A stretch of 64,000 nucleotides of DNA. Source: Legionella saoudiensis. GTDB taxonomy: Bacteria; Pseudomonadota; Gammaproteobacteria; Legionellales; Legionellaceae. Location of the stretch: assembly GCF_001465875.1 (NCBI RefSeq), contig NZ_LN901323.1, forward strand, positions 498,501 through 562,500. Direction: 5' to 3'. The translations under genes and the position numbers were made by a program. How positions within the stretch are numbered: the stretch's first letter is position 1; every line of letters begins with the position of its first letter. Positions 1 through 64,000 of this stretch are shown here, in pieces. The notes below the pieces were generated by a model, which saw only the letters and a list, made by a program, of their open reading frames with translations, made no database searches and was not told where the DNA came from.

Positions 1-726
1 GGCACTCATTCTGCGGTACGGCGCTTCTGTGGGTTGCCGTCACAAACGAAGTTGTATGGGCAGCAGGGGATTGTTGCCAATATTGGTTTGAGTCAACCCC
101 ATGCTGGCCGCGCCTATGAGCGTTTTACGGCCCATGGTCCTTTGGCATTGTTGCCTATGCAAGATAATAGAATGTCTTTGGTGTGGGCTGTACCTGCCCA
201 AGAAGCAGCGCAATTGCTGAGTTTATCTGATGAGGAATTTTTACAGCAATTGCAACGGACGTTTGGGTACCGCCTGGGTCGTTTTAGTAAAGCTGGTAAG
301 CGCTCAGCTTTTCCTTTACAGCAAGTGTTAATGCCGCAACAAGTTAAAGATTCCGTGGTTTTTGTAGGAAATGCTGCCCATACGTTACATCCGGTTGCTG
401 GGCAAGGATTTAATCTAGGTCTTCGCGATGTGGCTACTTTAGCACAATGCATTGCCAAATATGGCCTAAAAGAGGAAATGCTGTCGCAGTATGTACAGCT
501 GCGGGCTCATGATCAGCGTATAATTACACGCTTTACTGATGGTTTAATCAATTTATTTACAAGTCGTTTGCCTGGTTTAGGAATTGCTCGCGGTTTGGGT
601 TTAATTGCCCTTGATAATATTCCTAGCTTAAAAGGCCTTTTAGCGCGCTATGCTCGTGGATTTGGTGGTGTTGTTCCCGATTTGGTCTGTGAGATTGCGT
701 TAGACGAACATGAAGCATCAGCCTAG
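1..726 (+). CDS. ubiH: UbiH-type FAD-dependent hydroxylase (ubiquinone synthesis), 3' part
   Basis: This is the C-terminal part of a flavin monooxygenase of the UbiH/UbiF/VisC family. The reading frame is open to the window edge (first residues GTHSAVR), so the start lies outside. The second FAD-binding motif is visible as VFVGNAAHTLHPVAGQGFN, the GD/GN-AAH-PxxGQG signature of the family. In known systems UbiH hydroxylates the benzoquinone ring of the polyprenyl precursor at the membrane. It ends 12 bases before a second family member, and both are probably co-transcribed in the usual ubiH-ubiI arrangement. The UbiH assignment over UbiF rests on this gene order and on likeness, so the exact ring position is inferred. 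Confidence 0.85.
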   Translation, partial: GTHSAVRRFCGLPSQTKLYGQQGIVANIGLSQPHAGRAYERFTAHGPLALLPMQDNRMSLVWAVPAQEAAQLLSLSDEEFLQQLQRTFGYRLGRFSKAGKRSAFPLQQVLMPQQVKDSVVFVGNAAHTLHPVAGQGFNLGLRDVATLAQCIAKYGLKEEMLSQYVQLRAHDQRIITRFTDGLINLFTSRLPGLGIARGLGLIALDNIPSLKGLLARYARGFGGVVPDLVCEIALDEHEASA

Positions 727-738
727 AGGGAAGTAAAA

Positions 739-1914
739 ATGAATTTGCAGTTTAACGTACTAATCATTGGTGGTGGTATTGTGGGTTTAACCGCAGCTCT
801 TGCCATGGCACAACGTGGTTATACTGTGGCGGTGATAGATGCTGGTTCGCTCAAAGCTGATACCAGTAAAACCGATTTGCGGGTTTATGCAATTAATCAA
901 GCCTCGCAGACTTTATTACAACAATTAGGTGCATGGCAACATTTAGAGCAATCACGGCTTTCGCCTTACCGTCAAATGTATGTTTGGGATAGTGTAAATG
1001 GCGCTCATATTGAATTTGATTCACGTTGTGTGGCTAGTTCGTATTTGGGGACGATTATTGAAGAGTCTGTACTAAAACAGGCTTTATTACAGGAAGTTAC
1101 CCAATATTCAACTATTCATTTATTTCCCGGCTGTTGTGTGGATGTAGTGCAGGAAGATGCTCAAGGTATTAAGGTATGCAGTCAACAACGGAGTTGGGAA
1201 GGGCAGTTATTGATGGTTGCGGATGGCGCCAATTCACCGACACGGCAAAAACTCAAGGTGGCTTTAACCACGTGGCCTTACCAGCAGCAGGCAATTGTGG
1301 CAACGGTGGGTGTAGAGAATGCGCATCAACATACGGCATACCAAGTATTTAATCCCGATGGCCCTTTAGCCTTTTTACCCTTAGCGAATCCTAATGAATG
1401 CTCCATTGTCTGGTCCATTGAGTCAAAACGCGCGAAAAAACTAATGGAATGTATCGATGAGCACTTTAATGAGGAGCTAACGAAGGCTTTTGCTAAGAAG
1501 CTAGGAGCGGTTCACCTAATCAGTGCTCGTCATCAATTCCCTTTGCAAATGCGGCATGTGAAGCAATATTCTGGCGCTCGCTGGTTATTGCTTGGCGATG
1601 CAGCTCATACCATACATCCTTTAGCGGGTTTAGGCTTAAATATGGGATTAGCAGATATTAATTCTTGGTTGCACCGCCTGCAGGCAGTTCAAGGTAATTT
1701 AGTATCTAAAAAAGCCTTGGGCGCCTATCAACGTGAGCGCAAACATGCTGTTTGGCAAACGATTGCCTTAATGGAGGGGTTTAAGCGTCTATTTAGTAAT
1801 TCATTTGTACCGATGGTAGCTTTACGGGGATTAGGCTTAGATTTTTGTAATTCATTTATGCCGCTTAAGCGCTTATTTATTCAGCATGCTCGTGGTGTGG
1901 ATGAGAAGATTTAG
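739..1914 (+). CDS. ubiI: UbiI/VisC-type FAD-dependent hydroxylase
   Basis: A complete 391-residue flavin monooxygenase of the UbiH/UbiI family. The N-terminal dinucleotide fold reads VLIIGGGIVGLTAALAMAQ (about residues 8-26). The second FAD motif reads LLLGDAAHTIHPLAGLGLN (about residues 283-301). A good ribosome site (GAGGGAAG) lies just upstream of the ATG. In related bacteria UbiI performs C5 hydroxylation of the polyprenylphenol intermediate in ubiquinone synthesis. The short gap after the preceding ubiH supports one operon. Which ring carbon this protein hydroxylates cannot be told from sequence alone. Confidence 0.82.
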   Translation: MNLQFNVLIIGGGIVGLTAALAMAQRGYTVAVIDAGSLKADTSKTDLRVYAINQASQTLLQQLGAWQHLEQSRLSPYRQMYVWDSVNGAHIEFDSRCVASSYLGTIIEESVLKQALLQEVTQYSTIHLFPGCCVDVVQEDAQGIKVCSQQRSWEGQLLMVADGANSPTRQKLKVALTTWPYQQQAIVATVGVENAHQHTAYQVFNPDGPLAFLPLANPNECSIVWSIESKRAKKLMECIDEHFNEELTKAFAKKLGAVHLISARHQFPLQMRHVKQYSGARWLLLGDAAHTIHPLAGLGLNMGLADINSWLHRLQAVQGNLVSKKALGAYQRERKHAVWQTIALMEGFKRLFSNSFVPMVALRGLGLDFCNSFMPLKRLFIQHARGVDEKI

Positions 1915-1998
1915 CGGTTAAGCAAATTAGTATTGCGCTAACTAGTTAATTTTATTATTTTATAGAAGAAATTTTAATAAATTAGTAAAGGACTATTT

Positions 1999-4900
1999 AT
2001 GCACGGATTAGCTTTGTACCCCATGGCAGGTACTTCTTTTTTTATAAAGATCAGTTTATCAATGCTAATTCTGGCGCTGGCATGTTTACCCTCTTATGTT
2101 ATGGCAGCAAACGTAGGACCTGGGCCGATATCTCCAGTAGTGCAATCATCAGGCGGTACGACAACTATTGTGGGTAATACATCAATTACCTCAAGCTCCA
2201 GTGCCGTGAGTGTAACTAATGGTACCGTAGAGCTGGGTGGCCCTAATATTCAGATCCAGACGAGTGGCACCGCTTTCGGCTTCAATATTGATGCCAGTGC
2301 AAATCCGTCTTTTCTCTCCAGTCTTGCGGGTTCATACATCAATATTATTACCACCGGTTCCACTTATTCCTACGGGCTGTGGGCAACAAATCCGAATAAT
2401 CGTGTTACTTCCACGATGATTCAACTCTCTAATGCCTCTATTCGCACTTCAGGCAATGGTTCTGGTGGCGTAATTTTGGCCAATTTGGCCACTGGAATAT
2501 TAAGTAACTTGCAAATTGAAACCTTTGGCGGGGTGGACCCTGGTAACAATGGCGCCGGAGCCTATGGAATTAATACCCAATTTGGTGCTAAAGGTTCTTT
2601 TGACAATGTTTCCATTGTAACTCATGGTGTAGGAGGGACGGGTATTCTTAATTCGAATGCCAGCTCCTTTACTGGAAATAACATAACCATGAATGTTCAA
2701 GCCTAGGGGATGAACACGCAGACCGGGGCAACCTCCACTTTAAATAATTCTCATATTATCACCTCAGGCCCCAGTACAGGCATTGGCATTCGGGTAAGTA
2801 ATGTGAATTTTAGTACTACAGGCTTATACAGTACATTTACCGGTAATAATTTAAATGTGGAAACTTTTGGTAGTGAAAGTTCAGGGGTGATTACTCGCGC
2901 TGACTCACATGCAACAATATCGAATTTATCAGTGCTTACTCATGGGACCAATGCAGTAGGACTTTATGCACTTGAACGGGGTTCACAACTCACTGTCTCT
3001 GATGCATCAATAAGCACTTTAGGTACAGGGAATGGTGTAATGGCACGAATTGGAGCCATGCTTACCGTAAATAACAGTTTAATTACTACTCAGGGGGAGG
3101 GGGCAAGTGGGGTATATGTAGAGGCAGCCTCGGCAAATCCCGTATCAACTGTTGCGCAATTCAATAATTCAACAATTGGAACCTATGGGGCTGCTGCTCA
3201 TGGATTGGAGATGCTAAATGGTGGAACAATTAATACGGTAAATACCGATACACATGCTTATGGTGTTGCGGCTCTGGGATTAATAATTAATAGTGCTGCA
3301 AATTACCTTAATGATGTCAATATCACTGGGGTTCTCTAACTAGTGATCAGGCTGCAGCCATTGCGGTTATTGGTGGCGAATCAACCATTAATCTTACAGG
3401 TACTACAGTCACCGGTAATGCTCATTGGTTAATTGTCGGAGATCCTGGTAATTTAGTAGGTATTTCTCCGGTATTAGCTAATTTAGGCAGTGAAGATAAT
3501 GTGGGAGCCTCAAATGGCTTAGGCTTGGCTGCACTTACAGCTCCTGTAACGTCGTTTGCGCCAGCACCACAAACATTATTACCTGACCCTACTATAGCCA
3601 GTATTACCGTGAATAACTCAGTAGTTAACGGGGCGGCATTAACAATGGATGGGGACACATCCACTGTGCTTTTGGAAAACAGTTCTCTATGGAACATGGC
3701 TGGGTCTTCTAATTTAACAAATCTTACCAATGCTAATAGTATTATCCAATTTTCTTATCCATTTAGTGGTTATAAAACCTTAACCGTAACTAACTATGTT
3801 GGGCAAAATGGCACGATTGTGTTGCATACTTTTTTGCAAAAGATAACTCTCCTTCAGACCAATTAGTAATTGTAAATGGTGGTTCTGCGACAGGCTCAAC
3901 CGGATTAATTGTGCGTAATACAGGTGGATTGGGCGCGGTAACGACTGACAATGGGATTTTGGTCGTCGATGCTACTGATGGCACAACCGCAGTGGATGCA
4001 TTTTATTTAGAGCAACCAGCCGAAGCAGGGCCTTATAGCTATAGCCTCTACCGCGGCAGTATTGATGATTCGGGTTTAGAAAACTGGTACCTGCGCTCAA
4101 AAAAACGTGATGATCCAATTCCGGATTATCGTCCTGAGGTTTCTTTATACAGTTCTGTCTATTCAAACTTAATGAACTATAGCCGAACTTTGTTGGGCAC
4201 TTTTCATCAACGTGTGGGTGCAGAAGAACAAGTGCATGATCCACGTGCACAAAATAAAAATACAGCCTATATGAATGGTGGATGGTTACGGGTGATCAAT
4301 CGTGGAGGAAATATACATGATCGGGGTATCCTAGCTCATGGACCTAATTTTAATTACCAGCTCTATGCGGTGCAGGCAGGAGTTGATGTGTATCACTATG
4401 AATATGATAAAGGCCAGCGAGACTTTGGTGGATTTTATCTCACCGGGGGTGGTGGTTACAGTTCAGTACGTCATTACACTCATACAAAAGCAGGAAATGC
4501 TAACTTTGACTCCTATGGTTTTGGTTTGTACTGGACTCATATTGGTAGCAATGATTGGTATGTTGATGGGGTATTCCAGGGCAGTTATTTTGAACCCAAC
4601 GTTTACTCGCAATATCAGACACTCAACCCCATGCATAATCAAAGTTATGCCATTTCCCTTGAAGCAGGCTACCCATTCCATCTATGGAATAACTGGAGTG
4701 TAGAGCCTGAAGGGCAATTGGTTTATCAAAATTTGCCAGGAACTCGTAGTTTTGATGCGGCTTCTGGAGTGCGTTTTGATACCAGTAATTCATTTATCAC
4801 TCGTTTAGGTACACGCCTGGTTTGGGATAAGTTCAGTGCGGCGGAAAAAGAGGCTCGCGGTAAAACCACCCTGTGGGTAACACCAAGCTTTTCTTATGAA

Positions 4901-5113
4901 TCTCAAGGGGTATCTCGAACTAAGTTTAGTTCTGAAGACGGTTGGATACCGTTTACTTCTTCTCTGAAAGGAACTTGGTTTTCTGGTGATGTAGGTGGCA
5001 CCGTGCAAATTAATCCCGTGGTTTCGCTTTATGGAACTGTGGTTGGCGAAACGTATCTTAATGGCCGTGGGCAGGCTTATGATGTGATGGCGGGATTACG
5101 CTTTAACTTATAA
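1999..5113 (+). pseudogene. Decayed autotransporter (passenger plus beta-barrel), one stop and two frameshifts
   Basis: Read through its lesions, this is a roughly 1,035-residue autotransporter. It starts at ATG 1999 after an AAGGAC ribosome site, with a signal peptide (hydrophobic ILALACLPSYVMAAN). The passenger is a long Ser/Thr/Asn/Gly-rich region with repeated NNSxIxTxG-like units, typical of beta-helix passengers. The C-terminal about 300 residues form a beta-barrel ending in AGLRFNL. Three lesions break it: an in-frame TAG at 2704-2706 with the same frame resuming at once, a one-base loss near 3328-3336 (frame 1 to 3), and another near 3830-3837 (frame 3 to 2). Each shift is next to a G or T run. 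A functional full-length protein is unlikely unless these are sequencing errors or phase-variable runs. Confidence 0.85.
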
Positions 5114-5134
5114 ACCCTTTGTATGGCAGATAGA

Positions 5135-5155
5135 CTGGGCTTGCAAAAAGCCCAG
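5135..5155. other. Intergenic hairpin
   Basis: CTGGGCTT and AAGCCCAG form a perfect 8-bp stem around a 5-base loop. It lies between the decayed autotransporter and its terminator. It shares the TGGGCT core of the GTAGG-type palindromes found elsewhere in the window and may be a small remnant of that family. Confidence 0.5.
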
Positions 5156-5180
5156 CATTGTAGTTGCTAACATATCTTTC

Positions 5181-5214
5181 AAAAGCCTTAAGGGATGCCC
5201 TGAGGCTTTTTAGC
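5181..5214 (+). terminator. Rho-independent terminator, possibly bidirectional
   Basis: AAAAGCCTTAAGGG pairs with CCCTGAGGCTTTT around a short loop, with T-rich sequence after it and A-rich sequence before it. It sits between the autotransporter remnant and the convergent RimK-like operon, so it could serve both strands. Confidence 0.75.
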
Positions 5215-5237
5215 TGGCGAGAAAAATAAATAATTTA

Positions 5238-6197
5238 TTAGCTTGGTTCACTACGAGCAAAAGTGCTGCGACTAAAAGCCACTTTTTCTGCTACCGATTC
5301 ATTAGGATGTTCTTTTTGATGCGCCTCAATAATGCGGTAGCGCTTAAGACCACCTTCGCGATTGGCGATTTGGATGTTTAATCCAGGACGCGCATTCAGC
5401 TCGAGCATTAAGGGGCCTTGATCTTTATCGAGCACAATATCCACGCCAAGATAGCCTAGGCCGGTTAAGTCATAACAACTGGAGGCAATTTCCAGTATTT
5501 TATTCCAATAGGGGACTTCAATCCCGACAATAGGGTTTAGGGTGTCTGGGTGATAATCAATGGTGTCATTATGAAATACCCCGCCTAAGGTCTTTCCTGT
5601 CGCTAGATCAACGCCCACACCAATAGCACCTTGGTGCAGGTTTGCCTTACCGCCGGATAAACGAGTGGGAAGTCTTACCATCGCCATCGCAGGATAGCCT
5701 AATAAAGAAATAATGCGAATATCAGGAATACCTTCATAACTGACCTCGGCAAAGACGGGATCAACAACCACGCGTTTTTCGATAATCGCATAGTCAGAAG
5801 AACCACCTAAACTGTAAGCACCAGATAACAAACAGGATAAATGGTAGCTCAATTCTTGAGCTGTAGTAAGTTTCCCATTAATTTGGCGATAGCGGCCATA
5901 TACTTTATCTTTAAAAACTAAAATGCCATCACCGCCTGAGCCCCGAGCGGGTTTCACCACAAAATCATCATAGGGGGCGAATAGGGTTTCAATGGATTTA
6001 ATTTGTTGTTCTGTTTCAATGATTTCATATAAAGGAGGGACGGCAATGCCCGCTTGCAGAGCTAATTTTTTAGTCTTAAGCTTATCATCAACCAAAGGAA
6101 ATAATTTTCTTGGATTATAGCGTAATACAAAATCAGTATTCCGTTGGTTGATGCTTAAGATTCCATGATTTTTTAAACGGCGAAACAAATTAATCAT
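5238..6197 (-). CDS. RimK-like ATP-grasp ligase (alpha-L-glutamate ligase homolog)
   Basis: A 319-residue ATP-grasp enzyme of the RimK-like group. The nucleotide-binding loop is DDFVVKPARGSGGDGI (about residues 77-92). The metal-binding end is LMLELNARPGLNIQIAN, with E266 and N268. Family members join an amino acid to a carboxylate, often glutamate to a protein C-terminus, but the substrate here is unknown. The start codon overlaps the stop of the upstream gene (TAATG), showing tight translational coupling. It is the last gene of a conserved three-gene set: a retropepsin-like protease, an inactive transglutaminase-like membrane protein, and this ligase. The context suggests a protein- or peptide-modification function at the inner membrane, which is inference. 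Confidence 0.8.
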   Translation of the reverse strand: MINLFRRLKNHGILSINQRNTDFVLRYNPRKLFPLVDDKLKTKKLALQAGIAVPPLYEIIETEQQIKSIETLFAPYDDFVVKPARGSGGDGILVFKDKVYGRYRQINGKLTTAQELSYHLSCLLSGAYSLGGSSDYAIIEKRVVVDPVFAEVSYEGIPDIRIISLLGYPAMAMVRLPTRLSGGKANLHQGAIGVGVDLATGKTLGGVFHNDTIDYHPDTLNPIVGIEVPYWNKILEIASSCYDLTGLGYLGVDIVLDKDQGPLMLELNARPGLNIQIANREGGLKRYRIIEAHQKEHPNESVAEKVAFSRSTFARSEPS

Positions 6198-7717
6198 TAT
6201 TCTCTCGCAAGCACTTTAAAGCGTTTTAACTCAAACAATCGATAGCCGCGGTATTGGCCAAACCACAAAATTAGTGCGAGTAGTACTAAAAGTAATTCGG
6301 GGAATGCAAAAATTAAATATTGCAATGGCTCATAACTCATCGCCCAATAAGAAATTACGGCGGCAAATAAACTACCAACTCCTGATTTAATTGCCTCAGA
6401 TGCCCCACGCTCATCCCAGGTAATGCACATACGCTCAATCGTCATGGTTAAAATAACCATGGGGAAGAGAGCCACCGATAAACCGGCGTCCAGACCAAGG
6501 TTTTGGCTAACCACACTAATAAAGATCATGAGCAAAATGACCACCGTAAGAATGGCTGCCAAGCGGGGCACTAAAAGCAGTCGCAGCTGATCGAGATAAA
6601 AACGTGCTAAAAGTCCAAAGGAGACAATGGTGACAAAAAGGCAAATTCCCCAAATAACATGCGTTTCTCTAAAGGCTAGGGCAATTAATACGGGCATAAA
6701 GGTACCAAAGGTTTTTATGCCGATAAAATTACGCAGGATTAAAATAATAAAGGCGCCAATGGGAACAGTAAGTAAAATTTTATAAATCGCTTGCACGTTT
6801 ACCGGGAGTTGCAGCAGTGAAAAACGCAATAACTGCGAATCAGACTGCAGACCACGAGATTTGGCAATGCTTAAGGCATTAATAGGGGTCGGTGATACCG
6901 TGATATTAAACAATGGTTTTTTACCACCGGTAACGTTATATACCGGTTCATTGCCATATTGCCAAATTAAAAAGTCTTTAGGCAGGCCCGCACCACCGGT
7001 TTTCGGATTAATATAAATCCAGTTCTTGCCATTAAATACCGCTAAAAAGTATTTCAGTTCAGCTTTATTTTGCTGTGATAAGTAAATACCCTTTACTGGC
7101 ATAGCCGAAATTTTTGATTGGTTTAAAATTAAGATGGCGGCATCAACAATTTGCTCATCAGTAAATTCATTACCCAGCAATAGCTTGGCATTTCCATCCT
7201 GTTTATTCAGTTCTTTAACTGTACTTTGCGCAAACGTCTTAATATCGGCGGAAGATTGTCTCACTTGATTGGTAATGGTTTCTACAGCAGATTTCTGACT
7301 TTCATTTAAGGGTTGCGACTTAATTGCGGTGGGTGCGCCTAAGGGGGATTCATTGGCGTCTGTTTGTCGGAATATCGCTCGGTAATATAAAGACTGCGCC
7401 CCATGCGCACGTCTTATAGACCAAACGGTTTCTCGGTTATCACCATTGAGGTTGGTCGTGACACCATAGTTTCGTGAAACAAAATACTCATCAAGAATGG
7501 CAAAATGGGGGGGTAAATAAGGAATATTGAAACTGGCTTTTATTGGCGTACTGGGGTCGGCAACAAAGCGCAAGTTGGATTCTACCATCCAACTATTGAC
7601 GGTTTCCGTATCCGTTAGCGGCACGTCCAGTACGAGATGCCGATACAAAAAGATTCCCGTTCCTAAAATAAATAACGTGAGGATAAGACCATAAACGTGA
7701 CGCGTATTGTTTTTCAT
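6197..7717 (-). CDS. Inactive transglutaminase-like membrane protein with C-terminal 7-TM block
   Basis: A 506-residue inner-membrane protein. It has one N-terminal membrane segment (about residues 9-28), a periplasmic domain of about 280 residues resembling a transglutaminase-like fold, then a block of about seven hydrophobic segments (about 310-490). I see no convincing Cys-His-Asp catalytic set in the middle domain, in line with the family name 'inactive transglutaminase fused to 7 transmembrane helices'. Both ends overlap neighbours by one base (TAATG), so all three operon genes are translationally coupled. It probably acts as a membrane scaffold for the protease and the ligase, but its biochemical role is not established here. 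Confidence 0.8.
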   Translation of the reverse strand: MKNNTRHVYGLILTLFILGTGIFLYRHLVLDVPLTDTETVNSWMVESNLRFVADPSTPIKASFNIPYLPPHFAILDEYFVSRNYGVTTNLNGDNRETVWSIRRAHGAQSLYYRAIFRQTDANESPLGAPTAIKSQPLNESQKSAVETITNQVRQSSADIKTFAQSTVKELNKQDGNAKLLLGNEFTDEQIVDAAILILNQSKISAMPVKGIYLSQQNKAELKYFLAVFNGKNWIYINPKTGGAGLPKDFLIWQYGNEPVYNVTGGKKPLFNITVSPTPINALSIAKSRGLQSDSQLLRFSLLQLPVNVQAIYKILLTVPIGAFIILILRNFIGIKTFGTFMPVLIALAFRETHVIWGICLFVTIVSFGLLARFYLDQLRLLLVPRLAAILTVVILLMIFISVVSQNLGLDAGLSVALFPMVILTMTIERMCITWDERGASEAIKSGVGSLFAAVISYWAMSYEPLQYLIFAFPELLLVLLALILWFGQYRGYRLFELKRFKVLARE

Positions 7718-8232
7718 TATTTCTTACTGCTCTGGGTTTTAACGGTAAAAGTTAAGGCAGGATCTACTGCACCATTAAATGCAATAATAGCATCTCTACC
7801 CAGTAATAAAGGATAATTGAAACGCTTGCGGTTGGTTAAATTAACTTTAATGGTTTTGACCTGATCTCCAAGTTGTATAGCAAGTAATACTACAGGACGT
7901 TTAATCGGCTCATGGGGTAAAAGGCCATCATGCTCACCGGCGCGCACTTTAATTTTTACTCGGCCCTTATATTCCCCTTCAAAAACATAGTCTCCAGTTT
8001 TGGTCGGTACCGTAAAGCGTAAGTAAGGTACCCCTTTTACATTCACTTCTGTAATATTGGTTGCATTTAATGATGCTGATTTAGCACCAGTGTCTAATTT
8101 TGCAGATAAGACCAAGTCTTTACCTGGAAATGAAATTTTTTCAACATAACCATAAATGTGTACTGCATCTTTTGCCATAAGGGGTCCAGTCATTAGTAGC
8201 ATACAAATAAAGAGAGCAGATATCGTTCTCAT
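7717..8232 (-). CDS. Exported retropepsin-like (PF05618-type) protease
   Basis: A 171-residue protein with an N-terminal signal peptide (cleavage likely near residue 20, MTGPLMA/KD). The motif SAKLDTGAKSASLNA places a DTG triad at residues 47-49, the aspartic-protease signature of the family historically labelled 'ATP-dependent zinc protease' (PF05618). A retropepsin-like enzyme would work as a dimer of such domains. As the first gene of the operon it should set expression of the transglutaminase-like and ATP-grasp genes. A plausible role is trimming a periplasmic or envelope substrate, but the target is unknown. Confidence 0.78.
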   Translation of the reverse strand: MRTISALFICMLLMTGPLMAKDAVHIYGYVEKISFPGKDLVLSAKLDTGAKSASLNATNITEVNVKGVPYLRFTVPTKTGDYVFEGEYKGRVKIKVRAGEHDGLLPHEPIKRPVVLLAIQLGDQVKTIKVNLTNRKRFNYPLLLGRDAIIAFNGAVDPALTFTVKTQSSKK

Positions 8233-8255
8233 TTAATCCTCGTTCCTGAGTTGTA

Positions 8256-8281
8256 TATACCTTAAAAATCACCAAGGTATA
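8256..8281. promoter_or_regulatory. Inverted repeat upstream of the three-gene operon
   Basis: TATACCTT and AAGGTATA form a perfect 8-bp inverted repeat with a 10-base spacer, 24 bases upstream of the protease start. It may be an operator or part of a 5' leader hairpin. No regulator is identified. Confidence 0.35.
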
Positions 8282-8505
8282 GAAGTTTCAATCGTAATGG
8301 AGCAATATCGTAGCAGGTTTGCACTCTAAGTCACAGTCTGTAAATGGTTTTCATTAAATATTTTTTGTCCGCACAAGATTGTGTTATCATTAACGATGGC
8401 CGTTGATATTGTATTTTTTTGATCCAGTGTGGATTTATAATTGACATCAAGATTAATAAAGAATATAATATTTTTCAATCTTAACTGATGGCCCTTGTGT
8501 GACGC

Positions 8506-10371
8506 ATGTCTCTTAAGAATGAAGAAGATTCGTCGAAAAAGCATAAAGAATTCGTATTCTTATTGGCAATTGCCGGTCTTATCGATGCGCAAAGTGTTCT
8601 TCTAGCCCAGGAGCTGGAAAAAGATCGTACTATTCATCATGTATATAACGTCTTTGACTCCCTCAGCTCTTCCTACAGCATGTTTAAATTCTTTTTTGAA
8701 GTTTGTATTTCCAGCAGTAATGATCCCGATTTAATGCGCCGAGTCTTGTGTTCTCCTCAGGGGATGTCTTTATTTATCAGTGAAGCCTTGTTTTTAGTTA
8801 GCTTTGCTTTTTTCGCCAGTTATTTTGAAAAAGAAAAAAACAAGGAACCAGGAAAACGTGATGAAATGAAATATTTTATTGCCGCCTCCTGGCCTTATTT
8901 TCGCGATATGATGAAAGGGATGAAAAATGCTTATAAGGGATGGAAAAGCGTAGTTCAAATTATCGGTATTTTAGGTCTCGCCGATCTCAAATCACTTATC
9001 ATTCCGGTAGGATTAGCCTTAGGACTAGTGGCAACGCTTAATCGTTTCCTACAGCGCTCTACGGAAGAGCAGCGCAAAAAGAAAATGACGGCAAATAAAG
9101 ATTTGTTAAAACGTCTTAATGATAAAAACATGCCTTTTTTAACTAAAGAAGAGCATGAAGATTACTTACGTGACCCAAGCAAAATTCAATATCAAACGAT
9201 GAGCGAACGCATGTTGGATATACTTGCACGGGCTTTAGGCGGTTTAATCGATAGTCTGTACTTGTATGCGGGCGTAATTGGCCTTGCTCTTTTAACGCCG
9301 GAAGTATTTACTGTTATGGCGGTATTCACCCTTGTTTTTTCTATGGCGTGTATTGCTTCGCGTATTTATGAAGGCTATGAAGCACAGCGGGAGCTTTTAG
9401 CAACGCAAACGCGCTGTAAATTGGCTTTAGTGGCTAAAGAATTAGAAACGACTTATGCAAAATTAGCGCGTCCTGAGAATATGCATTGCGCGGAGATGAA
9501 ACGTGACGCATCCGACTTAATGGCACGATTTATTGCTTTGCACAAAGAATTAAACGAACAAACGACGGCAAGCTATACCACGGTATTTTTCTTAGGGGTC
9601 AAAAATGGTTTATTTGCCTATGGTGTATTAACCAGCTTTTTATTTATGGCCACGTCTGTCTTTAGCGTCTCTACAGCACTTTTTCCTCCGGCACTGTTAA
9701 TTGCTATTATTTCCTCGGGTATCGCCTCAATTATCGGCGTTACGTCTTTTTTGATGCGCTCTCATCAGCACTATTTACAGGAGCAGGGCCAGAAGCATAC
9801 TGCCGCTAAGGAAGCATTGCAGCAGCTTGAACGGTTGCAAAATAATTTAAATTTCGACAATGGCACTGCACCATCAGTAGACTCTTTGAAACAATGGCTC
9901 AATGAGGCGCGTAAACCCGCAGAGATCCAAAAGTCTTTAACTCAAGAATGGCTGGAAGTTTTTCGTTCGTTCTTTTCGGGTATTTCCAAGGGCAATAATT
10001 TTGCAAGTTTAATTGCCATAGCTTTCTTACAGACCGATCCACAAGACCATGAGCACGGACCATCGGCCATGTTAATGCTTACCGTTGCTAGTGCTGCTGT
10101 GTTTTCTACGGTTTTAGCGTTGCGGGCTTTAGCACGTGGATTAGGTAGAGATAATGCTGCTAAAAATAAAGAAGTGAGTACTTCAGAAAGAACCGCGGGC
10201 GAGGCAACAAAAACCAAGGCCGCCGGGGAATCAAGCGAAGGTACTGAATCTCCGCCTGCTTCCCTTAAAAGAACCCTTTCCTTTCAAAATATTTATAACT
10301 TCTTCAGACCAAACGATACCCATCAGCCATCAGTTACACCGCGGGAGCATAAAGTTCAGGGTTTAACGTAG
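8506..10371 (+). CDS. Large multi-spanning membrane protein of unknown function
   Basis: A 621-residue protein I do not recognise. Hydrophobic blocks occur at roughly residues 16-35, 86-107, 150-180, 243-285, 357-424 and 525-550. Charged, helical, Lys/Glu-rich linkers (for example about 115-145 and 185-235) lie between them. The C-terminal about 70 residues are polar and disordered-looking, rich in Ser, Thr, Glu and Lys. I see no enzyme motif. The ATG at 8506 has only a weak ribosome site. Its 3' end overlaps the convergent DUF4254-like gene by 38 bases. Large lineage-specific membrane proteins of this kind in Legionella are often secreted effectors, but nothing in the sequence proves that here. 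Confidence 0.7.
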   Translation: MSLKNEEDSSKKHKEFVFLLAIAGLIDAQSVLLAQELEKDRTIHHVYNVFDSLSSSYSMFKFFFEVCISSSNDPDLMRRVLCSPQGMSLFISEALFLVSFAFFASYFEKEKNKEPGKRDEMKYFIAASWPYFRDMMKGMKNAYKGWKSVVQIIGILGLADLKSLIIPVGLALGLVATLNRFLQRSTEEQRKKKMTANKDLLKRLNDKNMPFLTKEEHEDYLRDPSKIQYQTMSERMLDILARALGGLIDSLYLYAGVIGLALLTPEVFTVMAVFTLVFSMACIASRIYEGYEAQRELLATQTRCKLALVAKELETTYAKLARPENMHCAEMKRDASDLMARFIALHKELNEQTTASYTTVFFLGVKNGLFAYGVLTSFLFMATSVFSVSTALFPPALLIAIISSGIASIIGVTSFLMRSHQHYLQEQGQKHTAAKEALQQLERLQNNLNFDNGTAPSVDSLKQWLNEARKPAEIQKSLTQEWLEVFRSFFSGISKGNNFASLIAIAFLQTDPQDHEHGPSAMLMLTVASAAVFSTVLALRALARGLGRDNAAKNKEVSTSERTAGEATKTKAAGESSEGTESPPASLKRTLSFQNIYNFFRPNDTHQPSVTPREHKVQGLT

Positions 10372-10927
10372 GGTCGTTGTACATCTTAAATTGATGATAA
10401 ATTCTAAAAGTACGTTTTTGCGTCAAAATTTCTTCAAAAAAAGTCTCTAAACAAGAGGCTAATTGTTCTAATTGTTGCTGAATCACTGTTAATTTATCGT
10501 GACAGGTGCGACGATGCTCTTCACTTACTTCCTGACGTTGAGTTTGTAAATTCATGTGATAGGATTTAAGCGCTAAAATGGATAATCTATCAATGATCAT
10601 GCCTGGCGACTCGGAGTTCACCGGGCATTGGTCATGTGCGGCCGGTTGCAATAGATTAAACAACCAGGTATCCATTGCTTCCATGCGATTATTGCGTGCT
10701 TGGTTGCACTGATCAATCTCACGTTTGGCCTGATAGACAAATTCAGAGCCCATATCATCACGACGGGCGCGATCCTCAGCATGCCAAAGTTGATAATTAA
10801 AGGCATGATTTTCTTCAACTAGACGATAAAAGCCTTGATGCTGGGAAGATACCCCAGAAGCTTTCCATTGATTAATACACGTACGATGTAGTTCGGTAAT
10901 GGCTGATGTCTGAATTTGTTCCGACAT
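10334..10927 (-). CDS. DUF4254-like protein
   Basis: A 197-residue soluble, mostly helical protein. The stretch HAFNYQLWHAEDRARRDD and the later IDRLSILALKSYHM match what I recall of the DUF4254 family, whose function is not known. A good ribosome site (GCAGGAAT) precedes the ATG. No signal peptide or membrane segment is visible. The last 38 bases overlap the 3' end of the convergent membrane-protein gene, so the two transcripts could form antisense duplexes at their ends. It seems to be transcribed alone. Confidence 0.65.
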   Translation of the reverse strand: MSEQIQTSAITELHRTCINQWKASGVSSQHQGFYRLVEENHAFNYQLWHAEDRARRDDMGSEFVYQAKREIDQCNQARNNRMEAMDTWLFNLLQPAAHDQCPVNSESPGMIIDRLSILALKSYHMNLQTQRQEVSEEHRRTCHDKLTVIQQQLEQLASCLETFFEEILTQKRTFRIYHQFKMYNDPTLNPELYAPAV

Positions 10928-11003
10928 ATTTTTATTCCTGCAAATATAAAAAACAGGAAGTGTACCTTAAAAAAAGTGATGGGATCCATAAAAAAGTGGT
11001 CGT

Positions 11004-11729
11004 TTAGTAACCAAAATACTTTTTGTAAATGGTTTCGTAAGTTCCATCAGACTCCATTTGTAATAAGGCGGCATTGATTTTTTTTATCTCCGGCGCATTT
11101 TTTTTCAAGGCCACAATGCCATAACCCATGCCAATATCAATGGGTTTTCCGATGGTTTTTAGATTTTGTACATTGTTGATAATATATTTACCCACGCTGG
11201 AATTGAGAAGCAAGGCATCTACTTGTTTAGAGGTTATTCCAGAAACGAGGCTATTAATACCATCATATTCAATGACATTATTAGGTGGCGTAAATGTGCG
11301 TAAAACCGCATTTTTGAGGTTACTTGATTTAACCACACCGATTTTTTTGCCACGTAGATCGTCAATAGAATGAATGCTGGTATTGCTATTTAAAATCATA
11401 AACTGGCTTTCGCTGGGTAGATAAGGAAGGCTGTAAAGATAATCTTCATTAGGGGTTAATACTACAGGAGCGGGCAAGAATGCCACATCAACCTTACCTA
11501 AGCGCAGCGCCTCTAATTGTTTGCCCACCTCGGTGGCTTTATACTGACAGGTATTGCCAGTGCGCCGACAGATTTCATTCATTAACTCAATGCAAAAACC
11601 ATAGAATTGTCCGGTATGACCAATCTCGGAGGCAAAAGGTGGAACAAATCTTAAAACCCCTACGGCTAGTTGAGCCCCGTAGGCAAAAATATTCCCCAAC
11701 AAAAGAACTAAAAAGACGATAAGCTTCAT
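11004..11729 (-). CDS. Periplasmic amino-acid-type substrate-binding protein (SBP_bac_3)
   Basis: A 241-residue exported protein with a signal peptide (FLVLLLGNIFAYGA). It is built like family 3 solute-binding proteins. The N-terminal GQFYGFCIELMNEICRRTG is the 'GFDVDL' lobe. The hinge region is IDDLRGKKIGVVKSS, and the C-terminus includes INAALLQMESDGTYETIYKKYFG. Such proteins capture amino acids in the periplasm for an ABC importer. No permease or ATPase gene is adjacent, so it is an orphan whose partner is elsewhere or whose role is sensory. The ligand cannot be inferred. Confidence 0.82.
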   Translation of the reverse strand: MKLIVFLVLLLGNIFAYGAQLAVGVLRFVPPFASEIGHTGQFYGFCIELMNEICRRTGNTCQYKATEVGKQLEALRLGKVDVAFLPAPVVLTPNEDYLYSLPYLPSESQFMILNSNTSIHSIDDLRGKKIGVVKSSNLKNAVLRTFTPPNNVIEYDGINSLVSGITSKQVDALLLNSSVGKYIINNVQNLKTIGKPIDIGMGYGIVALKKNAPEIKKINAALLQMESDGTYETIYKKYFGY

Positions 11730-11825
11730 GCTAAGAATCCATCATGGATATATTTTAAATTTAGGTTGTTAAGGCATCGCTGTCAAATTAGACAGATCTA
11801 CAGATCTTTTGATGTATTGGAACAG

Positions 11826-12269
11826 TTATTTTTTAGCTAAGCACCTATCCAATGCATTAGCAAAGGCGGTTTTTTCCTTGATGCTTAAAGAAGGTGGGCC
11901 CCCAATGTTATGGCCACTGGCGCGTAATTGCTCGTTAAGATCGCGGATATTTAAACGTTGCCTGATATTATTTGCGGTATAAAGCTCCCCACGTGGATTA
12001 AGAGCTAAGGCATGTTTGGCTACTACCTCTGCTGCGAGAGGGACGTCTGCGGTAATTACCAGATCATGTGCTTGAACATGGGTTACAATATAATGATCGG
12101 CTCGATCAAATCCTTTTTCTACTTGTACGGCACGAATGAACGGAGAGCTTGGGTAATTGATAAAGGAATTAGCAACTAATGTCATTGATGTCTTCGTGCG
12201 GTTGGCCGCGCGAAATAAAATTTCTTTAATGACTTTGGGGCAAGCATCGGCATCTATCCAGATGTGCAT
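11826..12269 (-). CDS. YaiI/YqxD family (UPF0178) protein
   Basis: A 147-residue protein that closely follows the UPF0178 (DUF188) family. The N-terminus is [18 protein letters not shown], with the conserved DADACP motif. The C-terminus is [10 protein letters not shown], with the conserved GGPP. The fold is thought to be related to PIN-like nucleases because of the acidic start motif, but a reaction has not been shown. It is a single gene with its own upstream gap. Confidence 0.88.
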
Positions 12270-12388
12270 GTTGGTATTATCCTTTTTTAGCGGTTAAAGC
12301 GAGTGCCATTTCGAAAATGGTACTAGTAAGCAGTACAGGGTAATTATATAATTTTTATTATATCGTGAAAGTACTTATGGAGAACAAC

Positions 12389-12853
12389 ATGAAGGTTAAA
12401 GCAATTTTAGGATTATTGGCGCTGTCTTCATCAGTTATTGCCGCCGAATCTAAATTACCTGCTGGCTGTCAGCCAGTGATGGTGCAGGGGAATGCGGTAA
12501 CTATTCCAGCGGATAAAAAAGCTTTAGTTTTTATTCATAATATCACGACCATCGATATGTGGGTGACTCATCCCGTGAGCAATCCCAGCGCAAGTGCCGG
12601 TTGGACCAGTCGTTTAGAAGGTGGAAAATGGGCAGCCCTGTCTTTAGAAAAAGGCCCCTTTGCATTGACCTGTATTGAATCTAGACCAGGCCATGAGCAG
12701 CAAGTTCCTTGTGAGGGTACTATTGCGGTATGCAAATGGAATAAAGTGAAGTTTCCTGAAAAAGCGCAAGGAACATTCTGGGCTGCAGAGAATATGTCTT
12801 TACCTGCCTTGAAGGCAGCAGTTGGCGCGCGCGGTTATGTGTTACCTCGCTAA
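12389..12853 (+). CDS. EnhB-like secreted protein
   Basis: A 154-residue exported protein. I prefer the ATG at 12389 over an upstream GTG (12365) because GGAG lies 7 bases before it and a clean signal peptide follows (MKVKAILGLLALSSSVIAA). The mature part has four cysteines in CQPV, LTCIES, VPCEG and VCKW, which suggests disulfide bonds in the periplasm. The whole pattern resembles what I recall of the Legionella 'enhanced entry protein' EnhB, linked with host-cell entry. That match is from memory. It is a single gene here, without enhA or enhC beside it. Confidence 0.55.
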   Translation: MKVKAILGLLALSSSVIAAESKLPAGCQPVMVQGNAVTIPADKKALVFIHNITTIDMWVTHPVSNPSASAGWTSRLEGGKWAALSLEKGPFALTCIESRPGHEQQVPCEGTIAVCKWNKVKFPEKAQGTFWAAENMSLPALKAAVGARGYVLPR

Positions 12854-12948
12854 CAGGTAAATCATTTGCTACTTATGCAGATAAGTGGTAGAAGAGAGCA
12901 AATTATGATTAAGTTAAATTATGACAACAAATATAAATGTGGTGAACG

Positions 12949-15129
12949 GTGAGTAAAAAATCAAAAGATCCCTTTCATGAGCGGGAAAGTGAAAAATACG
13001 CCGATCCCATCCCTAGTCGTGAGTTCATTATGGAGGTCCTTAATGAATACGGCAAGCCGATGTCGCGCAATCATTTATTTGAAAAATTGCATTTAGATGA
13101 ACGCAAGCAAGAGACAATGGGATTTCGTCTTAAAGCGATGTTACGTGACGGGCAAATTATGCAAGATCGCCGCGGACGCTTTTGTCTTTTGCAAAAGATC
13201 AATTTGTCACGCGGAACGGTACAAGCCCATCCTGATGGTTTTGGTTTTTTCATACCGGATGATGGTTCGGATGATATGTTTCTTTCCGCCAAGGAAATGC
13301 GGGCAGTAATGCATGGCGATGTTGTTTTAGCCTATCAAGTAGGAGTAGACCGGCGTGGAAGACCCGATGCAAAAATACATGAGGTTTTAGAACATGCTAA
13401 TGCATCCATTGTCGGGCGGTTTTTTACCGAGCATGGAATTTCGTTTGTATTGCCAGACAGCAAGCATTTAACCCAAGATATTTCCATTCCCCAAGAGTTT
13501 GTAAATGGTGCCAAAAATGGCCAAATGGTTTTAGTTGAGGTTATTGCTTTCCCCAGCAAACGAGGACAGGCTATTGGTAAAATTATCCATGTATTAGGGG
13601 AGCATATGGCTCCAGGCATGGAAATCCAGGTTGCAATTCATGCACATGGTATTCCTTTTGAATGGCCTGATGATGTCAGTGTCGAAGTAGCCAAAATTCC
13701 ACAGCAAGTGACGGAAGAACAAATCCACGGGCGTACCGATTTACGTTCGTTACCTTTTGTGACCATCGACGGTGAAGATGCCAAAGATTTTGATGATGCT
13801 GTTTATTGCTATGCAAAACCTAAGGGTGGTTTTCAACTTTATGTTGCCATTGCCGACGTGAGTAATTATGTCCAACCGAATTCTGCGTTGGATAAAGAGG
13901 CTGCTCGTCGAGGTAATTCGGTTTATTTTCCTGGCAAGGTAGTTCCTATGTTGCCGGAGGCTTTGTCCAATGGCCTATGCTCATTAAATCCACATGTTGA
14001 CCGCTTGTGTATGGTTGCGGAAATGGCGATTAGCAAAGAGGGTAAAATTGCTCGTTCACGTTTTTATCGCGCTGTGATTCACTCGCATGCGCGCTTAACC
14101 TATACCCAGGTCGGTAATTGGTTGCAACAAGGGGCTAGTGATGAAAAGCATGCCCCCCTTTGGCCCATGATCAGCGGGCTTTATGATTTATATAAAGTCT
14201 TATTAGCTACGCGTAAAACTCGGGGTGCGATGGATTTTGAAACAACAGAAACACGTATTGAGTTTGATGAGCATAAGAAAATTAAATGCATTGTTCCGGT
14301 GATTCGTAATGATGCGCATAAATTAATTGAAGAATGTATGTTAGCCGCCAATGTGGCGACGGCTCGTTTTCTTGAGCGCGCCGAAATCCCTACTTTATAC
14401 CGAGTGCATGCGGCTCCGGAAGAAGATAAAATTACGGCGTTAAGGCAATTTTTAGGCGAATTAGGTTTGCAATTATCTGGTGGTAAAAAGCCAGGACCTA
14501 AAGATTTCCAACGTACCATGAATGCGATTGTTGATAGACCAGACAGGCATCTGATTGAGACGGTAATGTTGCGCTCTCTAAAACAAGCGCATTATGTTGA
14601 AGCCAATGAAGGTCACTTTGGACTTGCTTATTCGGCTTATACCCATTTCACTTCACCTATTCGTCGTTATCCTGATCTATTAATTCATCGGGCGATAGGC
14701 CATCTTTTGGATAACCATCCGGTTTACGAGTTTGAGTATTCGCATGATGATATGAATCGTTTAGGTAAACACTCCTCTATGACGGAACGCCGTGCGGATG
14801 AAGCAACTCGCGAAGTAGTTACTTGGCTCAAATGTGAGTACATGCAAGATAAATTGGGACAAGTCTTTAAAGGACGTATCTCTGCGGTAACCAGTTTTGG
14901 AATTTTTGTTGAATTAGATGATATTTTTGTTGAAGGTTTAGTGCATGTTACTTCGTTGAAAAATGATTATTATACTTTTGACTCAGTAAAACACCGACTT
15001 ATTGGGACCCGAGGCGGTCAAGTATATCGTTTAGGCGATAAAATGACGGTGTTGGTTGCACGTGTTGATTTAGACGAACGTAAGATAGATTTTGAGCCTG
15101 TTGTAGAGGATGCCAAAAGTCATGAGTGA
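12949..15129 (+). CDS. rnr: Ribonuclease R
   Basis: A 726-residue 3'-5' exoribonuclease of the RNase II/R family. In order it has an N-terminal winged-helix region (about 20-75), cold-shock domains (about 80-230), the RNB catalytic domain with DGEDAKDFDDAVY (about 276-288), and a C-terminal S1 domain (GQVFKGRISAVTSFGIFVEL). The acidic residues of the DxxxDxDD motif that bind Mg are present. It degrades structured RNA and helps ribosome and mRNA quality control. Translation starts at GTG. The 3' end overlaps rlmB by 8 bases, the usual rnr-rlmB arrangement. Confidence 0.95.
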   Translation: MSKKSKDPFHERESEKYADPIPSREFIMEVLNEYGKPMSRNHLFEKLHLDERKQETMGFRLKAMLRDGQIMQDRRGRFCLLQKINLSRGTVQAHPDGFGFFIPDDGSDDMFLSAKEMRAVMHGDVVLAYQVGVDRRGRPDAKIHEVLEHANASIVGRFFTEHGISFVLPDSKHLTQDISIPQEFVNGAKNGQMVLVEVIAFPSKRGQAIGKIIHVLGEHMAPGMEIQVAIHAHGIPFEWPDDVSVEVAKIPQQVTEEQIHGRTDLRSLPFVTIDGEDAKDFDDAVYCYAKPKGGFQLYVAIADVSNYVQPNSALDKEAARRGNSVYFPGKVVPMLPEALSNGLCSLNPHVDRLCMVAEMAISKEGKIARSRFYRAVIHSHARLTYTQVGNWLQQGASDEKHAPLWPMISGLYDLYKVLLATRKTRGAMDFETTETRIEFDEHKKIKCIVPVIRNDAHKLIEECMLAANVATARFLERAEIPTLYRVHAAPEEDKITALRQFLGELGLQLSGGKKPGPKDFQRTMNAIVDRPDRHLIETVMLRSLKQAHYVEANEGHFGLAYSAYTHFTSPIRRYPDLLIHRAIGHLLDNHPVYEFEYSHDDMNRLGKHSSMTERRADEATREVVTWLKCEYMQDKLGQVFKGRISAVTSFGIFVELDDIFVEGLVHVTSLKNDYYTFDSVKHRLIGTRGGQVYRLGDKMTVLVARVDLDERKIDFEPVVEDAKSHE

Positions 15130-15877
15130 GCAATATGTTTATGGAGTACATGCCGTTTCCGCTTTAATAGCTAATCCCCATCGCGTTATCCGTAAGCTGT
15201 TTATCAGTCAGGAGCGTATGGATAAGCGTGTACAGGATTTATTAGATAAAGCCATACAGGCCAAAATCAGCATTGAAAAGCTAAGTACTCAGCAAATGAA
15301 TCAGCGTTTTGCTGATTTTATCCATCAGGGAATTGTCGCCAGTGCTTCGGCATTGCCAGATTACAATGAGTCTCATCTTCTCCCTTTATTAGAGGCGAGC
15401 AAAAAACCGGCTTTGATTTTAATTCTTGATGGCGTTACTGACCCACATAATCTTGGAGCTTGCTTACGCAGCGCTGATGCAACCGGCGTTGATTTTGTGG
15501 TTATTCCTAAAGATAAAAATGCCAGCGTTACCCCCGTTGTAAGCAAGGTTGCTTGTGGCGCGGCTGAATCGATACCGTTAGTGCGGGTTACTAATTTAGT
15601 GCGCAGCATGGAAACATTAAAAGAGCAGGGTGTCTGGATTTATGGCGCGGCAGGGGAGGCAACTCAATCTTTATACCAGACAGACTGTACTGGCGCGATG
15701 GCGATAGTGATGGGAGCAGAAGGAGAAGGTTTACGACGTTTAACCCGTGAACATTGCGATGGCTTATTTTCTTTGCCCATGTTAGGCAGTGTAGATAGTT
15801 TGAACGTATCTGTTGCGACTGGTGTTTCTTTGTATGAAGTATTGCGACAAAGAAAAGGGAGTGCATTAAATGAATGA
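15122..15877 (+). CDS. rlmB: 23S rRNA (guanosine-2'-O-)-methyltransferase RlmB
   Basis: A 251-residue SpoU/TrmH-class (SPOUT) methyltransferase. The ATG at 15122 ([12 protein letters not shown]) is preferred over 15110 because an AGAGGA site is then at a workable distance and the N-terminus matches the family. The three SPOUT motifs are [19 protein letters not shown] (about 105-123), [12 protein letters not shown] (about 193-204) and [13 protein letters not shown] (about 226-238). In E. coli the enzyme methylates G2251 of 23S rRNA. It overlaps rnr upstream and rpiA downstream by 8 bases each, so the three genes are coupled. Confidence 0.93.
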
Positions 15878-16523
15878 TTTAAAAATTCAAGCGGCAAAAG
15901 CGGCTTTAGACTATATCGAAAATGATACCGTCGTTGGCGTAGGCACCGGATCTACAGTTAATTTTTTTATTAAAGAATTAGCAACGATCAAACATAAAAT
16001 TGATGCTTGTGTTGCCAGTTCCAAAGCCACTGAGGCGCGGTTACGTGCTGAAGGTATTCCGGTTATGGATTTAAATGCGGTGCAAGAATTGCCGGTATAT
16101 ATCGATGGTGCCGATGAGGTGGTCGTGCATGGCGAAATGATTAAAGGTGGCGGTGGAGCACATACCCGCGAGAAAATCGTTGCTGAAGTAGCCAAAAAGT
16201 TTATTTGTATTGTTGATGAGTCAAAGGTGGTTAAGCAATTGGGCCAATTTCCATTGGCTGTAGAAGTAATTCCTCAGGCACGCAGTATGGTTGCGCGGCA
16301 TTTGGTGCAATTAGGCGGTGATCCTGAATATCGGGATGGTTTTGTTACGGATAACGGAAATATTATTTTGGATGTGTTTAATCTAACCTTTGATAATATG
16401 CAAGCATTGGAAGACCGTCTAAATACGATCCCAGGTGTGGTTGAGAATGGTTTATTTGCTCATCGTTTAGCCGATGTTATTTTGGTCGCCTCACCGGCGG
16501 GGATAAAGAAATTAAAAGGCTGA
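15870..16523 (+). CDS. rpiA: Ribose-5-phosphate isomerase A
   Basis: A 217-residue enzyme interconverting ribose 5-phosphate and ribulose 5-phosphate in the pentose phosphate pathway. The phosphate loop [12 protein letters not shown] (about 23-34), the DGADEV motif (about 81-86) and [14 protein letters not shown] (about 94-107), with the catalytic glutamate and lysine region, are intact. The length matches E. coli RpiA. The start overlaps the end of rlmB by 8 bases. No standard terminator follows directly; a structured element lies 50 bases downstream. Confidence 0.95.
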
Positions 16524-16574
16524 TAGAGCAATATTATCCCCTCGCTCTCATTAAGTAAGAACATTAGCAATGGC

Positions 16575-16656
16575 TTGTAGGCTGACCCTGGCCCACATGG
16601 AGTTCTGGTGCGGCTGGATACCTTGTTGAGGCAGGGACCCAAACCTACGAGCATGA
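16575..16656. repeat. Imperfect GTAGG...CCTAC inverted repeat, or structured RNA
   Basis: GCTTGTAGG at the left pairs with CCTACGAGC at the right (G-U pairs allowed), and CCCTG inside pairs with CAGGG. The roughly 80-base unit is GC-rich compared with its surroundings and lies between rpiA and the nucleotidase gene. It resembles a diverged member of the GTAGG-type palindrome family in this window. A small RNA or transcript-end structure is also possible. Confidence 0.45.
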
Positions 16657-16701
16657 GTAAAAAATGAGCTTTAAATATTTAACTAACTAGGTTTTAGAAT
16701 C

Positions 16702-18081
16702 ATGGGTAAGTGCAAAGTTTTTGTAAATCGAATTCTCAACATGAAAAAAATCAAATTGATTGGTTTGGACATGGATCATACCCTGATTCGTTATCACTCC
16801 GAAAACTTTGAATCATTAGTCTACCAGTTAGTCAAAGAGCAACTAGTAGAAACCAAACATTATCCAGAAGCCATTCGGAAATTAAGCTTTAACTATCATG
16901 ATGCCATTCGTGGTTTAGTGGTGGACCGTAAAAACGGTAATATTTTAAAGCTAAGTCGTTATGGGGCAATTAGACAAAGTTTCCATGGGACTAAACAAAT
17001 TGATTTTGCCGAGCAGCAAAAAATCTATCGCAGTACCTATGTGGATTTGGGCGACCCCAACTATATGGCAATTGACACTTCATTTTCTATTGCTTTTTGT
17101 GTGCTCTATGGGCAATTGGTGGAGCTTAAAGATACCTTGGGCGATGGTATGCCTAACTATCAGGGGATAGCCCTAGATGTGCAAGCTTGCGTAGATAAGG
17201 TGCATTCGGATGGCAGCCTCAAATCGATTATTAGCAAAAACCTATCTACCTATGTGATTAAAGATAGGGCTTTAGTGGATGGCTTAAAGCATTTCATTCA
17301 TCATGGCAAAAGAATATTTATATTAACTAACTCTGAATATTCCTATACCAAACTTCTTTTAGAGTATGCCATTAATCCGTTTCTCAGCAAGGGGGAAAGC
17401 TGGGCTGATTTATTTGAATTTGTCATTACTTTAGCCAATAAGCCACGATTTTTCTATGATAACTTACGCTTTTTATCGGTAAATCCTTCTACAGGTTTTA
17501 TGCATAATCTCATGGGACCTATTGTTCCTGGTGTCTATCAGGGAGGGAACGCTAAGAAATTTACTGAAGATTTGCGGGTGCGTGGCGATGAAATCCTATA
17601 CATTGGGGATCATATTTACGGAGATATTCTGCGCTTGAAAAAAGATTGTAATTGGCGTACGGCTCTAGTTGTCGAGGAATTAGGCGAAGAGATTGAAGCA
17701 CAAATAAGAGCCATGCCTATTGAGCGAAAAATTAGTGAGACGATGGAAGTGAAAAAAGAGCTAGAGTCGAACTACGTGCAATTACATACACGAAGTATTG
17801 ATGAAGGCTCTACAAAATATCAGAAGGAGTTGCAGGAATTACAAGCGCAGATTAGCCGTTTAGATGCTCAATTAACCAAATTAATCAAAGAGCAACAAGC
17901 TTTTTTCAATCCTAAATGGGAACGAATATTCCGTGCCGGTGCAGAGGAAAGCTATTTTGCTTATCAGGTAGATCGCTTCGCGTGCATTTATATGGAAAAA
18001 CTCTCTGATTTACTGGAGTGTTCGCCTATAACTTATTTCCGTGCGAATAGACGATTACTTGCTCATGATATAGAGACATAA
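16702..18081 (+). CDS. Cytosolic IMP/GMP-type 5'-nucleotidase, HAD-IG family
   Basis: A 459-residue haloacid-dehalogenase-fold nucleotidase. The nucleophile motif is GLDMDHTLIRY (D23 and D25). The acidic motif is YIGDHIYGDILRLKKD, which closely follows the characterised Legionella pneumophila enzyme (structure 2BDE) as I remember it. The long start at 16702 keeps the KVFVNRI leader seen in that protein; a shorter start at 16741 (MKKIKLIG) is possible. A helical region (about 355-400) rich in Glu and Gln follows the HAD core. The family removes the 5' phosphate from IMP and GMP. It stands alone in transcription. Confidence 0.9.
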   Translation: MGKCKVFVNRILNMKKIKLIGLDMDHTLIRYHSENFESLVYQLVKEQLVETKHYPEAIRKLSFNYHDAIRGLVVDRKNGNILKLSRYGAIRQSFHGTKQIDFAEQQKIYRSTYVDLGDPNYMAIDTSFSIAFCVLYGQLVELKDTLGDGMPNYQGIALDVQACVDKVHSDGSLKSIISKNLSTYVIKDRALVDGLKHFIHHGKRIFILTNSEYSYTKLLLEYAINPFLSKGESWADLFEFVITLANKPRFFYDNLRFLSVNPSTGFMHNLMGPIVPGVYQGGNAKKFTEDLRVRGDEILYIGDHIYGDILRLKKDCNWRTALVVEELGEEIEAQIRAMPIERKISETMEVKKELESNYVQLHTRSIDEGSTKYQKELQELQAQISRLDAQLTKLIKEQQAFFNPKWERIFRAGAEESYFAYQVDRFACIYMEKLSDLLECSPITYFRANRRLLAHDIET

Positions 18082-18176
18082 AGTAAGGGTAAGAGCCTTC
18101 ATTGCTGCTCTCAAGTCCTCACTCCGAACGCAGGCCTCTGTACAGGCTGGGGTTTACTCACTGCGTCGGGATGGTG

Positions 18177-18335
18177 GTAAGCGTTCACGCTGTATGTATT
18201 CTATTAAAGTTAATAAAAACTGCTGTCATTGCGAACAAAGTGAAGCAACCCAGTACGGAGTCTTAACGAAGCATCGTTTTGGAGGGCTTCGCCATGGTTC
18301 GCAATGACTAATTTACCTATCTCGTGAACGCTTAC
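18177..18335. mobile_element. MITE-like element, copy 1, with IS66-type ends
   Basis: A 159-bp element bounded by perfect 13-bp inverted repeats, GTAAGCGTTCACG at the left and its complement at the right. It is flanked by an 8-bp direct repeat, GGATGGTG, at 18169-18176 and 18336-18343. It has no open reading frame. IS66-family insertion sequences are known for GTAA-type ends and 8-bp target duplications, so it looks like a non-autonomous derivative. The interior carries the TCATTGCGAACAAAGTGAAG palindrome family. It fills much of the 333-base gap between the nucleotidase gene and polA. Compared with copy 2 it has a 9-base insertion near 18208. Confidence 0.82.
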
Positions 18336-18414
18336 GGATGGTGTTAGGTATTTCGGCCACCCGGAGTTTTATGTTAGGTCGTGACCCAACTACATTTATC
18401 TTAATGCAAGCACC

Positions 18415-21105
18415 TCAATGGGCTGCGTCCCAATTTTCTCCAGTACCAATCGAAACAAGTAAAGGAATCGATAGTTGTACCGCATGCTCCATCAAATGGC
18501 GAATTTTCTGTGAACAGGATGCAACTTCCTGCTTAGCTACCTCAAAAACCAATTCGTCATGTACTTGCATAATCATTCTGGCAGGTGGATTTTCCTGGCT
18601 GTTTTGCCAGTCGGCGATGGCTATCATGGCTTTTTTAATAATATCCGCCGCTGTGCCTTGCATCGGAGCATTAATCGCAGTACGTTCAGCTGCTTTTTGG
18701 CGCATCATATTCCGAGTGTTTATTTCCGGCAAGTAAAGCCGTCGCCCAAACAGGGTTTCTACATAACCGTTTTGATGTGCTTGTTGGCGCGTACGGTCCA
18801 TATATTCTAAGACTTTGGGGTAACGCTGAAAATAGGTATCAATATAGCGTTGTGCGTCTTGGCGCTCAACGCCAATTTGCTTGGCTAAGCCAAAAGCGGA
18901 CATGCCATAAATCAAACCAAAGTTCACTGCCTTGGCTCGACGGCGATGTTCTGAACTCACTTCCTCACGGGGTACTTGGAAAATTTCTGCAGCAGTGGCT
19001 GTATGAATATCCCAGCCATTGGCAAAGGCAGTAAGCAAGTTATCATCTTGGGATAAATGCGCCATGATTCGTAATTCAATTTGCGAATAATCCGCTGCCA
19101 AAATGAGATGTTCCGGTGGTGCAATAAAGGCCGTGCGAATTAAGCGGCCTTCTTCATTACGGATGGGAATATTTTGTAAATTAGGCTCGCTTGAGGACAG
19201 GCGTCCCGTTGCGGCCACGGCTTGATTATAGGAGGTATGCACTCTGCCCGTTCCCGCACTTATTTTTTTAGGTAAGGCATCAATATAAGTGGAAACCAAT
19301 TTGCTTAAACCGCGATATTCTAAAATAACCGCAGCCAAACGGTAGTCAAACGCGAGTTCTTGTAACACCGATTCTGCCGTTGAGGGCTGGCCCGTTGGGG
19401 TTTTCGCAATTACCGGTAGCTTTTGCTCGTCAAATAAAATCTCTTGTAATTGTTTGGGAGAATTCAAATTGAAGGGTCTTCCTGCCAATTGCAATGCTTC
19501 TGCCTCAAGCTCTTGAATGCGTTCTTTCAGACGCTGACCGTGATGCTCTAAGGTCACGGCATCAATCAACACGCCCCGTAATTCCATATCAGCCAGTACT
19601 GTTACTAGTGGCATCTCAATTGTATTAAAGACTTTTTGCAATGAGGGTTCCATCATCGGGAATAACTTGTGATGCAACTGGAGGGTGACATCTGCATCTT
19701 CTGCTGCATAAATCCCGGCTTTTTCAACGGGGATTTGATCAAAACGTAATTGCTTTGCCCCTTTACCTGCAATTTCCTCATAGGTAATGGTTTTATGACC
19801 TAAATATTTTAAAGACAAGGAGTCCATGTCATGACGACCAGCACTACTATTTAAAACATAAGACTCAAGCATAGTGTCGTAGGCGATGCCTTGAAGATGA
19901 ATGCCGTGATTTTTTAATACGGAGTAATCGTACTTAATATTTTGCCCAATTTTTTTAATTTGCGGATTTTCCAAAATAGGTTTTAACTGGGTAAGTACGT
20001 CTTCTCGGTTTAATTGTGGACTGCCATCGGTATGGGTAAACGGGATATATGCCGCCTTTAATGGCTCAATAGCTAGTGATATGCCCACAATTTCGGCCTT
20101 CATAATGTCAATATCAGTGGTTTCAGCATCAATGCAAAAGGCTTTGCACTGCTGCAGCTGTTGCAACCAAGGTTCCAATTGTTCGTTGGTAGTTACCAGT
20201 TCATGAATGGCATTAATGGCACTTGTTTCTGTAGTTTGTTCGGGTTGGCTTTCTTTTTGCTCTAAGAGCTCCTTTAGCCAATTTTTGAATTCAAGCTCGC
20301 GAATAAGCGCAATGAGCGATTCTTTAACTACGTCTTTGGGTTTTAATTCATGTAGGCTTAAGGGCAACTCTAAATCAGTTTTAATGGTTACCAGTCTTTT
20401 GGACAAGGGTAATTGGGAAATACTGGCGCGCAAATACTCACCAATTTTGCCGGTAATACGTTCGGCATTTTCTATTAAATTGTCTAAAGTTTGATATTCA
20501 GTGAGCCACTTCACCGCAGTTTTAGGACCACACTTGGTAACACCTGGAATATTGTCTGAACTATCGCCCACCAGAGTAAGATAATCAATGATTTGTTCTG
20601 GTGTTACGCCAAATTTTTCTTTAACGCCCATAACGTCCATAGTGGAGTTGTTCATGGTATTAATCAGGCTAATATGCTCATTAACCAGTTGGGCCATGTC
20701 TTTATCGCCGGTGGAAATTACTACTGGAATTCCTTGTTCTGTGGCTTGGCGCGCCAGGGTACCGATTACATCATCTGCTTCGACTCCTTCAACCATTAGC
20801 AGAGGTAAACCCATTGCTTCTAATAATTGCATTAAAGGTTGAAATTGAGAGCTTAATTCTTGAGGCATAGGAGGACGATTGGCCTTATATTCTGGGTACC
20901 ATTCATCTCGAAAGGTTTTCCCCTTAGCATCAAAGACTACCGCCAGTCCTTCAGGCTGATAATCTTTGATTAATTTTTTAATCATGTTTGCAACCCCATA
21001 GACTGCTCCAGTGGGCTGTCCTTTGGAGTTAGTCAAAGGGGGAAGCGCATGAAATGCACGAAAAAAATAGGATGAACCATCGATAAGAATTAATGGTGCC
21101 TTCAT
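18415..21105 (-). CDS. polA: DNA polymerase I
   Basis: An 896-residue three-domain polymerase. The N-terminal 5' nuclease starts LILIDGSSYFFRAFHAL. A 3'-5' exonuclease domain follows with its first motif IDAETTDID intact (D and E near residue 326), so proofreading should be retained. The polymerase motifs are A (ADYSQIELR, near 677), B (RRRAKAVNFGLIYG, near 725) and C (QVHDELVFEV, near 847). It replaces RNA primers and fills repair gaps. It lies 3 bases downstream of lpxD and is probably co-transcribed with it. Length and all key residues are normal. Confidence 0.97.
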   Translation of the reverse strand: MKAPLILIDGSSYFFRAFHALPPLTNSKGQPTGAVYGVANMIKKLIKDYQPEGLAVVFDAKGKTFRDEWYPEYKANRPPMPQELSSQFQPLMQLLEAMGLPLLMVEGVEADDVIGTLARQATEQGIPVVISTGDKDMAQLVNEHISLINTMNNSTMDVMGVKEKFGVTPEQIIDYLTLVGDSSDNIPGVTKCGPKTAVKWLTEYQTLDNLIENAERITGKIGEYLRASISQLPLSKRLVTIKTDLELPLSLHELKPKDVVKESLIALIRELEFKNWLKELLEQKESQPEQTTETSAINAIHELVTTNEQLEPWLQQLQQCKAFCIDAETTDIDIMKAEIVGISLAIEPLKAAYIPFTHTDGSPQLNREDVLTQLKPILENPQIKKIGQNIKYDYSVLKNHGIHLQGIAYDTMLESYVLNSSAGRHDMDSLSLKYLGHKTITYEEIAGKGAKQLRFDQIPVEKAGIYAAEDADVTLQLHHKLFPMMEPSLQKVFNTIEMPLVTVLADMELRGVLIDAVTLEHHGQRLKERIQELEAEALQLAGRPFNLNSPKQLQEILFDEQKLPVIAKTPTGQPSTAESVLQELAFDYRLAAVILEYRGLSKLVSTYIDALPKKISAGTGRVHTSYNQAVAATGRLSSSEPNLQNIPIRNEEGRLIRTAFIAPPEHLILAADYSQIELRIMAHLSQDDNLLTAFANGWDIHTATAAEIFQVPREEVSSEHRRRAKAVNFGLIYGMSAFGLAKQIGVERQDAQRYIDTYFQRYPKVLEYMDRTRQQAHQNGYVETLFGRRLYLPEINTRNMMRQKAAERTAINAPMQGTAADIIKKAMIAIADWQNSQENPPARMIMQVHDELVFEVAKQEVASCSQKIRHLMEHAVQLSIPLLVSIGTGENWDAAH

Positions 21106-21108
21106 TAT

Positions 21109-22158
21109 TTACTCTACCTCTAGCTTAGATACTTGTTCGCTCAATACAGCAACTTGCTCTGAAAGGGTTTTTATATTTTTGCGTATTAAAGGAATACGAT
21201 TAACCGCCAGCTCGTGTTTTATGGCAATATCTTTAGGACGGGCGGGATTACCAAAATAAACCACTCCCGCTTTAAGCTCTTTCTTGGGCGCCACACCAGA
21301 GCGAGCTCCTAAAACAACACCATCACCAATGGTCACATGATCACTAACACCAACATTCGCGGCAAAAATCACGTGATTTCCCGTGGTGCAACTTCCGGCA
21401 ATTCCTGTAAAACCGCAAAGAATGTTGTGCTTGCCCAACTTCACTGAATGAGCAACTTGCACGAGATTATCAATCTTTGTTCCTTCACCAATAATAGTAG
21501 CACCCATGGTTGCGCGATCAATTGCGGTATTAGCGCCAATTTCTACGTCATCATGAATTACTACTTTACCTAGATGGGGTACTTTTAAGTGTTTGCCATC
21601 AACAAAAGTATAGCCGAAACCATCTGAACCAATAACGGTGGATGCATGAATAATAACTCGGGAGCCGATCTGACATTGATCGTATATTGTGACATGGGGA
21701 TGAATGGTTGTATTCGCCCCAATAGTAACGCCTTGTCCAATATGTATATGGCTTTTAAGTACGCAGTGATCGCCAATAACACTACCGGCTTCAATATTAA
21801 CATAAGGTCCTACATAGACCTCTGCTCCTAATTGCACATTTTCAGCAATAACTGCTGTAGGATGAATTCCTGGCTGAACTTTGGGGGCTGGATGAAAATG
21901 GTGGAGAAGAGAAATAAATGCTTTAAGAGGATGAGCTACTTGGATTACTGGTTTTTTAGTGCTTTCCATCCCTTGAGCTACCAAAATGGCCGCGGCGGGA
22001 GAGGCTTCTACGATTTTCAGATTGTCAGTACTGTCAGCAAAAACCAGTGTTCCCGGAGCAATATCATCAATAGGGGATAATGCGGAAATCCGTAGCGAAT
22101 TATCGCCGATGATGGTTCCTTGTACTAAACTTGCTATCTCATAAAGCGAAGCATTCAT
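21109..22158 (-). CDS. lpxD: UDP-3-O-acylglucosamine N-acyltransferase LpxD
   Basis: A 349-residue acyltransferase adding the N-linked hydroxyacyl chain in lipid A synthesis. The N-terminal uridine-binding domain (about 1-100) is followed by about ten left-handed hexapeptide repeats (for example [20 protein letters not shown]). The presumed catalytic histidine is in [15 protein letters not shown]-terminal helix ([20 protein letters not shown]) matches the acyl-carrier-protein-binding tail. It is not beside lpxA, lpxB or fabZ. Legionella is known to carry more than one LpxD, so this is likely the isolated copy. polA follows at once. Confidence 0.9.
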
Positions 22159-22545
22159 TTTATTGGCCTCTAAATTTGCAAAATAGGGCTGATTATATAC
22201 TCCTTATGGTGTCTTTTCGAGCCCGCGCTGAAAAAGCCCCACGAGCGTCCAATGCCTTATTAATTTATACGGAGTACGCTCTGACGATTTAACGGGTTTT
22301 TACCTTCACATTCTGTGTAAATAAAAAGTATGAAATGAATTCGCTTTCTATTTATTCATAGACTACACTGACTAAATATTGAACAATTCGATTTGGGGGT
22401 TGTAGCTATGCGTGTTTCATTGAAGTGCGCATAAGTCTATGATCGATGTAAACAATTTGTCATTTACAGAGTGATTTTTACAGATAAGGACATTATTAAA
22501 TCCTGAATGTATGGCAAATTTAGCTATGCGCGTGGGAGCTAAATT
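22159..22545. other. 387-base intergenic region between divergent lpxD and phosphohexomutase genes
   Basis: There is no credible gene. It should hold the divergent promoters. A direct repeat TAGCTATGCG(C)GTG occurs at 22403-22414 and 22521-22534. The first copy lies in an ATGCG...CGCAT hairpin (22407-22431). The second overlaps the GGGAGC ribosome site of the downstream gene. The meaning is unknown. Confidence 0.5.
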
Positions 22546-23937
22546 ATGAGTAAGTCCTATCTAATAAAACCGCCTCTAACAATTTTTAAAGAGTATGACA
22601 TTCGTAATCAAATTGGTGAAGATTTGAATGAAAATACTTATTATACCTTAGGCGTTGCTATTGGTAGTGAACTACAGGAACTCCATGGATTACACACGCT
22701 ATTGCTATGTCGTGATAGTAGGCCTAGCAGCAAGCTGTTTGCGGATGCTCTAATTAAAGGCTTGCTCTTTACGGGTACAAATGTCATTGATATTGGTTGT
22801 TTACCTACTCCGGTTTTGTATTTTGCCATGCATGACTTGCAATGTCAGTCAGGATTAATGGTAACCGCGAGTCATAATCCTGCAGATTATAACGGCTTGA
22901 AAATCATTTTAGGCAAAAAAAACTATTACGGTGAACGCTTACGTTTATTGCATCAACGTATTATGGATGAGCGATACCTCTATGATGATACGGAACGAGG
23001 ACGAGTGGTGCAATATCCGGAGGAACAGGTGGTTAATAAGTACATCCGGATGGTTAAAGCCAGTTTAAGAGTGATTAAGCCATTAAAAGTGGTTATCGGG
23101 GGAGGCAACGGAGTTGCATGCCATTTAGCGCCCCAATTATTAACCGCCTTAGGTTGTCAGGTTATTTCTCATTATGCTGAGCAATCCGCATCCTCTGCAG
23201 AGGAAAATTTGAGTGGTTTACGTAGGGTGGTGCAATCACAACAAGCTCATTTAGGGTTGGCTTTTGATGGCGATGGCGATCGTTTGAGTGTGATTGATAA
23301 AAATGGATGTGTTATTCCTTCGGATTATTTGCTATTGGCATTTGCTGATGCCCTCTTAAAAAAGATGGCTGAACCTGCAATTGTTTTTGATGTGAAATGT
23401 ACTCATCATTTGCAGGATTACTTAAGTGCCCATAATGGGCGTGCCATTATGACCAAGACAGGTATGGCCCATATTATGGCAACGATGAGTGCGCATCAGG
23501 CAGCCATTGGCGGCGAATATTGTGGGCATTTTTATTTCAGTGACCGGTGGTTGCCACATGATGATGGCCTTTATGCTGCGGCCCGGGTATTAGAGATGCT
23601 TAGTGAGCAGGCCAAAGATAGCCATCAATTTTTTGAACAATTTCCCAAGTCCTTAAGTACTGATGAATTAAAAGTGGGTATTGCTGAGGGCTTAAAGGCG
23701 CAATTTATGCAACAAGTAGTACTGCAGGCTCCAGATTATCTGTCTGGGGAGCTGGTGCATATTGATGGGTTAAGAGCCAATCTAAATAATGCATGGGGGC
23801 TAATTCGTCCTTCAAACACCGGGCCTTATTTAACCATACGTTTTGAAGCCAAAACCTATGAGGCCATGCAAGATATAAAATGGATGTTTGGTAAATTAAT
23901 TAATGCCATCAATCCCTTATTAGCTTTGCCGTTTTAA
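22546..23937 (+). CDS. Phosphomannomutase/phosphoglucomutase (AlgC type)
   Basis: A 463-residue alpha-D-phosphohexomutase. The catalytic phosphoserine loop is VTASHNPADYNGLK (about residues 106-119). The metal loop is AFDGDGDRL (about 244-252). The sugar loop is GGEYCGHFYF, where cysteine stands in the place of the usual serine. The phosphate-binding end is RPSNTGPYLTIRFEA. The enzyme should interconvert mannose or glucose 1- and 6-phosphates for surface polysaccharide and lipopolysaccharide synthesis. It starts with a strong TGGGAGC ribosome site and is transcribed alone. The precise sugar preference is not evident. Confidence 0.9.
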   Translation: MSKSYLIKPPLTIFKEYDIRNQIGEDLNENTYYTLGVAIGSELQELHGLHTLLLCRDSRPSSKLFADALIKGLLFTGTNVIDIGCLPTPVLYFAMHDLQCQSGLMVTASHNPADYNGLKIILGKKNYYGERLRLLHQRIMDERYLYDDTERGRVVQYPEEQVVNKYIRMVKASLRVIKPLKVVIGGGNGVACHLAPQLLTALGCQVISHYAEQSASSAEENLSGLRRVVQSQQAHLGLAFDGDGDRLSVIDKNGCVIPSDYLLLAFADALLKKMAEPAIVFDVKCTHHLQDYLSAHNGRAIMTKTGMAHIMATMSAHQAAIGGEYCGHFYFSDRWLPHDDGLYAAARVLEMLSEQAKDSHQFFEQFPKSLSTDELKVGIAEGLKAQFMQQVVLQAPDYLSGELVHIDGLRANLNNAWGLIRPSNTGPYLTIRFEAKTYEAMQDIKWMFGKLINAINPLLALPF

Positions 23938-24000
23938 TGCATTAATTAAAAATAAATTTCCAACGGAGGTTACAACAAAGGGCCTCCTGGAAGTCCTTAT

Positions 24001-24927
24001 TTAATATGCTTTTACTGGCGAAACGAAGCCTTGTGGTTTCATTGCCCATAATGAGCAATTAAGCTTTTGCAAGGTATTTTCTGCCGTATTGCCAATAATA
24101 AATCCGGTAATTCCAGTGCGGGCAACCGTTCCCATTACTAAAACATCGATTTCTTTTTCATTGACCCAGGCGGGGATGATTTCAGTAGGATCACCTTTTA
24201 AATGGTAGATTGGCGGTTTTTCTGGAAGCTTTGCCTGCTCAATTAATTTATGCAAGGCCATGTAATTGCTATTGCCCTCTTGCTGTACCATCTCGTCAAT
24301 GGTATCTACTGACATATCAACCCAGGCGCTATTGCGTAAAAATCCTTCTAAGGCAAATTCCCAGCAGGAGAGAATACTAAATTTTCCTGAATAAAATATA
24401 GCTAAGTGCTGAGCCAATTTTAACAGGTTACGCGCCAGATCTTGCTCTGCTGTATCTGTATTATCGGGGGCGATGGCTACTGCGACTTGAATTGATTTAG
24501 GATGTTTTAATGGTCGATGCAGAAACAGCGTGCAGGGACATTTACGTAGCAGAGCCATATCTAAGGCTTTAAAGCCGGGCCCTGCCGCCTCTTCTGCTGC
24601 TTTAACAACTAAATCGTGAGATTGGCGTAAAACGCGTTGAATAATTGCAATATTTGGCGTTTTTTCCCAAACAATTTCCACTGGAATGACTTTTTTCTGG
24701 CTTGATAAATGATTTTGTGCCTCCACAATCATTTTTTGAATATTCTCTTTTAAAAAGGTTTCATAGGATGCTTGATACTGCTCGAAATTAGCAGAAAAAG
24801 GAGGGCATACAATAAGAATTTCTAAACAAGCCTGATCATGCTCTGCTAACCGTATGGCTTCAGTTAAGGCTTCACTTCCATTTTTAATACCGTTACTTAC
24901 AAAAAGGATATTACGAAATCGTTTCAC
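24001..24927 (-). CDS. Tandem-domain universal stress protein
   Basis: A 308-residue protein with two Usp domains (about 1-140 and 150-300). The first starts FRNILFVSNGIKNGSEALTEA. The second ends DVLVMGTVARTGITGFIIGNTAENTLQKL, the G-x-GNTAE nucleotide-type motif. The second half thus looks able to bind ATP, while the first half lacks the clear motif. Translation starts at GTG with AGGAAG upstream. It resembles E. coli UspE. It is divergent from another tandem Usp gene, so both may share a stress-responsive control region. Confidence 0.88.
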   Translation of the reverse strand: MKRFRNILFVSNGIKNGSEALTEAIRLAEHDQACLEILIVCPPFSANFEQYQASYETFLKENIQKMIVEAQNHLSSQKKVIPVEIVWEKTPNIAIIQRVLRQSHDLVVKAAEEAAGPGFKALDMALLRKCPCTLFLHRPLKHPKSIQVAVAIAPDNTDTAEQDLARNLLKLAQHLAIFYSGKFSILSCWEFALEGFLRNSAWVDMSVDTIDEMVQQEGNSNYMALHKLIEQAKLPEKPPIYHLKGDPTEIIPAWVNEKEIDVLVMGTVARTGITGFIIGNTAENTLQKLNCSLWAMKPQGFVSPVKAY

Positions 24928-25044
24928 AAGATGCTCCTTCCTGGGATAAATAAGCCTAGGATTTGTTATTTATTATAGTATAAATAATATGCGCGCTATT
25001 TATTCTATACTTTTACGTAAGGACTTCTTTTTGAGGATACTTCT
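24928..25044. promoter_or_regulatory. Shared divergent promoter region of two universal stress protein genes
   Basis: A 117-base AT-rich spacer between two GTG starts. TATACT at 25006-25011 is a reasonable -10 box for the rightward gene. TATAGTATAAATAATAT near 24974-24990 may serve the leftward gene. No operator is recognised. Confidence 0.45.
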
Positions 25045-25857
25045 GTGTTTAAACGGATATTAGTTACTACAGATTTCTCGACCCATTCATTCTATGCGAT
25101 TCAACGAGCGGTTCAATTTGCCCATTCGGTGCAGGCCGAATTAATTTGTGTGCATGTAATCAATCAAGGCTGGATGGATGGAGGGGATGCGATCGAACAG
25201 GATTGGGTCCACAAAGCAGAGGAGGCTCATGAGCAGGAGTTAAAGCAGCTTATAGCCCCATATCCGATGCAATTCAAAGTGTTGGACGGACGTGTTCCAG
25301 ACGAAATTATCAAATTTATTCAAGAGCATTCTATTAATATGGTATTTATGGGGGCGCACGGCACTTATTATTTAAATGATTTTATTTTAGGGACAAATTC
25401 TGAGGCGGTGCTTAAGCAATCCCCCATTCCAATGCACTTAATTCGCCAGTCGCCAACAGCAAGAGAGTATGCGCGTGTTTTAGTGTGTACGGATTTTTCT
25501 GATGCCAGTAAAAAAGCGATTGAAGTTGCCTATAAAGCATATCCACAAGCGGAGTTTTTGCTATTGCATGTTGCAGATGTCTGGTATGAGAAAATGGTAA
25601 AACCCCATATGCACGATTCTTTGCAAGATAAATTAAATAAATTCTTGGCAAGCTGTGCTGTGGATCCCAGCCGTTTTTCAGTAAAATTTATTGGTGGTTA
25701 CCCTGCCAATGATATTCCACAGTATGCAAAAGACTGGGGGGCTGATTTGGTGGTTTTAGGCACACGCGGGCATTCAGCACTATATTATGTATTAATGGGT
25801 CGGGTAAGTGATCGCTTGGTGCGGGTTAATCCCACAGATATGTTGATTGTGCCTTAA
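25045..25857 (+). CDS. Tandem-domain universal stress protein
   Basis: A 270-residue protein with two Usp domains (about 1-135 and 145-270). The start is FKRILVTTDFSTHSFYAI. The first domain holds MGAHGTYYLNDFILGTNSEAVL and the second holds VVLGTRGHSALYYVLMGRVSDRL, so both keep the G-x2-G-x9-G ATP-binding pattern in some form. Translation starts at GTG behind GAGGA. It is divergent from a larger tandem Usp gene. Such proteins usually respond to stationary phase, oxidative or low-oxygen stress. Confidence 0.9.
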   Translation: MFKRILVTTDFSTHSFYAIQRAVQFAHSVQAELICVHVINQGWMDGGDAIEQDWVHKAEEAHEQELKQLIAPYPMQFKVLDGRVPDEIIKFIQEHSINMVFMGAHGTYYLNDFILGTNSEAVLKQSPIPMHLIRQSPTAREYARVLVCTDFSDASKKAIEVAYKAYPQAEFLLLHVADVWYEKMVKPHMHDSLQDKLNKFLASCAVDPSRFSVKFIGGYPANDIPQYAKDWGADLVVLGTRGHSALYYVLMGRVSDRLVRVNPTDMLIVP

Positions 25858-25917
25858 TATTAACGATTCGCATCTCTGCGTTAACGGAGCCTGCTTTCGA
25901 AGCCAGGCTCTTAAGAG

Positions 25918-27147
25918 TTAGCCAAAATACCTACTTAACACTAAAGCCGCATTTGCCCCACCAAAGGCAAAATGATTCGATAAGGCGATGTCAATCATCT
26001 TCTGGCGAGCACTATTTGCCACATAATCCAAATCGCAAACAGGGTCAGGAGTATCCAGATTGATTGTGGGTAGCAACAGATTATTTTGCAAACTCAGGGT
26101 GGTGGCTATAATTTCCATAACGCCGGCTGCACCAATGGCATGTCCGGTCATCGATTTTTGGGCGGTTATAGGAATTTCATAGGCACGCTGACCAAAAACA
26201 GCTTTAATGGTTTCTGTTTCAATACTGTCATTGAGCGGAGTACCGGTGCCGTGAGCATTAATATAATGGATGTCATTTACTGATAAACGCGCATCATCTA
26301 ATGCAGAAAAAATAGCGCGTTGCTGGCCTTGGGAATTAGGGGCTGTTACATGAAAGGCATCACAGCTTGCGCCAAAGCCGACAATTTCCGCATAAATTTT
26401 AGCGCCGCGCGCTTTCGCCTGTTGCAATTCTTCCAGGATTAGAATCCCGGCCCCATCCGCGATAACCATTCCATCTCGATTGAGATCAAATGGGCTACAG
26501 GCTTTGGTGGGATTTTCATTCTTAGTCGACATTACCCTCAATTTACACCAAGCTGCAAGTATTGATTCCCAAAGAAATGAATCGGTGCCTCCGCAAACAG
26601 CGGTAGATAATCTGCCGTGAGCGATTTGCTGATAGGCGGCTCCTATAGCTTCCGCGGAAGAAATGCAGGCATTGGATATGGTCGAGTTGGCGCCCCCAAT
26701 GCCAAATTCAATGGCAATATAATTAGCAATGGAGTTAGGCATGGTGCGTAATACGGAGAGAGCGGGCATTTTTTTCCACCCCTCAAGGTAAATCGCTTTA
26801 TAGACTTCTTCGGCCTCAGACTGTCCGCCCATACTAGTACCAATGTAGGTACCAGCACTAAATAGTTCCTGGGCATTTAAGCCTGCTTGTGTGATTGCGT
26901 TATGAGCGCAATATAACGCATATTGGGCAGCGCGAGGATAGCGTTTACTTTTATTAAATTGAGGAAACTCATCTAGGTTAAAATCGGTGATTTCGCCACC
27001 AATTTGGGTGGGATAGGGGGAGGGGTCAAAGTTTTGAATGCGTTTAATTCCACACTGGCCTTGGCTTGCTGCATTCCAAAATTTGTTCAGCCCTGTTCCT
27101 ATGGACGATGTAATTTCCATTCCGGTTATGACGACCCTCTTTTTCAT
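25918..27147 (-). CDS. Stand-alone beta-ketoacyl-ACP synthase (FabF-like)
   Basis: A 409-residue condensing enzyme. I place the start at 27147 (MKKRVVITGMEITS) behind AGGATTAGGG rather than at the upstream ATG (27180), which has no ribosome site. The catalytic set is intact: nucleophile C161 in ISNACISSAEAIG, one histidine in NAHGTGTPLND and the second in KSMTGHAIGAAG. It should extend acyl chains from malonyl-ACP. No fab gene or acyl carrier protein gene is next to it, so it may serve a special fatty-acid or secondary product rather than bulk synthesis. That role is inferred. Confidence 0.87.
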   Translation of the reverse strand: MKKRVVITGMEITSSIGTGLNKFWNAASQGQCGIKRIQNFDPSPYPTQIGGEITDFNLDEFPQFNKSKRYPRAAQYALYCAHNAITQAGLNAQELFSAGTYIGTSMGGQSEAEEVYKAIYLEGWKKMPALSVLRTMPNSIANYIAIEFGIGGANSTISNACISSAEAIGAAYQQIAHGRLSTAVCGGTDSFLWESILAAWCKLRVMSTKNENPTKACSPFDLNRDGMVIADGAGILILEELQQAKARGAKIYAEIVGFGASCDAFHVTAPNSQGQQRAIFSALDDARLSVNDIHYINAHGTGTPLNDSIETETIKAVFGQRAYEIPITAQKSMTGHAIGAAGVMEIIATTLSLQNNLLLPTINLDTPDPVCDLDYVANSARQKMIDIALSNHFAFGGANAALVLSRYFG

Positions 27148-27304
27148 CCCTAATCCTTTTATAAAGAAGCATTTTTTCAAGCTAATACTAAAGGGGGGGA
27201 GAAAACTCTGTCAAGATCTTCATTTCTTAATATTACCTTAATGCTTTTAGTGTAGCATTCAGCTCCATAACCATAGAACAATACGATCTGTTAGGAGCAT
27301 AGTT

Positions 27305-27622
27305 ATGTCAGCAACTAGTACATTAACTGAATTTTATGGCTCTTTTTTCTCAACCTGTGGTCACATAGCAAGAGGCCCTTATACGCTTATTACCCAAGCG
27401 TTTATTGGTCAAGACCCTGAACCAGAGGATCACATTTTAGGGTTCGCAGCATGCATTATATTCTCCACGATATTGCCTATTTTACCGCAAATGTTAATAG
27501 CTTCTTTCAGCCTTTCATGTTGCCTTGCAATCGGTGCAATTCTCACCATGCCGTTTACTTATACAGCCGCCGCATATATGGATGCGCAAGAAGATAACAC
27601 CTCATCTATGTATCGATTTTAA
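27305..27622 (+). CDS. Small hydrophobic protein, unknown
   Basis: A 105-residue protein with a clear TAGGAGC ribosome site before the ATG. It has two likely membrane segments, about residues 46-63 (GFAACIIFSTILPILPQML) and 65-90, with four cysteines. The polar ends read MSATSTLTEFYGS and MDAQEDNTSSMYRF. I do not recognise it. It is convergent with the GNAT gene and 18 bases from its end. It could be a small lineage-specific membrane protein. Confidence 0.6.
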   Translation: MSATSTLTEFYGSFFSTCGHIARGPYTLITQAFIGQDPEPEDHILGFAACIIFSTILPILPQMLIASFSLSCCLAIGAILTMPFTYTAAAYMDAQEDNTSSMYRF

Positions 27623-27640
27623 TTTTTGGGGAAATTGCAA

Positions 27641-28531
27641 TTAACTTGCGACACTTATTGGATTGGCCAGTTGTTTCTGTAGTTGGCCTACATCAATCAT
27701 CCAATAGTCGCAGGCATTTTGCGTTAAAAAACCTAAGCGAGTATATAAGTTAAGTGCTTTTTGATTATGGGTTTCCACGTCAAGATTCAAATCAGGTTTA
27801 CCTTCACTTAATGCATAGTTAATGCAGTATGTAATCAGGGCTGTTCCCAATCCATGACCTTGTTTTTCTGGAAACACGGCAATGTCTGAAAGTGTTGCTC
27901 CATGTTTTTGCCAGCGCAAATGGGCTTTACCAATGAGTTGATTATGTTCAAAAGCCAGAATAATCTGATAATTGCGTTCGCTCAATATATGCTGAAAACG
28001 AGGTTCGAGCTCGGCATGCGTTTTATAAAAACAGGCTTCATCTAACAAGCATAATTGCGGAACATCATCGATTGTGGCGGTACGAAAGGTGAGTTGTTTT
28101 TTATGATCCAACAAAGGGCTTAAATTATGTCGCTCCATATAGTATTCACTGTGGCGGTATAAGAAGCCTAGTGTGGGCAACCAGCGTTCGTTGATATGCG
28201 CTGGACATGAAAAAATCACTTTTGGATAGTTATGCTCTTGCACTATGGGTAAAATATGACGCAGCAATTGTTTCGCAATCCCTCTACGGCGGGCATCAGG
28301 ATGTACTAACAATGCGATTTCTACCGCATCTTCATAGAAAAAATAAACACTAACAAAACCAAGTAATTGCTCGTTTTCATAGTATAAAGCAATCGTAGGC
28401 AGGGTTCTGCGTTGAACCAATAAATGCATGTATACATTAGGAACGCTGCCATCGACAGCCTTGCTGATGTTTTTTAGCTGCTCCAAATCATGGAGCTGCT
28501 TTTCATTCAATTGATTGGTTGTGCTAATCAT
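27641..28531 (-). CDS. Double-domain GNAT acetyltransferase
   Basis: A 296-residue protein of two GNAT folds. The first (about 1-140) contains the acetyl-CoA loop LLVHPDARRRGIAKQLLRH. The second (about 145-290) contains IAVFPEKQGHGLGTALITYC, both with the R/Q-x-x-G-x-G/A motif. It ends with the typical NQKALNLYTRLGF. The layout recalls MshD-like tandem GNAT proteins, but the substrate is unknown and mycothiol is not expected here. It is transcribed alone. Confidence 0.85.
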   Translation of the reverse strand: MISTTNQLNEKQLHDLEQLKNISKAVDGSVPNVYMHLLVQRRTLPTIALYYENEQLLGFVSVYFFYEDAVEIALLVHPDARRRGIAKQLLRHILPIVQEHNYPKVIFSCPAHINERWLPTLGFLYRHSEYYMERHNLSPLLDHKKQLTFRTATIDDVPQLCLLDEACFYKTHAELEPRFQHILSERNYQIILAFEHNQLIGKAHLRWQKHGATLSDIAVFPEKQGHGLGTALITYCINYALSEGKPDLNLDVETHNQKALNLYTRLGFLTQNACDYWMIDVGQLQKQLANPISVAS

Positions 28532-28641
28532 GGCTTTTAATTTTATTTGGTTTTTTTAAAGAATAGCATATTGTTCAGATTTTGTAGCTTATATTCCCGT
28601 ATTAGGACCACATCTAATACGGGTTATCATTACGTAGCGTA

Positions 28642-29448
28642 TTAAAAGTGTAGGTTTAATACGGCGACAACAATTTCCATAATAATTAATACGATAATGA
28701 TAATTTCAAGATTGTGGCCATGGCGATTATCTAAATAGCCATTAAACATTTCAAAAATCTCATTTAAGGTATCCAGACGGTGGTTAATTGCATTAACGCG
28801 ACGTTGAATGTGCAAGTAGCGCTCAAGCATGGCGAAATGTTGTTCTAAAGTGGGGTGCTGCCAAAAATACTTAGGATGATAAAGGAAATTACTAATTAAA
28901 TTCATTTCGCTTTTCGCGCCTAAAATCTCGCCAATAATTTGCTGAATTTGAGTACGGCTAATTTCCATTTCCCCAGTATGGGACAGGTTTTGGATCATTG
29001 GATTATATTTTTCAATGAGCGCATCAATAATAGTTTCAAAATACTGTAATTTTACGGACTGGGAAAAACCATAAGAAAGGCTTAGTTTCAATTCCTCACT
29101 ATCATCTTCAATGGTCAGGCAATCCACGTCAAAAAAATCGTGAGGTTCTATCGTGGTTTTTTCACCTGCTTGATAGTGGAACTCATCATGTACGGACATA
29201 GCCACAGGCTTATCCAGCAATTGTTTAATGGTATTTAAATAATCGTTAATTTGGTAGCGCTTAACCCCCCAAGAAACTACGGTTCCGTTTTTGAATACGT
29301 AGATTGTATGATCTTTGTTTTTATTTGAGTTGAGTTTTACGACATCCCGTGTTTTTAAGGAAGAAAATTCCGCGGAGGAATTTTTAAAATACGCATCAAT
29401 ACGTGATAAATCAATTGATTTAGCGATACAAAAGCTTAGACATTCCAT
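28642..29448 (-). CDS. RMD1/YagE family (DUF155-type) membrane-anchored protein
   Basis: A 268-residue protein that follows the RMD1 (DUF155) pattern. It has an N-terminal domain with IYVFKNGTVVSWGVKR (about 49-64) and a helical middle with SRTQIQQIIGEILGAKSEMNL. A single C-terminal membrane anchor (LEIIIIVLIIMEIVVAVL, about 247-264) is preceded by a short polar hinge. Eukaryotic relatives act in mitochondria or meiosis; the bacterial role is not known. It is probably tail-anchored in the inner membrane. It is transcribed alone. Confidence 0.8.
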   Translation of the reverse strand: MECLSFCIAKSIDLSRIDAYFKNSSAEFSSLKTRDVVKLNSNKNKDHTIYVFKNGTVVSWGVKRYQINDYLNTIKQLLDKPVAMSVHDEFHYQAGEKTTIEPHDFFDVDCLTIEDDSEELKLSLSYGFSQSVKLQYFETIIDALIEKYNPMIQNLSHTGEMEISRTQIQQIIGEILGAKSEMNLISNFLYHPKYFWQHPTLEQHFAMLERYLHIQRRVNAINHRLDTLNEIFEMFNGYLDNRHGHNLEIIIIVLIIMEIVVAVLNLHF

Positions 29449-29598
29449 GATAGTAGTAACCTACGGTATAAATGGTGTTCGCCTAGTGCAGCGGACATGA
29501 GTTAACGAGTGTTTCGGACAATTATACAATAATTTGGGTATTGGGCTCAAATTTGCTTTACACCACGGGGCTGGTTGGGTCAAACATTGGAGATGAGA

Positions 29599-29630
29599 AA
29601 AGTTGGGCTTCACATGTTCCACCCAACTTT
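29599..29630 (-). terminator. Hairpin downstream of the small HTH gene
   Basis: AAAGTTGGG pairs perfectly with CCCAACTTT around a 14-base loop, 13 bases past the stop of the HTH gene on the minus strand. A short T-rich stretch follows. It is a probable transcript end. Its TTGGG core is shared with the palindrome family. Confidence 0.55.
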
Positions 29631-29642
29631 GCTGTCATATCA

Positions 29643-29915
29643 CTATGACTCGCTATCAGCAGTTTCGCGACTACTATAGGCTTTTTTTCGATCAGTTGCA
29701 CCACTTAACCACTGTGGACAAACTTCCAAAATCGCAGCGATTCTATCCAGTTGGTCCTTTTCTGGAAGAATATGTCCAAAGATTAGAGAGTTTGCCAAAT
29801 GGCGAGATACCTCAAATACTTTAGATACTGCTTTGATTTTTTCTGATAACTCTTCTGGAAAACCTAAAGTAGCTAATTCGCGATTGAACCGTTGCGAAAA
29901 TACTTTACTGTTCAT
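29643..29915 (-). CDS. Small helix-turn-helix (XRE-like) protein
   Basis: A 90-residue protein; the start at 29915 (MNSKVFSQRF) has GGAG at the right distance, unlike the upstream ATG at 29939. The core reads FSQRFNRELATLGFPEELSEKIKAV followed by VSRHLANSLIFGHILPEKDQLDRIAAILEV. This is a lambda-repressor-type HTH with the 'P-x-x-x-x-L-x-x-I-A' ending. It lacks any further domain. Such proteins are phage-like or orphan regulators. No prophage genes are nearby, and the target is unknown. Confidence 0.65.
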   Translation of the reverse strand: MNSKVFSQRFNRELATLGFPEELSEKIKAVSKVFEVSRHLANSLIFGHILPEKDQLDRIAAILEVCPQWLSGATDRKKAYSSRETADSES

Positions 29916-30151
29916 TTTCTCACTCCGTGAAAAAAACAATATCCAGCATTACGCAAATCAAATGCTGTCCCACACTGATCTATCAATCCCTGAACCAGCA
30001 TCAAAGAGTTATAACTCATTTTTTTTTAATCGCAAAGTATTTTTTAAATTGAAATCAAACGCTTATCAGCAACTTGTCATTATGCTAAGTAGTTGAGCAA
30101 GTGCAAACGAATAGCAAAAAAAGCCTTGATTATTTTTTGATCAAAAAGGGG

Positions 30152-30180
30152 TTTTGAAAAAAAACGGTTTAGTTTATAAT
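30152..30180 (+). promoter_or_regulatory. Predicted promoter of the kinase-like effector gene
   Basis: A consensus TATAAT lies at 30175-30180, with a TTGA-containing -35 element (TTTTGAAA at 30152-30159) upstream. It lies 35 bases before the ATG at 30215. The surrounding 118-base gap is very AT-rich. Confidence 0.55.
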
Positions 30181-30214
30181 ATGATCATAGTGACTCGTTA
30201 ATTTTCTTTTTATT

Positions 30215-32593
30215 ATGCAGATACTCGCAATTTTAGGTTTCAGCAAGACAGGCGCCCATGTAAGTGCTCATGAAGCTCATTTTGGTACCATCGCGTATAA
30301 TGAAAAAGGAAAAGCGCGCCATGTTATTTTCAAAAGAAATAAATACCCTGGACGATTTGGCGAGCAAGCATCTGAATTAGAAGCCTGTTTTACTGCAGTT
30401 GCTAATGCCATCGCCGCGCCACAAAGAAATTTAGAACAAGACATTGTTCGCTATAAAAATGGCAATATTGCGGGTGTCTGCGCTGAGCATGCTGCTCATG
30501 CTTTATTGCGCTTACGTGCAGCGAATAAAAATATAGTGTTTTTGCAGGCAACCGAGAAATTTACCTCAAGTGCTGAGGTCACTGACAATGAGTTTCATGC
30601 CTGGATCAAAGGGCATACGCCCATTGCTACCGAGGTAAGTGATGCTGAATTCTTGGCTTGGAATTATGGGCCTGATACCAGTTTTCGCAACCCTCTGCAG
30701 AAAAAAGAAGCGGGGTCATTGGATGCTAATCCTCCAAAAACCATGAGTAAATGGGAGGAATTCAAAGCCATTCATGATGCGCGTGAAGCCTTAGAAAAAT
30801 TTGGTGTTGGTTACTTTCAGCGTTTGCAAGATTATTGGCAGGAACGCCACCATGTTGCTGTAGCTTCAGTAGGGCCATTAGATGAACGCGTTATTTTAGC
30901 TTGTTCTGATTATGTGCAATCCTTGCTGGATGAGGATATTCCTCTTGATCTCAATACCGTGCCTAGTGATATTGTTTCACGTGAGCAGCATGAGGTCTTG
31001 TCTATGATTTATGAATGGGAATCATTAAAACGAAAATGTGATGACCAATTTTTAGCAAATGTGCAGCAAGAGTTCGATATTGCAAGTTTAGGAGTTGGCA
31101 AGGGTTTTAATTTCCTTGATAAACTACCACAAAACTTTTTTGCAAAGTTATTAGCCGAAAAAAATAAAGGTAATATTTCCATTGATATGGATTCTTTGGC
31201 GGATGTGTTTAGTACAGCCTATGGTCTTGAAGAAGATGATCTGCACAAAGGCAATATTGGCTATTATGTTACCTTAGAGAATAATAAACCTTGTTTTCAC
31301 TTTTTTAAGATCGATCATGACCTCATGTTTAGTGATAAAATGATGTCAACGCGTAATGCTCGTCTTGCAAACCTAACGTACACCGGAAATGAATTTCGTA
31401 TTAATGCTGCAGATTTAAAGGGATTTCCTGATTTACAATATTCAGGAAACCATTATTGGCCTACAAAGAAAGCATATTTTGTTGCTGGAGATAAAGCCTA
31501 TCAAAGCTTAGAAGACCGTAGTGCGTATCAGTCATTAAAAAATGATCCGGATTTTGAAGTCGCAAAATGGCAACGTTTTTTAAAGCAGGCAGTTATTCCT
31601 ATCGATCTTATTGGTAAAGGACTGAAAAAAACTTTAGACGATGCACCGAATAAAGCTGAAGCAAACAGCACCTTAGCCATGGTAAAACGTGCCACAAGCT
31701 CACGATTTAGTGAATTGCGGGTTGCCTTGATTGAAGTGCCTGAGTTTAGAAAGTTTCTTTTGAAAAATCAGCTTGAGGCGGAACATTTTATTTTAAATGA
31801 ATTGCAACAATATGCGATGAGTATAGGTTGCACGCAAGATGAAATTGATGCATATCAGGAAGAAGTAAAGGAATCTTTAAAAGCAATTGTGATGGCGAGT
31901 ACAGTTAGTACTTCCCAGACGGCTCTGCATTCGGCGGTAATTACTCAAGCTTATCGTTGCTTTGAAACAGGTAAGTATTTTCATTCCAACTTAAATAATA
32001 AAGATGACCAAGGTTTAACCGCGTTGGATTGGGCTATTACCTATTATGAAATTTATTCAGATAATGTAAATACGCCAAAAATGATTACTGAGGAGCAATT
32101 CGAATATAACCGGCGCATGCGTACATATTATGCCGATGTGCTTTGTGATTTGGCCCGTCATCAGGCGCAGTACGCCTTAAAAACGCCCGCTGAATTTGCG
32201 AAGTTACTTGCCGAAGCACAACAAACATGCTCTCCGAGCTTACAGCCAGTTGTGACCTCTCTAGACGAGTTCAAAAAAGAGTTAGAGCATATTCGTAGTC
32301 AGCCTAGGAGCACATTAAAACTGGATAAAGTGTGTGCCTTAGAGCTTTTAAACAGAGCACATTTAAGTAAAGAAGAATTATTACAATTAAAAGAAGAATT
32401 AAAACCAACAGAACCTGATGGCGCATTGAAATTTATTAAAGAATTACGCTGTGATATTTGGATTGTCAAATACATACGTGGCGCGTATGGCACCACGACA
32501 ACATCAAAAGAGATGTTACATTGTATCAATAGTAAAATAGCTGACCTGGATAAACGCGAAGAGCTGTATGACTCTTTGAAACCAGTGAGTTAA
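30215..32593 (+). CDS. Candidate Dot/Icm effector, LegA5/OpiA-like lipid kinase with ankyrin-like segment
   Basis: A 792-residue soluble protein. A kinase-type catalytic motif DLHKGN (residues 342-347, DxHxxN) is followed 20 residues later by FKIDHD (D367 or D369), the spacing expected for catalytic and metal-binding loops of PI3/4-kinase-like folds. Known Legionella LegA5 and Francisella OpiA form such a PI 3-kinase effector family. Near residues 570-610, TALHSAV and DDQGLTALDWAITYY look like ankyrin repeats, which LegA5/AnkK also carries. The C-terminus is Glu/Lys-rich. No signal peptide or membrane segment is present. The lipid kinase and secretion assignments are inferred from motifs and memory of the family. 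Confidence 0.6.
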   Translation: MQILAILGFSKTGAHVSAHEAHFGTIAYNEKGKARHVIFKRNKYPGRFGEQASELEACFTAVANAIAAPQRNLEQDIVRYKNGNIAGVCAEHAAHALLRLRAANKNIVFLQATEKFTSSAEVTDNEFHAWIKGHTPIATEVSDAEFLAWNYGPDTSFRNPLQKKEAGSLDANPPKTMSKWEEFKAIHDAREALEKFGVGYFQRLQDYWQERHHVAVASVGPLDERVILACSDYVQSLLDEDIPLDLNTVPSDIVSREQHEVLSMIYEWESLKRKCDDQFLANVQQEFDIASLGVGKGFNFLDKLPQNFFAKLLAEKNKGNISIDMDSLADVFSTAYGLEEDDLHKGNIGYYVTLENNKPCFHFFKIDHDLMFSDKMMSTRNARLANLTYTGNEFRINAADLKGFPDLQYSGNHYWPTKKAYFVAGDKAYQSLEDRSAYQSLKNDPDFEVAKWQRFLKQAVIPIDLIGKGLKKTLDDAPNKAEANSTLAMVKRATSSRFSELRVALIEVPEFRKFLLKNQLEAEHFILNELQQYAMSIGCTQDEIDAYQEEVKESLKAIVMASTVSTSQTALHSAVITQAYRCFETGKYFHSNLNNKDDQGLTALDWAITYYEIYSDNVNTPKMITEEQFEYNRRMRTYYADVLCDLARHQAQYALKTPAEFAKLLAEAQQTCSPSLQPVVTSLDEFKKELEHIRSQPRSTLKLDKVCALELLNRAHLSKEELLQLKEELKPTEPDGALKFIKELRCDIWIVKYIRGAYGTTTTSKEMLHCINSKIADLDKREELYDSLKPVS

Positions 32594-32659
32594 TTCAACA
32601 GTTGAGTTTACCCATAGACCCTATATGATAGGTGAAAGCAAAAATTTCATAGGACATAG

Positions 32660-33535
32660 ATGTTTGGTGTTAATTCAATCGTGGGCAAAGCATTTTTTAA
32701 AGAGGCAAAGCAAGACGAACTCTTTGTAACTAGTCGCTTCTTTACTTTGCAAGGAGAAGGCCCATATCGCGGGCATCCCGCCTATTTTATCCGCCTGGCT
32801 AAATGCAATTTAGCCTGTTCTTTTTGCGATACCTATTTTGATTCCGGAGAATGGCGAAGTTTTTCCTCCTTATTGACTGAGGCTGATGAGGTCATCCGCG
32901 AATTTTTTACGCGCCGAGCCATAGCTACTCCCGCATGGGCTCAGGGTGCATCTAAAAAAATGGTTTTAGTAATTACTGGCGGTGAGCCATTGTTGCAAAA
33001 TAATTTGTCTGCATTCTTAGAGCAAGCACAAAATTATTTTCAATTATTGCAAATTGAATCCAATGGCACCTCGGTTTTGCCTAATCTTCCAGAGCGTACC
33101 ACCTTAGTTGTTAGCCCTAAATGCTTAGAGAGAGAGGGAAGAGTAGTTCGGTATCTGGAGCCAAATGTAAAAATGTTAGCCCGTGCCGATTGTTTAAAGT
33201 TTGTGATGTCAGCTCCAGATGATAAACGTTATCAACCTTATAGCGAAATACCTTTATGGGCGCACGAATGGGCTCATAAAACGAATAAGCCTGTTTTTGT
33301 TAGCCCCATGAATATTTATAAAAAAGAACCTCAACGTGTGAAAATGATTCGTGATGAAGGACGAGATCTCACCATCGCTGAACGTTCAGAGATAAATGAA
33401 GTCATAAGCTTTTGGGAGCCTGAGCTTTTAGATTTACAAAAGAATCAACGTAATCATGAATATGCTGCTGAATATTGCATGAAACATGGTTTTATTTTGA
33501 ACTTACAACTTCATTTATTTGCAAGTTTGCCATAG
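32660..33535 (+). CDS. queE: 7-carboxy-7-deazaguanine synthase QueE
   Basis: A 291-residue radical SAM enzyme. The 4Fe-4S cluster motif is KCNLACSFCDT (CX3CX2C, about residues 48-58), preceded by RFFTLQGEGPYRGHPAYFIRL, the substrate and SAM region typical of QueE. The GGEPLLQ motif (about 110-116) follows. It makes the 7-deazaguanine ring precursor for queuosine in tRNA. It is 66 bases after the effector candidate with its own gap. At 291 residues it is longer than short QueE proteins (about 210-220), in line with a gammaproteobacterial long form. Confidence 0.88.
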   Translation: MFGVNSIVGKAFFKEAKQDELFVTSRFFTLQGEGPYRGHPAYFIRLAKCNLACSFCDTYFDSGEWRSFSSLLTEADEVIREFFTRRAIATPAWAQGASKKMVLVITGGEPLLQNNLSAFLEQAQNYFQLLQIESNGTSVLPNLPERTTLVVSPKCLEREGRVVRYLEPNVKMLARADCLKFVMSAPDDKRYQPYSEIPLWAHEWAHKTNKPVFVSPMNIYKKEPQRVKMIRDEGRDLTIAERSEINEVISFWEPELLDLQKNQRNHEYAAEYCMKHGFILNLQLHLFASLP

Positions 33536-33547
33536 TTTAAGCCTTAA

Positions 33548-33564
33548 AGCCTTTTTAAAAGGCT
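33548..33564. terminator. Short palindromic hairpin after queE
   Basis: AGCCTTTT and AAAAGGCT form a perfect 8-bp palindrome just past the queE stop. It lies between queE and the convergent histidine kinase gene. The T-run is inside the stem, so function as a terminator is only plausible. Confidence 0.4.
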
Positions 33565-33621
33565 CGTCATCCATCCCAGCATCGCGAGGGAGCTCTTGAA
33601 TGGGTACGAAGTAATATTTCC

Positions 33622-35346
33622 TCATATAGTTTTTTTAAGCCAATCAGCAATATGTATAAATGTTTCATCAATAACCGTAATGGCTTGATGATATAATTTA
33701 TTAAAATGTTCGCGCGCACCGGTTTTCCAGTAGCGCTCCAAGTATTGGCAAGCATATTTCATACGCGTGGTGCCTACATAAACGGCACCCCCTTTTATTT
33801 TATGGGCGATTCGCTCTACGATGTCATATTTCTTTTTCGCAAATGCACTCTTCATTTGCTCTAAATCAGCGGGTAGTTCTTGAGTAATCATGAGGGTTAA
33901 TAATTCAACCAGCATGCAATTCGTACCACAGTTTTTTAGCCCTTGTTCATAATCTAGTAAGGCAAATTGTTCTAATTGAAATAATTCCTCGCTATGTGCT
34001 GGTAAATCCGCTTGGATTTTTTTGCTATGAGCTGAGGTATAGGCAATTCTTGACGGTACAAATTTTTTTAAAATGTCGATTGCCTGAGTTCGAGTTAATG
34101 GTTTGGTTAAAACCTCATCAATACCGGACTCAATGCAGCGTTGTCTGCTTTCATCAAGGGCATGGGCGGTAAGAGCGACAATTGGAGTATGGTGCTCATC
34201 CTCTTCTTTGCTACGAATTTTTTGTGTAATTTCATAGCCATCCATGCCTTCGCCTAGGCCAATGTCCATAAAAATTAAATCATAAATGGTGCGTTCATAA
34301 TATTCTAATGCTTCATAACTATTGGCAGCGATATCAACCTGACAAGACAGATTAGTGAGTAAGGCACGAGCAACGGATTGGGCAATACGATTATCTTCCA
34401 CAATCAAAACCCGGGTCTCGTTATTTTTTATTGCTGCGGGAGGTTTCAGGTAGGTTGGAATGATAACTTGCTCTTTGTCGGCTCCTTGCTCGTCATTTAA
34501 TAGAGATTCTTGCAGAGGAATAATACAGGTAAAGGATGTACCCTTGTGCAATTCACTTGCTACGTAAATCTCTCCGGCTAAATCATCGATGAATTGTTTT
34601 ACCACATATAAACCTAACCCAGGTCCTTTATAAATTCCTTGATAAGAGGGGGTTAACCGTTTGAATTGCAAATAAATATCTTGTTGATTTTCTTGAGACA
34701 TGCCAATCCCGGAATCATGAACAATTAATTTCATGACGAAGTTACGTTCTTGCTTTTTAGCTAATTCAACACGAATAGATACAAATCCTTTATTGGTAAA
34801 CTTCAACGCATTAGCTACCAGCTCCAGTACGATGCGGTGAATTCTTATTTTATCGCCAATAACAAAACGGGGAAGGGTCTTATCCCAAATAAGACTAAGT
34901 TTTAATCGTTTTTCAAGTGCTCGCGCTTTGTATAAGGCTTCAATTTGTTGGAATAGTTGGTACAAATCAAACTTTTTCTTTTGCGTAGGCACCTCTCCAG
35001 TGCTTACTCGCACGGTTTCCAAAATTTCATCCATCAAGTTTAATAGGGCATGGCTTGATGCGACTAAGTTATCGGCATATTCTTTGATGCGTGGCTCATT
35101 GGCTTCGGCTCTTAATAGTTCTGAAAAACCCATAATGCCTGATAGGGGAGTGCGAATATCATGACGCATATTGGATAAAAATTCTGCTTTTGCTTTATTT
35201 GCCACTTCAGCATTGTGCTGCGCTTTTTTTTCTAAAAAAGTGACTTTCTTTTGTAATTGCTGAATTTGTTTTTCAAATGTGAGGTTTTGGCTATCCATAT
35301 CCTTTGCGCCTTGGTTTGAACTAATTTTAATTATTCTCAAAAGCAT
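33622..35346 (-). CDS. Soluble hybrid sensor histidine kinase (HisKA-HATPase-REC-Hpt)
   Basis: A 574-residue phosphorelay protein. An N-terminal coiled coil (about 20-60) leads to the dimerisation domain with phospho-acceptor H62 in SNMRHDIRTPLSG. The ATPase domain has GPGLGLYVVKQFI. The receiver domain begins RVLIVEDNRIAQSVA and its aspartate is in IFMDIGLGEGMDGYEI. A C-terminal histidine phosphotransfer domain holds AHKIKGGAVYVGT. It has no membrane segment and no recognised sensor domain, so the signal may come through a partner. Translation may start at 35346 or 35298. No cognate regulator is adjacent. Confidence 0.9.
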   Translation of the reverse strand: MLLRIIKISSNQGAKDMDSQNLTFEKQIQQLQKKVTFLEKKAQHNAEVANKAKAEFLSNMRHDIRTPLSGIMGFSELLRAEANEPRIKEYADNLVASSHALLNLMDEILETVRVSTGEVPTQKKKFDLYQLFQQIEALYKARALEKRLKLSLIWDKTLPRFVIGDKIRIHRIVLELVANALKFTNKGFVSIRVELAKKQERNFVMKLIVHDSGIGMSQENQQDIYLQFKRLTPSYQGIYKGPGLGLYVVKQFIDDLAGEIYVASELHKGTSFTCIIPLQESLLNDEQGADKEQVIIPTYLKPPAAIKNNETRVLIVEDNRIAQSVARALLTNLSCQVDIAANSYEALEYYERTIYDLIFMDIGLGEGMDGYEITQKIRSKEEDEHHTPIVALTAHALDESRQRCIESGIDEVLTKPLTRTQAIDILKKFVPSRIAYTSAHSKKIQADLPAHSEELFQLEQFALLDYEQGLKNCGTNCMLVELLTLMITQELPADLEQMKSAFAKKKYDIVERIAHKIKGGAVYVGTTRMKYACQYLERYWKTGAREHFNKLYHQAITVIDETFIHIADWLKKTI

Positions 35347-35590
35347 TAACTGACTTTATGGGCAAATACATTAAAAGAAGATGACGCATAAGACAACCCA
35401 AAAAAATAAAAAATTTAATTACCAATAAAATAAGCCCATGAACGCCGTATGGGTGGTAAAAATATAGGCATTTAGGTCATTTTTGAAAAAAATGGTAATA
35501 AATTTGCAAATAAATAGATCTTCTTTGCTCAAAATGAGGTATAATGCGGAACTTAATTCGAGTCTATTTACATTTAGGAGCAAGAAGCGA

Positions 35591-36091
35591 ATGAAAAAGA
35601 TGATCTTATTAGTGTTGGGTTTGATTATATCAAGTGCTGCGGCTGCTGAAGGAGCTGAGCCCACAAAATCGATTAATCATACAGTCACTCTTGCAGGCCT
35701 CCAGCCTGGAGAAGGACGAATTATTCGCGGCGATGTTTTTGAAAACAATAAATTTAAATCAGGCTATTATTTCTGTGCCGGTTCAAATAGCACAGTGTAC
35801 ACCATGGAATATTTCTTTTCTAAAAGCCAAGAGCCATTTCATGTAGAGCATTTAACTCGCTTCTCTATCTGTCAAGACGAAACGCTAGCCAATTGTGAAG
35901 AATTTGCTACGGATAAATACCAAACTTTTAGAGCGCTTGATGGTTACTTACAAAATGATGTAACGCATAGCAAAGTAGATCTTTCTCCTCTGAAAGCCGC
36001 CTATCAATCTTGCGAGCCAACCCCTGAAATGGATGAGTTAGTGAAAAAATCAATTCACCTAAGCGATCGTCTTTTTGCACATATCGGTTAA
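35591..36091 (+). CDS. Exported protein of unknown function
   Basis: A 166-residue protein. The ATG at 35591 is chosen because TAGGAGC lies upstream and a signal peptide follows directly (MKKMILLVLGLIISSAAAAEG). The mature protein contains four cysteines (YFCAGS, SICQD, ANCEE, QSCEP), suggesting two disulfides in the periplasm. I do not recognise a family. It is convergent with the next exported protein. Confidence 0.7.
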   Translation: MKKMILLVLGLIISSAAAAEGAEPTKSINHTVTLAGLQPGEGRIIRGDVFENNKFKSGYYFCAGSNSTVYTMEYFFSKSQEPFHVEHLTRFSICQDETLANCEEFATDKYQTFRALDGYLQNDVTHSKVDLSPLKAAYQSCEPTPEMDELVKKSIHLSDRLFAHIG

Positions 36092-36139
36092 TAATGCGAA
36101 CCTGTAGCCTTGATTACCTTGCACTACCTCAAGGCTACA

Positions 36140-36913
36140 TCAAAGCATTATTGAAATACCTGCATTAATATAATGAGTAAATCCGCCTAAATAACCATGC
36201 AACCGTTGGCCTGCGCTCAAATCAATGATCGCATTTTTACGAACACGAAATAATATTCCCGCATCAAAATTAAACCCCGCGCCCTGAACTGAGTCGATTT
36301 TGCTTTGTCCATACACTTCGGCGTAAATAGAAGTCCAATCTGCAGGAGCGTAGCTTAGAGAAATGTCAGGATTAATGCTGGTAAAATAACGCCCATGAAG
36401 TGATTGAGAATCACTTAATTCACTAATTCCAAACATGCCGCTAAGACTCCACTTTGAGTTAATATTATAAGTGGCGATTCCATTTACCAGCCCGCCCCAT
36501 CCCAGATTTCCATAATCATAGCTGCCGCTTGGAATATTAATATTGCCTATGATCGCAAAAAGCCATTGCTCACTGTAATTTATGGAGTGCTTCACTCCTG
36601 CAAAGACCCCAGTGGAGCCTGATTTTGGGGCTGTAGTTTGCTGAATATAATTGGGCATTAATACCATAAATTCAGTGTTTGACGGTAAACCAATACGAAC
36701 CTCAGTATTTGGCAGGTTGTACTGGGTTCCGGCATGGGCATTTAACTGTTGCACAATAAAGTTAGACTCGATCAGAACATGACGATAGGGCGTAGCACAG
36801 GCACTATCAATTACACTAGGTCTATCTGCCAAATCTATAATCTCAGTGCAATCGGCATTGGATGGTGCAACATAAAAGATGCTTATTATTAAGACAAATT
36901 TGGGCGTATGCAT
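36140..36913 (-). CDS. Outer-membrane beta-barrel protein (PF13557-like)
   Basis: A 257-residue exported protein with a short signal peptide ending near NADC. Alternating beta strands occur along its length. Examples are FMVLMPNYIQQ, STGVFAGVKHSI, WSLSGMFGISELSDSQS, ISLSYAPADWTSIYAEVYGQS and FNFDAGILFRVRKNAIIDLSAGQRL. This matches the 'MetA-pathway of phenol degradation' or putative transporter barrel family (PF13557), which has no settled function. It is transcribed alone, with a remnant-like small frame upstream. Confidence 0.7.
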   Translation of the reverse strand: MHTPKFVLIISIFYVAPSNADCTEIIDLADRPSVIDSACATPYRHVLIESNFIVQQLNAHAGTQYNLPNTEVRIGLPSNTEFMVLMPNYIQQTTAPKSGSTGVFAGVKHSINYSEQWLFAIIGNINIPSGSYDYGNLGWGGLVNGIATYNINSKWSLSGMFGISELSDSQSLHGRYFTSINPDISLSYAPADWTSIYAEVYGQSKIDSVQGAGFNFDAGILFRVRKNAIIDLSAGQRLHGYLGGFTHYINAGISIML

Positions 36914-37007
36914 AGCATTTAATAATTTCTTAACAATTAATCTTATATAATATAGATATACAGTAAATAAATCTCATCTTATTTTGGTGAGTGGTGATGC
37001 AGAATGA

Positions 37008-37127
37008 GTGGACACAAAATTATTTGGAAACGTGTACGTTGGCGAGCGTGATGAAGCCCAATTAGATCCTAAAGCCCTCAACGATCATCTGAAAGGCTAT
37101 GCCTTTATGTGTATATCCGATAACTAA
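37008..37127 (+). CDS. Small frame of 39 codons, possibly a gene remnant
   Basis: A GTG-started frame of 39 codons (VDTKLFGNVYVGERDEAQLD through CISDN). Its residue use (Gly, Asp, Glu, Lys, Leu mix) looks like real protein. A stop stands right before the GTG. It occupies most of the otherwise empty 289-base gap at 36914-37202. I recognise no family. It may be a truncated gene or a true small protein. Confidence 0.3.
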   Translation: MDTKLFGNVYVGERDEAQLDPKALNDHLKGYAFMCISDN

Positions 37128-37202
37128 TTTTGTCTAGGCTTAGCAATATTTGCCCCTTTTTCATTAAGATAAATAAAAAGGCTGGAGGCTAAAAATCCCG
37201 AA

Positions 37203-37835
37203 CTATCTTGGCGGCTTCACATTCCAGCCCAAACAGTTCCATACGCTAGACCTAAGTTCATTCGTAAAAATACAAAGAGCTCCAGTCGCAATTTTAATGG
37301 GATATTGCGCACTAAATGCTGCGAAATCACCGGTAAGATAGGGCGCAAAACGGGCAATGCCATTACTGGTAATGACGAGACAGGTTTTTCCCTGGTACTG
37401 TTGGCGTAAATGTTCGGCAAAGTGTTGCCAGTTTGTAATTATCTCTGCTGGAGAAACCTGCCAGCCACTGGGTACCAGTGCTTGAGCTTCCCAGGCAGCA
37501 AGGGCTTCTTTACCAAGACGCGCTACCACATTCTCTTCCGGTTGATTTTCATCGGGACCATAGTCAAGTTCATTAAAAATGGACAGGTTTTCCATGGGTA
37601 GTTGAGTTCCCATCGCCTTTTGCGCTTGCTCTGCCGTTTGAATAGTGCGTTGTAAGGTCGAGGTAAAAATGACATCAGGGATAAGTCGCTCTTGCTTTAA
37701 ATAGGCTCCCAATGCATATCCTTGCAGCAGGCCACTTTCTACTAAAGGGAGATCGGTAGTTCCAACACGGCGAACGATTTCTCCTGGGGCAAAGGTATTA
37801 CCATGGCGTGCAATTAATAATCGAGTACTCATCAT
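37203..37835 (-). CDS. Histidine phosphatase family protein
   Basis: A 210-residue phosphoglycerate-mutase-like protein. The catalytic motif is LLIARHGNTF (about residues 5-14) with the RHG triad, followed by the acidic partner in NELDYGPDE. It starts directly after the kdsB stop (TAG then ATG), so the two are one transcript. Family members act on sugar phosphates or small phosphoesters. Being coupled to kdsB it might serve sugar or lipopolysaccharide metabolism, but the substrate is unknown. Confidence 0.85.
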   Translation of the reverse strand: MMSTRLLIARHGNTFAPGEIVRRVGTTDLPLVESGLLQGYALGAYLKQERLIPDVIFTSTLQRTIQTAEQAQKAMGTQLPMENLSIFNELDYGPDENQPEENVVARLGKEALAAWEAQALVPSGWQVSPAEIITNWQHFAEHLRQQYQGKTCLVITSNGIARFAPYLTGDFAAFSAQYPIKIATGALCIFTNELRSSVWNCLGWNVKPPR

Positions 37836-38660
37836 CTAGAAAGCCTCTATTGGTAGTAGTTCGCCATGTTGGCTAATTAATACTTCTGCACGTGCGATAT
37901 CTTCAGGGCTATCCACGCCAGACATATTGGCTCGACCTTGGTAGTCTACTGGAATACAACGAATGTGATAACCATTTTCTAATATGCGCAGTTGCTCTAA
38001 GCCTTCCAGTTGTTCAAAGGTACTTTCTGGCAAAGTAATAAATTTCTCCAGCATTGCTAAAGAATAGCCGTATAAGCCTATATGGCGAAATATAGGACTT
38101 TTATTTGTTTTTTGTCGTAATTCAGCTTCTTTGCGTACGGCTGGAATAATATTTTTACTAAACCAGAAGGCTTTGCCATTTTGGGCATCAAATACGGCTG
38201 TGGTGCCGCTAAAAGGGGTTGTTTGCTTATTGTGGCGTAATTCATCTAACTGCTTCCATGTCAATTGAGTTACTGGTGTTACCACGTCGCAAGGTGTGGT
38301 GGCAAAGGCATCAATTAGGGCGCGTAAGAAATCTGGGGGGGTTAATGGAGCGTCTCCCTGCATATTTAAAACAAAATCCGGCCTGCATGGCATTTGACGT
38401 ACCGCTTCTGCAACCCGATCAGTACCAGTCAAGGCGTTTGCTGAAGTCATCACTACATCGACTTCCAGGGTTTGGCAGTGCTCGACAATGCGCTGATCAT
38501 CGGTGGCGACAATAATTGAAATATCGTTTAGACCTACTGCTGCGGCACGTGAAAGTGCGACAACACGCTGTAACATGGTTTGGCCGCGGATGAGAGCTAA
38601 AGGTTTTCCCGGTAAACGGGTCGAAGCATAACGTGCAGGAATAATAATAGCAGTATGCAT
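37836..38660 (-). CDS. kdsB: 3-deoxy-manno-octulosonate cytidylyltransferase
   Basis: A 274-residue CMP-Kdo synthetase for the lipopolysaccharide core. The start at 38660 (MHTAIIIPARYASTRLPGKP) is preferred because the sequence before it reads from a TTG and is not family-like. The nucleotide motif PARYASTRLPGKPLA (about 8-22), the QGDAPL metal motif and the C-terminal SGVDSPEDIARAE are present. The family is usually about 250 residues, so it is slightly long. It is coupled with the phosphatase gene that follows. Confidence 0.92.
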   Translation of the reverse strand: MHTAIIIPARYASTRLPGKPLALIRGQTMLQRVVALSRAAAVGLNDISIIVATDDQRIVEHCQTLEVDVVMTSANALTGTDRVAEAVRQMPCRPDFVLNMQGDAPLTPPDFLRALIDAFATTPCDVVTPVTQLTWKQLDELRHNKQTTPFSGTTAVFDAQNGKAFWFSKNIIPAVRKEAELRQKTNKSPIFRHIGLYGYSLAMLEKFITLPESTFEQLEGLEQLRILENGYHIRCIPVDYQGRANMSGVDSPEDIARAEVLISQHGELLPIEAF

Positions 38661-38746
38661 ATGTAAGTTCCAAGAAGCGAAAAAATGCCAATAATAGCTC
38701 AATCGTAGTTTTATTACTATGAAGGAAGGATTACTCGATTAATTAG

Positions 38747-38778
38747 AGAAAGCCTGGCTGCAAGCAACCAGGCTTTCT
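38747..38778 (-). terminator. Terminator of the glycine-cleavage operon
   Basis: AGAAAGCCTGG pairs with CCAGGCTTTCT around a 10-base loop, three bases from the gcvPB stop. The core CCTGGTTGCTTGCAGCCAGG is a variant of a hairpin seen after several other genes in the window. Confidence 0.75.
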
Positions 38779-38780
38779 AT

Positions 38781-40238
38781 CTACTTATCATGAGTGGCAA
38801 AATAATTTAAATCCAACTCTCTGGCAGCTTTCACATCATCTAGGCGTTTCACAGGCAAGCTATGTGGTGCATCTTTGAGTAGTTGCGGATTATCAATCGC
38901 TTCTTGGCGGATGGTTTTCATTATCGCCACGAAATTATCCAGCTCCTCTTTACTTTCAGTTTCTGTTGGCTCAATAAGCAAACACTCTGGAATTAATAAT
39001 GGGAAATAGGTGGTTGGTGCATGCACTCGGTAATCCAACAGGCGTTTCGCCAAATCCATCGCGGTAATTCCATAGGCTTTTTTCTCTGGATTTAAGGTGA
39101 GGATAAACTCATGAGATGCACGTCGGCTGGGATAAGCAGCAGTAAAGCCTATTTTGCTGAGCTCTTTTAGCAGGTAATTGGCATTTAAGGTCGCAAACTC
39201 AGAGACACGTAATAAACCTTCTTTACCTAAAACACGAATGTAAAAATAAGCACGCAATAAAATACCGGCATTGCCCATAAAACAGGATAGACGTCCAATG
39301 CTTTGCGGGTAATCTTGCCGCGTTGCCCATTGATACCCTGCATCCGTCTTTTTTACTACAGGCAAAGGCATAAACGGAAGCAAACGTTTCCCTACGGCAA
39401 CAGGTCCTGAGCCTGGGCCGCCACCGCCATGGGGGGTCGCAAAGGTTTTATGTAAGTTAAGATGCATCACATCAAACCCCATGTCTCCTGGCCTTACTTT
39501 ACCGAGAATGGCATTCAGGTTGGCACCGTCATAATAAAGTAAACCCCCAGCCTGATGCACGAGTGCAGCAATTTCTTTAATTTGTCGCATAAACAATCCT
39601 AAGGTTGACGGATTGGTAAGCATAATACCTGCAGTTTTGGGGCCTAACTTGCTTTTTAATTCTTCCAGATCAATATCGCCATCGGCTGCAGTGGCAATTT
39701 CCACAATTTTAAAACCACACATAACCGCAGAAGCGGGGTTGGTGCCATGAGCTGCATCTGGAATAAGCATTTCATCACGTGCCGTATCTCCGCGCGATTG
39801 ATGATAGGCTTTGATCATGGCAACACCGGCAAACTCACCTTGTGAACCAGCCATGGGCGTTAACGAAACTCCGGGCATTCCGGTGATTTCAGCAATATAC
39901 TCTTGTAAGCGATAAAGGGGCTCTAGAAAGCCTTGACTGTCTTGTTCTGGAGCCAGAGGATGCCGGTTAAGAAAATTAGGCATAGAGGCTGCTTTATGCA
40001 CGCCACGTGGATTGTATTTCATTGTACACGAGCCTAAAGGATAAAAATTGCTATCAATAGCAAAATTTTTATGGGAAAGACGTGTAAAATGACGCACTAC
40101 TTGTAATTCAGAGCAGGCAGGCATTCTTGGAGGGGTTAGGCGTTGAAATTCCTCGGGAATAGCATATTTGCTAGAAGTAGTTTTGGGCGCTTGGGCTGTA
40201 GCCCTGCGGTTCTGTTGGGATAATTCAAAAATCAACAT
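38781..40238 (-). CDS. gcvPB: Glycine dehydrogenase (decarboxylating) subunit 2
   Basis: A 485-residue PLP enzyme, the C-terminal half of the P protein of the glycine cleavage system. The PLP lysine lies in [18 protein letters not shown]. Other family motifs such as [10 protein letters not shown] and MEGYP-like [14 protein letters not shown] are present. It works with GcvPA, GcvH and GcvT to split glycine into CO2, ammonia and a methylene group on tetrahydrofolate. Two-subunit P proteins are the ancestral form, unlike the single chain in E. coli. It overlaps the YciI-like gene by 7 bases. It is last in the operon. Confidence 0.95.
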
Positions 40239-40540
40239 AATTTGCCTTCCATTTTTTGAATAAGTTCTTTGAGTTCATCTCGATGCTTTACAGGGGTGAA
40301 TTCAATGAATTCATAGCTTGCTATTTCTGCTAAAAAATAAGGATCCTTTTTAAAGATGGACTCAATATAGGCTCGGTCATTAGTTGCTGCAATAATAATG
40401 CCGCCAGTACGTGGTTTCATCGGGCCAGAAGCCACGAGTAAACCTTGCTTGTAGTAATAATCTAAAAACTCCCTGTGCGCATTAAGGTACTTATCTACCT
40501 CCATGGCCGGTACCAAATAAGTTAATTGAATAACAAACAT
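40232..40540 (-). CDS. YciI-like protein inside the gcv operon
   Basis: A 102-residue protein of the YciI/DGPF ferredoxin-like fold. The core is [32 protein letters not shown] (motif R-x-x-x-L and GP), then [36 protein letters not shown]. The histidine and acidic residues of the family appear in AHREFLD and KDPYF. The start adjoins the gcvPA stop (TAA then ATG) and the end overlaps gcvPB, so it is fully embedded in the operon. Its job with the glycine cleavage system is unknown. Confidence 0.8.
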
Positions 40541-41911
40541 TTAGGCACCTCGTTGGCTCATAATGGTTTGCAATGAACTCTTATAAAGAGTTAAATCTTC
40601 TGCTGTGCGCATTTCTGTAGCACAAACTAGAAGCATATTTTTCAGTTGCGGGTAGTGAGTTTCAAGCGCATAGCCGCCAGCAATGCCTGCAGTTGCTAAT
40701 TGCTTTAACACGTCCGATACAGGCTTATTTAGCTTAAGTACTACTTCATGAAAATAAGGAGCGCTAAATACATGCTCTACACCGTCAATTTGGCTAAGCT
40801 GTTCAGCTAATTCATGCGTGTTTTGGTAACATTGATTCGCTACTTCTCGCAATCCCTCTGCACCCAAAAGGCTCATGTGGATAGTGGCTGCGGTAACCAG
40901 CAATCCTTGGTTAGTACAGATATTTGATGTGGCCTTTGCACGACGAATATGTTGTTCGCGTGCTTGCAAGGTTAGGGTAAATCCACGTTTACCATCTTTA
41001 TCAACAGTACAGCCAATAATGCGGCCAGGCATTTGCCGTACATGCGCCATACGGGTGCTGAGGAAACCAAAATAGGGGCCGCCCGATGCCATTGGTGCGC
41101 CTAAGGGTTGGCCTTCACCACAGACGATATCCACTCCATATGCACCCCATTGGCCAGGCTGCTTAAATAAGGCTAAGGAGATGGGGTTAACACAGGCAAT
41201 ACTAATAACTTTATTCTGATGGGCCCAATCGCTGAGTTGATCCACCGCTTCCAAGCAACCAAAGAAATTAGGCTGAGCAACGACTAAAGCGGTAATGTCT
41301 TCACCGGCATAATTATTTAAGATGTTAAGGTCAGTAATTCCTTGTTGTTCATCAAAGGGAAGGGTAACCATTTCAATATGCTGCGTGCTGAGAATGGTTT
41401 TAATGGTTTCTCGGTATAAGGGATGCACCGTACCGGCAACCAGAACACGGTTGGATTTGCTGTGTTTATTTACTCTTACGGCCATTAAAATCGCCTCAGC
41501 AAGAGCGGTTGCTCCATCATACATCGAGGCATTGGCTACATCCATGCCTGTGAGTTCACAAATCATGGTTTGAAATTCATAGAGTAATTGCAAGGTGCCC
41601 TGGCTGGCTTCGGCTTGATAAGGGGTATAAGCAGTTAAAAATTCACCGCGCGATGCGATGTCCCACACTGCGGCAGGGATATGATGTTCATAGCTTCCTG
41701 CACCTATAAAGCAGATTCCATTATGGTTTTTATCAGCTAGTGTCCGTGCTTCGTTTAACATCTCCATTTCATTGAGGCCTGAGGGAATTTGTTGAAAACC
41801 TGCGTATTGTAGGGCCGCAGGAATCTCATCAAATAAAGTTTGGGTGTCTCGCACGCCAATGGCTTCAAGCATTTGTTGGGTATCTTTAGGTGTGTGGGGA
41901 ATATAAGGCAT
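40541..41911 (-). CDS. gcvPA: Glycine dehydrogenase (decarboxylating) subunit 1
   Basis: A 456-residue N-terminal half of the glycine decarboxylase. The start IPHTPKDTQQMLEAIGV and the motifs SMYDGATALAEAI and GGPYFGFLSTR match the subunit family. It makes a heterodimer-type active site with GcvPB, which carries the PLP lysine. It starts 2 bases after gcvH and ends directly at the YciI-like gene. Length and key motifs are normal. Confidence 0.95.
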   Translation of the reverse strand: MPYIPHTPKDTQQMLEAIGVRDTQTLFDEIPAALQYAGFQQIPSGLNEMEMLNEARTLADKNHNGICFIGAGSYEHHIPAAVWDIASRGEFLTAYTPYQAEASQGTLQLLYEFQTMICELTGMDVANASMYDGATALAEAILMAVRVNKHSKSNRVLVAGTVHPLYRETIKTILSTQHIEMVTLPFDEQQGITDLNILNNYAGEDITALVVAQPNFFGCLEAVDQLSDWAHQNKVISIACVNPISLALFKQPGQWGAYGVDIVCGEGQPLGAPMASGGPYFGFLSTRMAHVRQMPGRIIGCTVDKDGKRGFTLTLQAREQHIRRAKATSNICTNQGLLVTAATIHMSLLGAEGLREVANQCYQNTHELAEQLSQIDGVEHVFSAPYFHEVVLKLNKPVSDVLKQLATAGIAGGYALETHYPQLKNMLLVCATEMRTAEDLTLYKSSLQTIMSQRGA

Positions 41912-41913
41912 GA

Positions 41914-42291
41914 TTAATGTTCCTCAGCTGTCTCATTTTGGTATTCTTCAGCAGTTAATAAGTTGTCAATTTCGCTGAGGTCGCTCGGTTTCAATTTAAC
42001 AAGCCAACCAGCATTATAGGGATCTGTATTAACTATAGCCGGATTTTCCACAACTGCCTCATTGATTGCCGTAACAATACCGCTAATTGGCGCATAAAAG
42101 TCTGACGCTGCTTTTACCGATTCCACTACCCCCAACTCATCACCCGCATCTACCGCATCACCTATCTCCGGTAGTTCGACAAAAACCATATCACCTAATA
42201 ATTGTTGAGCATGGTCGGTAATTCCGATAACCACTTCACTCTGTTCTTCTTTAAGCCATTCATGGGTTGAGGTAAATTTTAAATCGTTCAT
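41914..42291 (-). CDS. gcvH: Glycine cleavage system H protein
   Basis: A 125-residue lipoyl carrier. I place the start at 42291 ([13 protein letters not shown]), with AAGGA 8 bases upstream. The frame also opens at an ATG at 42300 that is too close to the ribosome site. The lipoylated lysine is K60 in [13 protein letters not shown]. It shuttles the aminomethyl group between P, T and L proteins. It sits 65 bases after gcvT and directly before gcvPA. Confidence 0.95.
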
Positions 42292-42356
42292 TGCATTCAT
42301 CCTTAATTTTCTACTTATATCAAAATCCCCATCGTATTCATCTAGGGGAAGGGGGC

Positions 42357-43439
42357 TTATATTGCTTTCCCATTTTTAACAAAACGCGGTTTACCTACAG
42401 TTGCAGGAATTAATTTGCCACGGATATCAACCATTACTTCTGTGCCGGTTTCGACAGGTACACGAGCTAGGGCGATTGAATATCCAAGAGTTGGTGAGAA
42501 ACTGCCACTAGTAATCACACCGTCAGCCTGACCGTCAATCACAACGCGCTGTCCGTGACGCATAATTCCTTTTTCTAATAGGGTTAGACCGACCATTTTA
42601 CGTTTAATACCGAGTTGTTTTTGTGATACGAGTGCGCCCATACCAATAAAATTGCGATCAGCTGGCTCCCATTTTATAGTCCAAGCTAAGCCTGATTCCA
42701 ATGGGGTGGTGGAAGTATCCATATCTTGACCATATAAGAGCATTCCTGCTTCAAGCCTTAGGGTATCGCGAGCAGCTAATCCGCAGGGGCGTACTCCTGC
42801 TTGCATTAAATCGTCCCATAATTGGGTTACTTGATCTTGCGGGACAATAATCTCAAGCCCATCTTCACCGGTATAGCCGGTGCGAGCAAAAAACCATTGT
42901 TCTACATCAACACACTCAAAATGAGTAAGGGTAGAAACCGCATCAATTTGTGCGGGATTTAGGATGGAGCAGGCTTTGGCAATAGCGTTAGGGCCTTGCA
43001 CTGCGATCATGGCAAGATCTCTGCGTTCTTGTAATCCTACGGCAAAGCCTTCGCTTGCCTTACGGATCCAAGCTAAATCCTCTTGTCTTGTTGCTGAGTT
43101 AAGTACAACGCGGTAATTGTCAGAGGCTCGTTGATAGACAATTAGATCATCGATGATGCCACCGTGTTCATTACACATGCAGCTGTAGAGAGCCTTGCCA
43201 TTATGCTCTAATACATCAACATCATTGGTGAGTAATTTACGTAAGAATAGACGACCGCCGGCTCCAAGTATGTCAATAATGGTCATATGCGAAACATCAA
43301 AAATCCCGGCGTCCTGACGTACCTGGTGATGCTCATTGAGTTGAGAGCCATAATGCAGCGGCATCTCCCATCCATGAAAATTAACCATTTTAGCACCACA
43401 TTTTAAATGGGTTGCATGTAGTGGGGTTTTAGCAGTCAT
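42357..43439 (-). CDS. gcvT: Aminomethyltransferase (glycine cleavage T protein)
   Basis: A 360-residue folate enzyme. The substrate loops [22 protein letters not shown] (near residue 20-40) and [12 protein letters not shown], plus [12 protein letters not shown] near the middle, are typical. It passes the methylene unit from the H protein to tetrahydrofolate. It is the first gene of gcvT-gcvH-gcvPA-yciI-gcvPB. A TATAAT box lies 37-42 bases upstream. I see no glycine riboswitch in the leader, so control differs from species with a tandem glycine aptamer. Confidence 0.95.
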
Positions 43440-43475
43440 TGCGTGTGTCCTTTTTTCGCGTCTTGATTGAGAAAG

Positions 43476-43481
43476 ATTATA
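43476..43481 (-). promoter_or_regulatory. -10 box upstream of gcvT
   Basis: On the minus strand the sequence reads TATAAT 37 bases before the gcvT start, within GAGTATAATCT. A clear -35 box is not obvious (TAGCAT or TTTTCA upstream are candidates). Confidence 0.5.
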
Positions 43482-43540
43482 CTCAAGATACTTGAAAATG
43501 CTACTTTAAAAAGCACGAAGATAATTGGGTTTCGGGATAA

Positions 43541-43646
43541 TGCCTATAATCTATAATAATGGTAGGCTGGGCTGTCAAGCCCAGCAAAAGCAGCTCCGAG
43601 TGCCCCCAATGCTGGGCTTAACAGCCCAGCCTATAGTTTACAGGCA
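43541..43646. repeat. GTAGGCTGGGCTGT-type palindromic element
   Basis: An intergenic palindrome between gcvT and the DUF3592-like gene. The inner arms at 43563-43585 and 43611-43633 (TAGGCTGGGCTGT...) are 23 bases with one mismatch. A weaker outer pair (TGCCTATAATCTAT at 43541-43554 against 43633-43646) extends it. A degraded piece of the other repeat family (TCATTGC...AAGTGAAGTAATCCAG) follows at about 43660-43695. It encodes nothing. Confidence 0.75.
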
Positions 43647-43814
43647 TGAAAAATTCCGTCATTGCTGTAATGCAAGTGAAGTAATCCAGGCTTCTGTGTC
43701 TCGAACTTTTGGGGTGCTACATCCAGGATTAATTAATTTAGGCTGGTTGTTTCGCGTAAATACTTATATCTCATTATATACTATATAAACACACGACATT
43801 TATAGGATCCCAGG

Positions 43815-44282
43815 ATGACTTGGCTTAATGTTTGGCGATGGCTGCTGGATTTGGGGTGGTTAGTGGTTTTGCTGGGACTCTTCCTGCACTTTTGGCGCGA
43901 TCGGCAATCTTTAGTGCGCGCGAAAACTTGGCTGAGAGCAAAAGGTCATGTAACACGTTGCGAATGGACTAAAGCAGGACACAGCGTATGGCCAAAAATT
44001 GAATATACCTATCAAGTACATGAGAAAGATTTAGTCGGGCAATACCTATTTTTAGATACTACACATAATACCCCTAACAGCAAATATGCGCGCCGGGTTG
44101 CTTATAAAGCGGCGGTTGCTTTCAAGGGAGATGAAGAAATTGATATCTATTATAACCCCAACCACCCAGAGCAATCCGCCTTAGATGTGACTATGCCGAA
44201 AAAATTAAATGTAATTTTAATTTTAATCGGCGTCTTAATTGTTTTTCAACTGGGAATTATTGCTTGGCATTTCCTACATTAG
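43815..44282 (+). CDS. DUF3592-like membrane protein
   Basis: A 155-residue protein with two membrane segments, one N-terminal (about 10-27, LLDLGWLVVLLGLFLHFW) and one C-terminal (about 132-150, VILILIGVLIVFQLGII). The outside beta domain reads GHVTRCEWTKAGHSVWPKIEYTYQVHEKDLVG, then DIYYNPNHPEQSALD, which fits the DUF3592 family (motif 'Y-N-P-x-x-P-x-x-S'). The function is unknown. It ends overlapping the IcmL-like gene by 26 bases, so the two are convergent. Confidence 0.75.
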   Translation: MTWLNVWRWLLDLGWLVVLLGLFLHFWRDRQSLVRAKTWLRAKGHVTRCEWTKAGHSVWPKIEYTYQVHEKDLVGQYLFLDTTHNTPNSKYARRVAYKAAVAFKGDEEIDIYYNPNHPEQSALDVTMPKKLNVILILIGVLIVFQLGIIAWHFLH

Positions 44283-44799
44283 GGGGAGGCGCCGTTTCTT
44301 CTTCAATAGGGCATTGACAAGGCGGTTTGGCAACTACTGCTTGTAAGTTGGTAATTGTATAGCCACGAACCCCCTGGCCTGATGGGGCCACCCCGAAGTT
44401 TATGGTAACTTTAAGCGTCTGATGCTGTTGGTACTGAGGATTTTGATAAACAACGAGTAAGTTGGTGACTGCTTTCCAGTGCGTTGCATCAATGGGGGTG
44501 ATTACTGGTGGCTCGGTGGGGACTGCACTAACATAATATAGGTTTTTTTGTACTGCCTCCGGTAGCTGGGACGCATTGAGTGCTTTGGTATAGGCAATCC
44601 AGGCGTCAGCAGTAAAATATTTGGCAATTTGTTTTTGATCTTGCAAGTAATTTTTATAGCTGTAATTGTAGGTAGCGACAACAGCCTCATTAACCCAAAC
44701 GATTAAAGGAGCTTGATCAGGCCCAGCATAAACGAGCTGTGAACCCAGAGCTAAAGCGGTAACCAGTGAGCGTGTGGCATTCAAAACGTGTTTATTCAT
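44257..44799 (-). CDS. IcmL/DotI-like exported protein
   Basis: A 180-residue exported protein with a signal peptide (about 1-25, ending LVYAG). The domain reads VWVNEAVVATYNYSYKNYLQDQKQIAKYFTADAWIAY, then LYYVSAVPTEPPVI and LLVVYQNPQYQQHQTLKVTINF. This is the IcmL/DotI/TraM periplasmic domain. True DotI has an N-terminal membrane anchor and is part of the Dot/Icm core. This stand-alone copy has a cleavable-looking signal and a proline-rich tail (CQCPIEEETAPPP). It may be an accessory to the Dot/Icm machine or an independent periplasmic protein. Confidence 0.8.
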   Translation of the reverse strand: MNKHVLNATRSLVTALALGSQLVYAGPDQAPLIVWVNEAVVATYNYSYKNYLQDQKQIAKYFTADAWIAYTKALNASQLPEAVQKNLYYVSAVPTEPPVITPIDATHWKAVTNLLVVYQNPQYQQHQTLKVTINFGVAPSGQGVRGYTITNLQAVVAKPPCQCPIEEETAPPPNVGNAKQ

Positions 44800-44849
44800 C
44801 TATTTTCTCGATTGCAAAAACTCAATAGATTCAGTTTAGCTCATTTTTT

Positions 44850-44992
44850 TTAAATAAAAAAATCCCCGGTAATTACCGGGGCAAATACGTGTTTGGACTA
44901 TAGCCAAACATTGCTTCGCTTAAGAGGGGGTAAAGCGAAGCTAAGCATTCGGGGGAAATGCTCATACCGTTTGACACCATAAAAAACTAAAA
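44850..44992 (-). ncRNA. Candidate small RNA with two C-rich hairpin loops
   Basis: In the 374-base gap between the IcmL-like gene and the ABC transporter, four hairpins lie in a row on the minus strand. They are at 44944-44962 (loop with CCCCC), 44913-44941 (9-bp stem, loop with CCCCC), 44891-44909 (GTTTGG stem) and 44864-44881 (CCCCGG stem followed by ATTTTTTT), the last a strong terminator. A TATAAA box at 45005-45000 could start a transcript near 44992. It is much richer in GC than the neighbouring DNA and no open frame covers it. C-rich loops could pair with ribosome binding sites. Function is inferred. Confidence 0.6.
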
Positions 44993-45173
44993 GTTCAATT
45001 TTATACCAAATTATTTTAAATTATCTTCTCGAAGTCCTATTTTGTGATGCTTGCAAAATAGAAAAATTCGCAATTGCCATCGTTCAGGAGATGGCATGGT
45101 GTTTGCTATGACTTGCCTGCTATTTATGCTATCCTATTGTGTTTTATATCGACAAAGTTATTAAGGAGGCATT

Positions 45174-46913
45174 GTGCGTAACAGTCGGTTCTACTTTGCT
45201 AATCCTGATAGAGTTGGTCGGTTTATCAATCGCTGGGATTTACTACTTTTAATTTTAATTTTCGCAGTCCTGTTCTTTTTTGGTTGGGCGGGCTCACAGA
45301 TGGCAACTCCTTATCAGTTAGGAGACCAAATACCTATTTCCCTAGAGCCAGAAAATCTGCCTTTTTATGCATTACGGACGGTAATACGTATGTTTATTGC
45401 CTTGTTTTTTTCCATCATCTTTACTTTTACCATAGGACTTTTAGCGGCAAAAAATCGACGAGCAGAACAAATAATAATTCCTGCTATTGATATCTTGCAA
45501 TCAATACCCGTTTTGAGCTTTCTATCAATTACAGTAACTGGGTTTATTCATTTATTTCCGCATAGTTTATTAGGCCCTGAGTGTGCCTCCATTTTTGCTA
45601 TTTTCTGTGCCCAGGTGTGGAATATGACGTTTGGATTTTACCAATCATTGAAAACCCTTCCTCATGATTTGCAAGAAGTTTCTGCAATGTTTCGTCTTTC
45701 AGCCTGGCAGCGTTTTTGGAAATTGGAGGTTCCTTTTTCCATGTCCGGATTATTATGGAATATGATGATTTCTATGTCTGCAAGCTGGTTTTTCGTGGTC
45801 TTGTCCGAGGCCATTTCCGTAGCTCATCAAAATATTCGTTTGCCTGGAGTCGGCTCTTATATTGCTTTAGCAATCCAGCAAAAAGATTTACATGCAGTTG
45901 GTTATGCCATTTTAACGATGGTTATCGTGATTTTTTTATATGACCAAATACTGTTTCGGCCTTTAATTGCGTGGTCGGAAAAGTTTAAATTTGAAGCATC
46001 ACCCGATGAAGCGGAATATCAATCTTGGCTAATTGACTGGATGCGAGGTAGCCGCCTCATGAAGCAATTTGCAGAGATGATTAACATCTTGACCGATAAC
46101 TTTGTCAATGCGCGCTGGTTTCGTATCGGTGATTCTAAGGTCATTAAGGAAGTCGATTTAAAAAGACAAAAGCGCCTGGATCGCTTTTGGAATCTCACGG
46201 TCTTAGCCTGTGTGATAAGTGGCGGTTGGTTTTTATTGCGCTTTATTTTAGCCGAATTGAAAGTAAGTGACATCCTGCATGTATTTTTGTTGGGAGCTGC
46301 CACAGGTACTCGAGTTATTGCTCTAATTGTATTAAGTTCTTTAATCTGGATTCCCGTTGGCGTTTGGATTGGTTTAAGACCGCGTCTTGCTCAGCGCATA
46401 CAACCGATAATTCAGTTTGTTGCTGCATTTCCAGCTAATTTATTTTATCCCTTATTTGTCATTGCCATAGTTGAGTTTCATTTGAACGTGCAAATTTGGG
46501 TAACGCCGTTAATGATTTTAGGCACTCAATGGTATATTTTATTTAATGTAATCGCTGGTGCTTCCTCAATTCCCCGCGACCTCTACCTGGCAGCTAATAA
46601 TTTTGGTTTAAAAGGCTGGCTATGGTGGAAGCGTTTAGCCTTACCAGGGATTTTCCCGTTTTATATTACGGGAGCAATTACTGCAGCAGGTGGCGCTTGG
46701 AACGCCAGTATTGTTGCTGAATGGGTGAGCTGGGGAAATACTACCTTGAAAGCAACAGGCCTAGGAGCATACATTCAAGCCAGTACCGCAACAGGTAATT
46801 TCCCAAAAATTGCTTTGGGTACGGCCATGATGTGCTTGTATGTACTGATGTTTAATCACCTTATTTGGCGACCACTGTACCGTTTGGCAGAAGAGCGGTT
46901 CAATTTTAATTAG
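45174..46913 (+). CDS. ABC transporter permease with two fused membrane domains (NitT/TauT-like)
   Basis: A 579-residue inner-membrane protein made of two tandem BPD-type permease domains (about 60-275 and 350-570), each with several membrane segments. Each half has the cytoplasmic coupling loop: EVSAMFRLSAWQRFWKLEVPF in the first and LAANNFGLKGWLWWKRLALPG in the second. It starts at GTG behind AAGGAGG. The partner ATPase follows 34 bases later. This type imports anions such as nitrate, sulfonate or bicarbonate in relatives, but no periplasmic binding protein is nearby, so the substrate and even direction are unknown. Confidence 0.88.
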   Translation: MRNSRFYFANPDRVGRFINRWDLLLLILIFAVLFFFGWAGSQMATPYQLGDQIPISLEPENLPFYALRTVIRMFIALFFSIIFTFTIGLLAAKNRRAEQIIIPAIDILQSIPVLSFLSITVTGFIHLFPHSLLGPECASIFAIFCAQVWNMTFGFYQSLKTLPHDLQEVSAMFRLSAWQRFWKLEVPFSMSGLLWNMMISMSASWFFVVLSEAISVAHQNIRLPGVGSYIALAIQQKDLHAVGYAILTMVIVIFLYDQILFRPLIAWSEKFKFEASPDEAEYQSWLIDWMRGSRLMKQFAEMINILTDNFVNARWFRIGDSKVIKEVDLKRQKRLDRFWNLTVLACVISGGWFLLRFILAELKVSDILHVFLLGAATGTRVIALIVLSSLIWIPVGVWIGLRPRLAQRIQPIIQFVAAFPANLFYPLFVIAIVEFHLNVQIWVTPLMILGTQWYILFNVIAGASSIPRDLYLAANNFGLKGWLWWKRLALPGIFPFYITGAITAAGGAWNASIVAEWVSWGNTTLKATGLGAYIQASTATGNFPKIALGTAMMCLYVLMFNHLIWRPLYRLAEERFNFN

Positions 46914-46947
46914 GGTCTTTTTACCATTTCGCTAGCTTGAGACGATT

Positions 46948-48246
46948 ATGCCTGAAACTATTATTGCTATAGAAAGCTTACGTAAGTCCTTCAAAAAAGC
47001 TTCCGAGCAAGATTTGCTGGTGCTTGAAGATGTTAATTTTAAATTACAAGAAGGCGAAATTGTCGCATTATTAGGTAAGTCGGGTTCAGGTAAATCAACA
47101 TTACTGCGAATCATTGCAGGTTTAGTTCCACCTACAAGTGGTACGGTAACCTACCGTGGAATGCCAGTTACCAGTCCAGTTGCGGGGATTGCAATGGTAT
47201 TTCAATCCTTTGCTTTAATGCCTTGGCTTACGGTATTAGAAAATGTGGAGTTAGGTCTTGAAGCGCAAGGGGTAAGCCGAGAAGAGCGCCGTCATCGTGC
47301 CATTGAGGCAATTGATATTATTGGTCTTGATGGCTTTGAATCAGCTTTTCCTAAGGAGCTTTCTGGAGGTATGCGGCAACGGGTTGGTTTTGCCCGGGCG
47401 TTAGTGATTAATCCGGATGTTTTATTAATGGATGAACCCTTTTCAGCATTGGATGTTTTAACAGCCGAAAACTTAAAATCAGACTTGTTGGAGTTATGGA
47501 AAGAAAAGAAAACCAATACCAATGGTATTTTATTAGTCACCCATAATATTGAAGAGGCTGCAAATCTTGCTGATCGCATCGTCATTTTTGGCAATGACCC
47601 CGGCTATATTCGTGCAGAATTACCGGTAACGCTGCCTCAACCACGTGACCCTGAATCACCTGAGTTCCGCGCTCTGGTCGATAAAATTTATACTTTAATG
47701 ACTACAGGTCCTAAAGAGAAAGCTCAGCGCGCTCAGCGTGAGCGTCAAATTGGTTTAGGATATCGTCTACCTGATGTAGAGCCTTCGGAGTTAACCGGCT
47801 TAATTGAGACGATGACTTCATTTGAAGAGCGCATCGATTTGCCTGAATTGGCAGATGAGTTGATGATGAATATTGATGATTTATTCCCCATCTTAGAGAC
47901 TTTAGAGATTTTAGGTTTTGCAAAAGTTTCGGCAGGGGATATTCAGTTAAGCGATTTAGGGAAACAATTCTCGGAAGCAGATTTACAAGAGCGTAAGCAA
48001 TTATTCGCCCAGCGTTTATTAGAAAAAGTACCACTTGCTCGCTACATCAGCCGTATTTTGGATGAGAAGGTAGGTCATCGTGTTTCGGAAGAACGTTTCT
48101 TAAGTAAGCTCGAAGATTATCTAAGTGAAAAGGAAGCTGAACGTGTTTTACGCACTATGATCGACTGGGGACGCTACGCGGAGCTTTTTGCCTATGATTT
48201 TAACACTGGAATTTTAAGCTTAGAAAACCCCGGAGATGGCGCTTAG
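46948..48246 (+). CDS. ABC transporter ATP-binding protein with AAA-associated C-terminal domain
   Basis: A 432-residue ATPase. The Walker A is LLGKSGSGKSTLLR (about 42-55). The signature is LSGGMRQRVGFARAL and Walker B is VLLMDEPFSALD (near 165-176). After the about 250-residue nucleotide-binding domain comes a second domain (about 270-425) starting ELTGLIETMTSFEERIDLPELADELMMNIDDLFPILE, a winged-helix-like AAA-associated C-terminal domain (PF09821) that may sense or regulate. It pairs with the fused permease upstream. Confidence 0.9.
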   Translation: MPETIIAIESLRKSFKKASEQDLLVLEDVNFKLQEGEIVALLGKSGSGKSTLLRIIAGLVPPTSGTVTYRGMPVTSPVAGIAMVFQSFALMPWLTVLENVELGLEAQGVSREERRHRAIEAIDIIGLDGFESAFPKELSGGMRQRVGFARALVINPDVLLMDEPFSALDVLTAENLKSDLLELWKEKKTNTNGILLVTHNIEEAANLADRIVIFGNDPGYIRAELPVTLPQPRDPESPEFRALVDKIYTLMTTGPKEKAQRAQRERQIGLGYRLPDVEPSELTGLIETMTSFEERIDLPELADELMMNIDDLFPILETLEILGFAKVSAGDIQLSDLGKQFSEADLQERKQLFAQRLLEKVPLARYISRILDEKVGHRVSEERFLSKLEDYLSEKEAERVLRTMIDWGRYAELFAYDFNTGILSLENPGDGA

Positions 48247-48306
48247 AGTTGAGCTATTGTTCAAGCAAACAGGCTACGCCATTAACATTAAGGATTATTG
48301 TTTGAG

Positions 48307-48332
48307 CGTAGGTTGGGCTAACCCAACCTACG
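48307..48332. repeat. GTAGGTTGGG palindrome
   Basis: CGTAGGTTGGG and CCCAACCTACG form a perfect 11-bp stem around four bases. It is a minimal member of the GTAGG-type family. It lies between the ABC ATPase and the convergent dsbA gene and may act as a shared transcript end. Confidence 0.75.
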
Positions 48333-48360
48333 CGTTATGGCAAAATTTTCTTACTTATTT

Positions 48361-48969
48361 TTAAGCTGATTTCTTTGCCAAATAGTTTAATATTTCCATC
48401 AAACGCTCCGGGCTACCTGCCAATTGTAAATCAGTTTTATATTTTTGATTAACCACAAATGCCGGAACCGCACTAATCTGATAAGCACCCATTAATGACA
48501 TACCCGTTTGTACTTTCATATCAATGCTTGGGGAATTTTCAAAAGCACTTTTAGCAATTTCTCGATCAACACCTTGAGAAACAAAGAAGTTAATCATGGT
48601 TTGCTTGGATTCTAAAGGAGTTCTATCTACCTGAATGGCTTTGAATAAAGCAGGGTTTAATTTATCCGAAAGTGCAAGAGTTTTTGCCGTGTAATATGCT
48701 TTAGCATAGAGTTCCCAACTGGGTTTAAATACTACAGGAACACGTTCAAACTGAACCCCTTTTCCTAAAGCGCCTACCCACTGATGTAACGGTGCTTCTA
48801 TTTTATAACACCAAGGGCAACCATAACTGAAAAACTCTTGAATAATCGGCGTTTTGCTTTTTACAGCCTGCGGATTGGACACCACAATATAATCTTTGCC
48901 TTCAACAAAAGCTGCAGCAAAAGCCATAGTGGGTAAAAGTAAGAAGAAACAAAATAGTTTTTTTAACAT
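48361..48969 (-). CDS. dsbA: Thiol:disulfide interchange protein DsbA
   Basis: A 202-residue exported thioredoxin-fold oxidase. The start at 48969 (MLKKLFCFFLLLPTMAFAA) has AGGGAA upstream and gives a clean signal peptide. The active site CPWC is at residues 51-54 (SYGCPWCYK). The cis-proline loop is ISAVPAFVV. It puts disulfides into periplasmic proteins, such as the several Cys-containing exported proteins in this window. It follows cytochrome c4 with a 10-base gap and is probably in one operon with it. Confidence 0.9.
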   Translation of the reverse strand: MLKKLFCFFLLLPTMAFAAAFVEGKDYIVVSNPQAVKSKTPIIQEFFSYGCPWCYKIEAPLHQWVGALGKGVQFERVPVVFKPSWELYAKAYYTAKTLALSDKLNPALFKAIQVDRTPLESKQTMINFFVSQGVDREIAKSAFENSPSIDMKVQTGMSLMGAYQISAVPAFVVNQKYKTDLQLAGSPERLMEILNYLAKKSA

Positions 48970-48979
48970 GTTTAATTCC

Positions 48980-49579
48980 CTAGTGTAAACCTTCAATATA
49001 ATGTGCTACAGCTTCCATATCTTCTCGACTCATCCTGCCGCTGATATCTTGCATGATATGATTTAAATCATTTTTGCGCTTGCCGTCTTTAAAGGCCAGC
49101 AATTGCAATAGCGTATAAGCAGCATGTTGACCAGAAAGTACTGGAAAGCCAGCTTGAGCATTACCGGTACCTTTCGGACCATGGCAAGCAATACAGGCTG
49201 TAATCCTTTTTGTAAAGTCGCCTCCTCGATAAAGCTGTTCTCCGCGTTGCAGAAACTCTTTAGGAGTACTTCCCTGAGCCAAGGGCATTTTAGCATAATA
49301 TGCTGCTAAGTCATCCATATCTTGGTCGCTCATGTTTGCTACTAAGGCGCTCATGGTGGGAGCATCGCGTAGCGATTTATCTTTCATATCCTTTAATTGC
49401 TTGACGAAGTATTTGGGATGCTGGCCAGCCAAATTAGGCCATTGCGGATTTAGGCTATTGCCGGATTGCCCATGACAGGCAGCGCAGACCATCGCTTTGT
49501 CGGCGATTACGGGGATATTTTCTTGCGCATAAACGGCTAGCGGGAGGCACAGAATAACTGCTAGTACAAATTTTTTCAT
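48980..49579 (-). CDS. Cytochrome c4 (diheme)
   Basis: A 199-residue exported diheme protein. The signal peptide ends at VYAQE. The two heme c sites are CAACH (residues 32-36) and CIACH (129-133). Matching methionine ligands are likely in TMSALV and ISGRM. Such proteins carry electrons to terminal oxidases in the periplasm. It is first in an operon with dsbA and is divergent from engB. Confidence 0.9.
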   Translation of the reverse strand: MKKFVLAVILCLPLAVYAQENIPVIADKAMVCAACHGQSGNSLNPQWPNLAGQHPKYFVKQLKDMKDKSLRDAPTMSALVANMSDQDMDDLAAYYAKMPLAQGSTPKEFLQRGEQLYRGGDFTKRITACIACHGPKGTGNAQAGFPVLSGQHAAYTLLQLLAFKDGKRKNDLNHIMQDISGRMSREDMEAVAHYIEGLH

Positions 49580-49684
49580 GGATTTCTCTGGGTTAAGTCA
49601 TCGTACCTAATTTTTGCAAAAATTATATAAAATCGTAAAATAATGGTACACTGCCTGGGTTTAAACCCCAATGCCGTGTATTTT

Positions 49685-50287
49685 ATGTTAGAAAATCCTT
49701 ATGCTAAAGCAGTATTTTTAAAAAGCGCCGCGCGAGTAACCCATTTGCCTGAAGATACTGGCTATGAAGTGGCTTTTGCTGGGCGTTCCAATGCTGGGAA
49801 GTCCAGTGCGTTAAATTGTTTAACCGGTATTAAAGGCTTGGCCCGCACCAGTAAAACACCAGGACGAACGCAATTAATTAATTTATTTTCCCTTGATGAA
49901 GAACGCCGTTTGGTGGATTTGCCCGGATATGGTTACGCTAAGGTTGCTTTGCAAGTAAAGATGGAGTGGCAAAAGCATTTGGCTCATTATTTGGATGTCA
50001 GGCAAAGTTTAAGGGGTTTGGTGCTCTTAATGGATGTGCGGCATCCTTTAAAAGATCTGGATCAAATGATGATCGATTGGGCTTTGAATCGTGAATTACC
50101 CGTGCATATTTTATTGACTAAAGCAGATAAATTAAGTCGCAGTGACGTCAAAAATACAGTTTTAAAAGTGCGGAAACATTATGAGCTTGCCAGCCATTTA
50201 ATCAGCGTTCAAGCATTCTCTTCTTTAAAAAAGGAAGGCGTGGATGAATTAATTCTTTTGTTGAATCAATGGCTAAACTTGCACTAG
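49685..50287 (+). CDS. engB: Ribosome biogenesis GTP-binding protein EngB/YihA
   Basis: A 200-residue GTPase. The ATG at 49685 ([15 protein letters not shown]) is chosen because the earlier ATG lies in the promoter. The G1 loop is [12 protein letters not shown], the G3 is [10 protein letters not shown] and the G4 is TKADKLSR. It assists assembly of the large ribosomal subunit. The coding frame is followed by a hairpin terminator whose T-tract contains one target duplication of the MITE copy at 50347. Confidence 0.92.
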
Positions 50288-50315
50288 GTAAGACCGCACT
50301 ATCCTAAGAGTGTGA

Positions 50316-50342
50316 CCTGGTTGCTTGTACCAGATTTTCTTT
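50316..50342 (+). terminator. Terminator of engB
   Basis: A CCTGGTTGCTTGTACCAG hairpin followed by ATTTTCTTT. It is a variant of the recurrent CCTGGTTGCTTGCAACCAGG hairpin. The T-tract overlaps the 8-bp duplication CTTTAAAC next to the mobile element. Confidence 0.65.
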
Positions 50343-50346
50343 AAAC

Positions 50347-50496
50347 GTACACGTTCACGCTGTATGTATTCTATTAAAACTGCTGTCATTGCGAACAAAG
50401 TGAAGCAACCCAGTACTGAGTCTTAACGAAGCATCGTTCTGGGTTGCTTCGCCATGGCTCGCAATGACGAAATTTACATAGCTCGTGAACGCTTAC
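50347..50496. mobile_element. MITE-like element, copy 2, with IS66-type ends
   Basis: A 150-bp element nearly identical to the copy at 18177. The right end is the complement of GTAAGCGTTCACG and the left end is GTACACGTTCACG, with two changes. A perfect 8-bp direct repeat, CTTTAAAC, lies at 50339-50346 and 50497-50504. The interior palindrome (50385-50468, GTCATTGCGA...CGCAATGAC) is better preserved than in copy 1. It carries no gene. It lies in the gap between engB and the downstream unknown gene. Confidence 0.85.
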
Positions 50497-50551
50497 CTTT
50501 AAACGATAATTTAATCGGCATGTTATCTTATATTCAGGTAAGCGGCACTCA

Positions 50552-51697
50552 TTAACCTGCATGAATTTGCAATGTAGAATCACGAGCTGGTTCATCCTGC
50601 ATTTTTGCCAATTCTTCTTTATATTGATTAACTTTTTCACGAGCCTGATCCGCCATAATGCTCCCACCAATACTACCCATCATTTTAACGGTATCATTGA
50701 CGGCTTTAAGACCTTGTGTCACAGCGGCGGCAGTAGAACTTATTAGCCCTTGGGTTATAAGCCCTCCGGCACCCATCAATGCCATGCTGGTACCTACTAA
50801 TGCGGTGGTAGCCAATTCAGTAGGAGTAGGGGCCGCTCCAAAGCGAATAAGATTATAGAGCATAACTCCTACGGTTTTTAAGGCCAAAGGCACACCAATC
50901 GCCATACTAATGCACGTAGCTACCAGGGCAATAGGGCCCATTATAGGGGCTAATGGAGGGATAAGCGTAAGAGCGGTAGCACCAATGGAAATAAGCGATG
51001 CGGCTAATGCAACCTTAGAGCCATAATATTCATAATTATTTAAGAATTTTGAAAAATTACGAGTAGATTTATTGGCATAGGTGAAGTTGAAATCATTTGC
51101 CTGAAAATAAAAGTCTTGAGCCTTATGCAAATTATGCAGGAATGCCTTTTTTTCCTCGACACTCAAGGGGATGTCTTTAAGGGTGCGCTTGGTTTCTGAT
51201 AAATATTGGTTAAATTCTTTTCTTCTTGATAAAACTTCAAATCTTGAGGAGGTATGTTGAATACCTTCATTTTCCGCCAATTTTTTTAACTGGTTTAAAT
51301 GAACTTCAAGTTTTTGGATATCCTCCATGGTGGCTGGTGTACCTGGGTTATGAAAGGGTTTTTTCAAGAAGTGCAGGCAGGCTGATTGAGCAAATAGTAT
51401 TTGTCCGAAGAGGATAATGCTATCTAAGTGTTGTTGCTTTTGTTTTTTTTGCTCTGGACTGAGCTCGCTGTGATTAATTCTACTTCGTAGCTCCTTGACA
51501 TATGCTTGCTCCTGCTCAGTAAATTCGACTTTTGTAGAAGGAGTATCAATACGTAATGCTGGAGCCATAAATTCTGGACCAAAAAGTATATTTGTGCGGT
51601 TAGTAATTTCACTATCCGGAAATACACTACGCAATTGCTTTCTTACTTCCTCGGCTATCGAAGCATAGTCTTCTTTATGCAAGGTCACTTTAAACAT
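50552..51697 (-). CDS. Membrane protein of unknown function with long helical N-terminus
   Basis: A 381-residue protein starting at ATG 51697 (MFKVTLHKEDYASIAEEVRK); the frame extends four codons upstream to a TTG. The N-terminal about 200 residues are polar and helical, rich in Lys, Glu and Gln. Residues about 225-335 contain hydrophobic stretches (LAASLISIGATALTLIPPLAPIMG, LVATCISMAIGVPLAL and LATTALVGTSMALMGAGGL). The C-terminal tail is polar with KVNQYKEELAKMQDEP. The layout resembles some Legionella host-membrane-targeted effectors, but I recognise no family. Confidence 0.65.
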   Translation of the reverse strand: MFKVTLHKEDYASIAEEVRKQLRSVFPDSEITNRTNILFGPEFMAPALRIDTPSTKVEFTEQEQAYVKELRSRINHSELSPEQKKQKQQHLDSIILFGQILFAQSACLHFLKKPFHNPGTPATMEDIQKLEVHLNQLKKLAENEGIQHTSSRFEVLSRRKEFNQYLSETKRTLKDIPLSVEEKKAFLHNLHKAQDFYFQANDFNFTYANKSTRNFSKFLNNYEYYGSKVALAASLISIGATALTLIPPLAPIMGPIALVATCISMAIGVPLALKTVGVMLYNLIRFGAAPTPTELATTALVGTSMALMGAGGLITQGLISSTAAAVTQGLKAVNDTVKMMGSIGGSIMADQAREKVNQYKEELAKMQDEPARDSTLQIHAG

Positions 51698-51773
51698 AAA
51701 CTGTCTCAAATAAAAGCATGCGGTAATTTAATAATACAGCTTTTGTGGAAATAGATCCAGCGTTATGTTCATA

Positions 51774-51810
51774 ATTTGCCCTGGGTGCTTGGTTGCACTC
51801 AAGGGCAAAT
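51774..51810 (-). terminator. Hairpin downstream of acs
   Basis: ATTTGCCCT pairs with AGGGCAAAT, with an inner GGTGC/GCACT pairing, three bases past the acs stop. It lacks a T-run on the minus strand, so termination is only plausible. Confidence 0.45.
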
Positions 51811-51813
51811 GGT

Positions 51814-53691
51814 CTACTTATTGAGCTCTTTTAAGAGTATTTCAATAGCATTGGGGTTGGCTAATGTGGATAAATCACCCAATTCATCAATGTGTTGCAC
51901 TTCTTTACAAGCAATTTTGCGTAAAAAACGTCGCATTATCTTGCCGGAGCGGGTTTTCGGCAGTTCATTGGTAAAGTGAATGATGTCTGGTTTAGCAATT
52001 GGGCTTATTTCTTTTTTGACTTGTTCAATTAAATCCATTTCTAACGAGCTGGTGAGGGACACATTTTGTTTGAGAATAACATAAGCAAAAATACCTTGGC
52101 CTTTGAGATCGTGAGGAATACCCACAACGGCTGCTTCGGCAACCGAGATATGGCTGACCAAAGCACTTTCAATTTCTGCAGTACCCAAGCGATGACCGGA
52201 GACATTAATAACATCATCTACTCGTCCGGTGATCCAATAATCGCCATCGTCATCCCGTTTGGCGCCATCCCCGGTAATGTAATAGCCATGATGTAGATAA
52301 GTGTCACAAAAACGTTGATGATCTCCGGCAATTGTTCGCGCCATGGAGGGCCAGGGATATTTGATTGCCAAAAATCCTTCACCAGCACCGATGATTTCCT
52401 CATTTTGTTCATTTAACAAGACTGGAACTATACCAGGAATTGGTTTTCTGGCTGAGCCCGGTTTGATGGCCGGGTCATGGGGGCGAGCGCTGATCATTAT
52501 CGAGCCGGTTTCTGTTTGCCACCAGGTATCTACAATAGGACATTTACTATGACCTACTTGTTTATAGTACCATTCCCAAGCCTCTGGATTAATTGGCTCC
52601 CCAACTGAGCCTAGCAAGCGTAAAGAACTTCTGCTGCTTGAATCCAGCCATTGATTACCGGTGCGCATGAGTGCGCGTATGGCAGTTGGCGCTGTATAAA
52701 ACACACTAACTTGATGTTTATCAATTATTTGCCAATTTCTAGATGGATCTGGCCAGGTAGGTATCCCCTCATAAACCAAACTGGTTATTCCATTACACAA
52801 GGCCCCATACACCACATAACTATGCCCCGTAATCCAGCCAATATCCGCAGTGCACCAAAAGACATCGTGTTCTTTACAATCAAAAATAAGTTGATGGGTA
52901 TATGCGGCTTGGACCAGATATCCTCCCGTTGTATGCACTACCCCTTTAGGTTGCCCAGTACTCCCGGAGGTATATAAGATAAATAAGGGATCTTCAGCAT
53001 CCATAGGTTCTGGCTCACAATGAGCGCTAACTTGATTTCGTAACTCATGCCACCAATGATCTTTATTTTTATCAAAGTTAATTGCCGCATCGCTATTTTT
53101 AATGATAAGGCGTTGCAAGGACATGCCTTCACAGGCCTCATCAACTTGGGCTTTTAATTCAACGGGTTTGCCTCCTCGGGAAAAGCTGTCTACCGTAATT
53201 AGGCATTTGCATTCCGAGGCGATTAGCCGTTGTTTTAATGCATGCGCAGAAAATCCGGCAAAGATGATGGTATGAATGGCGCCAATACGTGCACAGGCGA
53301 GCATCGCAATTACTGCCTCCGAAATCATCGGTAAATAAATCGCGACTTTATCTCCTTTTTTAATATGGAGTGCCTTAAGTACATTACTCATGCGGCATAC
53401 TTCGGCATGCAATTGTGCAAAACTTAGGGTGTGGTGATGCGCAGGATTATCACCCTCCCAGATAATGGCTGTTTGATTGGCCTTGTGAGGCAGGTGTCGG
53501 TCCAGGCAATTGGCGCTCACATTGAGTTTGCCTCCATCAAACCAACGAATCGTTCCCTGCTTAAAATCACCCGAAAGTACGGTATGCCAAGGCTGCATCC
53601 ACTGGAGCGTTTGCTTGGCAATTTTAGACCAAAATTCAGCCAAAGACTCTTCGTTAGGAGTGAGTGGGTGGGATGATGGCTTTGCATGCAT
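51814..53691 (-). CDS. acs: Acetyl-CoA synthetase
   Basis: A 625-residue AMP-forming ligase. The start at 53691 (MHAKPSSHPLTPNEESL) follows an AGAGG site; longer starts read into mmsB. The adenylation motif is LFILYTSGSTGQPKGVVH, the acyl-selecting tryptophan region is DTWWQTETGS, and the C-terminal acetylation-site motif is TRSGKIMRR (conserved lysine). It activates acetate or propionate to the CoA thioester. It is the last gene of mmsA-mmsB-acs. Acetate is the likely substrate from the WWQTETG motif, but propionate cannot be excluded. Confidence 0.88.
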   Translation of the reverse strand: MHAKPSSHPLTPNEESLAEFWSKIAKQTLQWMQPWHTVLSGDFKQGTIRWFDGGKLNVSANCLDRHLPHKANQTAIIWEGDNPAHHHTLSFAQLHAEVCRMSNVLKALHIKKGDKVAIYLPMISEAVIAMLACARIGAIHTIIFAGFSAHALKQRLIASECKCLITVDSFSRGGKPVELKAQVDEACEGMSLQRLIIKNSDAAINFDKNKDHWWHELRNQVSAHCEPEPMDAEDPLFILYTSGSTGQPKGVVHTTGGYLVQAAYTHQLIFDCKEHDVFWCTADIGWITGHSYVVYGALCNGITSLVYEGIPTWPDPSRNWQIIDKHQVSVFYTAPTAIRALMRTGNQWLDSSSRSSLRLLGSVGEPINPEAWEWYYKQVGHSKCPIVDTWWQTETGSIMISARPHDPAIKPGSARKPIPGIVPVLLNEQNEEIIGAGEGFLAIKYPWPSMARTIAGDHQRFCDTYLHHGYYITGDGAKRDDDGDYWITGRVDDVINVSGHRLGTAEIESALVSHISVAEAAVVGIPHDLKGQGIFAYVILKQNVSLTSSLEMDLIEQVKKEISPIAKPDIIHFTNELPKTRSGKIMRRFLRKIACKEVQHIDELGDLSTLANPNAIEILLKELNK

Positions 53692-53692
53692 A

Positions 53693-54589
53693 TTAGACCT
53701 CTTTTCCTTGAGCAATAAGTTTGATAATAGCGGAAAAATCAGTATCTCCGAATCCTTGATCGATGAATTGCTGATAAAGTGCTGTTGCTTTTGCAGCCAA
53801 TGGTGTATTGGTATTGACCGCATGAGCACAGTCTTGGCTAAGCAATAAATCCTTTAGCATCATAGCCGCGGCAAATCCCGGTTTATAGTCATTATTGGCC
53901 GGTACATTGTCCAGTATTCCCGCAACAGGAGCATATTTAGTCATCGCCCAACATTGACCAGAGGCATTGCTTACGACCTCAAATAATTTTTGCGGCGATA
54001 GATTTAATTGCTCAGCGAGAACAAAGGCTTCGGAAATGGCAACCATGGAGATACCCAGAATCATATTATTACAAATTTTTGCGGCTTGCCCACTTCCTGC
54101 TATTCCGGTATGGATTATTTTTTGCCCCATAGCTGCAAGAATTGGCTTAGCGGTTTGAAAAGCCCGTTCCTCTCCACCAACCATAAAGGTTAATGTGCCG
54201 GCACTTGCCCCAGCTGTACCTCCAGATACTGGTGCATCCACTACTTGAATTTGCCTTTCTGTGGCCAGCTGGTGCACTTCTCGTGAGCTGTTGACATCAA
54301 TAGTCGAGCAGTCAATAAATAATGCGCCCATGGGAATGCTACTTAACAAGCCTTCGGCACCCTGACAAACCTGCAATACTTGTTGTCCGGTCTGCAACAT
54401 AGTAATGACTACTTCTTGCCCATGGGCCACCTCAACAACGTTATTGGCAATCAAACCACCACTTGCAGCAAAAGATTGCAGGGCAGAGGGTTGTAAATCA
54501 TATCCTGTAACTTGGTGTCCTGCTTTAACGAGATTCATGGCCATAGGTAGACCCATATGACCAAGCCCGACAAATCCAATTTTTGCCAT
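53693..54589 (-). CDS. mmsB: 3-hydroxyisobutyrate dehydrogenase
   Basis: A 298-residue beta-hydroxyacid dehydrogenase. The NAD motif is GFVGLGHMGLPMAMNLVKAG (about 4-23). The substrate motif is VDAPVSGGTAGASAGTL and the catalytic lysine lies in GSGQAAKICNN. It oxidises 3-hydroxyisobutyrate to methylmalonate semialdehyde in valine breakdown. It lies between mmsA (33 bases away) and acs (the acs ATG is one base after its stop), supporting one operon. Confidence 0.9.
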   Translation of the reverse strand: MAKIGFVGLGHMGLPMAMNLVKAGHQVTGYDLQPSALQSFAASGGLIANNVVEVAHGQEVVITMLQTGQQVLQVCQGAEGLLSSIPMGALFIDCSTIDVNSSREVHQLATERQIQVVDAPVSGGTAGASAGTLTFMVGGEERAFQTAKPILAAMGQKIIHTGIAGSGQAAKICNNMILGISMVAISEAFVLAEQLNLSPQKLFEVVSNASGQCWAMTKYAPVAGILDNVPANNDYKPGFAAAMMLKDLLLSQDCAHAVNTNTPLAAKATALYQQFIDQGFGDTDFSAIIKLIAQGKEV

Positions 54590-54622
54590 TTAATTCTCCA
54601 TTTTAAATAAATGACCTAGACT

Positions 54623-56122
54623 TTAATCATGAGTTGGCATGATAAACGCGCTTCCTTTTAAGGCATGCGTAGGCCATTTACTCGTCACTGTTTTTAATTT
54701 GGTGTAGAAATAAATGCTTTCATCACCATGTAAGCTAATATCACCAAAAAATGATTGTTTCCAACCACCAAAGGGATGGTTTGCCACAGGGACTGGAATC
54801 GGGATATTCACGCCAACCATTCCTGCTTGCACGCGTTGACAATATTCACGGGCGCTATAGCCATCGCGGGTAAAAATTGCGGTACCATTACCAAATTGAT
54901 GTCTATTGACTAAATCGAGCGCCTGTTCAAAATCATTAACTCGAACTACCACTAATACCGGCCCAAAGATTTCATTTTGATACACCGACATTTGTTCGGT
55001 GACTTTGTCAAAGAGGCAGGGGCCAATGAAAAAGCCTTGAGGATGATCGGGTTGTTTGTAGGCTCTGCCGTCAATGATTAGCTGCGCACCTTCTTGGACG
55101 CCCTGATCAATCGCTGCCATGACGCGTTTGCGATGCGCACTACTCACTAAGGGGCCCATATCGGTGTCAGCGACATCCCCAGCATTAATTTTCATTGCTT
55201 GGATTTGAGGGGTCATTTTGGCAATTAAGGCATCTGCCACTTGATCACCTACAGCTACTGCCACAGAAATCGCCATACAGCGTTCACCTGCGGAGCCATA
55301 GGCTGCTCCCACAATTGCAGAGGCGGCTTGATCCATATCCGCATCAGGCATAATGACGCAATGGTTTTTCGCGCCGCCAAAAGTATGGGCGCGTTTGCCA
55401 TGAGCGGTTGCCTTCGTATAAATAGAATGGGCTACAGGCGTTGATGCCACGGCGGTAACTGCGGCAACATCGGGATGGGTAATTAAGTAATCTACCGTAT
55501 CCTTATCCCCTTGTAAGCAGTTGGCGATACCTGCAGGCAGACCCGCTTCGCTTAATAATTCTAATAAACGCACTGAGGCAGAAGGATCTTGTTCGGAGGG
55601 CTTTAATACAAAGGAGTTACCGCAGGCAATCGCTGGGATCATCATCCACACAGGAACCATCACCGGAAAATTAAAAGGGGAAATGCCTACGCAAACTCCA
55701 AGTGGCTGTCTGAGAGTATGACAATCAATACCGCCGGCTACTTCAGTAGAGTAATCTCCTTTAAGTTGATTAAGCAGTCCGCAATGTAATTCAACAACTT
55801 CAATGGCGCGGGCGACGGAACCTTTGGCATCATCAAGAGTTTTGCCATGTTCTTGGGTTACTAGACGGGCTAAATCCAGTTGATGTTTTTCCATGAGTTC
55901 TCTAAATTTAAAAAGAATACGTGCTCTTTTAATGGCGGGTGTCTGAGCCCAGGCAATACCTGCCTCTTTTGCGGTACTGATGGTTTTATCGCAAAGTTCT
56001 TTGGAAGCGAAGTGTAATTGTCCAATTATTTCGCCCAATGCCGGATTATAAATAGGGTGACTTGTGGTGTTCGTTTCGTTTACAAATTGGCCACCTACAT
56101 AATGTTGCACTATGTATCCCAT
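54623..56122 (-). CDS. mmsA: Methylmalonate-semialdehyde dehydrogenase (CoA-acylating)
   Basis: A 499-residue aldehyde dehydrogenase. The start at 56122 (MGYIVQHYVGGQFV) has a strong AAGGAG seven bases upstream; longer starts are not supported. The active site cysteine is in YGSAGERCMAISVAV, characteristic of this CoA-dependent family. The NAD-binding part and FGGAKNHCVIMPDAD are intact. It converts methylmalonate or malonate semialdehyde to propionyl-CoA or acetyl-CoA in valine catabolism. It is the first gene of mmsA-mmsB-acs. Confidence 0.92.
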   Translation of the reverse strand: MGYIVQHYVGGQFVNETNTTSHPIYNPALGEIIGQLHFASKELCDKTISTAKEAGIAWAQTPAIKRARILFKFRELMEKHQLDLARLVTQEHGKTLDDAKGSVARAIEVVELHCGLLNQLKGDYSTEVAGGIDCHTLRQPLGVCVGISPFNFPVMVPVWMMIPAIACGNSFVLKPSEQDPSASVRLLELLSEAGLPAGIANCLQGDKDTVDYLITHPDVAAVTAVASTPVAHSIYTKATAHGKRAHTFGGAKNHCVIMPDADMDQAASAIVGAAYGSAGERCMAISVAVAVGDQVADALIAKMTPQIQAMKINAGDVADTDMGPLVSSAHRKRVMAAIDQGVQEGAQLIIDGRAYKQPDHPQGFFIGPCLFDKVTEQMSVYQNEIFGPVLVVVRVNDFEQALDLVNRHQFGNGTAIFTRDGYSAREYCQRVQAGMVGVNIPIPVPVANHPFGGWKQSFFGDISLHGDESIYFYTKLKTVTSKWPTHALKGSAFIMPTHD

Positions 56123-56283
56123 TACCAAACTCCTTTTCATGTTTTTTTGTAAATTTAAGTTGATCATTGTAATTGTTTCGTGGAAATATTTATACAATAA
56201 TAGTGAAGATAGAGGAGTACTTATTTGAAAAATAAATTACTTCTAAGGGAATCCAAGGACTATAAGTAGTAAGGAAAATATCA

Positions 56284-58683
56284 ATGACAAAAGGAATTTT
56301 GCGTGTACCAAAGGGTACTTTGACGGGGCTGGTATCTATGTTACAAAGCCATTTTCCTGGCTATGTCGTGGAAACCTATGATCCTCATAAGCCTGACTAT
56401 CGTTTAAGTTTCCAAAAAAAGGTCGATAGCTATTATCAAGCGTTTGAGTATCTTCTCAGCGCATACCCACGCCCAACGACTGATCCACATTTTTCTGATA
56501 CGGCGATTAAAACGCATATTGCTCAGTGCCGCCATGTCTATAACTTTAACGCCAATACGGCAATGCGCGTTTCTGAGTTACAGAAAGAATTAAAGACGTT
56601 CACTACTAGCCTTATCGACATGATTCATCTTCTTTGGAACAAATCTGGAGAGGATGCAACTGAATTATTAAATGAAGCCGAACAATATGTTTTAATGCTA
56701 CAGGGGCGTCCTGAGTTAGTAACGCTAACCCCTATGGGGACGGTGCAAGTGGATAAAGCCTTGCCGCCCTATGAGGCAGAAACATTAGAAGAACTTCGTC
56801 AAATAAAAGCAGAAAATTGTCCTAAAACGCCACATTGGTTTCAAGAACTCTCCGAGCCTTCGCTTCATTTTATCCAATCCTATTTTTGCAATTTGCCCTC
56901 GGATGTTACCGAATTAGCTTCTGATTTTAAAACATTTCGCACTGAATGGAAAAAAATAAAATTAAATGCCATTAATTTGCGCAATGACTTGCAACAGATT
57001 GCTGAATACGTATTGCCGCTGCCCGTATGGTTTTTAAAGCTACCTCTTCATCAACAAAAAATGGTTAGTGCGCTTGCCACCGAGGAAGAGTCAGAAATAG
57101 ATGCGCGACTGCAGCAATTTAAAAAAATGCTGGCGCGTGAGGAGTACAAGGATACTTTCGCCCAGATTCGTAGGCTTCCTCAATGGTATTGGATTCTGCC
57201 GGAACATCAACAATATCTTTTGGAATATGCTCTTAAAAGCAAGGAACGTTTGGAGGATATCTTTTCTTTCATATGTAGTCGTCATCGCTCCTTACCGATG
57301 TTGCCAAATTATTCGGTGCATAGCTCTTATGTACTTGATAAAGACGGTAACTTACATGATTTATACGGGGCAAAGTATCGTGGCAGTCACGTTGTTCCTC
57401 GAGACGGTGTGGGTAAATGGCCAGATGAGGTTATGCGGTTGTATACGTCTCGAAATTTAACACGGGCGACAGCACAAGCAACAGCTGAACAATTCATTTT
57501 AATTCAGACCTTAGTTAGTCCTATCCATTTACCATGGATTAATATTTCCCGATGGTTGCCTGATGGTGATTTAAAACACATAGCGGATGCTGAAATGGAG
57601 CAACATCCATCAGCGCCGCGAATAACAAGAACGAATCATCCCTTTAATCCGGCAAAAATAGTACTTTATACGGTAGCTTCAGATCCTTATATCAGAGCAT
57701 TAGTGGCCGCAATGGAGGCACGGCAGAAAAGCATTCCACAATTAAAACCGCTTCTTGAGAGCTATAAAGCGGTCCTAAATTCAGGAATGGGTTCAACTAA
57801 TATCTTTGACTATTATGGGCGAGAATTATTTTTAAGCTCTTTAGAACAATTGATGTTTAATGTTACTAAAGACTATTCTTTTGGTTCATGCGTCAGCGGC
57901 AAAGATAGAAAGGCTATAGAAACCATTCATACTGATGCTATGTGCCGATATATGCATGACTATGGAGTCTGGCCTGAGATTACTGATGTGGGGCAAGATC
58001 GTATTAATTTTGTTAACCTCTTTGTCGACATTTACCTCTCACGTCATCATCAGGAACGTTCAGGGCAAAATGCTCCTGGCTCGGAAGGGATTAAGACTCC
58101 ATACAAGTACTTGCCTGCAGATATTGCGGCGGAAATTATTAAACGGTTAAACCATGATAAGGCTTTAGTTTATGAGGACCGTCTTGCTACCAATAATGAA
58201 GTTAGGAAAGTTTCTACCGGCTCTCCGCAATTTTCTAAGGAGCAACTCGTGTGTAATCTTGTCGCCGCAGAGTTAGGTGAGACTAAGTGCACCACACTTT
58301 ATGATACCTTATTTATATTATTTAATGATATGACGCAATTTATTCCACCCCTTGAGGAAAAGAAAAAGTCCTGGGGTGCTATTTTTTTTAGTTCAGAGCG
58401 AAGCGTTCCCACGGGAATTATTGAAATTAAAAAATTAATGGATGATTCGCGGGCAGGACCTAATAATATTGTCCGTCTGGCAGGAATCTTGAAGATTATA
58501 TTATCCCGGCCCATGCAGGACATCTCACGTACCGAGGCAACAAAGTCAGTTTATGAATTGCGGCAATTAATAGAAGCGCCTGCATCACAACATGAAGAGT
58601 TAGTTAAGAAGTTAACTAACGATTGGACCAAGCTATTTGAGAAAAGTAAGCAACCCAAAAAAGGGACGGAGCTAGTTCTGTAA
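56284..58683 (+). CDS. Candidate effector with CX5R phosphoinositide-phosphatase-like motif
   Basis: A 799-residue soluble protein without a signal peptide or membrane segment. Residues 536-542 read CVSGKDR in the context SFGSCVSGKDRKAIETIHTD. This is the CX5R P-loop style used by the SigD/IpgD/SopB and SidF-type phosphoinositide phosphatases (CxSGKDR). A conserved-looking block follows (INFVNLFVDIYLSRHHQERSG, then APGSEGIKTPYKYLPADI). The N-terminal about 350 residues are helical with no recognised domain. The lysine-rich end is KSKQPKKGTEL. Enzyme class is inferred from the motif; secretion by Dot/Icm is a guess from genome context. Confidence 0.6.
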   Translation: MTKGILRVPKGTLTGLVSMLQSHFPGYVVETYDPHKPDYRLSFQKKVDSYYQAFEYLLSAYPRPTTDPHFSDTAIKTHIAQCRHVYNFNANTAMRVSELQKELKTFTTSLIDMIHLLWNKSGEDATELLNEAEQYVLMLQGRPELVTLTPMGTVQVDKALPPYEAETLEELRQIKAENCPKTPHWFQELSEPSLHFIQSYFCNLPSDVTELASDFKTFRTEWKKIKLNAINLRNDLQQIAEYVLPLPVWFLKLPLHQQKMVSALATEEESEIDARLQQFKKMLAREEYKDTFAQIRRLPQWYWILPEHQQYLLEYALKSKERLEDIFSFICSRHRSLPMLPNYSVHSSYVLDKDGNLHDLYGAKYRGSHVVPRDGVGKWPDEVMRLYTSRNLTRATAQATAEQFILIQTLVSPIHLPWINISRWLPDGDLKHIADAEMEQHPSAPRITRTNHPFNPAKIVLYTVASDPYIRALVAAMEARQKSIPQLKPLLESYKAVLNSGMGSTNIFDYYGRELFLSSLEQLMFNVTKDYSFGSCVSGKDRKAIETIHTDAMCRYMHDYGVWPEITDVGQDRINFVNLFVDIYLSRHHQERSGQNAPGSEGIKTPYKYLPADIAAEIIKRLNHDKALVYEDRLATNNEVRKVSTGSPQFSKEQLVCNLVAAELGETKCTTLYDTLFILFNDMTQFIPPLEEKKKSWGAIFFSSERSVPTGIIEIKKLMDDSRAGPNNIVRLAGILKIILSRPMQDISRTEATKSVYELRQLIEAPASQHEELVKKLTNDWTKLFEKSKQPKKGTELVL

Positions 58684-58696
58684 ATAGTTAAACAAG

Positions 58697-58716
58697 CCTA
58701 GTTGCTAGCAACTAGG
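58697..58716. terminator. Palindromic hairpin after the CX5R gene
   Basis: CCTAGTTGCTAGCAACTAGG is a perfect 20-base palindrome 14 bases past the stop. It is a variant of the recurrent CCTGGTTGC hairpin. No T-run follows, so it is only a probable transcript end. Confidence 0.5.
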
Positions 58717-58726
58717 GGCACTTAAA

Positions 58727-58818
58727 GTGTAGGCTGGTGCTGAGCATCGCGAAGCCCAGCATGGATGTGGTATGGAGCCTCGGCGCTGGGCTTCGTTGCA
58801 CTCAGCACCAGCCTACAC
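58727..58818. repeat. GTGTAGGCTGGTGCTGAG palindromic element
   Basis: Perfect 18-bp inverted ends, GTGTAGGCTGGTGCTGAG at 58727-58744 and its complement at 58801-58818. A second inner pair (GCGAAGCCCAGC with GCTGGGCTTCGT) lies inside. The whole unit can fold into one long interrupted hairpin. It is a member of the GTAGG-type family and lies between the CX5R gene and dapB. Confidence 0.8.
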
Positions 58819-58843
58819 TATATGCTTGAACTCAGGCAAACCC

Positions 58844-59575
58844 CTACAATAAATGCTCCAAGCCATAAACTAAGCCATTTAAAGTCAGAACTTTTTGACA
58901 GGCTAAAACAATGCCTGGCATAAAACAATTCCGACTAATGCTGTCATCGGTAATTGATAGTGTTTCCCCGGCATTACCAAAAATAACTTGTTGGCGAGCT
59001 AATACTCCAGGTAAACGCAGTGAATGTATATTAATGTCGCAATGAGTGCCACCACGAGCGCCAGGAATTAATTCTTTTAAATTTAATTTATTCTTTGGGG
59101 TTTGTCTTGCCGCGGCAATCATTTCCGCAGTTTTTAGGGCAGTACCTGAGGGCGCATCTAATTTTTGTTGATGATGGGTTTCAACAATTTCTACTTCCGA
59201 AAAATATTCTGCGGCCTTTGCTGCAAAAAGCATCATTAAAACGGCGCTAATGGAAAAGTTAGGGGCAATAACTCCGCCTAAACCTTGCTCTTCACATTTT
59301 ATAGTTAACTCTTTAACGTGTTCAGGAAGTAATCCTGAGGTGCCAATAACTGGACGCGCTCCGTTATTTATAATTGTCAGGCTATTTTGATACACCGTAT
59401 CGGCACGGGTTAAATCCACCACAATTTGTGCTTGGGTCTCTTGAATTGTTCGCGCCAAATTATCTTGCCGGCCCAGTTGGGCGACTAAGGTGAACTCAGG
59501 ATGAGCGTTGAGCGTTTCACAAGCTAAAGTACCCATTTTACCATGGGCACCATTTACGATAACACGAGTTAGCAT
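58844..59575 (-). CDS. dapB: 4-hydroxy-tetrahydrodipicolinate reductase
   Basis: A 243-residue enzyme of the diaminopimelate and lysine pathway. The NAD(P) motif is VNGAHGKMGTLACE (near residue 8-21). The catalytic histidine and lysine lie in VETHHQQKLDAPSGTALK. The length is a little short of the usual 265-270 but all core motifs are present. It supplies meso-diaminopimelate for peptidoglycan. It is transcribed toward the palindrome at 58727. Confidence 0.93.
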   Translation of the reverse strand: MLTRVIVNGAHGKMGTLACETLNAHPEFTLVAQLGRQDNLARTIQETQAQIVVDLTRADTVYQNSLTIINNGARPVIGTSGLLPEHVKELTIKCEEQGLGGVIAPNFSISAVLMMLFAAKAAEYFSEVEIVETHHQQKLDAPSGTALKTAEMIAAARQTPKNKLNLKELIPGARGGTHCDINIHSLRLPGVLARQQVIFGNAGETLSITDDSISRNCFMPGIVLACQKVLTLNGLVYGLEHLL

Positions 59576-59619
59576 GGTATTCCTTATTGTCGATGCAAAT
59601 TATTGATGAGGATTTGAGC

Positions 59620-59811
59620 TTAGGAATTCTTTTGCGTACTTTTATCCTTAGGGGGATATTTTGTACGCCAAGCCCACATGGAGGCGAAGGGCCAGCCGAT
59701 TAAAGTCGCTTGCATTACTAGAGCAACAAAAGCTCCACCTGGGTTATCACTAATTAGGAAAACAGTCCAGGGTAGAAAGGCACAAAGGAACGCTATAAAT
59801 AATCTTCTCAT
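59620..59811 (-). CDS. Small membrane protein, YqaE/Pmp3-like
   Basis: A 63-residue protein starting at ATG 59811 (MRRLFIAFLCAFLPWTVFL); the upstream frame opens only with TTG. It has two membrane segments with the LPWTVFL and ALVMQATLIGWPFASMWAW pattern, close in layout to YqaE/Pmp3 proteins (LPPLxVFL, LTxxGWxPGxxHAxW). The C-terminus is lysine-rich. The function is unknown; relatives affect membrane potential in yeast. The match is partial. Confidence 0.55.
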   Translation of the reverse strand: MRRLFIAFLCAFLPWTVFLISDNPGGAFVALVMQATLIGWPFASMWAWRTKYPPKDKSTQKNS

Positions 59812-60021
59812 GGATATACATAGTAGTTTCAATCTAAATTAATTATAGGCCGAAGATTAGATTTTTTTCTACCTAGAGTTTTGAGGTTTGTATTGGAAAC
59901 TGATGAACTTACTTAGAGTGCTTGCAAACAACCTTTAAACATTGTACATTGTGCGCTCATTCAGAAGGTGAATGATCATATTATTTTCGGATAGGGCAAC
60001 CAATTTCTAAAGGGTACACTG

Positions 60022-60696
60022 ATGAGAAAACAGGAGCTGCACCCGCGCACCGCTGTTATTAATAAAGCTCAAAAAAATCAATCTAAAAAAGCACGCGCTG
60101 ATGCGTTATTATGGCTTGCAGCGAATTTTCCTGCTGCGTTCGATAATTCATTACGAATCCGTCCATTAAAAGGCGGAATTATGAATGATATTTTACTGTA
60201 TGCAGATAAGGCTGCTGAGGTTGGTATTTCTAAGAGTAAGCTCAGGGAGGCTGTGGTTTTATTTACGCGCCGTCTTGATTACTTGGCATGTTTAAAAGCA
60301 CGCGAAATGCGCGTTGATTTGCAGGGTAATGAGGTAGCTGAGGTCAGCGCCGAAGAAGCCGATCATGCTGCTGCGAAAATTAAAAAACGAGTTGAAAAAA
60401 GCGTTAGAAACGCGCGTAAGGTAATGGCAGAAAAAGGTACAGCACCATATGGGGCAAGCCAACAGCCTTCCAGTTATCAGCCGAAAACAGCCACTCAGCA
60501 ATTTGCATCCGATGATTATTTCCCAACTTATCCGGCACGCTCCTATTCAGCTCAGGCTCCCGCCCAGCCTACGCGAGCAGCAGTAGTTGTAAAACATAAA
60601 ACAACACGCCAGTATGATCCTGATGCAGTGGCACGCTTAAAAGAAAAGCTTGGCTTATCGCGCAGTATTGAAGAAAAGAAAGAAGTAGTCGAATAA
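60022..60696 (+). CDS. rocC: ProQ/FinO RNA chaperone, RocC-like
   Basis: A 224-residue protein with a ProQ/FinO domain (about 25-110): ALLWLAANFPAAFDNSLRIRPLKGGI, then LREAVVLFTRRLDYLACLKAREMRVDL. A basic, low-complexity tail (about 130-224) follows, rich in Ala, Pro, Gln, Lys and Thr. In L. pneumophila the protein RocC works with the sRNA RocR to silence competence genes. The family, length and gene context near dapB fit. I cannot confirm the orthology from the sequence alone. A TGATGAG start follows a weak ribosome site. Confidence 0.7.
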   Translation: MRKQELHPRTAVINKAQKNQSKKARADALLWLAANFPAAFDNSLRIRPLKGGIMNDILLYADKAAEVGISKSKLREAVVLFTRRLDYLACLKAREMRVDLQGNEVAEVSAEEADHAAAKIKKRVEKSVRNARKVMAEKGTAPYGASQQPSSYQPKTATQQFASDDYFPTYPARSYSAQAPAQPTRAAVVVKHKTTRQYDPDAVARLKEKLGLSRSIEEKKEVVE

Positions 60697-60717
60697 AAGC
60701 ACAGTTAAATAACTTAG

Positions 60718-60744
60718 CCTGGTTGCTTGCAACCAGGTTTTCTT
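60718..60744 (+). terminator. Terminator of the ProQ-like gene
   Basis: CCTGGTTGCTTGCAACCAGG followed by TTTTCTTT, a clear rho-independent terminator. It is the type form of the recurrent hairpin in this window. Confidence 0.8.
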
Positions 60745-60770
60745 TAGTCAAATTAGATACAGGTGATTAT

Positions 60771-61796
60771 CTAAGCTAGTTTCTGAGATAAGTCACTAAT
60801 AATACGGCTTCCAGTACAAAACATGGCAACTTTTAATTCATATTCAATAGTAAGCATTTGCAACAGAACTCGTTCTGTCGATTCTAAGGCAGCCTCAAGC
60901 ATAGGCTTTGCGTAGCCCACAGTAGAGGCTCCTAGGGCAAATAACTTGGCAGCATTTAAGCCATTAGCAACCCCTCCCGATCCCCAAATTTCAAAATTTG
61001 GTTTTAATGCTACAGCTTGTTGTACTGCGGTGACTGTATCAATGCCCCAATCTTTAAAGGTAATGGCTGCTTGATGGCGTATGGGGTCTTGAGTGGCGCG
61101 GTGTCCTTCAATTCGTCCCCAGTGCGTACCACCTAATCCACCTATATCAAGAGCCGCAATCCCTAGATCATTTAAGCGCTGCATGGTTGTTTGAGAAAAG
61201 CCACAACCCGTTTCTTTGACAATAACGGGCAAGTGAAACTGTTTCACTAATAGTTCTAAGGCTTGCCAGCAACCTTTATAATCGGTTGTGCCTTCAGGCT
61301 GCATGCATTCTTGCAATGGGTTGCAATGGATGATCAGGGCATTTGCTTGTAATGCATCGGTTAAACGTTGGATATCGGCAAGTGGAGTATTAATTAATTG
61401 GGCAATCCCTAAATTGCTGTATAAATTTACCTGAGGAAAACTTTGGCGAAGGTGGGACCATTCAAATGCAGCTTTAGGATCCATCAGCTCACGCCGTTGA
61501 GAACCAACTCCCATCGCCCAGCCGCTTTGCGAGCACGCTTCAACTAAATGATGGTTGATATGTTCCGCTCGACGATGTCCTGCGGTCATTGAACTAACTA
61601 GAAATGGCTTTGCTACAATTTGTCCAAATCGTAAGCCTTCAATCTTAATTTCATCAAAATTAAGATCAGGTAAGGCATCATGCACTAAATGAATGCTGTC
61701 AAATTTACTTAAGTCAGCGCTTTGATTCTCTTGCATGAGGGAAAGCTTAATGTGATCCTGTTTGCGCTGTTCAAATTGTTCGTATTGATTGGCCAT
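60771..61796 (-). CDS. fni: Type 2 isopentenyl-diphosphate isomerase
   Basis: A 341-residue FMN-dependent isomerase. The FMN and substrate motifs are SSMTAGHRRAEHIN (near residue 68-81), VKETGCGFSQ and LDIGGLGGTHWG. It interconverts IPP and DMAPP for isoprenoid precursors. The C-terminus has GALKI-like GASTVGYAKPMLEAAL. It is 14 bases after ribH and in the same direction, so the two may be co-transcribed. Confidence 0.9.
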   Translation of the reverse strand: MANQYEQFEQRKQDHIKLSLMQENQSADLSKFDSIHLVHDALPDLNFDEIKIEGLRFGQIVAKPFLVSSMTAGHRRAEHINHHLVEACSQSGWAMGVGSQRRELMDPKAAFEWSHLRQSFPQVNLYSNLGIAQLINTPLADIQRLTDALQANALIIHCNPLQECMQPEGTTDYKGCWQALELLVKQFHLPVIVKETGCGFSQTTMQRLNDLGIAALDIGGLGGTHWGRIEGHRATQDPIRHQAAITFKDWGIDTVTAVQQAVALKPNFEIWGSGGVANGLNAAKLFALGASTVGYAKPMLEAALESTERVLLQMLTIEYELKVAMFCTGSRIISDLSQKLA

Positions 61797-61810
61797 GATT
61801 ACTACCTATA

Positions 61811-62290
61811 TTACTGCGGTAATTGGTTTAAAAGTTGTTGCATGGAGATTGCCGCATTTGCCAGTTCTATACCTTTATGTCCGTGTTTTCCGCCTAATCT
61901 ATCCCAAGCCTGTTCCTCATTCTCAGTCGTTAATAAGCCAAAAATAATGGGAATATTGTATTTTAACGAAACTTTCAGGCAGCCTTCGCTCGCCATCGTA
62001 CAGACCAAATCATAATGACTGGTATCACCGCGAATAACCGAACCCAAAGTTATGATTGATTGCACTGAATTAGACATCGCCAATCTTTTAGCGATCAAGG
62101 GAATTTCAATCGCACCGGGAACCTCATAGACACTAATGTGTTCCTTTTTAATGCCTCGCTTTTGTAGCTGAGTAATGACGCCATCTTGTAAGTTTTGCGT
62201 GATGTGTCGATTGAATATTCCTACAATAATGGCAATTGGAAATGACTCCACGATTGATTGGTCTTCTATCGGTTGTGCTGATTTTTGCAT
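61811..62290 (-). CDS. ribH: 6,7-dimethyl-8-ribityllumazine synthase
   Basis: A 159-residue riboflavin-pathway enzyme. The start at 62290 (MQKSAQPIEDQSIVES) has AGAGGAATA upstream and a normal length. The active site motifs are IVGIFNRHITQNL, VPGAIEIPLIAKRL and LGSVIRGDTSHYDLVC (catalytic histidine). It joins the ribityl and dihydroxybutanone phosphate units and forms a large shell complex in most species. It is not next to other rib genes here. It is followed by fni. Confidence 0.93.
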   Translation of the reverse strand: MQKSAQPIEDQSIVESFPIAIIVGIFNRHITQNLQDGVITQLQKRGIKKEHISVYEVPGAIEIPLIAKRLAMSNSVQSIITLGSVIRGDTSHYDLVCTMASEGCLKVSLKYNIPIIFGLLTTENEEQAWDRLGGKHGHKGIELANAAISMQQLLNQLPQ

Positions 62291-62470
62291 TATTCCTCTC
62301 TTCCTCAATGGGAATGTGTGTATTACTAAGACCTGCAATGTACCTTTTTACCTTTATTTTTTCCAGTTATTTGCAGCGAGAAGGGTATGAGTGCGCTATT
62401 TTAGTGCAATTGCCGGATGGATCCAAGCAATTGCAAGGCATATTGCCCAAAATAGTGTGATGCCAATAAT

Positions 62471-63037
62471 TTATTTAGTATTAGTATTTAATTCAACCCA
62501 CTGGGCATAGGTACTCATAAATTGCTGAATGAATTTCTTAGTATCATCATTAGTAAGTTCACCCTGAGCATTAAATAAGTTTGCGGCGCCGCCTACGTAC
62601 GCTTCGGGTTGTTGTAATACCGGAATATCTAAAAAGACAAAGGATTGCCGTAAGTGATGATTGGCACCAAAACCTCCTATAGCCCCGGGCGAAACACTAA
62701 TTACTGCTCCCGGCTTTTTAGACCACACACTTTTACCATAAGGGCGCGAGCCGACATCGATGGCATTTTTAAGCACTCCAGGTACGGAGCGATTATATTC
62801 CGGGGTAACAAAGAGTACTCCATCGGACATTTTTATTTGCTCACGAAAAGATAGCCAGGCTTCCGCTGGTCTATTTTCATCATCAAGGTCTTGGTTATAT
62901 AAAGGTAAACTACCAATTTCAACAATATGTAAATTTAACGATTCAGGCGCCACGCTCATAAGGGCATGTGCCATTTTTCGGTTATAGGATTCTTTGCGTA
63001 AACTTCCAACAAGAACGGCAATTTTTTTGCTCATCAT
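62471..63037 (-). CDS. NAD(P)H-dependent FMN reductase
   Basis: A 188-residue flavodoxin-like reductase. The start at 63037 (MMSKKIAVLVGSL) has AAGGAA six bases upstream. The FMN phosphate loop is GSLRKESYNRKMA. The family motif is FVTPEYNRSVPGVLKNAIDVGSRP. It matches the ChrR/azoreductase-like class that uses NAD(P)H to reduce quinones, chromate or other compounds. The natural substrate is uncertain. It is transcribed toward ribH. Confidence 0.88.
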   Translation of the reverse strand: MMSKKIAVLVGSLRKESYNRKMAHALMSVAPESLNLHIVEIGSLPLYNQDLDDENRPAEAWLSFREQIKMSDGVLFVTPEYNRSVPGVLKNAIDVGSRPYGKSVWSKKPGAVISVSPGAIGGFGANHHLRQSFVFLDIPVLQQPEAYVGGAANLFNAQGELTNDDTKKFIQQFMSTYAQWVELNTNTK

Positions 63038-63127
63038 ACGTTTCCTTGTATTGAGATTAATGGGGCGAATCATTCTACCCGTTATTTTAGAAGATGCTTA
63101 TAGATGTTGCAAAATAGATAAAAAAAA

Positions 63128-63173
63128 CGCCCCGTTCACACTAAAATGTAACATTTTAAGCATGAACGGGGCG
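63128..63173 (-). terminator. Terminator of the cold-shock gene
   Basis: CGCCCCGTTCA pairs with TGAACGGGGCG across a further inner TAAAATG/CATTTTA stem, followed on the minus strand by a run of eight T. It is a very stable rho-independent terminator 14 bases past the stop. Confidence 0.85.
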
Positions 63174-63186
63174 CTAGAAATAAGGT

Positions 63187-63393
63187 TTAAACTACTTCTA
63201 CGTCTTCAGCTTGTGGTCCTTTTTGACCTTTGCTCGCTTTGAACATTACAGTAGCGCCTTCGGCTAGAGTTTTAAACCCGCTGCCTTGGATTGCACTGAA
63301 ATGTACAAAATAATCTGTGCCGCCACTTTCTAAAAATCCGAAACCTTTGGACTCATTAAACCACTTTACTGTACCGCGTATTTTTTCTGACAT
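63187..63393 (-). CDS. CspA-family cold-shock protein
   Basis: A 68-residue single cold-shock domain. The RNA-binding motifs are KGFGFL (RNP1) and DYFVHF (RNP2). It binds single-stranded RNA and melts structure. The long terminator hairpin and its own upstream gap show a single-gene transcript. It is somewhat unusual in having Tyr before FVHF, where many relatives have Val or Ile. Confidence 0.95.
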
Positions 63394-63544
63394 GATAATT
63401 TCCTAAATTGTTACCAGCCCATTGTAGCATTATTTTATTAATTGTGCTGTTTTTTTATTAAATATTTTTAATTTTTTTCAATTTAATTACCAAAACACAC
63501 ATAATGCGCGCACATGATAGAGGATTTTGGGGAAAATATCTAAT

Positions 63545-64000
63545 TTATAATTTTGGTTTAAGTAACTCTTCGCCATCACTTTTTTTGAGAAATAAGAATA
63601 TTCCCCCCGACAAAAACGTTAGAATCCCGAGCATTGCGAAGGTTTGATGTAGTGCTTCAATTGAAAGATGCTGGTTCACGGTAAAAATACTAACAATAAT
63701 TGCAGCCGCCGCGACTCCAAAACTTTGGGCTAATTGTTGGATGGTACTCATAATACTGGTTGCGGCACTCATATTATCTTCACTTACTTCGGCATAGGCT
63801 AATGAATTCATTCCCGTATATTGCAGGGCGATTAAAAAACCATAAGTAAAGGTCAGTAAACTTATTTCATAGAGAGAGGAGGAAGGATTAATTAAGCACA
63901 AAGCCCATAAGGCGATACTCACTAATATAGTATTTAAGATAAGTAACTTTTTATAGCCGAATAACCGCAGGATATAGAGTGACATGGGTTTAACTAAAAA
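63545..64000 (-). CDS. MFS transporter (DHA2-like), 3' part
   Basis: The C-terminal part of a major facilitator. The frame is open to the window edge (FLVKPMSLYILRLFGYKK before the next segment), so the start lies outside. Four hydrophobic segments follow (LLILNTILVSIALWALCL, LLTFTYGFLIALQYTGM, LAQSFGVAAAAIIVSIF and FAMLGILTFLSGGIFLFL). The stretch SAATSIMSTIQQLAQSFGVA matches DHA2-type drug exporters. The substrate is unknown. Confidence 0.85.
   Translation of the reverse strand, partial: FLVKPMSLYILRLFGYKKLLILNTILVSIALWALCLINPSSSLYEISLLTFTYGFLIALQYTGMNSLAYAEVSEDNMSAATSIMSTIQQLAQSFGVAAAAIIVSIFTVNQHLSIEALHQTFAMLGILTFLSGGIFLFLKKSDGEELLKPKL

What the first reader, a model, noticed from the sequence alone, without database searches (positions are those of the whole stretch)
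50347..50496. Second copy of the same MITE with its own 8-bp duplication
The copy is nearly identical to the first outside a 9-base indel. Its flanks are a different perfect 8-mer (CTTTAAAC), so it inserted independently. The insertion split the T-rich tail of the engB terminator, which could change read-through toward the neighbouring gene. Two independent insertions with matching duplication lengths are strong evidence for transposition rather than segmental duplication.
Basis: seen in the sequence. Interest (0 to 1): 0.75.

Follow-up and report, generated by a model that had tools for sequence, protein, structure and literature searches.

The report
Legionella jumping repeat with IS66-like ends
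A 150-base stretch of DNA behind a ribosome-assembly gene is one copy of a small jumping element without its own enzyme; its ends look like those of the IS66 family of mobile elements, it carries a widespread palindrome inside, and it sits mostly where two neighbouring genes end against each other.

Summary
Window 50347-50496 is a 150-bp element with inverted ends and a perfect 8-bp duplication (CTTTAAAC). The other copy, 18177-18335, has its own duplication (GGATGGTG). They are 87% identical, not "nearly identical". Of the 30 best matches in this genome (a Legionella), 20 keep both ends, and 11 of these match at 7 or 8 of 8 flanking bases, in an exact 8-bp register. Ends plus 8-bp duplications fit the IS66 family: two Legionella IS66 elements show 8-bp duplications, and an IS66 remnant has ends that match 12 of 13 bases. 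No IS66 transposase or TnpB was found in this genome, so the copies look stranded. The interior is a head-to-head pair of CGTC-type REP palindromes, a class reported in 2013 to lack a known transposase. The gap behind engB lacks the element in the two nearest relatives. The insertion did not split the engB terminator: its T-rich tail lies intact before the insertion. Unexpectedly, 26 of the 30 copies lie between convergent genes, against about 20-24% of intergenic gaps. Best reading: an IS66-type MITE carrying a CGTC REP pair, tolerated mainly between gene ends. New variant of a known kind.

The parts
50339..50346 (.). left copy of the 8-bp target duplication, CTTTAAAC
   Evidence: scored as L001
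50347..50496 (+). the element: IS66-type MITE with a CGTC-type REP pair inside
50347..50359 (+). left terminal inverted repeat GTACACGTTCACG (2 mismatches to GTAAGCGTTCACG)
50385..50413 (+). left CGTC-type REP arm (tag TGTC counting base 50384, tail CCA)
   Evidence: class features read in PMC3733652
50439..50468 (-). right CGTC-type REP arm, head to head with the left one; on the minus strand it begins CGTC counting base 50469
50484..50496 (-). right terminal inverted repeat, GTAAGCGTTCACG on the minus strand
50497..50504 (.). right copy of the 8-bp target duplication, CTTTAAAC
50317..50343 (+). predicted engB terminator: 5-bp stem and T-rich tail, intact and upstream of the insertion
49643..50287 (+). 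engB/ysxC, ribosome biogenesis GTPase (TIGR03598, 241.7 bits)
50552..51709 (-). convergent neighbour, 385 aa, no Pfam or NCBIfam match at E<=0.001
18177..18335 (+). the other copy of the element in the window (159 bp)
18169..18176 (.). its left duplication GGATGGTG
18336..18343 (.). its right duplication GGATGGTG

Best explanation
This is a non-autonomous transposable element (MITE) whose ends belong to the IS66 family and whose interior is a head-to-head pair of CGTC-type REP palindromes. Inferred mechanism: an IS66-family transposase acting in trans recognised the GTAARCGTTCACG ends and inserted the element with an 8-bp staggered cut, which gave the 8-bp duplications (duplications shown, enzyme inferred). 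No IS66 transposase was found in this genome, so the family is probably no longer moving here (inferred). The copies examined lie mostly between the 3' ends of convergent genes (shown for 30 copies); the likeliest reason is that insertions elsewhere, which place a strong hairpin in an operon or a promoter region, are removed by selection (inferred). At engB it adds 158 bp between two convergent genes behind an intact predicted terminator and probably changes little (inferred).
For: Repeat family: 52 matches at E<=0.001 in the own genome, counting pieces and reverse self-matches. Duplications and exact 8-bp register. IS66 link: 2 of 12 IS66 loci tested in Legionella relatives gave both ends with perfect 8-bp duplications, ends GTATCCGTTCGG.. 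(G002) and GTAAACGTTCGG.. (G017); in G033 the ends GTAATCGTTCACGCCCC and GTAAACGTTCACGCCCC enclose fragments of an IS66 transposase; in Myxococcus L124 a match to the 22-base end pattern (19 fixed bases) lies 20 bases beyond the stop codon of an IS66 transposase C-terminus. Composite seen in other genomes: of 55 cores kept, 10 have both ends and 5 of these 10 match at 7 or 8 of 8 flanking bases. Absent at engB in relatives. Context: 26 of 30 convergent against 61 of 259 gaps, 20.1% by length.
Against: No autonomous IS66 with these ends over their full length on both sides was found in Legionella; the Myxococcus match shows one end only, and in G033 no duplication survives and an IS110-like frame (name recalled) interrupts the element. 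Seven of 20 copies with both ends show 5/8 or fewer matching flank bases. Both nearest relatives carry core-like sequence in the gap of copy 1, at another place and without these ends, and G002 has a similar REP-like palindrome behind engB without these ends (seen by eye), so movement of REPs without the ends is not excluded. The convergent bias could be target choice and not selection; joined target sites fold no more strongly than random sites in convergent gaps (13 sites, p=0.43).
Confidence: 0.82

Rival explanations
1. The element is a REP palindrome family that spreads on its own by an unknown or RAYT-like enzyme, and the IS66-like ends are flanking sequence picked up once.
For: Cores without both ends are common: 45 of 55 cores kept from other genomes lack one or both ends by the threshold used, and short arm matches occur in 15 of 369 gammaproteobacterial genomes outside the family. 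Core-like sequence lies in the copy-1 gap of both relatives, and a REP-like palindrome behind engB in G002.
Against: In copies with both ends the 8-bp duplications begin exactly at the ends, not at the core, so the ends bound the transposed unit.
Confidence: 0.1
2. The copies arose by segmental duplication or recombination between repeats.
For: Two copies in one window in the same orientation.
Against: Their flanks differ and each has its own 8-mer.
Confidence: 0.02
3. The element is kept because it is useful, as a two-way transcription barrier or 3'-end stabiliser between convergent genes.
For: 26 of 30 copies between convergent genes; strong fold, z -7.2; one column pair is C-G in 23, U-A in 22 and unpaired in 10 of 55 sequences; on the minus strand a T-rich linker starts 5 bases after the large hairpin.
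Against: No T-run directly follows the large hairpin on either strand, and the scan found no terminator-like site inside the element. Covariation is modest and relatedness is not controlled. The element is not at the orthologous places in the two nearest relatives.
Confidence: 0.2

Closest known systems
IS66 family insertion sequences
   Same: Ends beginning GTA.NCGTTC and 8-bp duplications in Legionella IS66 elements; 8 bp is also listed for two IS66 elements in PMC3281130 (passages read).
   Different: No transposase gene; 128-166 bp (20 copies with both ends) instead of about 2.4 kb; no IS66 transposase found in this genome.
QMITE2 of Coxiella burnetii (PMC5896051; section 8 and passages including the abstract read)
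   Same: MITE of 150-190 bp with 7-11 nt flanking repeats that differ from copy to copy, a REP inside, and short REP-like copies without ends.
   Different: QMITE2 carries a GTAG REP; this one carries CGTC-type arms. Sequences were not compared; the parts I read give none.
CGTC-tagged REPs (PMC3733652; abstract, section 15 and passages read)
   Same: CGTC/TGTC tag, CCA tail, head-to-head pairs.
   Different: Reported without an associated transposase, and the word Legionella does not occur in the main text; here the pair sits inside a unit with IS66-type ends.
MITECca01 of Cardinium (PMC9769881; passages read)
   Same: IS-derived MITE in an intracellular bacterium.
   Different: About 240 bp, IS982-family parent, intact copies of which are still present in that genome.

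Membership tests
MITE | short, no coding capacity, inverted ends | tested here: met
   the only frame of 90 aa or more overlapping the element starts outside it
MITE | target-site duplication | tested here: met
   11 of 20 copies with both ends at 7/8 or 8/8
MITE | many dispersed copies | tested here: met
MITE | mobilised by a transposase that recognises its ends | not testable with these tools
   no transposition assay; only end similarity
IS66-derived | ends match those of an IS66 element | tested here: met
   12 of 13 bases with either end of the IS66 remnant in G033; one end in Myxococcus
IS66-derived | 8-bp duplication | tested here: met
IS66-derived | autonomous parent with the same ends in the same genome (usual, not required, for a MITE) | tested here: not met
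   PF13007 and PF05717 have no match in G000; of 4 weak PF03050 matches the 3 examined are IS6 transposases
CGTC REP | CGTC or TGTC tag and CCA tail | tested here: met
   definition read
CGTC REP | stem of 8-9 bp, loop of 4-5 | tested here: inconclusive
   each arm gives up to 5 pairs, a mismatched stretch, then 2 pairs; the paper's figure of consensus stems is not held
CGTC REP | head-to-head pairs predominate | tested here: met
   the aligned cores are head-to-head pairs by how they were found, so this shows the arrangement, not its frequency

The most novel reading that the evidence does not exclude
CGTC-type REP palindromes, whose spreading enzyme was reported missing when they were described, are in this bacterial family the inner part of IS66-type MITEs; end-less REP pairs are decayed MITEs, and IS66 transposases are the lost engine. 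A strong filter then leaves them between convergent genes.
Probability: 0.2. Interest if true: 0.7.

Novelty: new variant of a known kind. Interest (0 to 1): 0.42.

Why it matters
The 2013 survey of tagged REPs (PMC3733652) left open which enzyme, if any, moves the CGTC class. A unit with IS66-type ends and exact 8-bp duplications around a CGTC pair gives one concrete answer that can be tested in sister strains. The convergent-gene bias makes the family a natural probe of where a bacterial genome tolerates small hairpin insertions.

Tried and rejected
Rfam scan of the window: no match at the gathering scores. Paper searches for the core sequence, for a Legionella MITE and for IS66 or CGTC REP MITEs; judged by titles and abstract starts, none listed a description of this element. 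The library lacks most subscription papers. A 2024 review of prokaryotic MITEs (PMC10969869, passages) holds neither IS66 nor Legionella in its main text. The four PF03050 matches in the own genome looked like IS66 at first; three were run and are IS6; the fourth (L033) has the same score and profile range as L032 and was not run. Preference for hairpin targets: not supported. Terminator splitting: not supported. Exact empty 8-mer at engB: unreadable, since the gap has diverged. Second end of the Myxococcus IS66: not found.

Full report
What is there. Between engB (49643-50287, plus strand; TIGR03598) and a convergent 385-aa gene without a family match (50552-51709, minus strand) lies a 150-bp element at 50347-50496, bounded by GTACACGTTCACG and CGTGAACGCTTAC and flanked by CTTTAAAC on both sides. 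A 159-bp copy lies at 18177-18335 between GGATGGTG repeats. The two align at 135 of 155 columns, 11 of them gaps. The element as RNA folds at -61.6 kcal/mol, z -7.2 against 200 shuffles. Rfam has no match in the window at the gathering scores.

Host. A pattern of the ends found, among three records, one titled Legionella longbeachae (a metagenome bin, L122); it gives the same row as locus L245 of G012, on a contig of the same length, 13221, and G012 is listed as the same genus as the window's genome. I therefore call the genus Legionella.

Family in this genome. A search of the 3.84-Mb genome gave 52 matches at E<=0.001, which include pieces and reverse self-matches; 40 of 87 first-look candidates were scored, so this is a lower bound. 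The 30 best (95 bp or more) became loci L001-L030. Of these 30, 20 have both ends within 3 of 13 mismatches. Their flanking 8-mers match at 8/8 in 6 copies, 7/8 in 5, 6/8 in 2, and 5/8 or less in 7; 380 cross-pairings gave one at 6/8 and none higher. Shifting the right flank by one to three bases drops the mean from 5.8 to 1.85-2.85 matches. Lengths of these 20 run from 128 to 166 bp. Over the 190 pairs of these 20, median identity is 92%, the highest 97.3%, the lowest 76%, so there is no sign of a very recent burst.

Ends. A pattern of the ends with 19 fixed bases found 3 stretches in the species-level collection, which may leave out the window's own genome: the Legionella bin, a Granulosicoccaceae bin where none of the listed frames looked like a transposase to me (judged by eye), and a Myxococcus contig in which the pattern starts 20 bases beyond the stop codon of a 146-aa open frame. 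That frame has no Pfam match at 0.001 but matches the last 60 positions of NCBI's IS66 transposase model at 58.6 bits, below the whole-protein cut-off of 180, as a fragment would; in plasmids 22 records match it, and 8 of the 12 rows shown are annotated as IS66 transposases. The other end of that Myxococcus element was not found. Within Legionella, 2 of 12 IS66 loci tested gave both ends with perfect 8-bp duplications: GTATCCGTTCGGTGAAATAC (19/20 between its ends) and GTAAACGTTCGGCTAAATAC (20/20). In G033, GTAATCGTTCACGCCCCTTG and GTAAACGTTCACGCCCCTTG bound a 2565-bp stretch with IS66 transposase fragments, interrupted by a frame that looks like an IS110 transposase (recalled name), without a surviving duplication. 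So the start of the ends and the duplication length are those of IS66 elements in the same genus; the exact parent was not found.

No engine found in this genome. PF13007 and PF05717 have no match in the own genome. PF03050 has four weak matches, 23.5-29.8 bits; three were examined and are IS6 transposases. In the genus 32 of 45 genomes match PF03050, a count that includes such weak matches.

Interior. The 84-bp core is two arms head to head, TGTC-ATTGCGAACAAAGTGAAGCAAC-CCA and, on the other strand, CGTC-ATTGCGAGCCATGGCGAAGCAAC-CCA (alignment). This fits the tag, the tail and the head-to-head pairing described for CGTC REPs in PMC3733652 (abstract, section 15 and found passages read; [quoted passage not shown] One search listed 74 cores; I aligned 58 of them (16 left out by eye, mostly for odd length). 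For the long hairpin, 89.7% of 1422 cells pair; one column pair is C-G in 23, U-A in 22 and unpaired in 10 of 55 distinct sequences. Three of five measures exceed all 500 shuffles; the other two were reached by 71 and 66 of 500, and relatedness is not controlled. The short local hairpins pair in 86.8% of cells, and none of the five measures stands above the shuffles.

Spread. With the whole element as query 24 of 45 genomes of the genus match and 75 of 143 of the order, in 20 of 33 genera; many of these matches cover only the core. With the core, 17 of 369 genomes of the class match, two of them in the own family and most of the rest over 24-30 bases of one arm. From other genomes I examined 63 cores; after dropping 5 duplicate loci and 3 rows of one partly masked tandem array (G018), 55 remain. 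Ten have both ends, and five of these match at 7 or 8 of 8 flanking bases. L241 and L242 from two species have flanking frames of the same lengths and similar flanks, and L180 and L240 look alike in the same way; these may be inherited insertions counted twice.

The engB gap. The window is syntenic in the two nearest relatives G013 and G020, in blocks 78-90% identical. The unaligned stretch behind engB is about 74 bp in G013 and 211 bp in G020 and holds no core or element match. Its sequence has diverged, so no exact empty target could be read. Of 30 engB loci of the genus (30 of the 45 genomes; the window's own included), read 600 bases downstream, only the window's own has a core match or an end within 2 mismatches; G002 has, by eye, a similar REP-like palindrome there that the search did not reach. 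In the copy-1 gap both relatives have core-like sequence near the convergent gene's end, 84 bases at 78.6% in G020 and 28 bases at 85.7% in G013, at another position and without these ends; this weakens the simple picture of one clean insertion there.

Terminator. The scan finds one terminator-like site in 50250-50600, stem 50317-50333 and tail ATTTTCTTTA, against a mean of 0.3 in shuffles. The tail ends before the insertion point, and the duplication kept CTTTAAAC on the engB side. The claim that the insertion split the tail is therefore not borne out; effects on read-through were not measured.

Gene context. With a simple frame caller (100 aa or more, longest first), 26 of 30 copies lie between convergent genes, 4 between tandem genes and none between divergent genes; in a few cases the called frame runs some bases into the element. 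In 464 kb of the same genome (20 stretches of 20 kb plus the window, which holds 2 of the 30 copies) 61 of 259 gaps of 20 bases or more are convergent, 20.1% by length; the binomial probabilities are 5e-13 by count and 9e-15 by length. The 30 copies are the best-scoring ones, not a random sample. In other genomes 38 of 52 cores with both neighbours are convergent, 11 tandem and 3 divergent (3 more have one neighbour only), without a background of their own. PMC3733652 reports that REPs in general lie mainly between tandem and convergent genes; the share of convergent gaps here is high. Joined target sites are not more structured than random places in convergent gaps, and the target 8-mers listed there show no consensus by eye, so I favour selection over target choice, without proof.

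Verdict. An IS66-type MITE carrying a CGTC REP pair, absent at engB from the relatives examined, probably no longer mobile in this genome. Known in kind; I did not find the combination of CGTC REP and IS66-type ends described in the searches named in the field on what was tried.

Noticed in passing
L072 (G018:C31:377577-380660): End-less cores of the same kind stand in a tandem array with a unit of about 135 bp, parts of it masked as N; G469 has a similar run of matches about 117 bp apart.
   Followed up: no
L063, G000:C10:37347: A different small palindromic repeat (GTAGGCTGGGCTGTCAAGCCCAGC...) lies just inside an end-like GTAAGCGTTCGCG; a similar palindrome lies behind engB in G014 (L138).
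   Followed up: no
L227 (G014:C12:218500-221800): Two cores lie close together; the first has a shorter 127-bp form with a perfect TCTCCACG duplication.
   Followed up: no
L269 (G033:C1:873500-877500): An IS66 remnant interrupted by a 355-aa open stretch that resembles an IS110 transposase (name from recall).
   Followed up: partly
L142 (G002, behind engB): A REP-like palindrome (TGTCGTTGCAAGCGTAGCGAAGCAATCCA...) lies within 160 bases of engB, without the IS66-like ends.
   Followed up: partly
window 50552-51709: The convergent neighbour, 385 aa, matches no Pfam or NCBIfam family, yet the DNA across it aligns in both nearest relatives.
   Followed up: no
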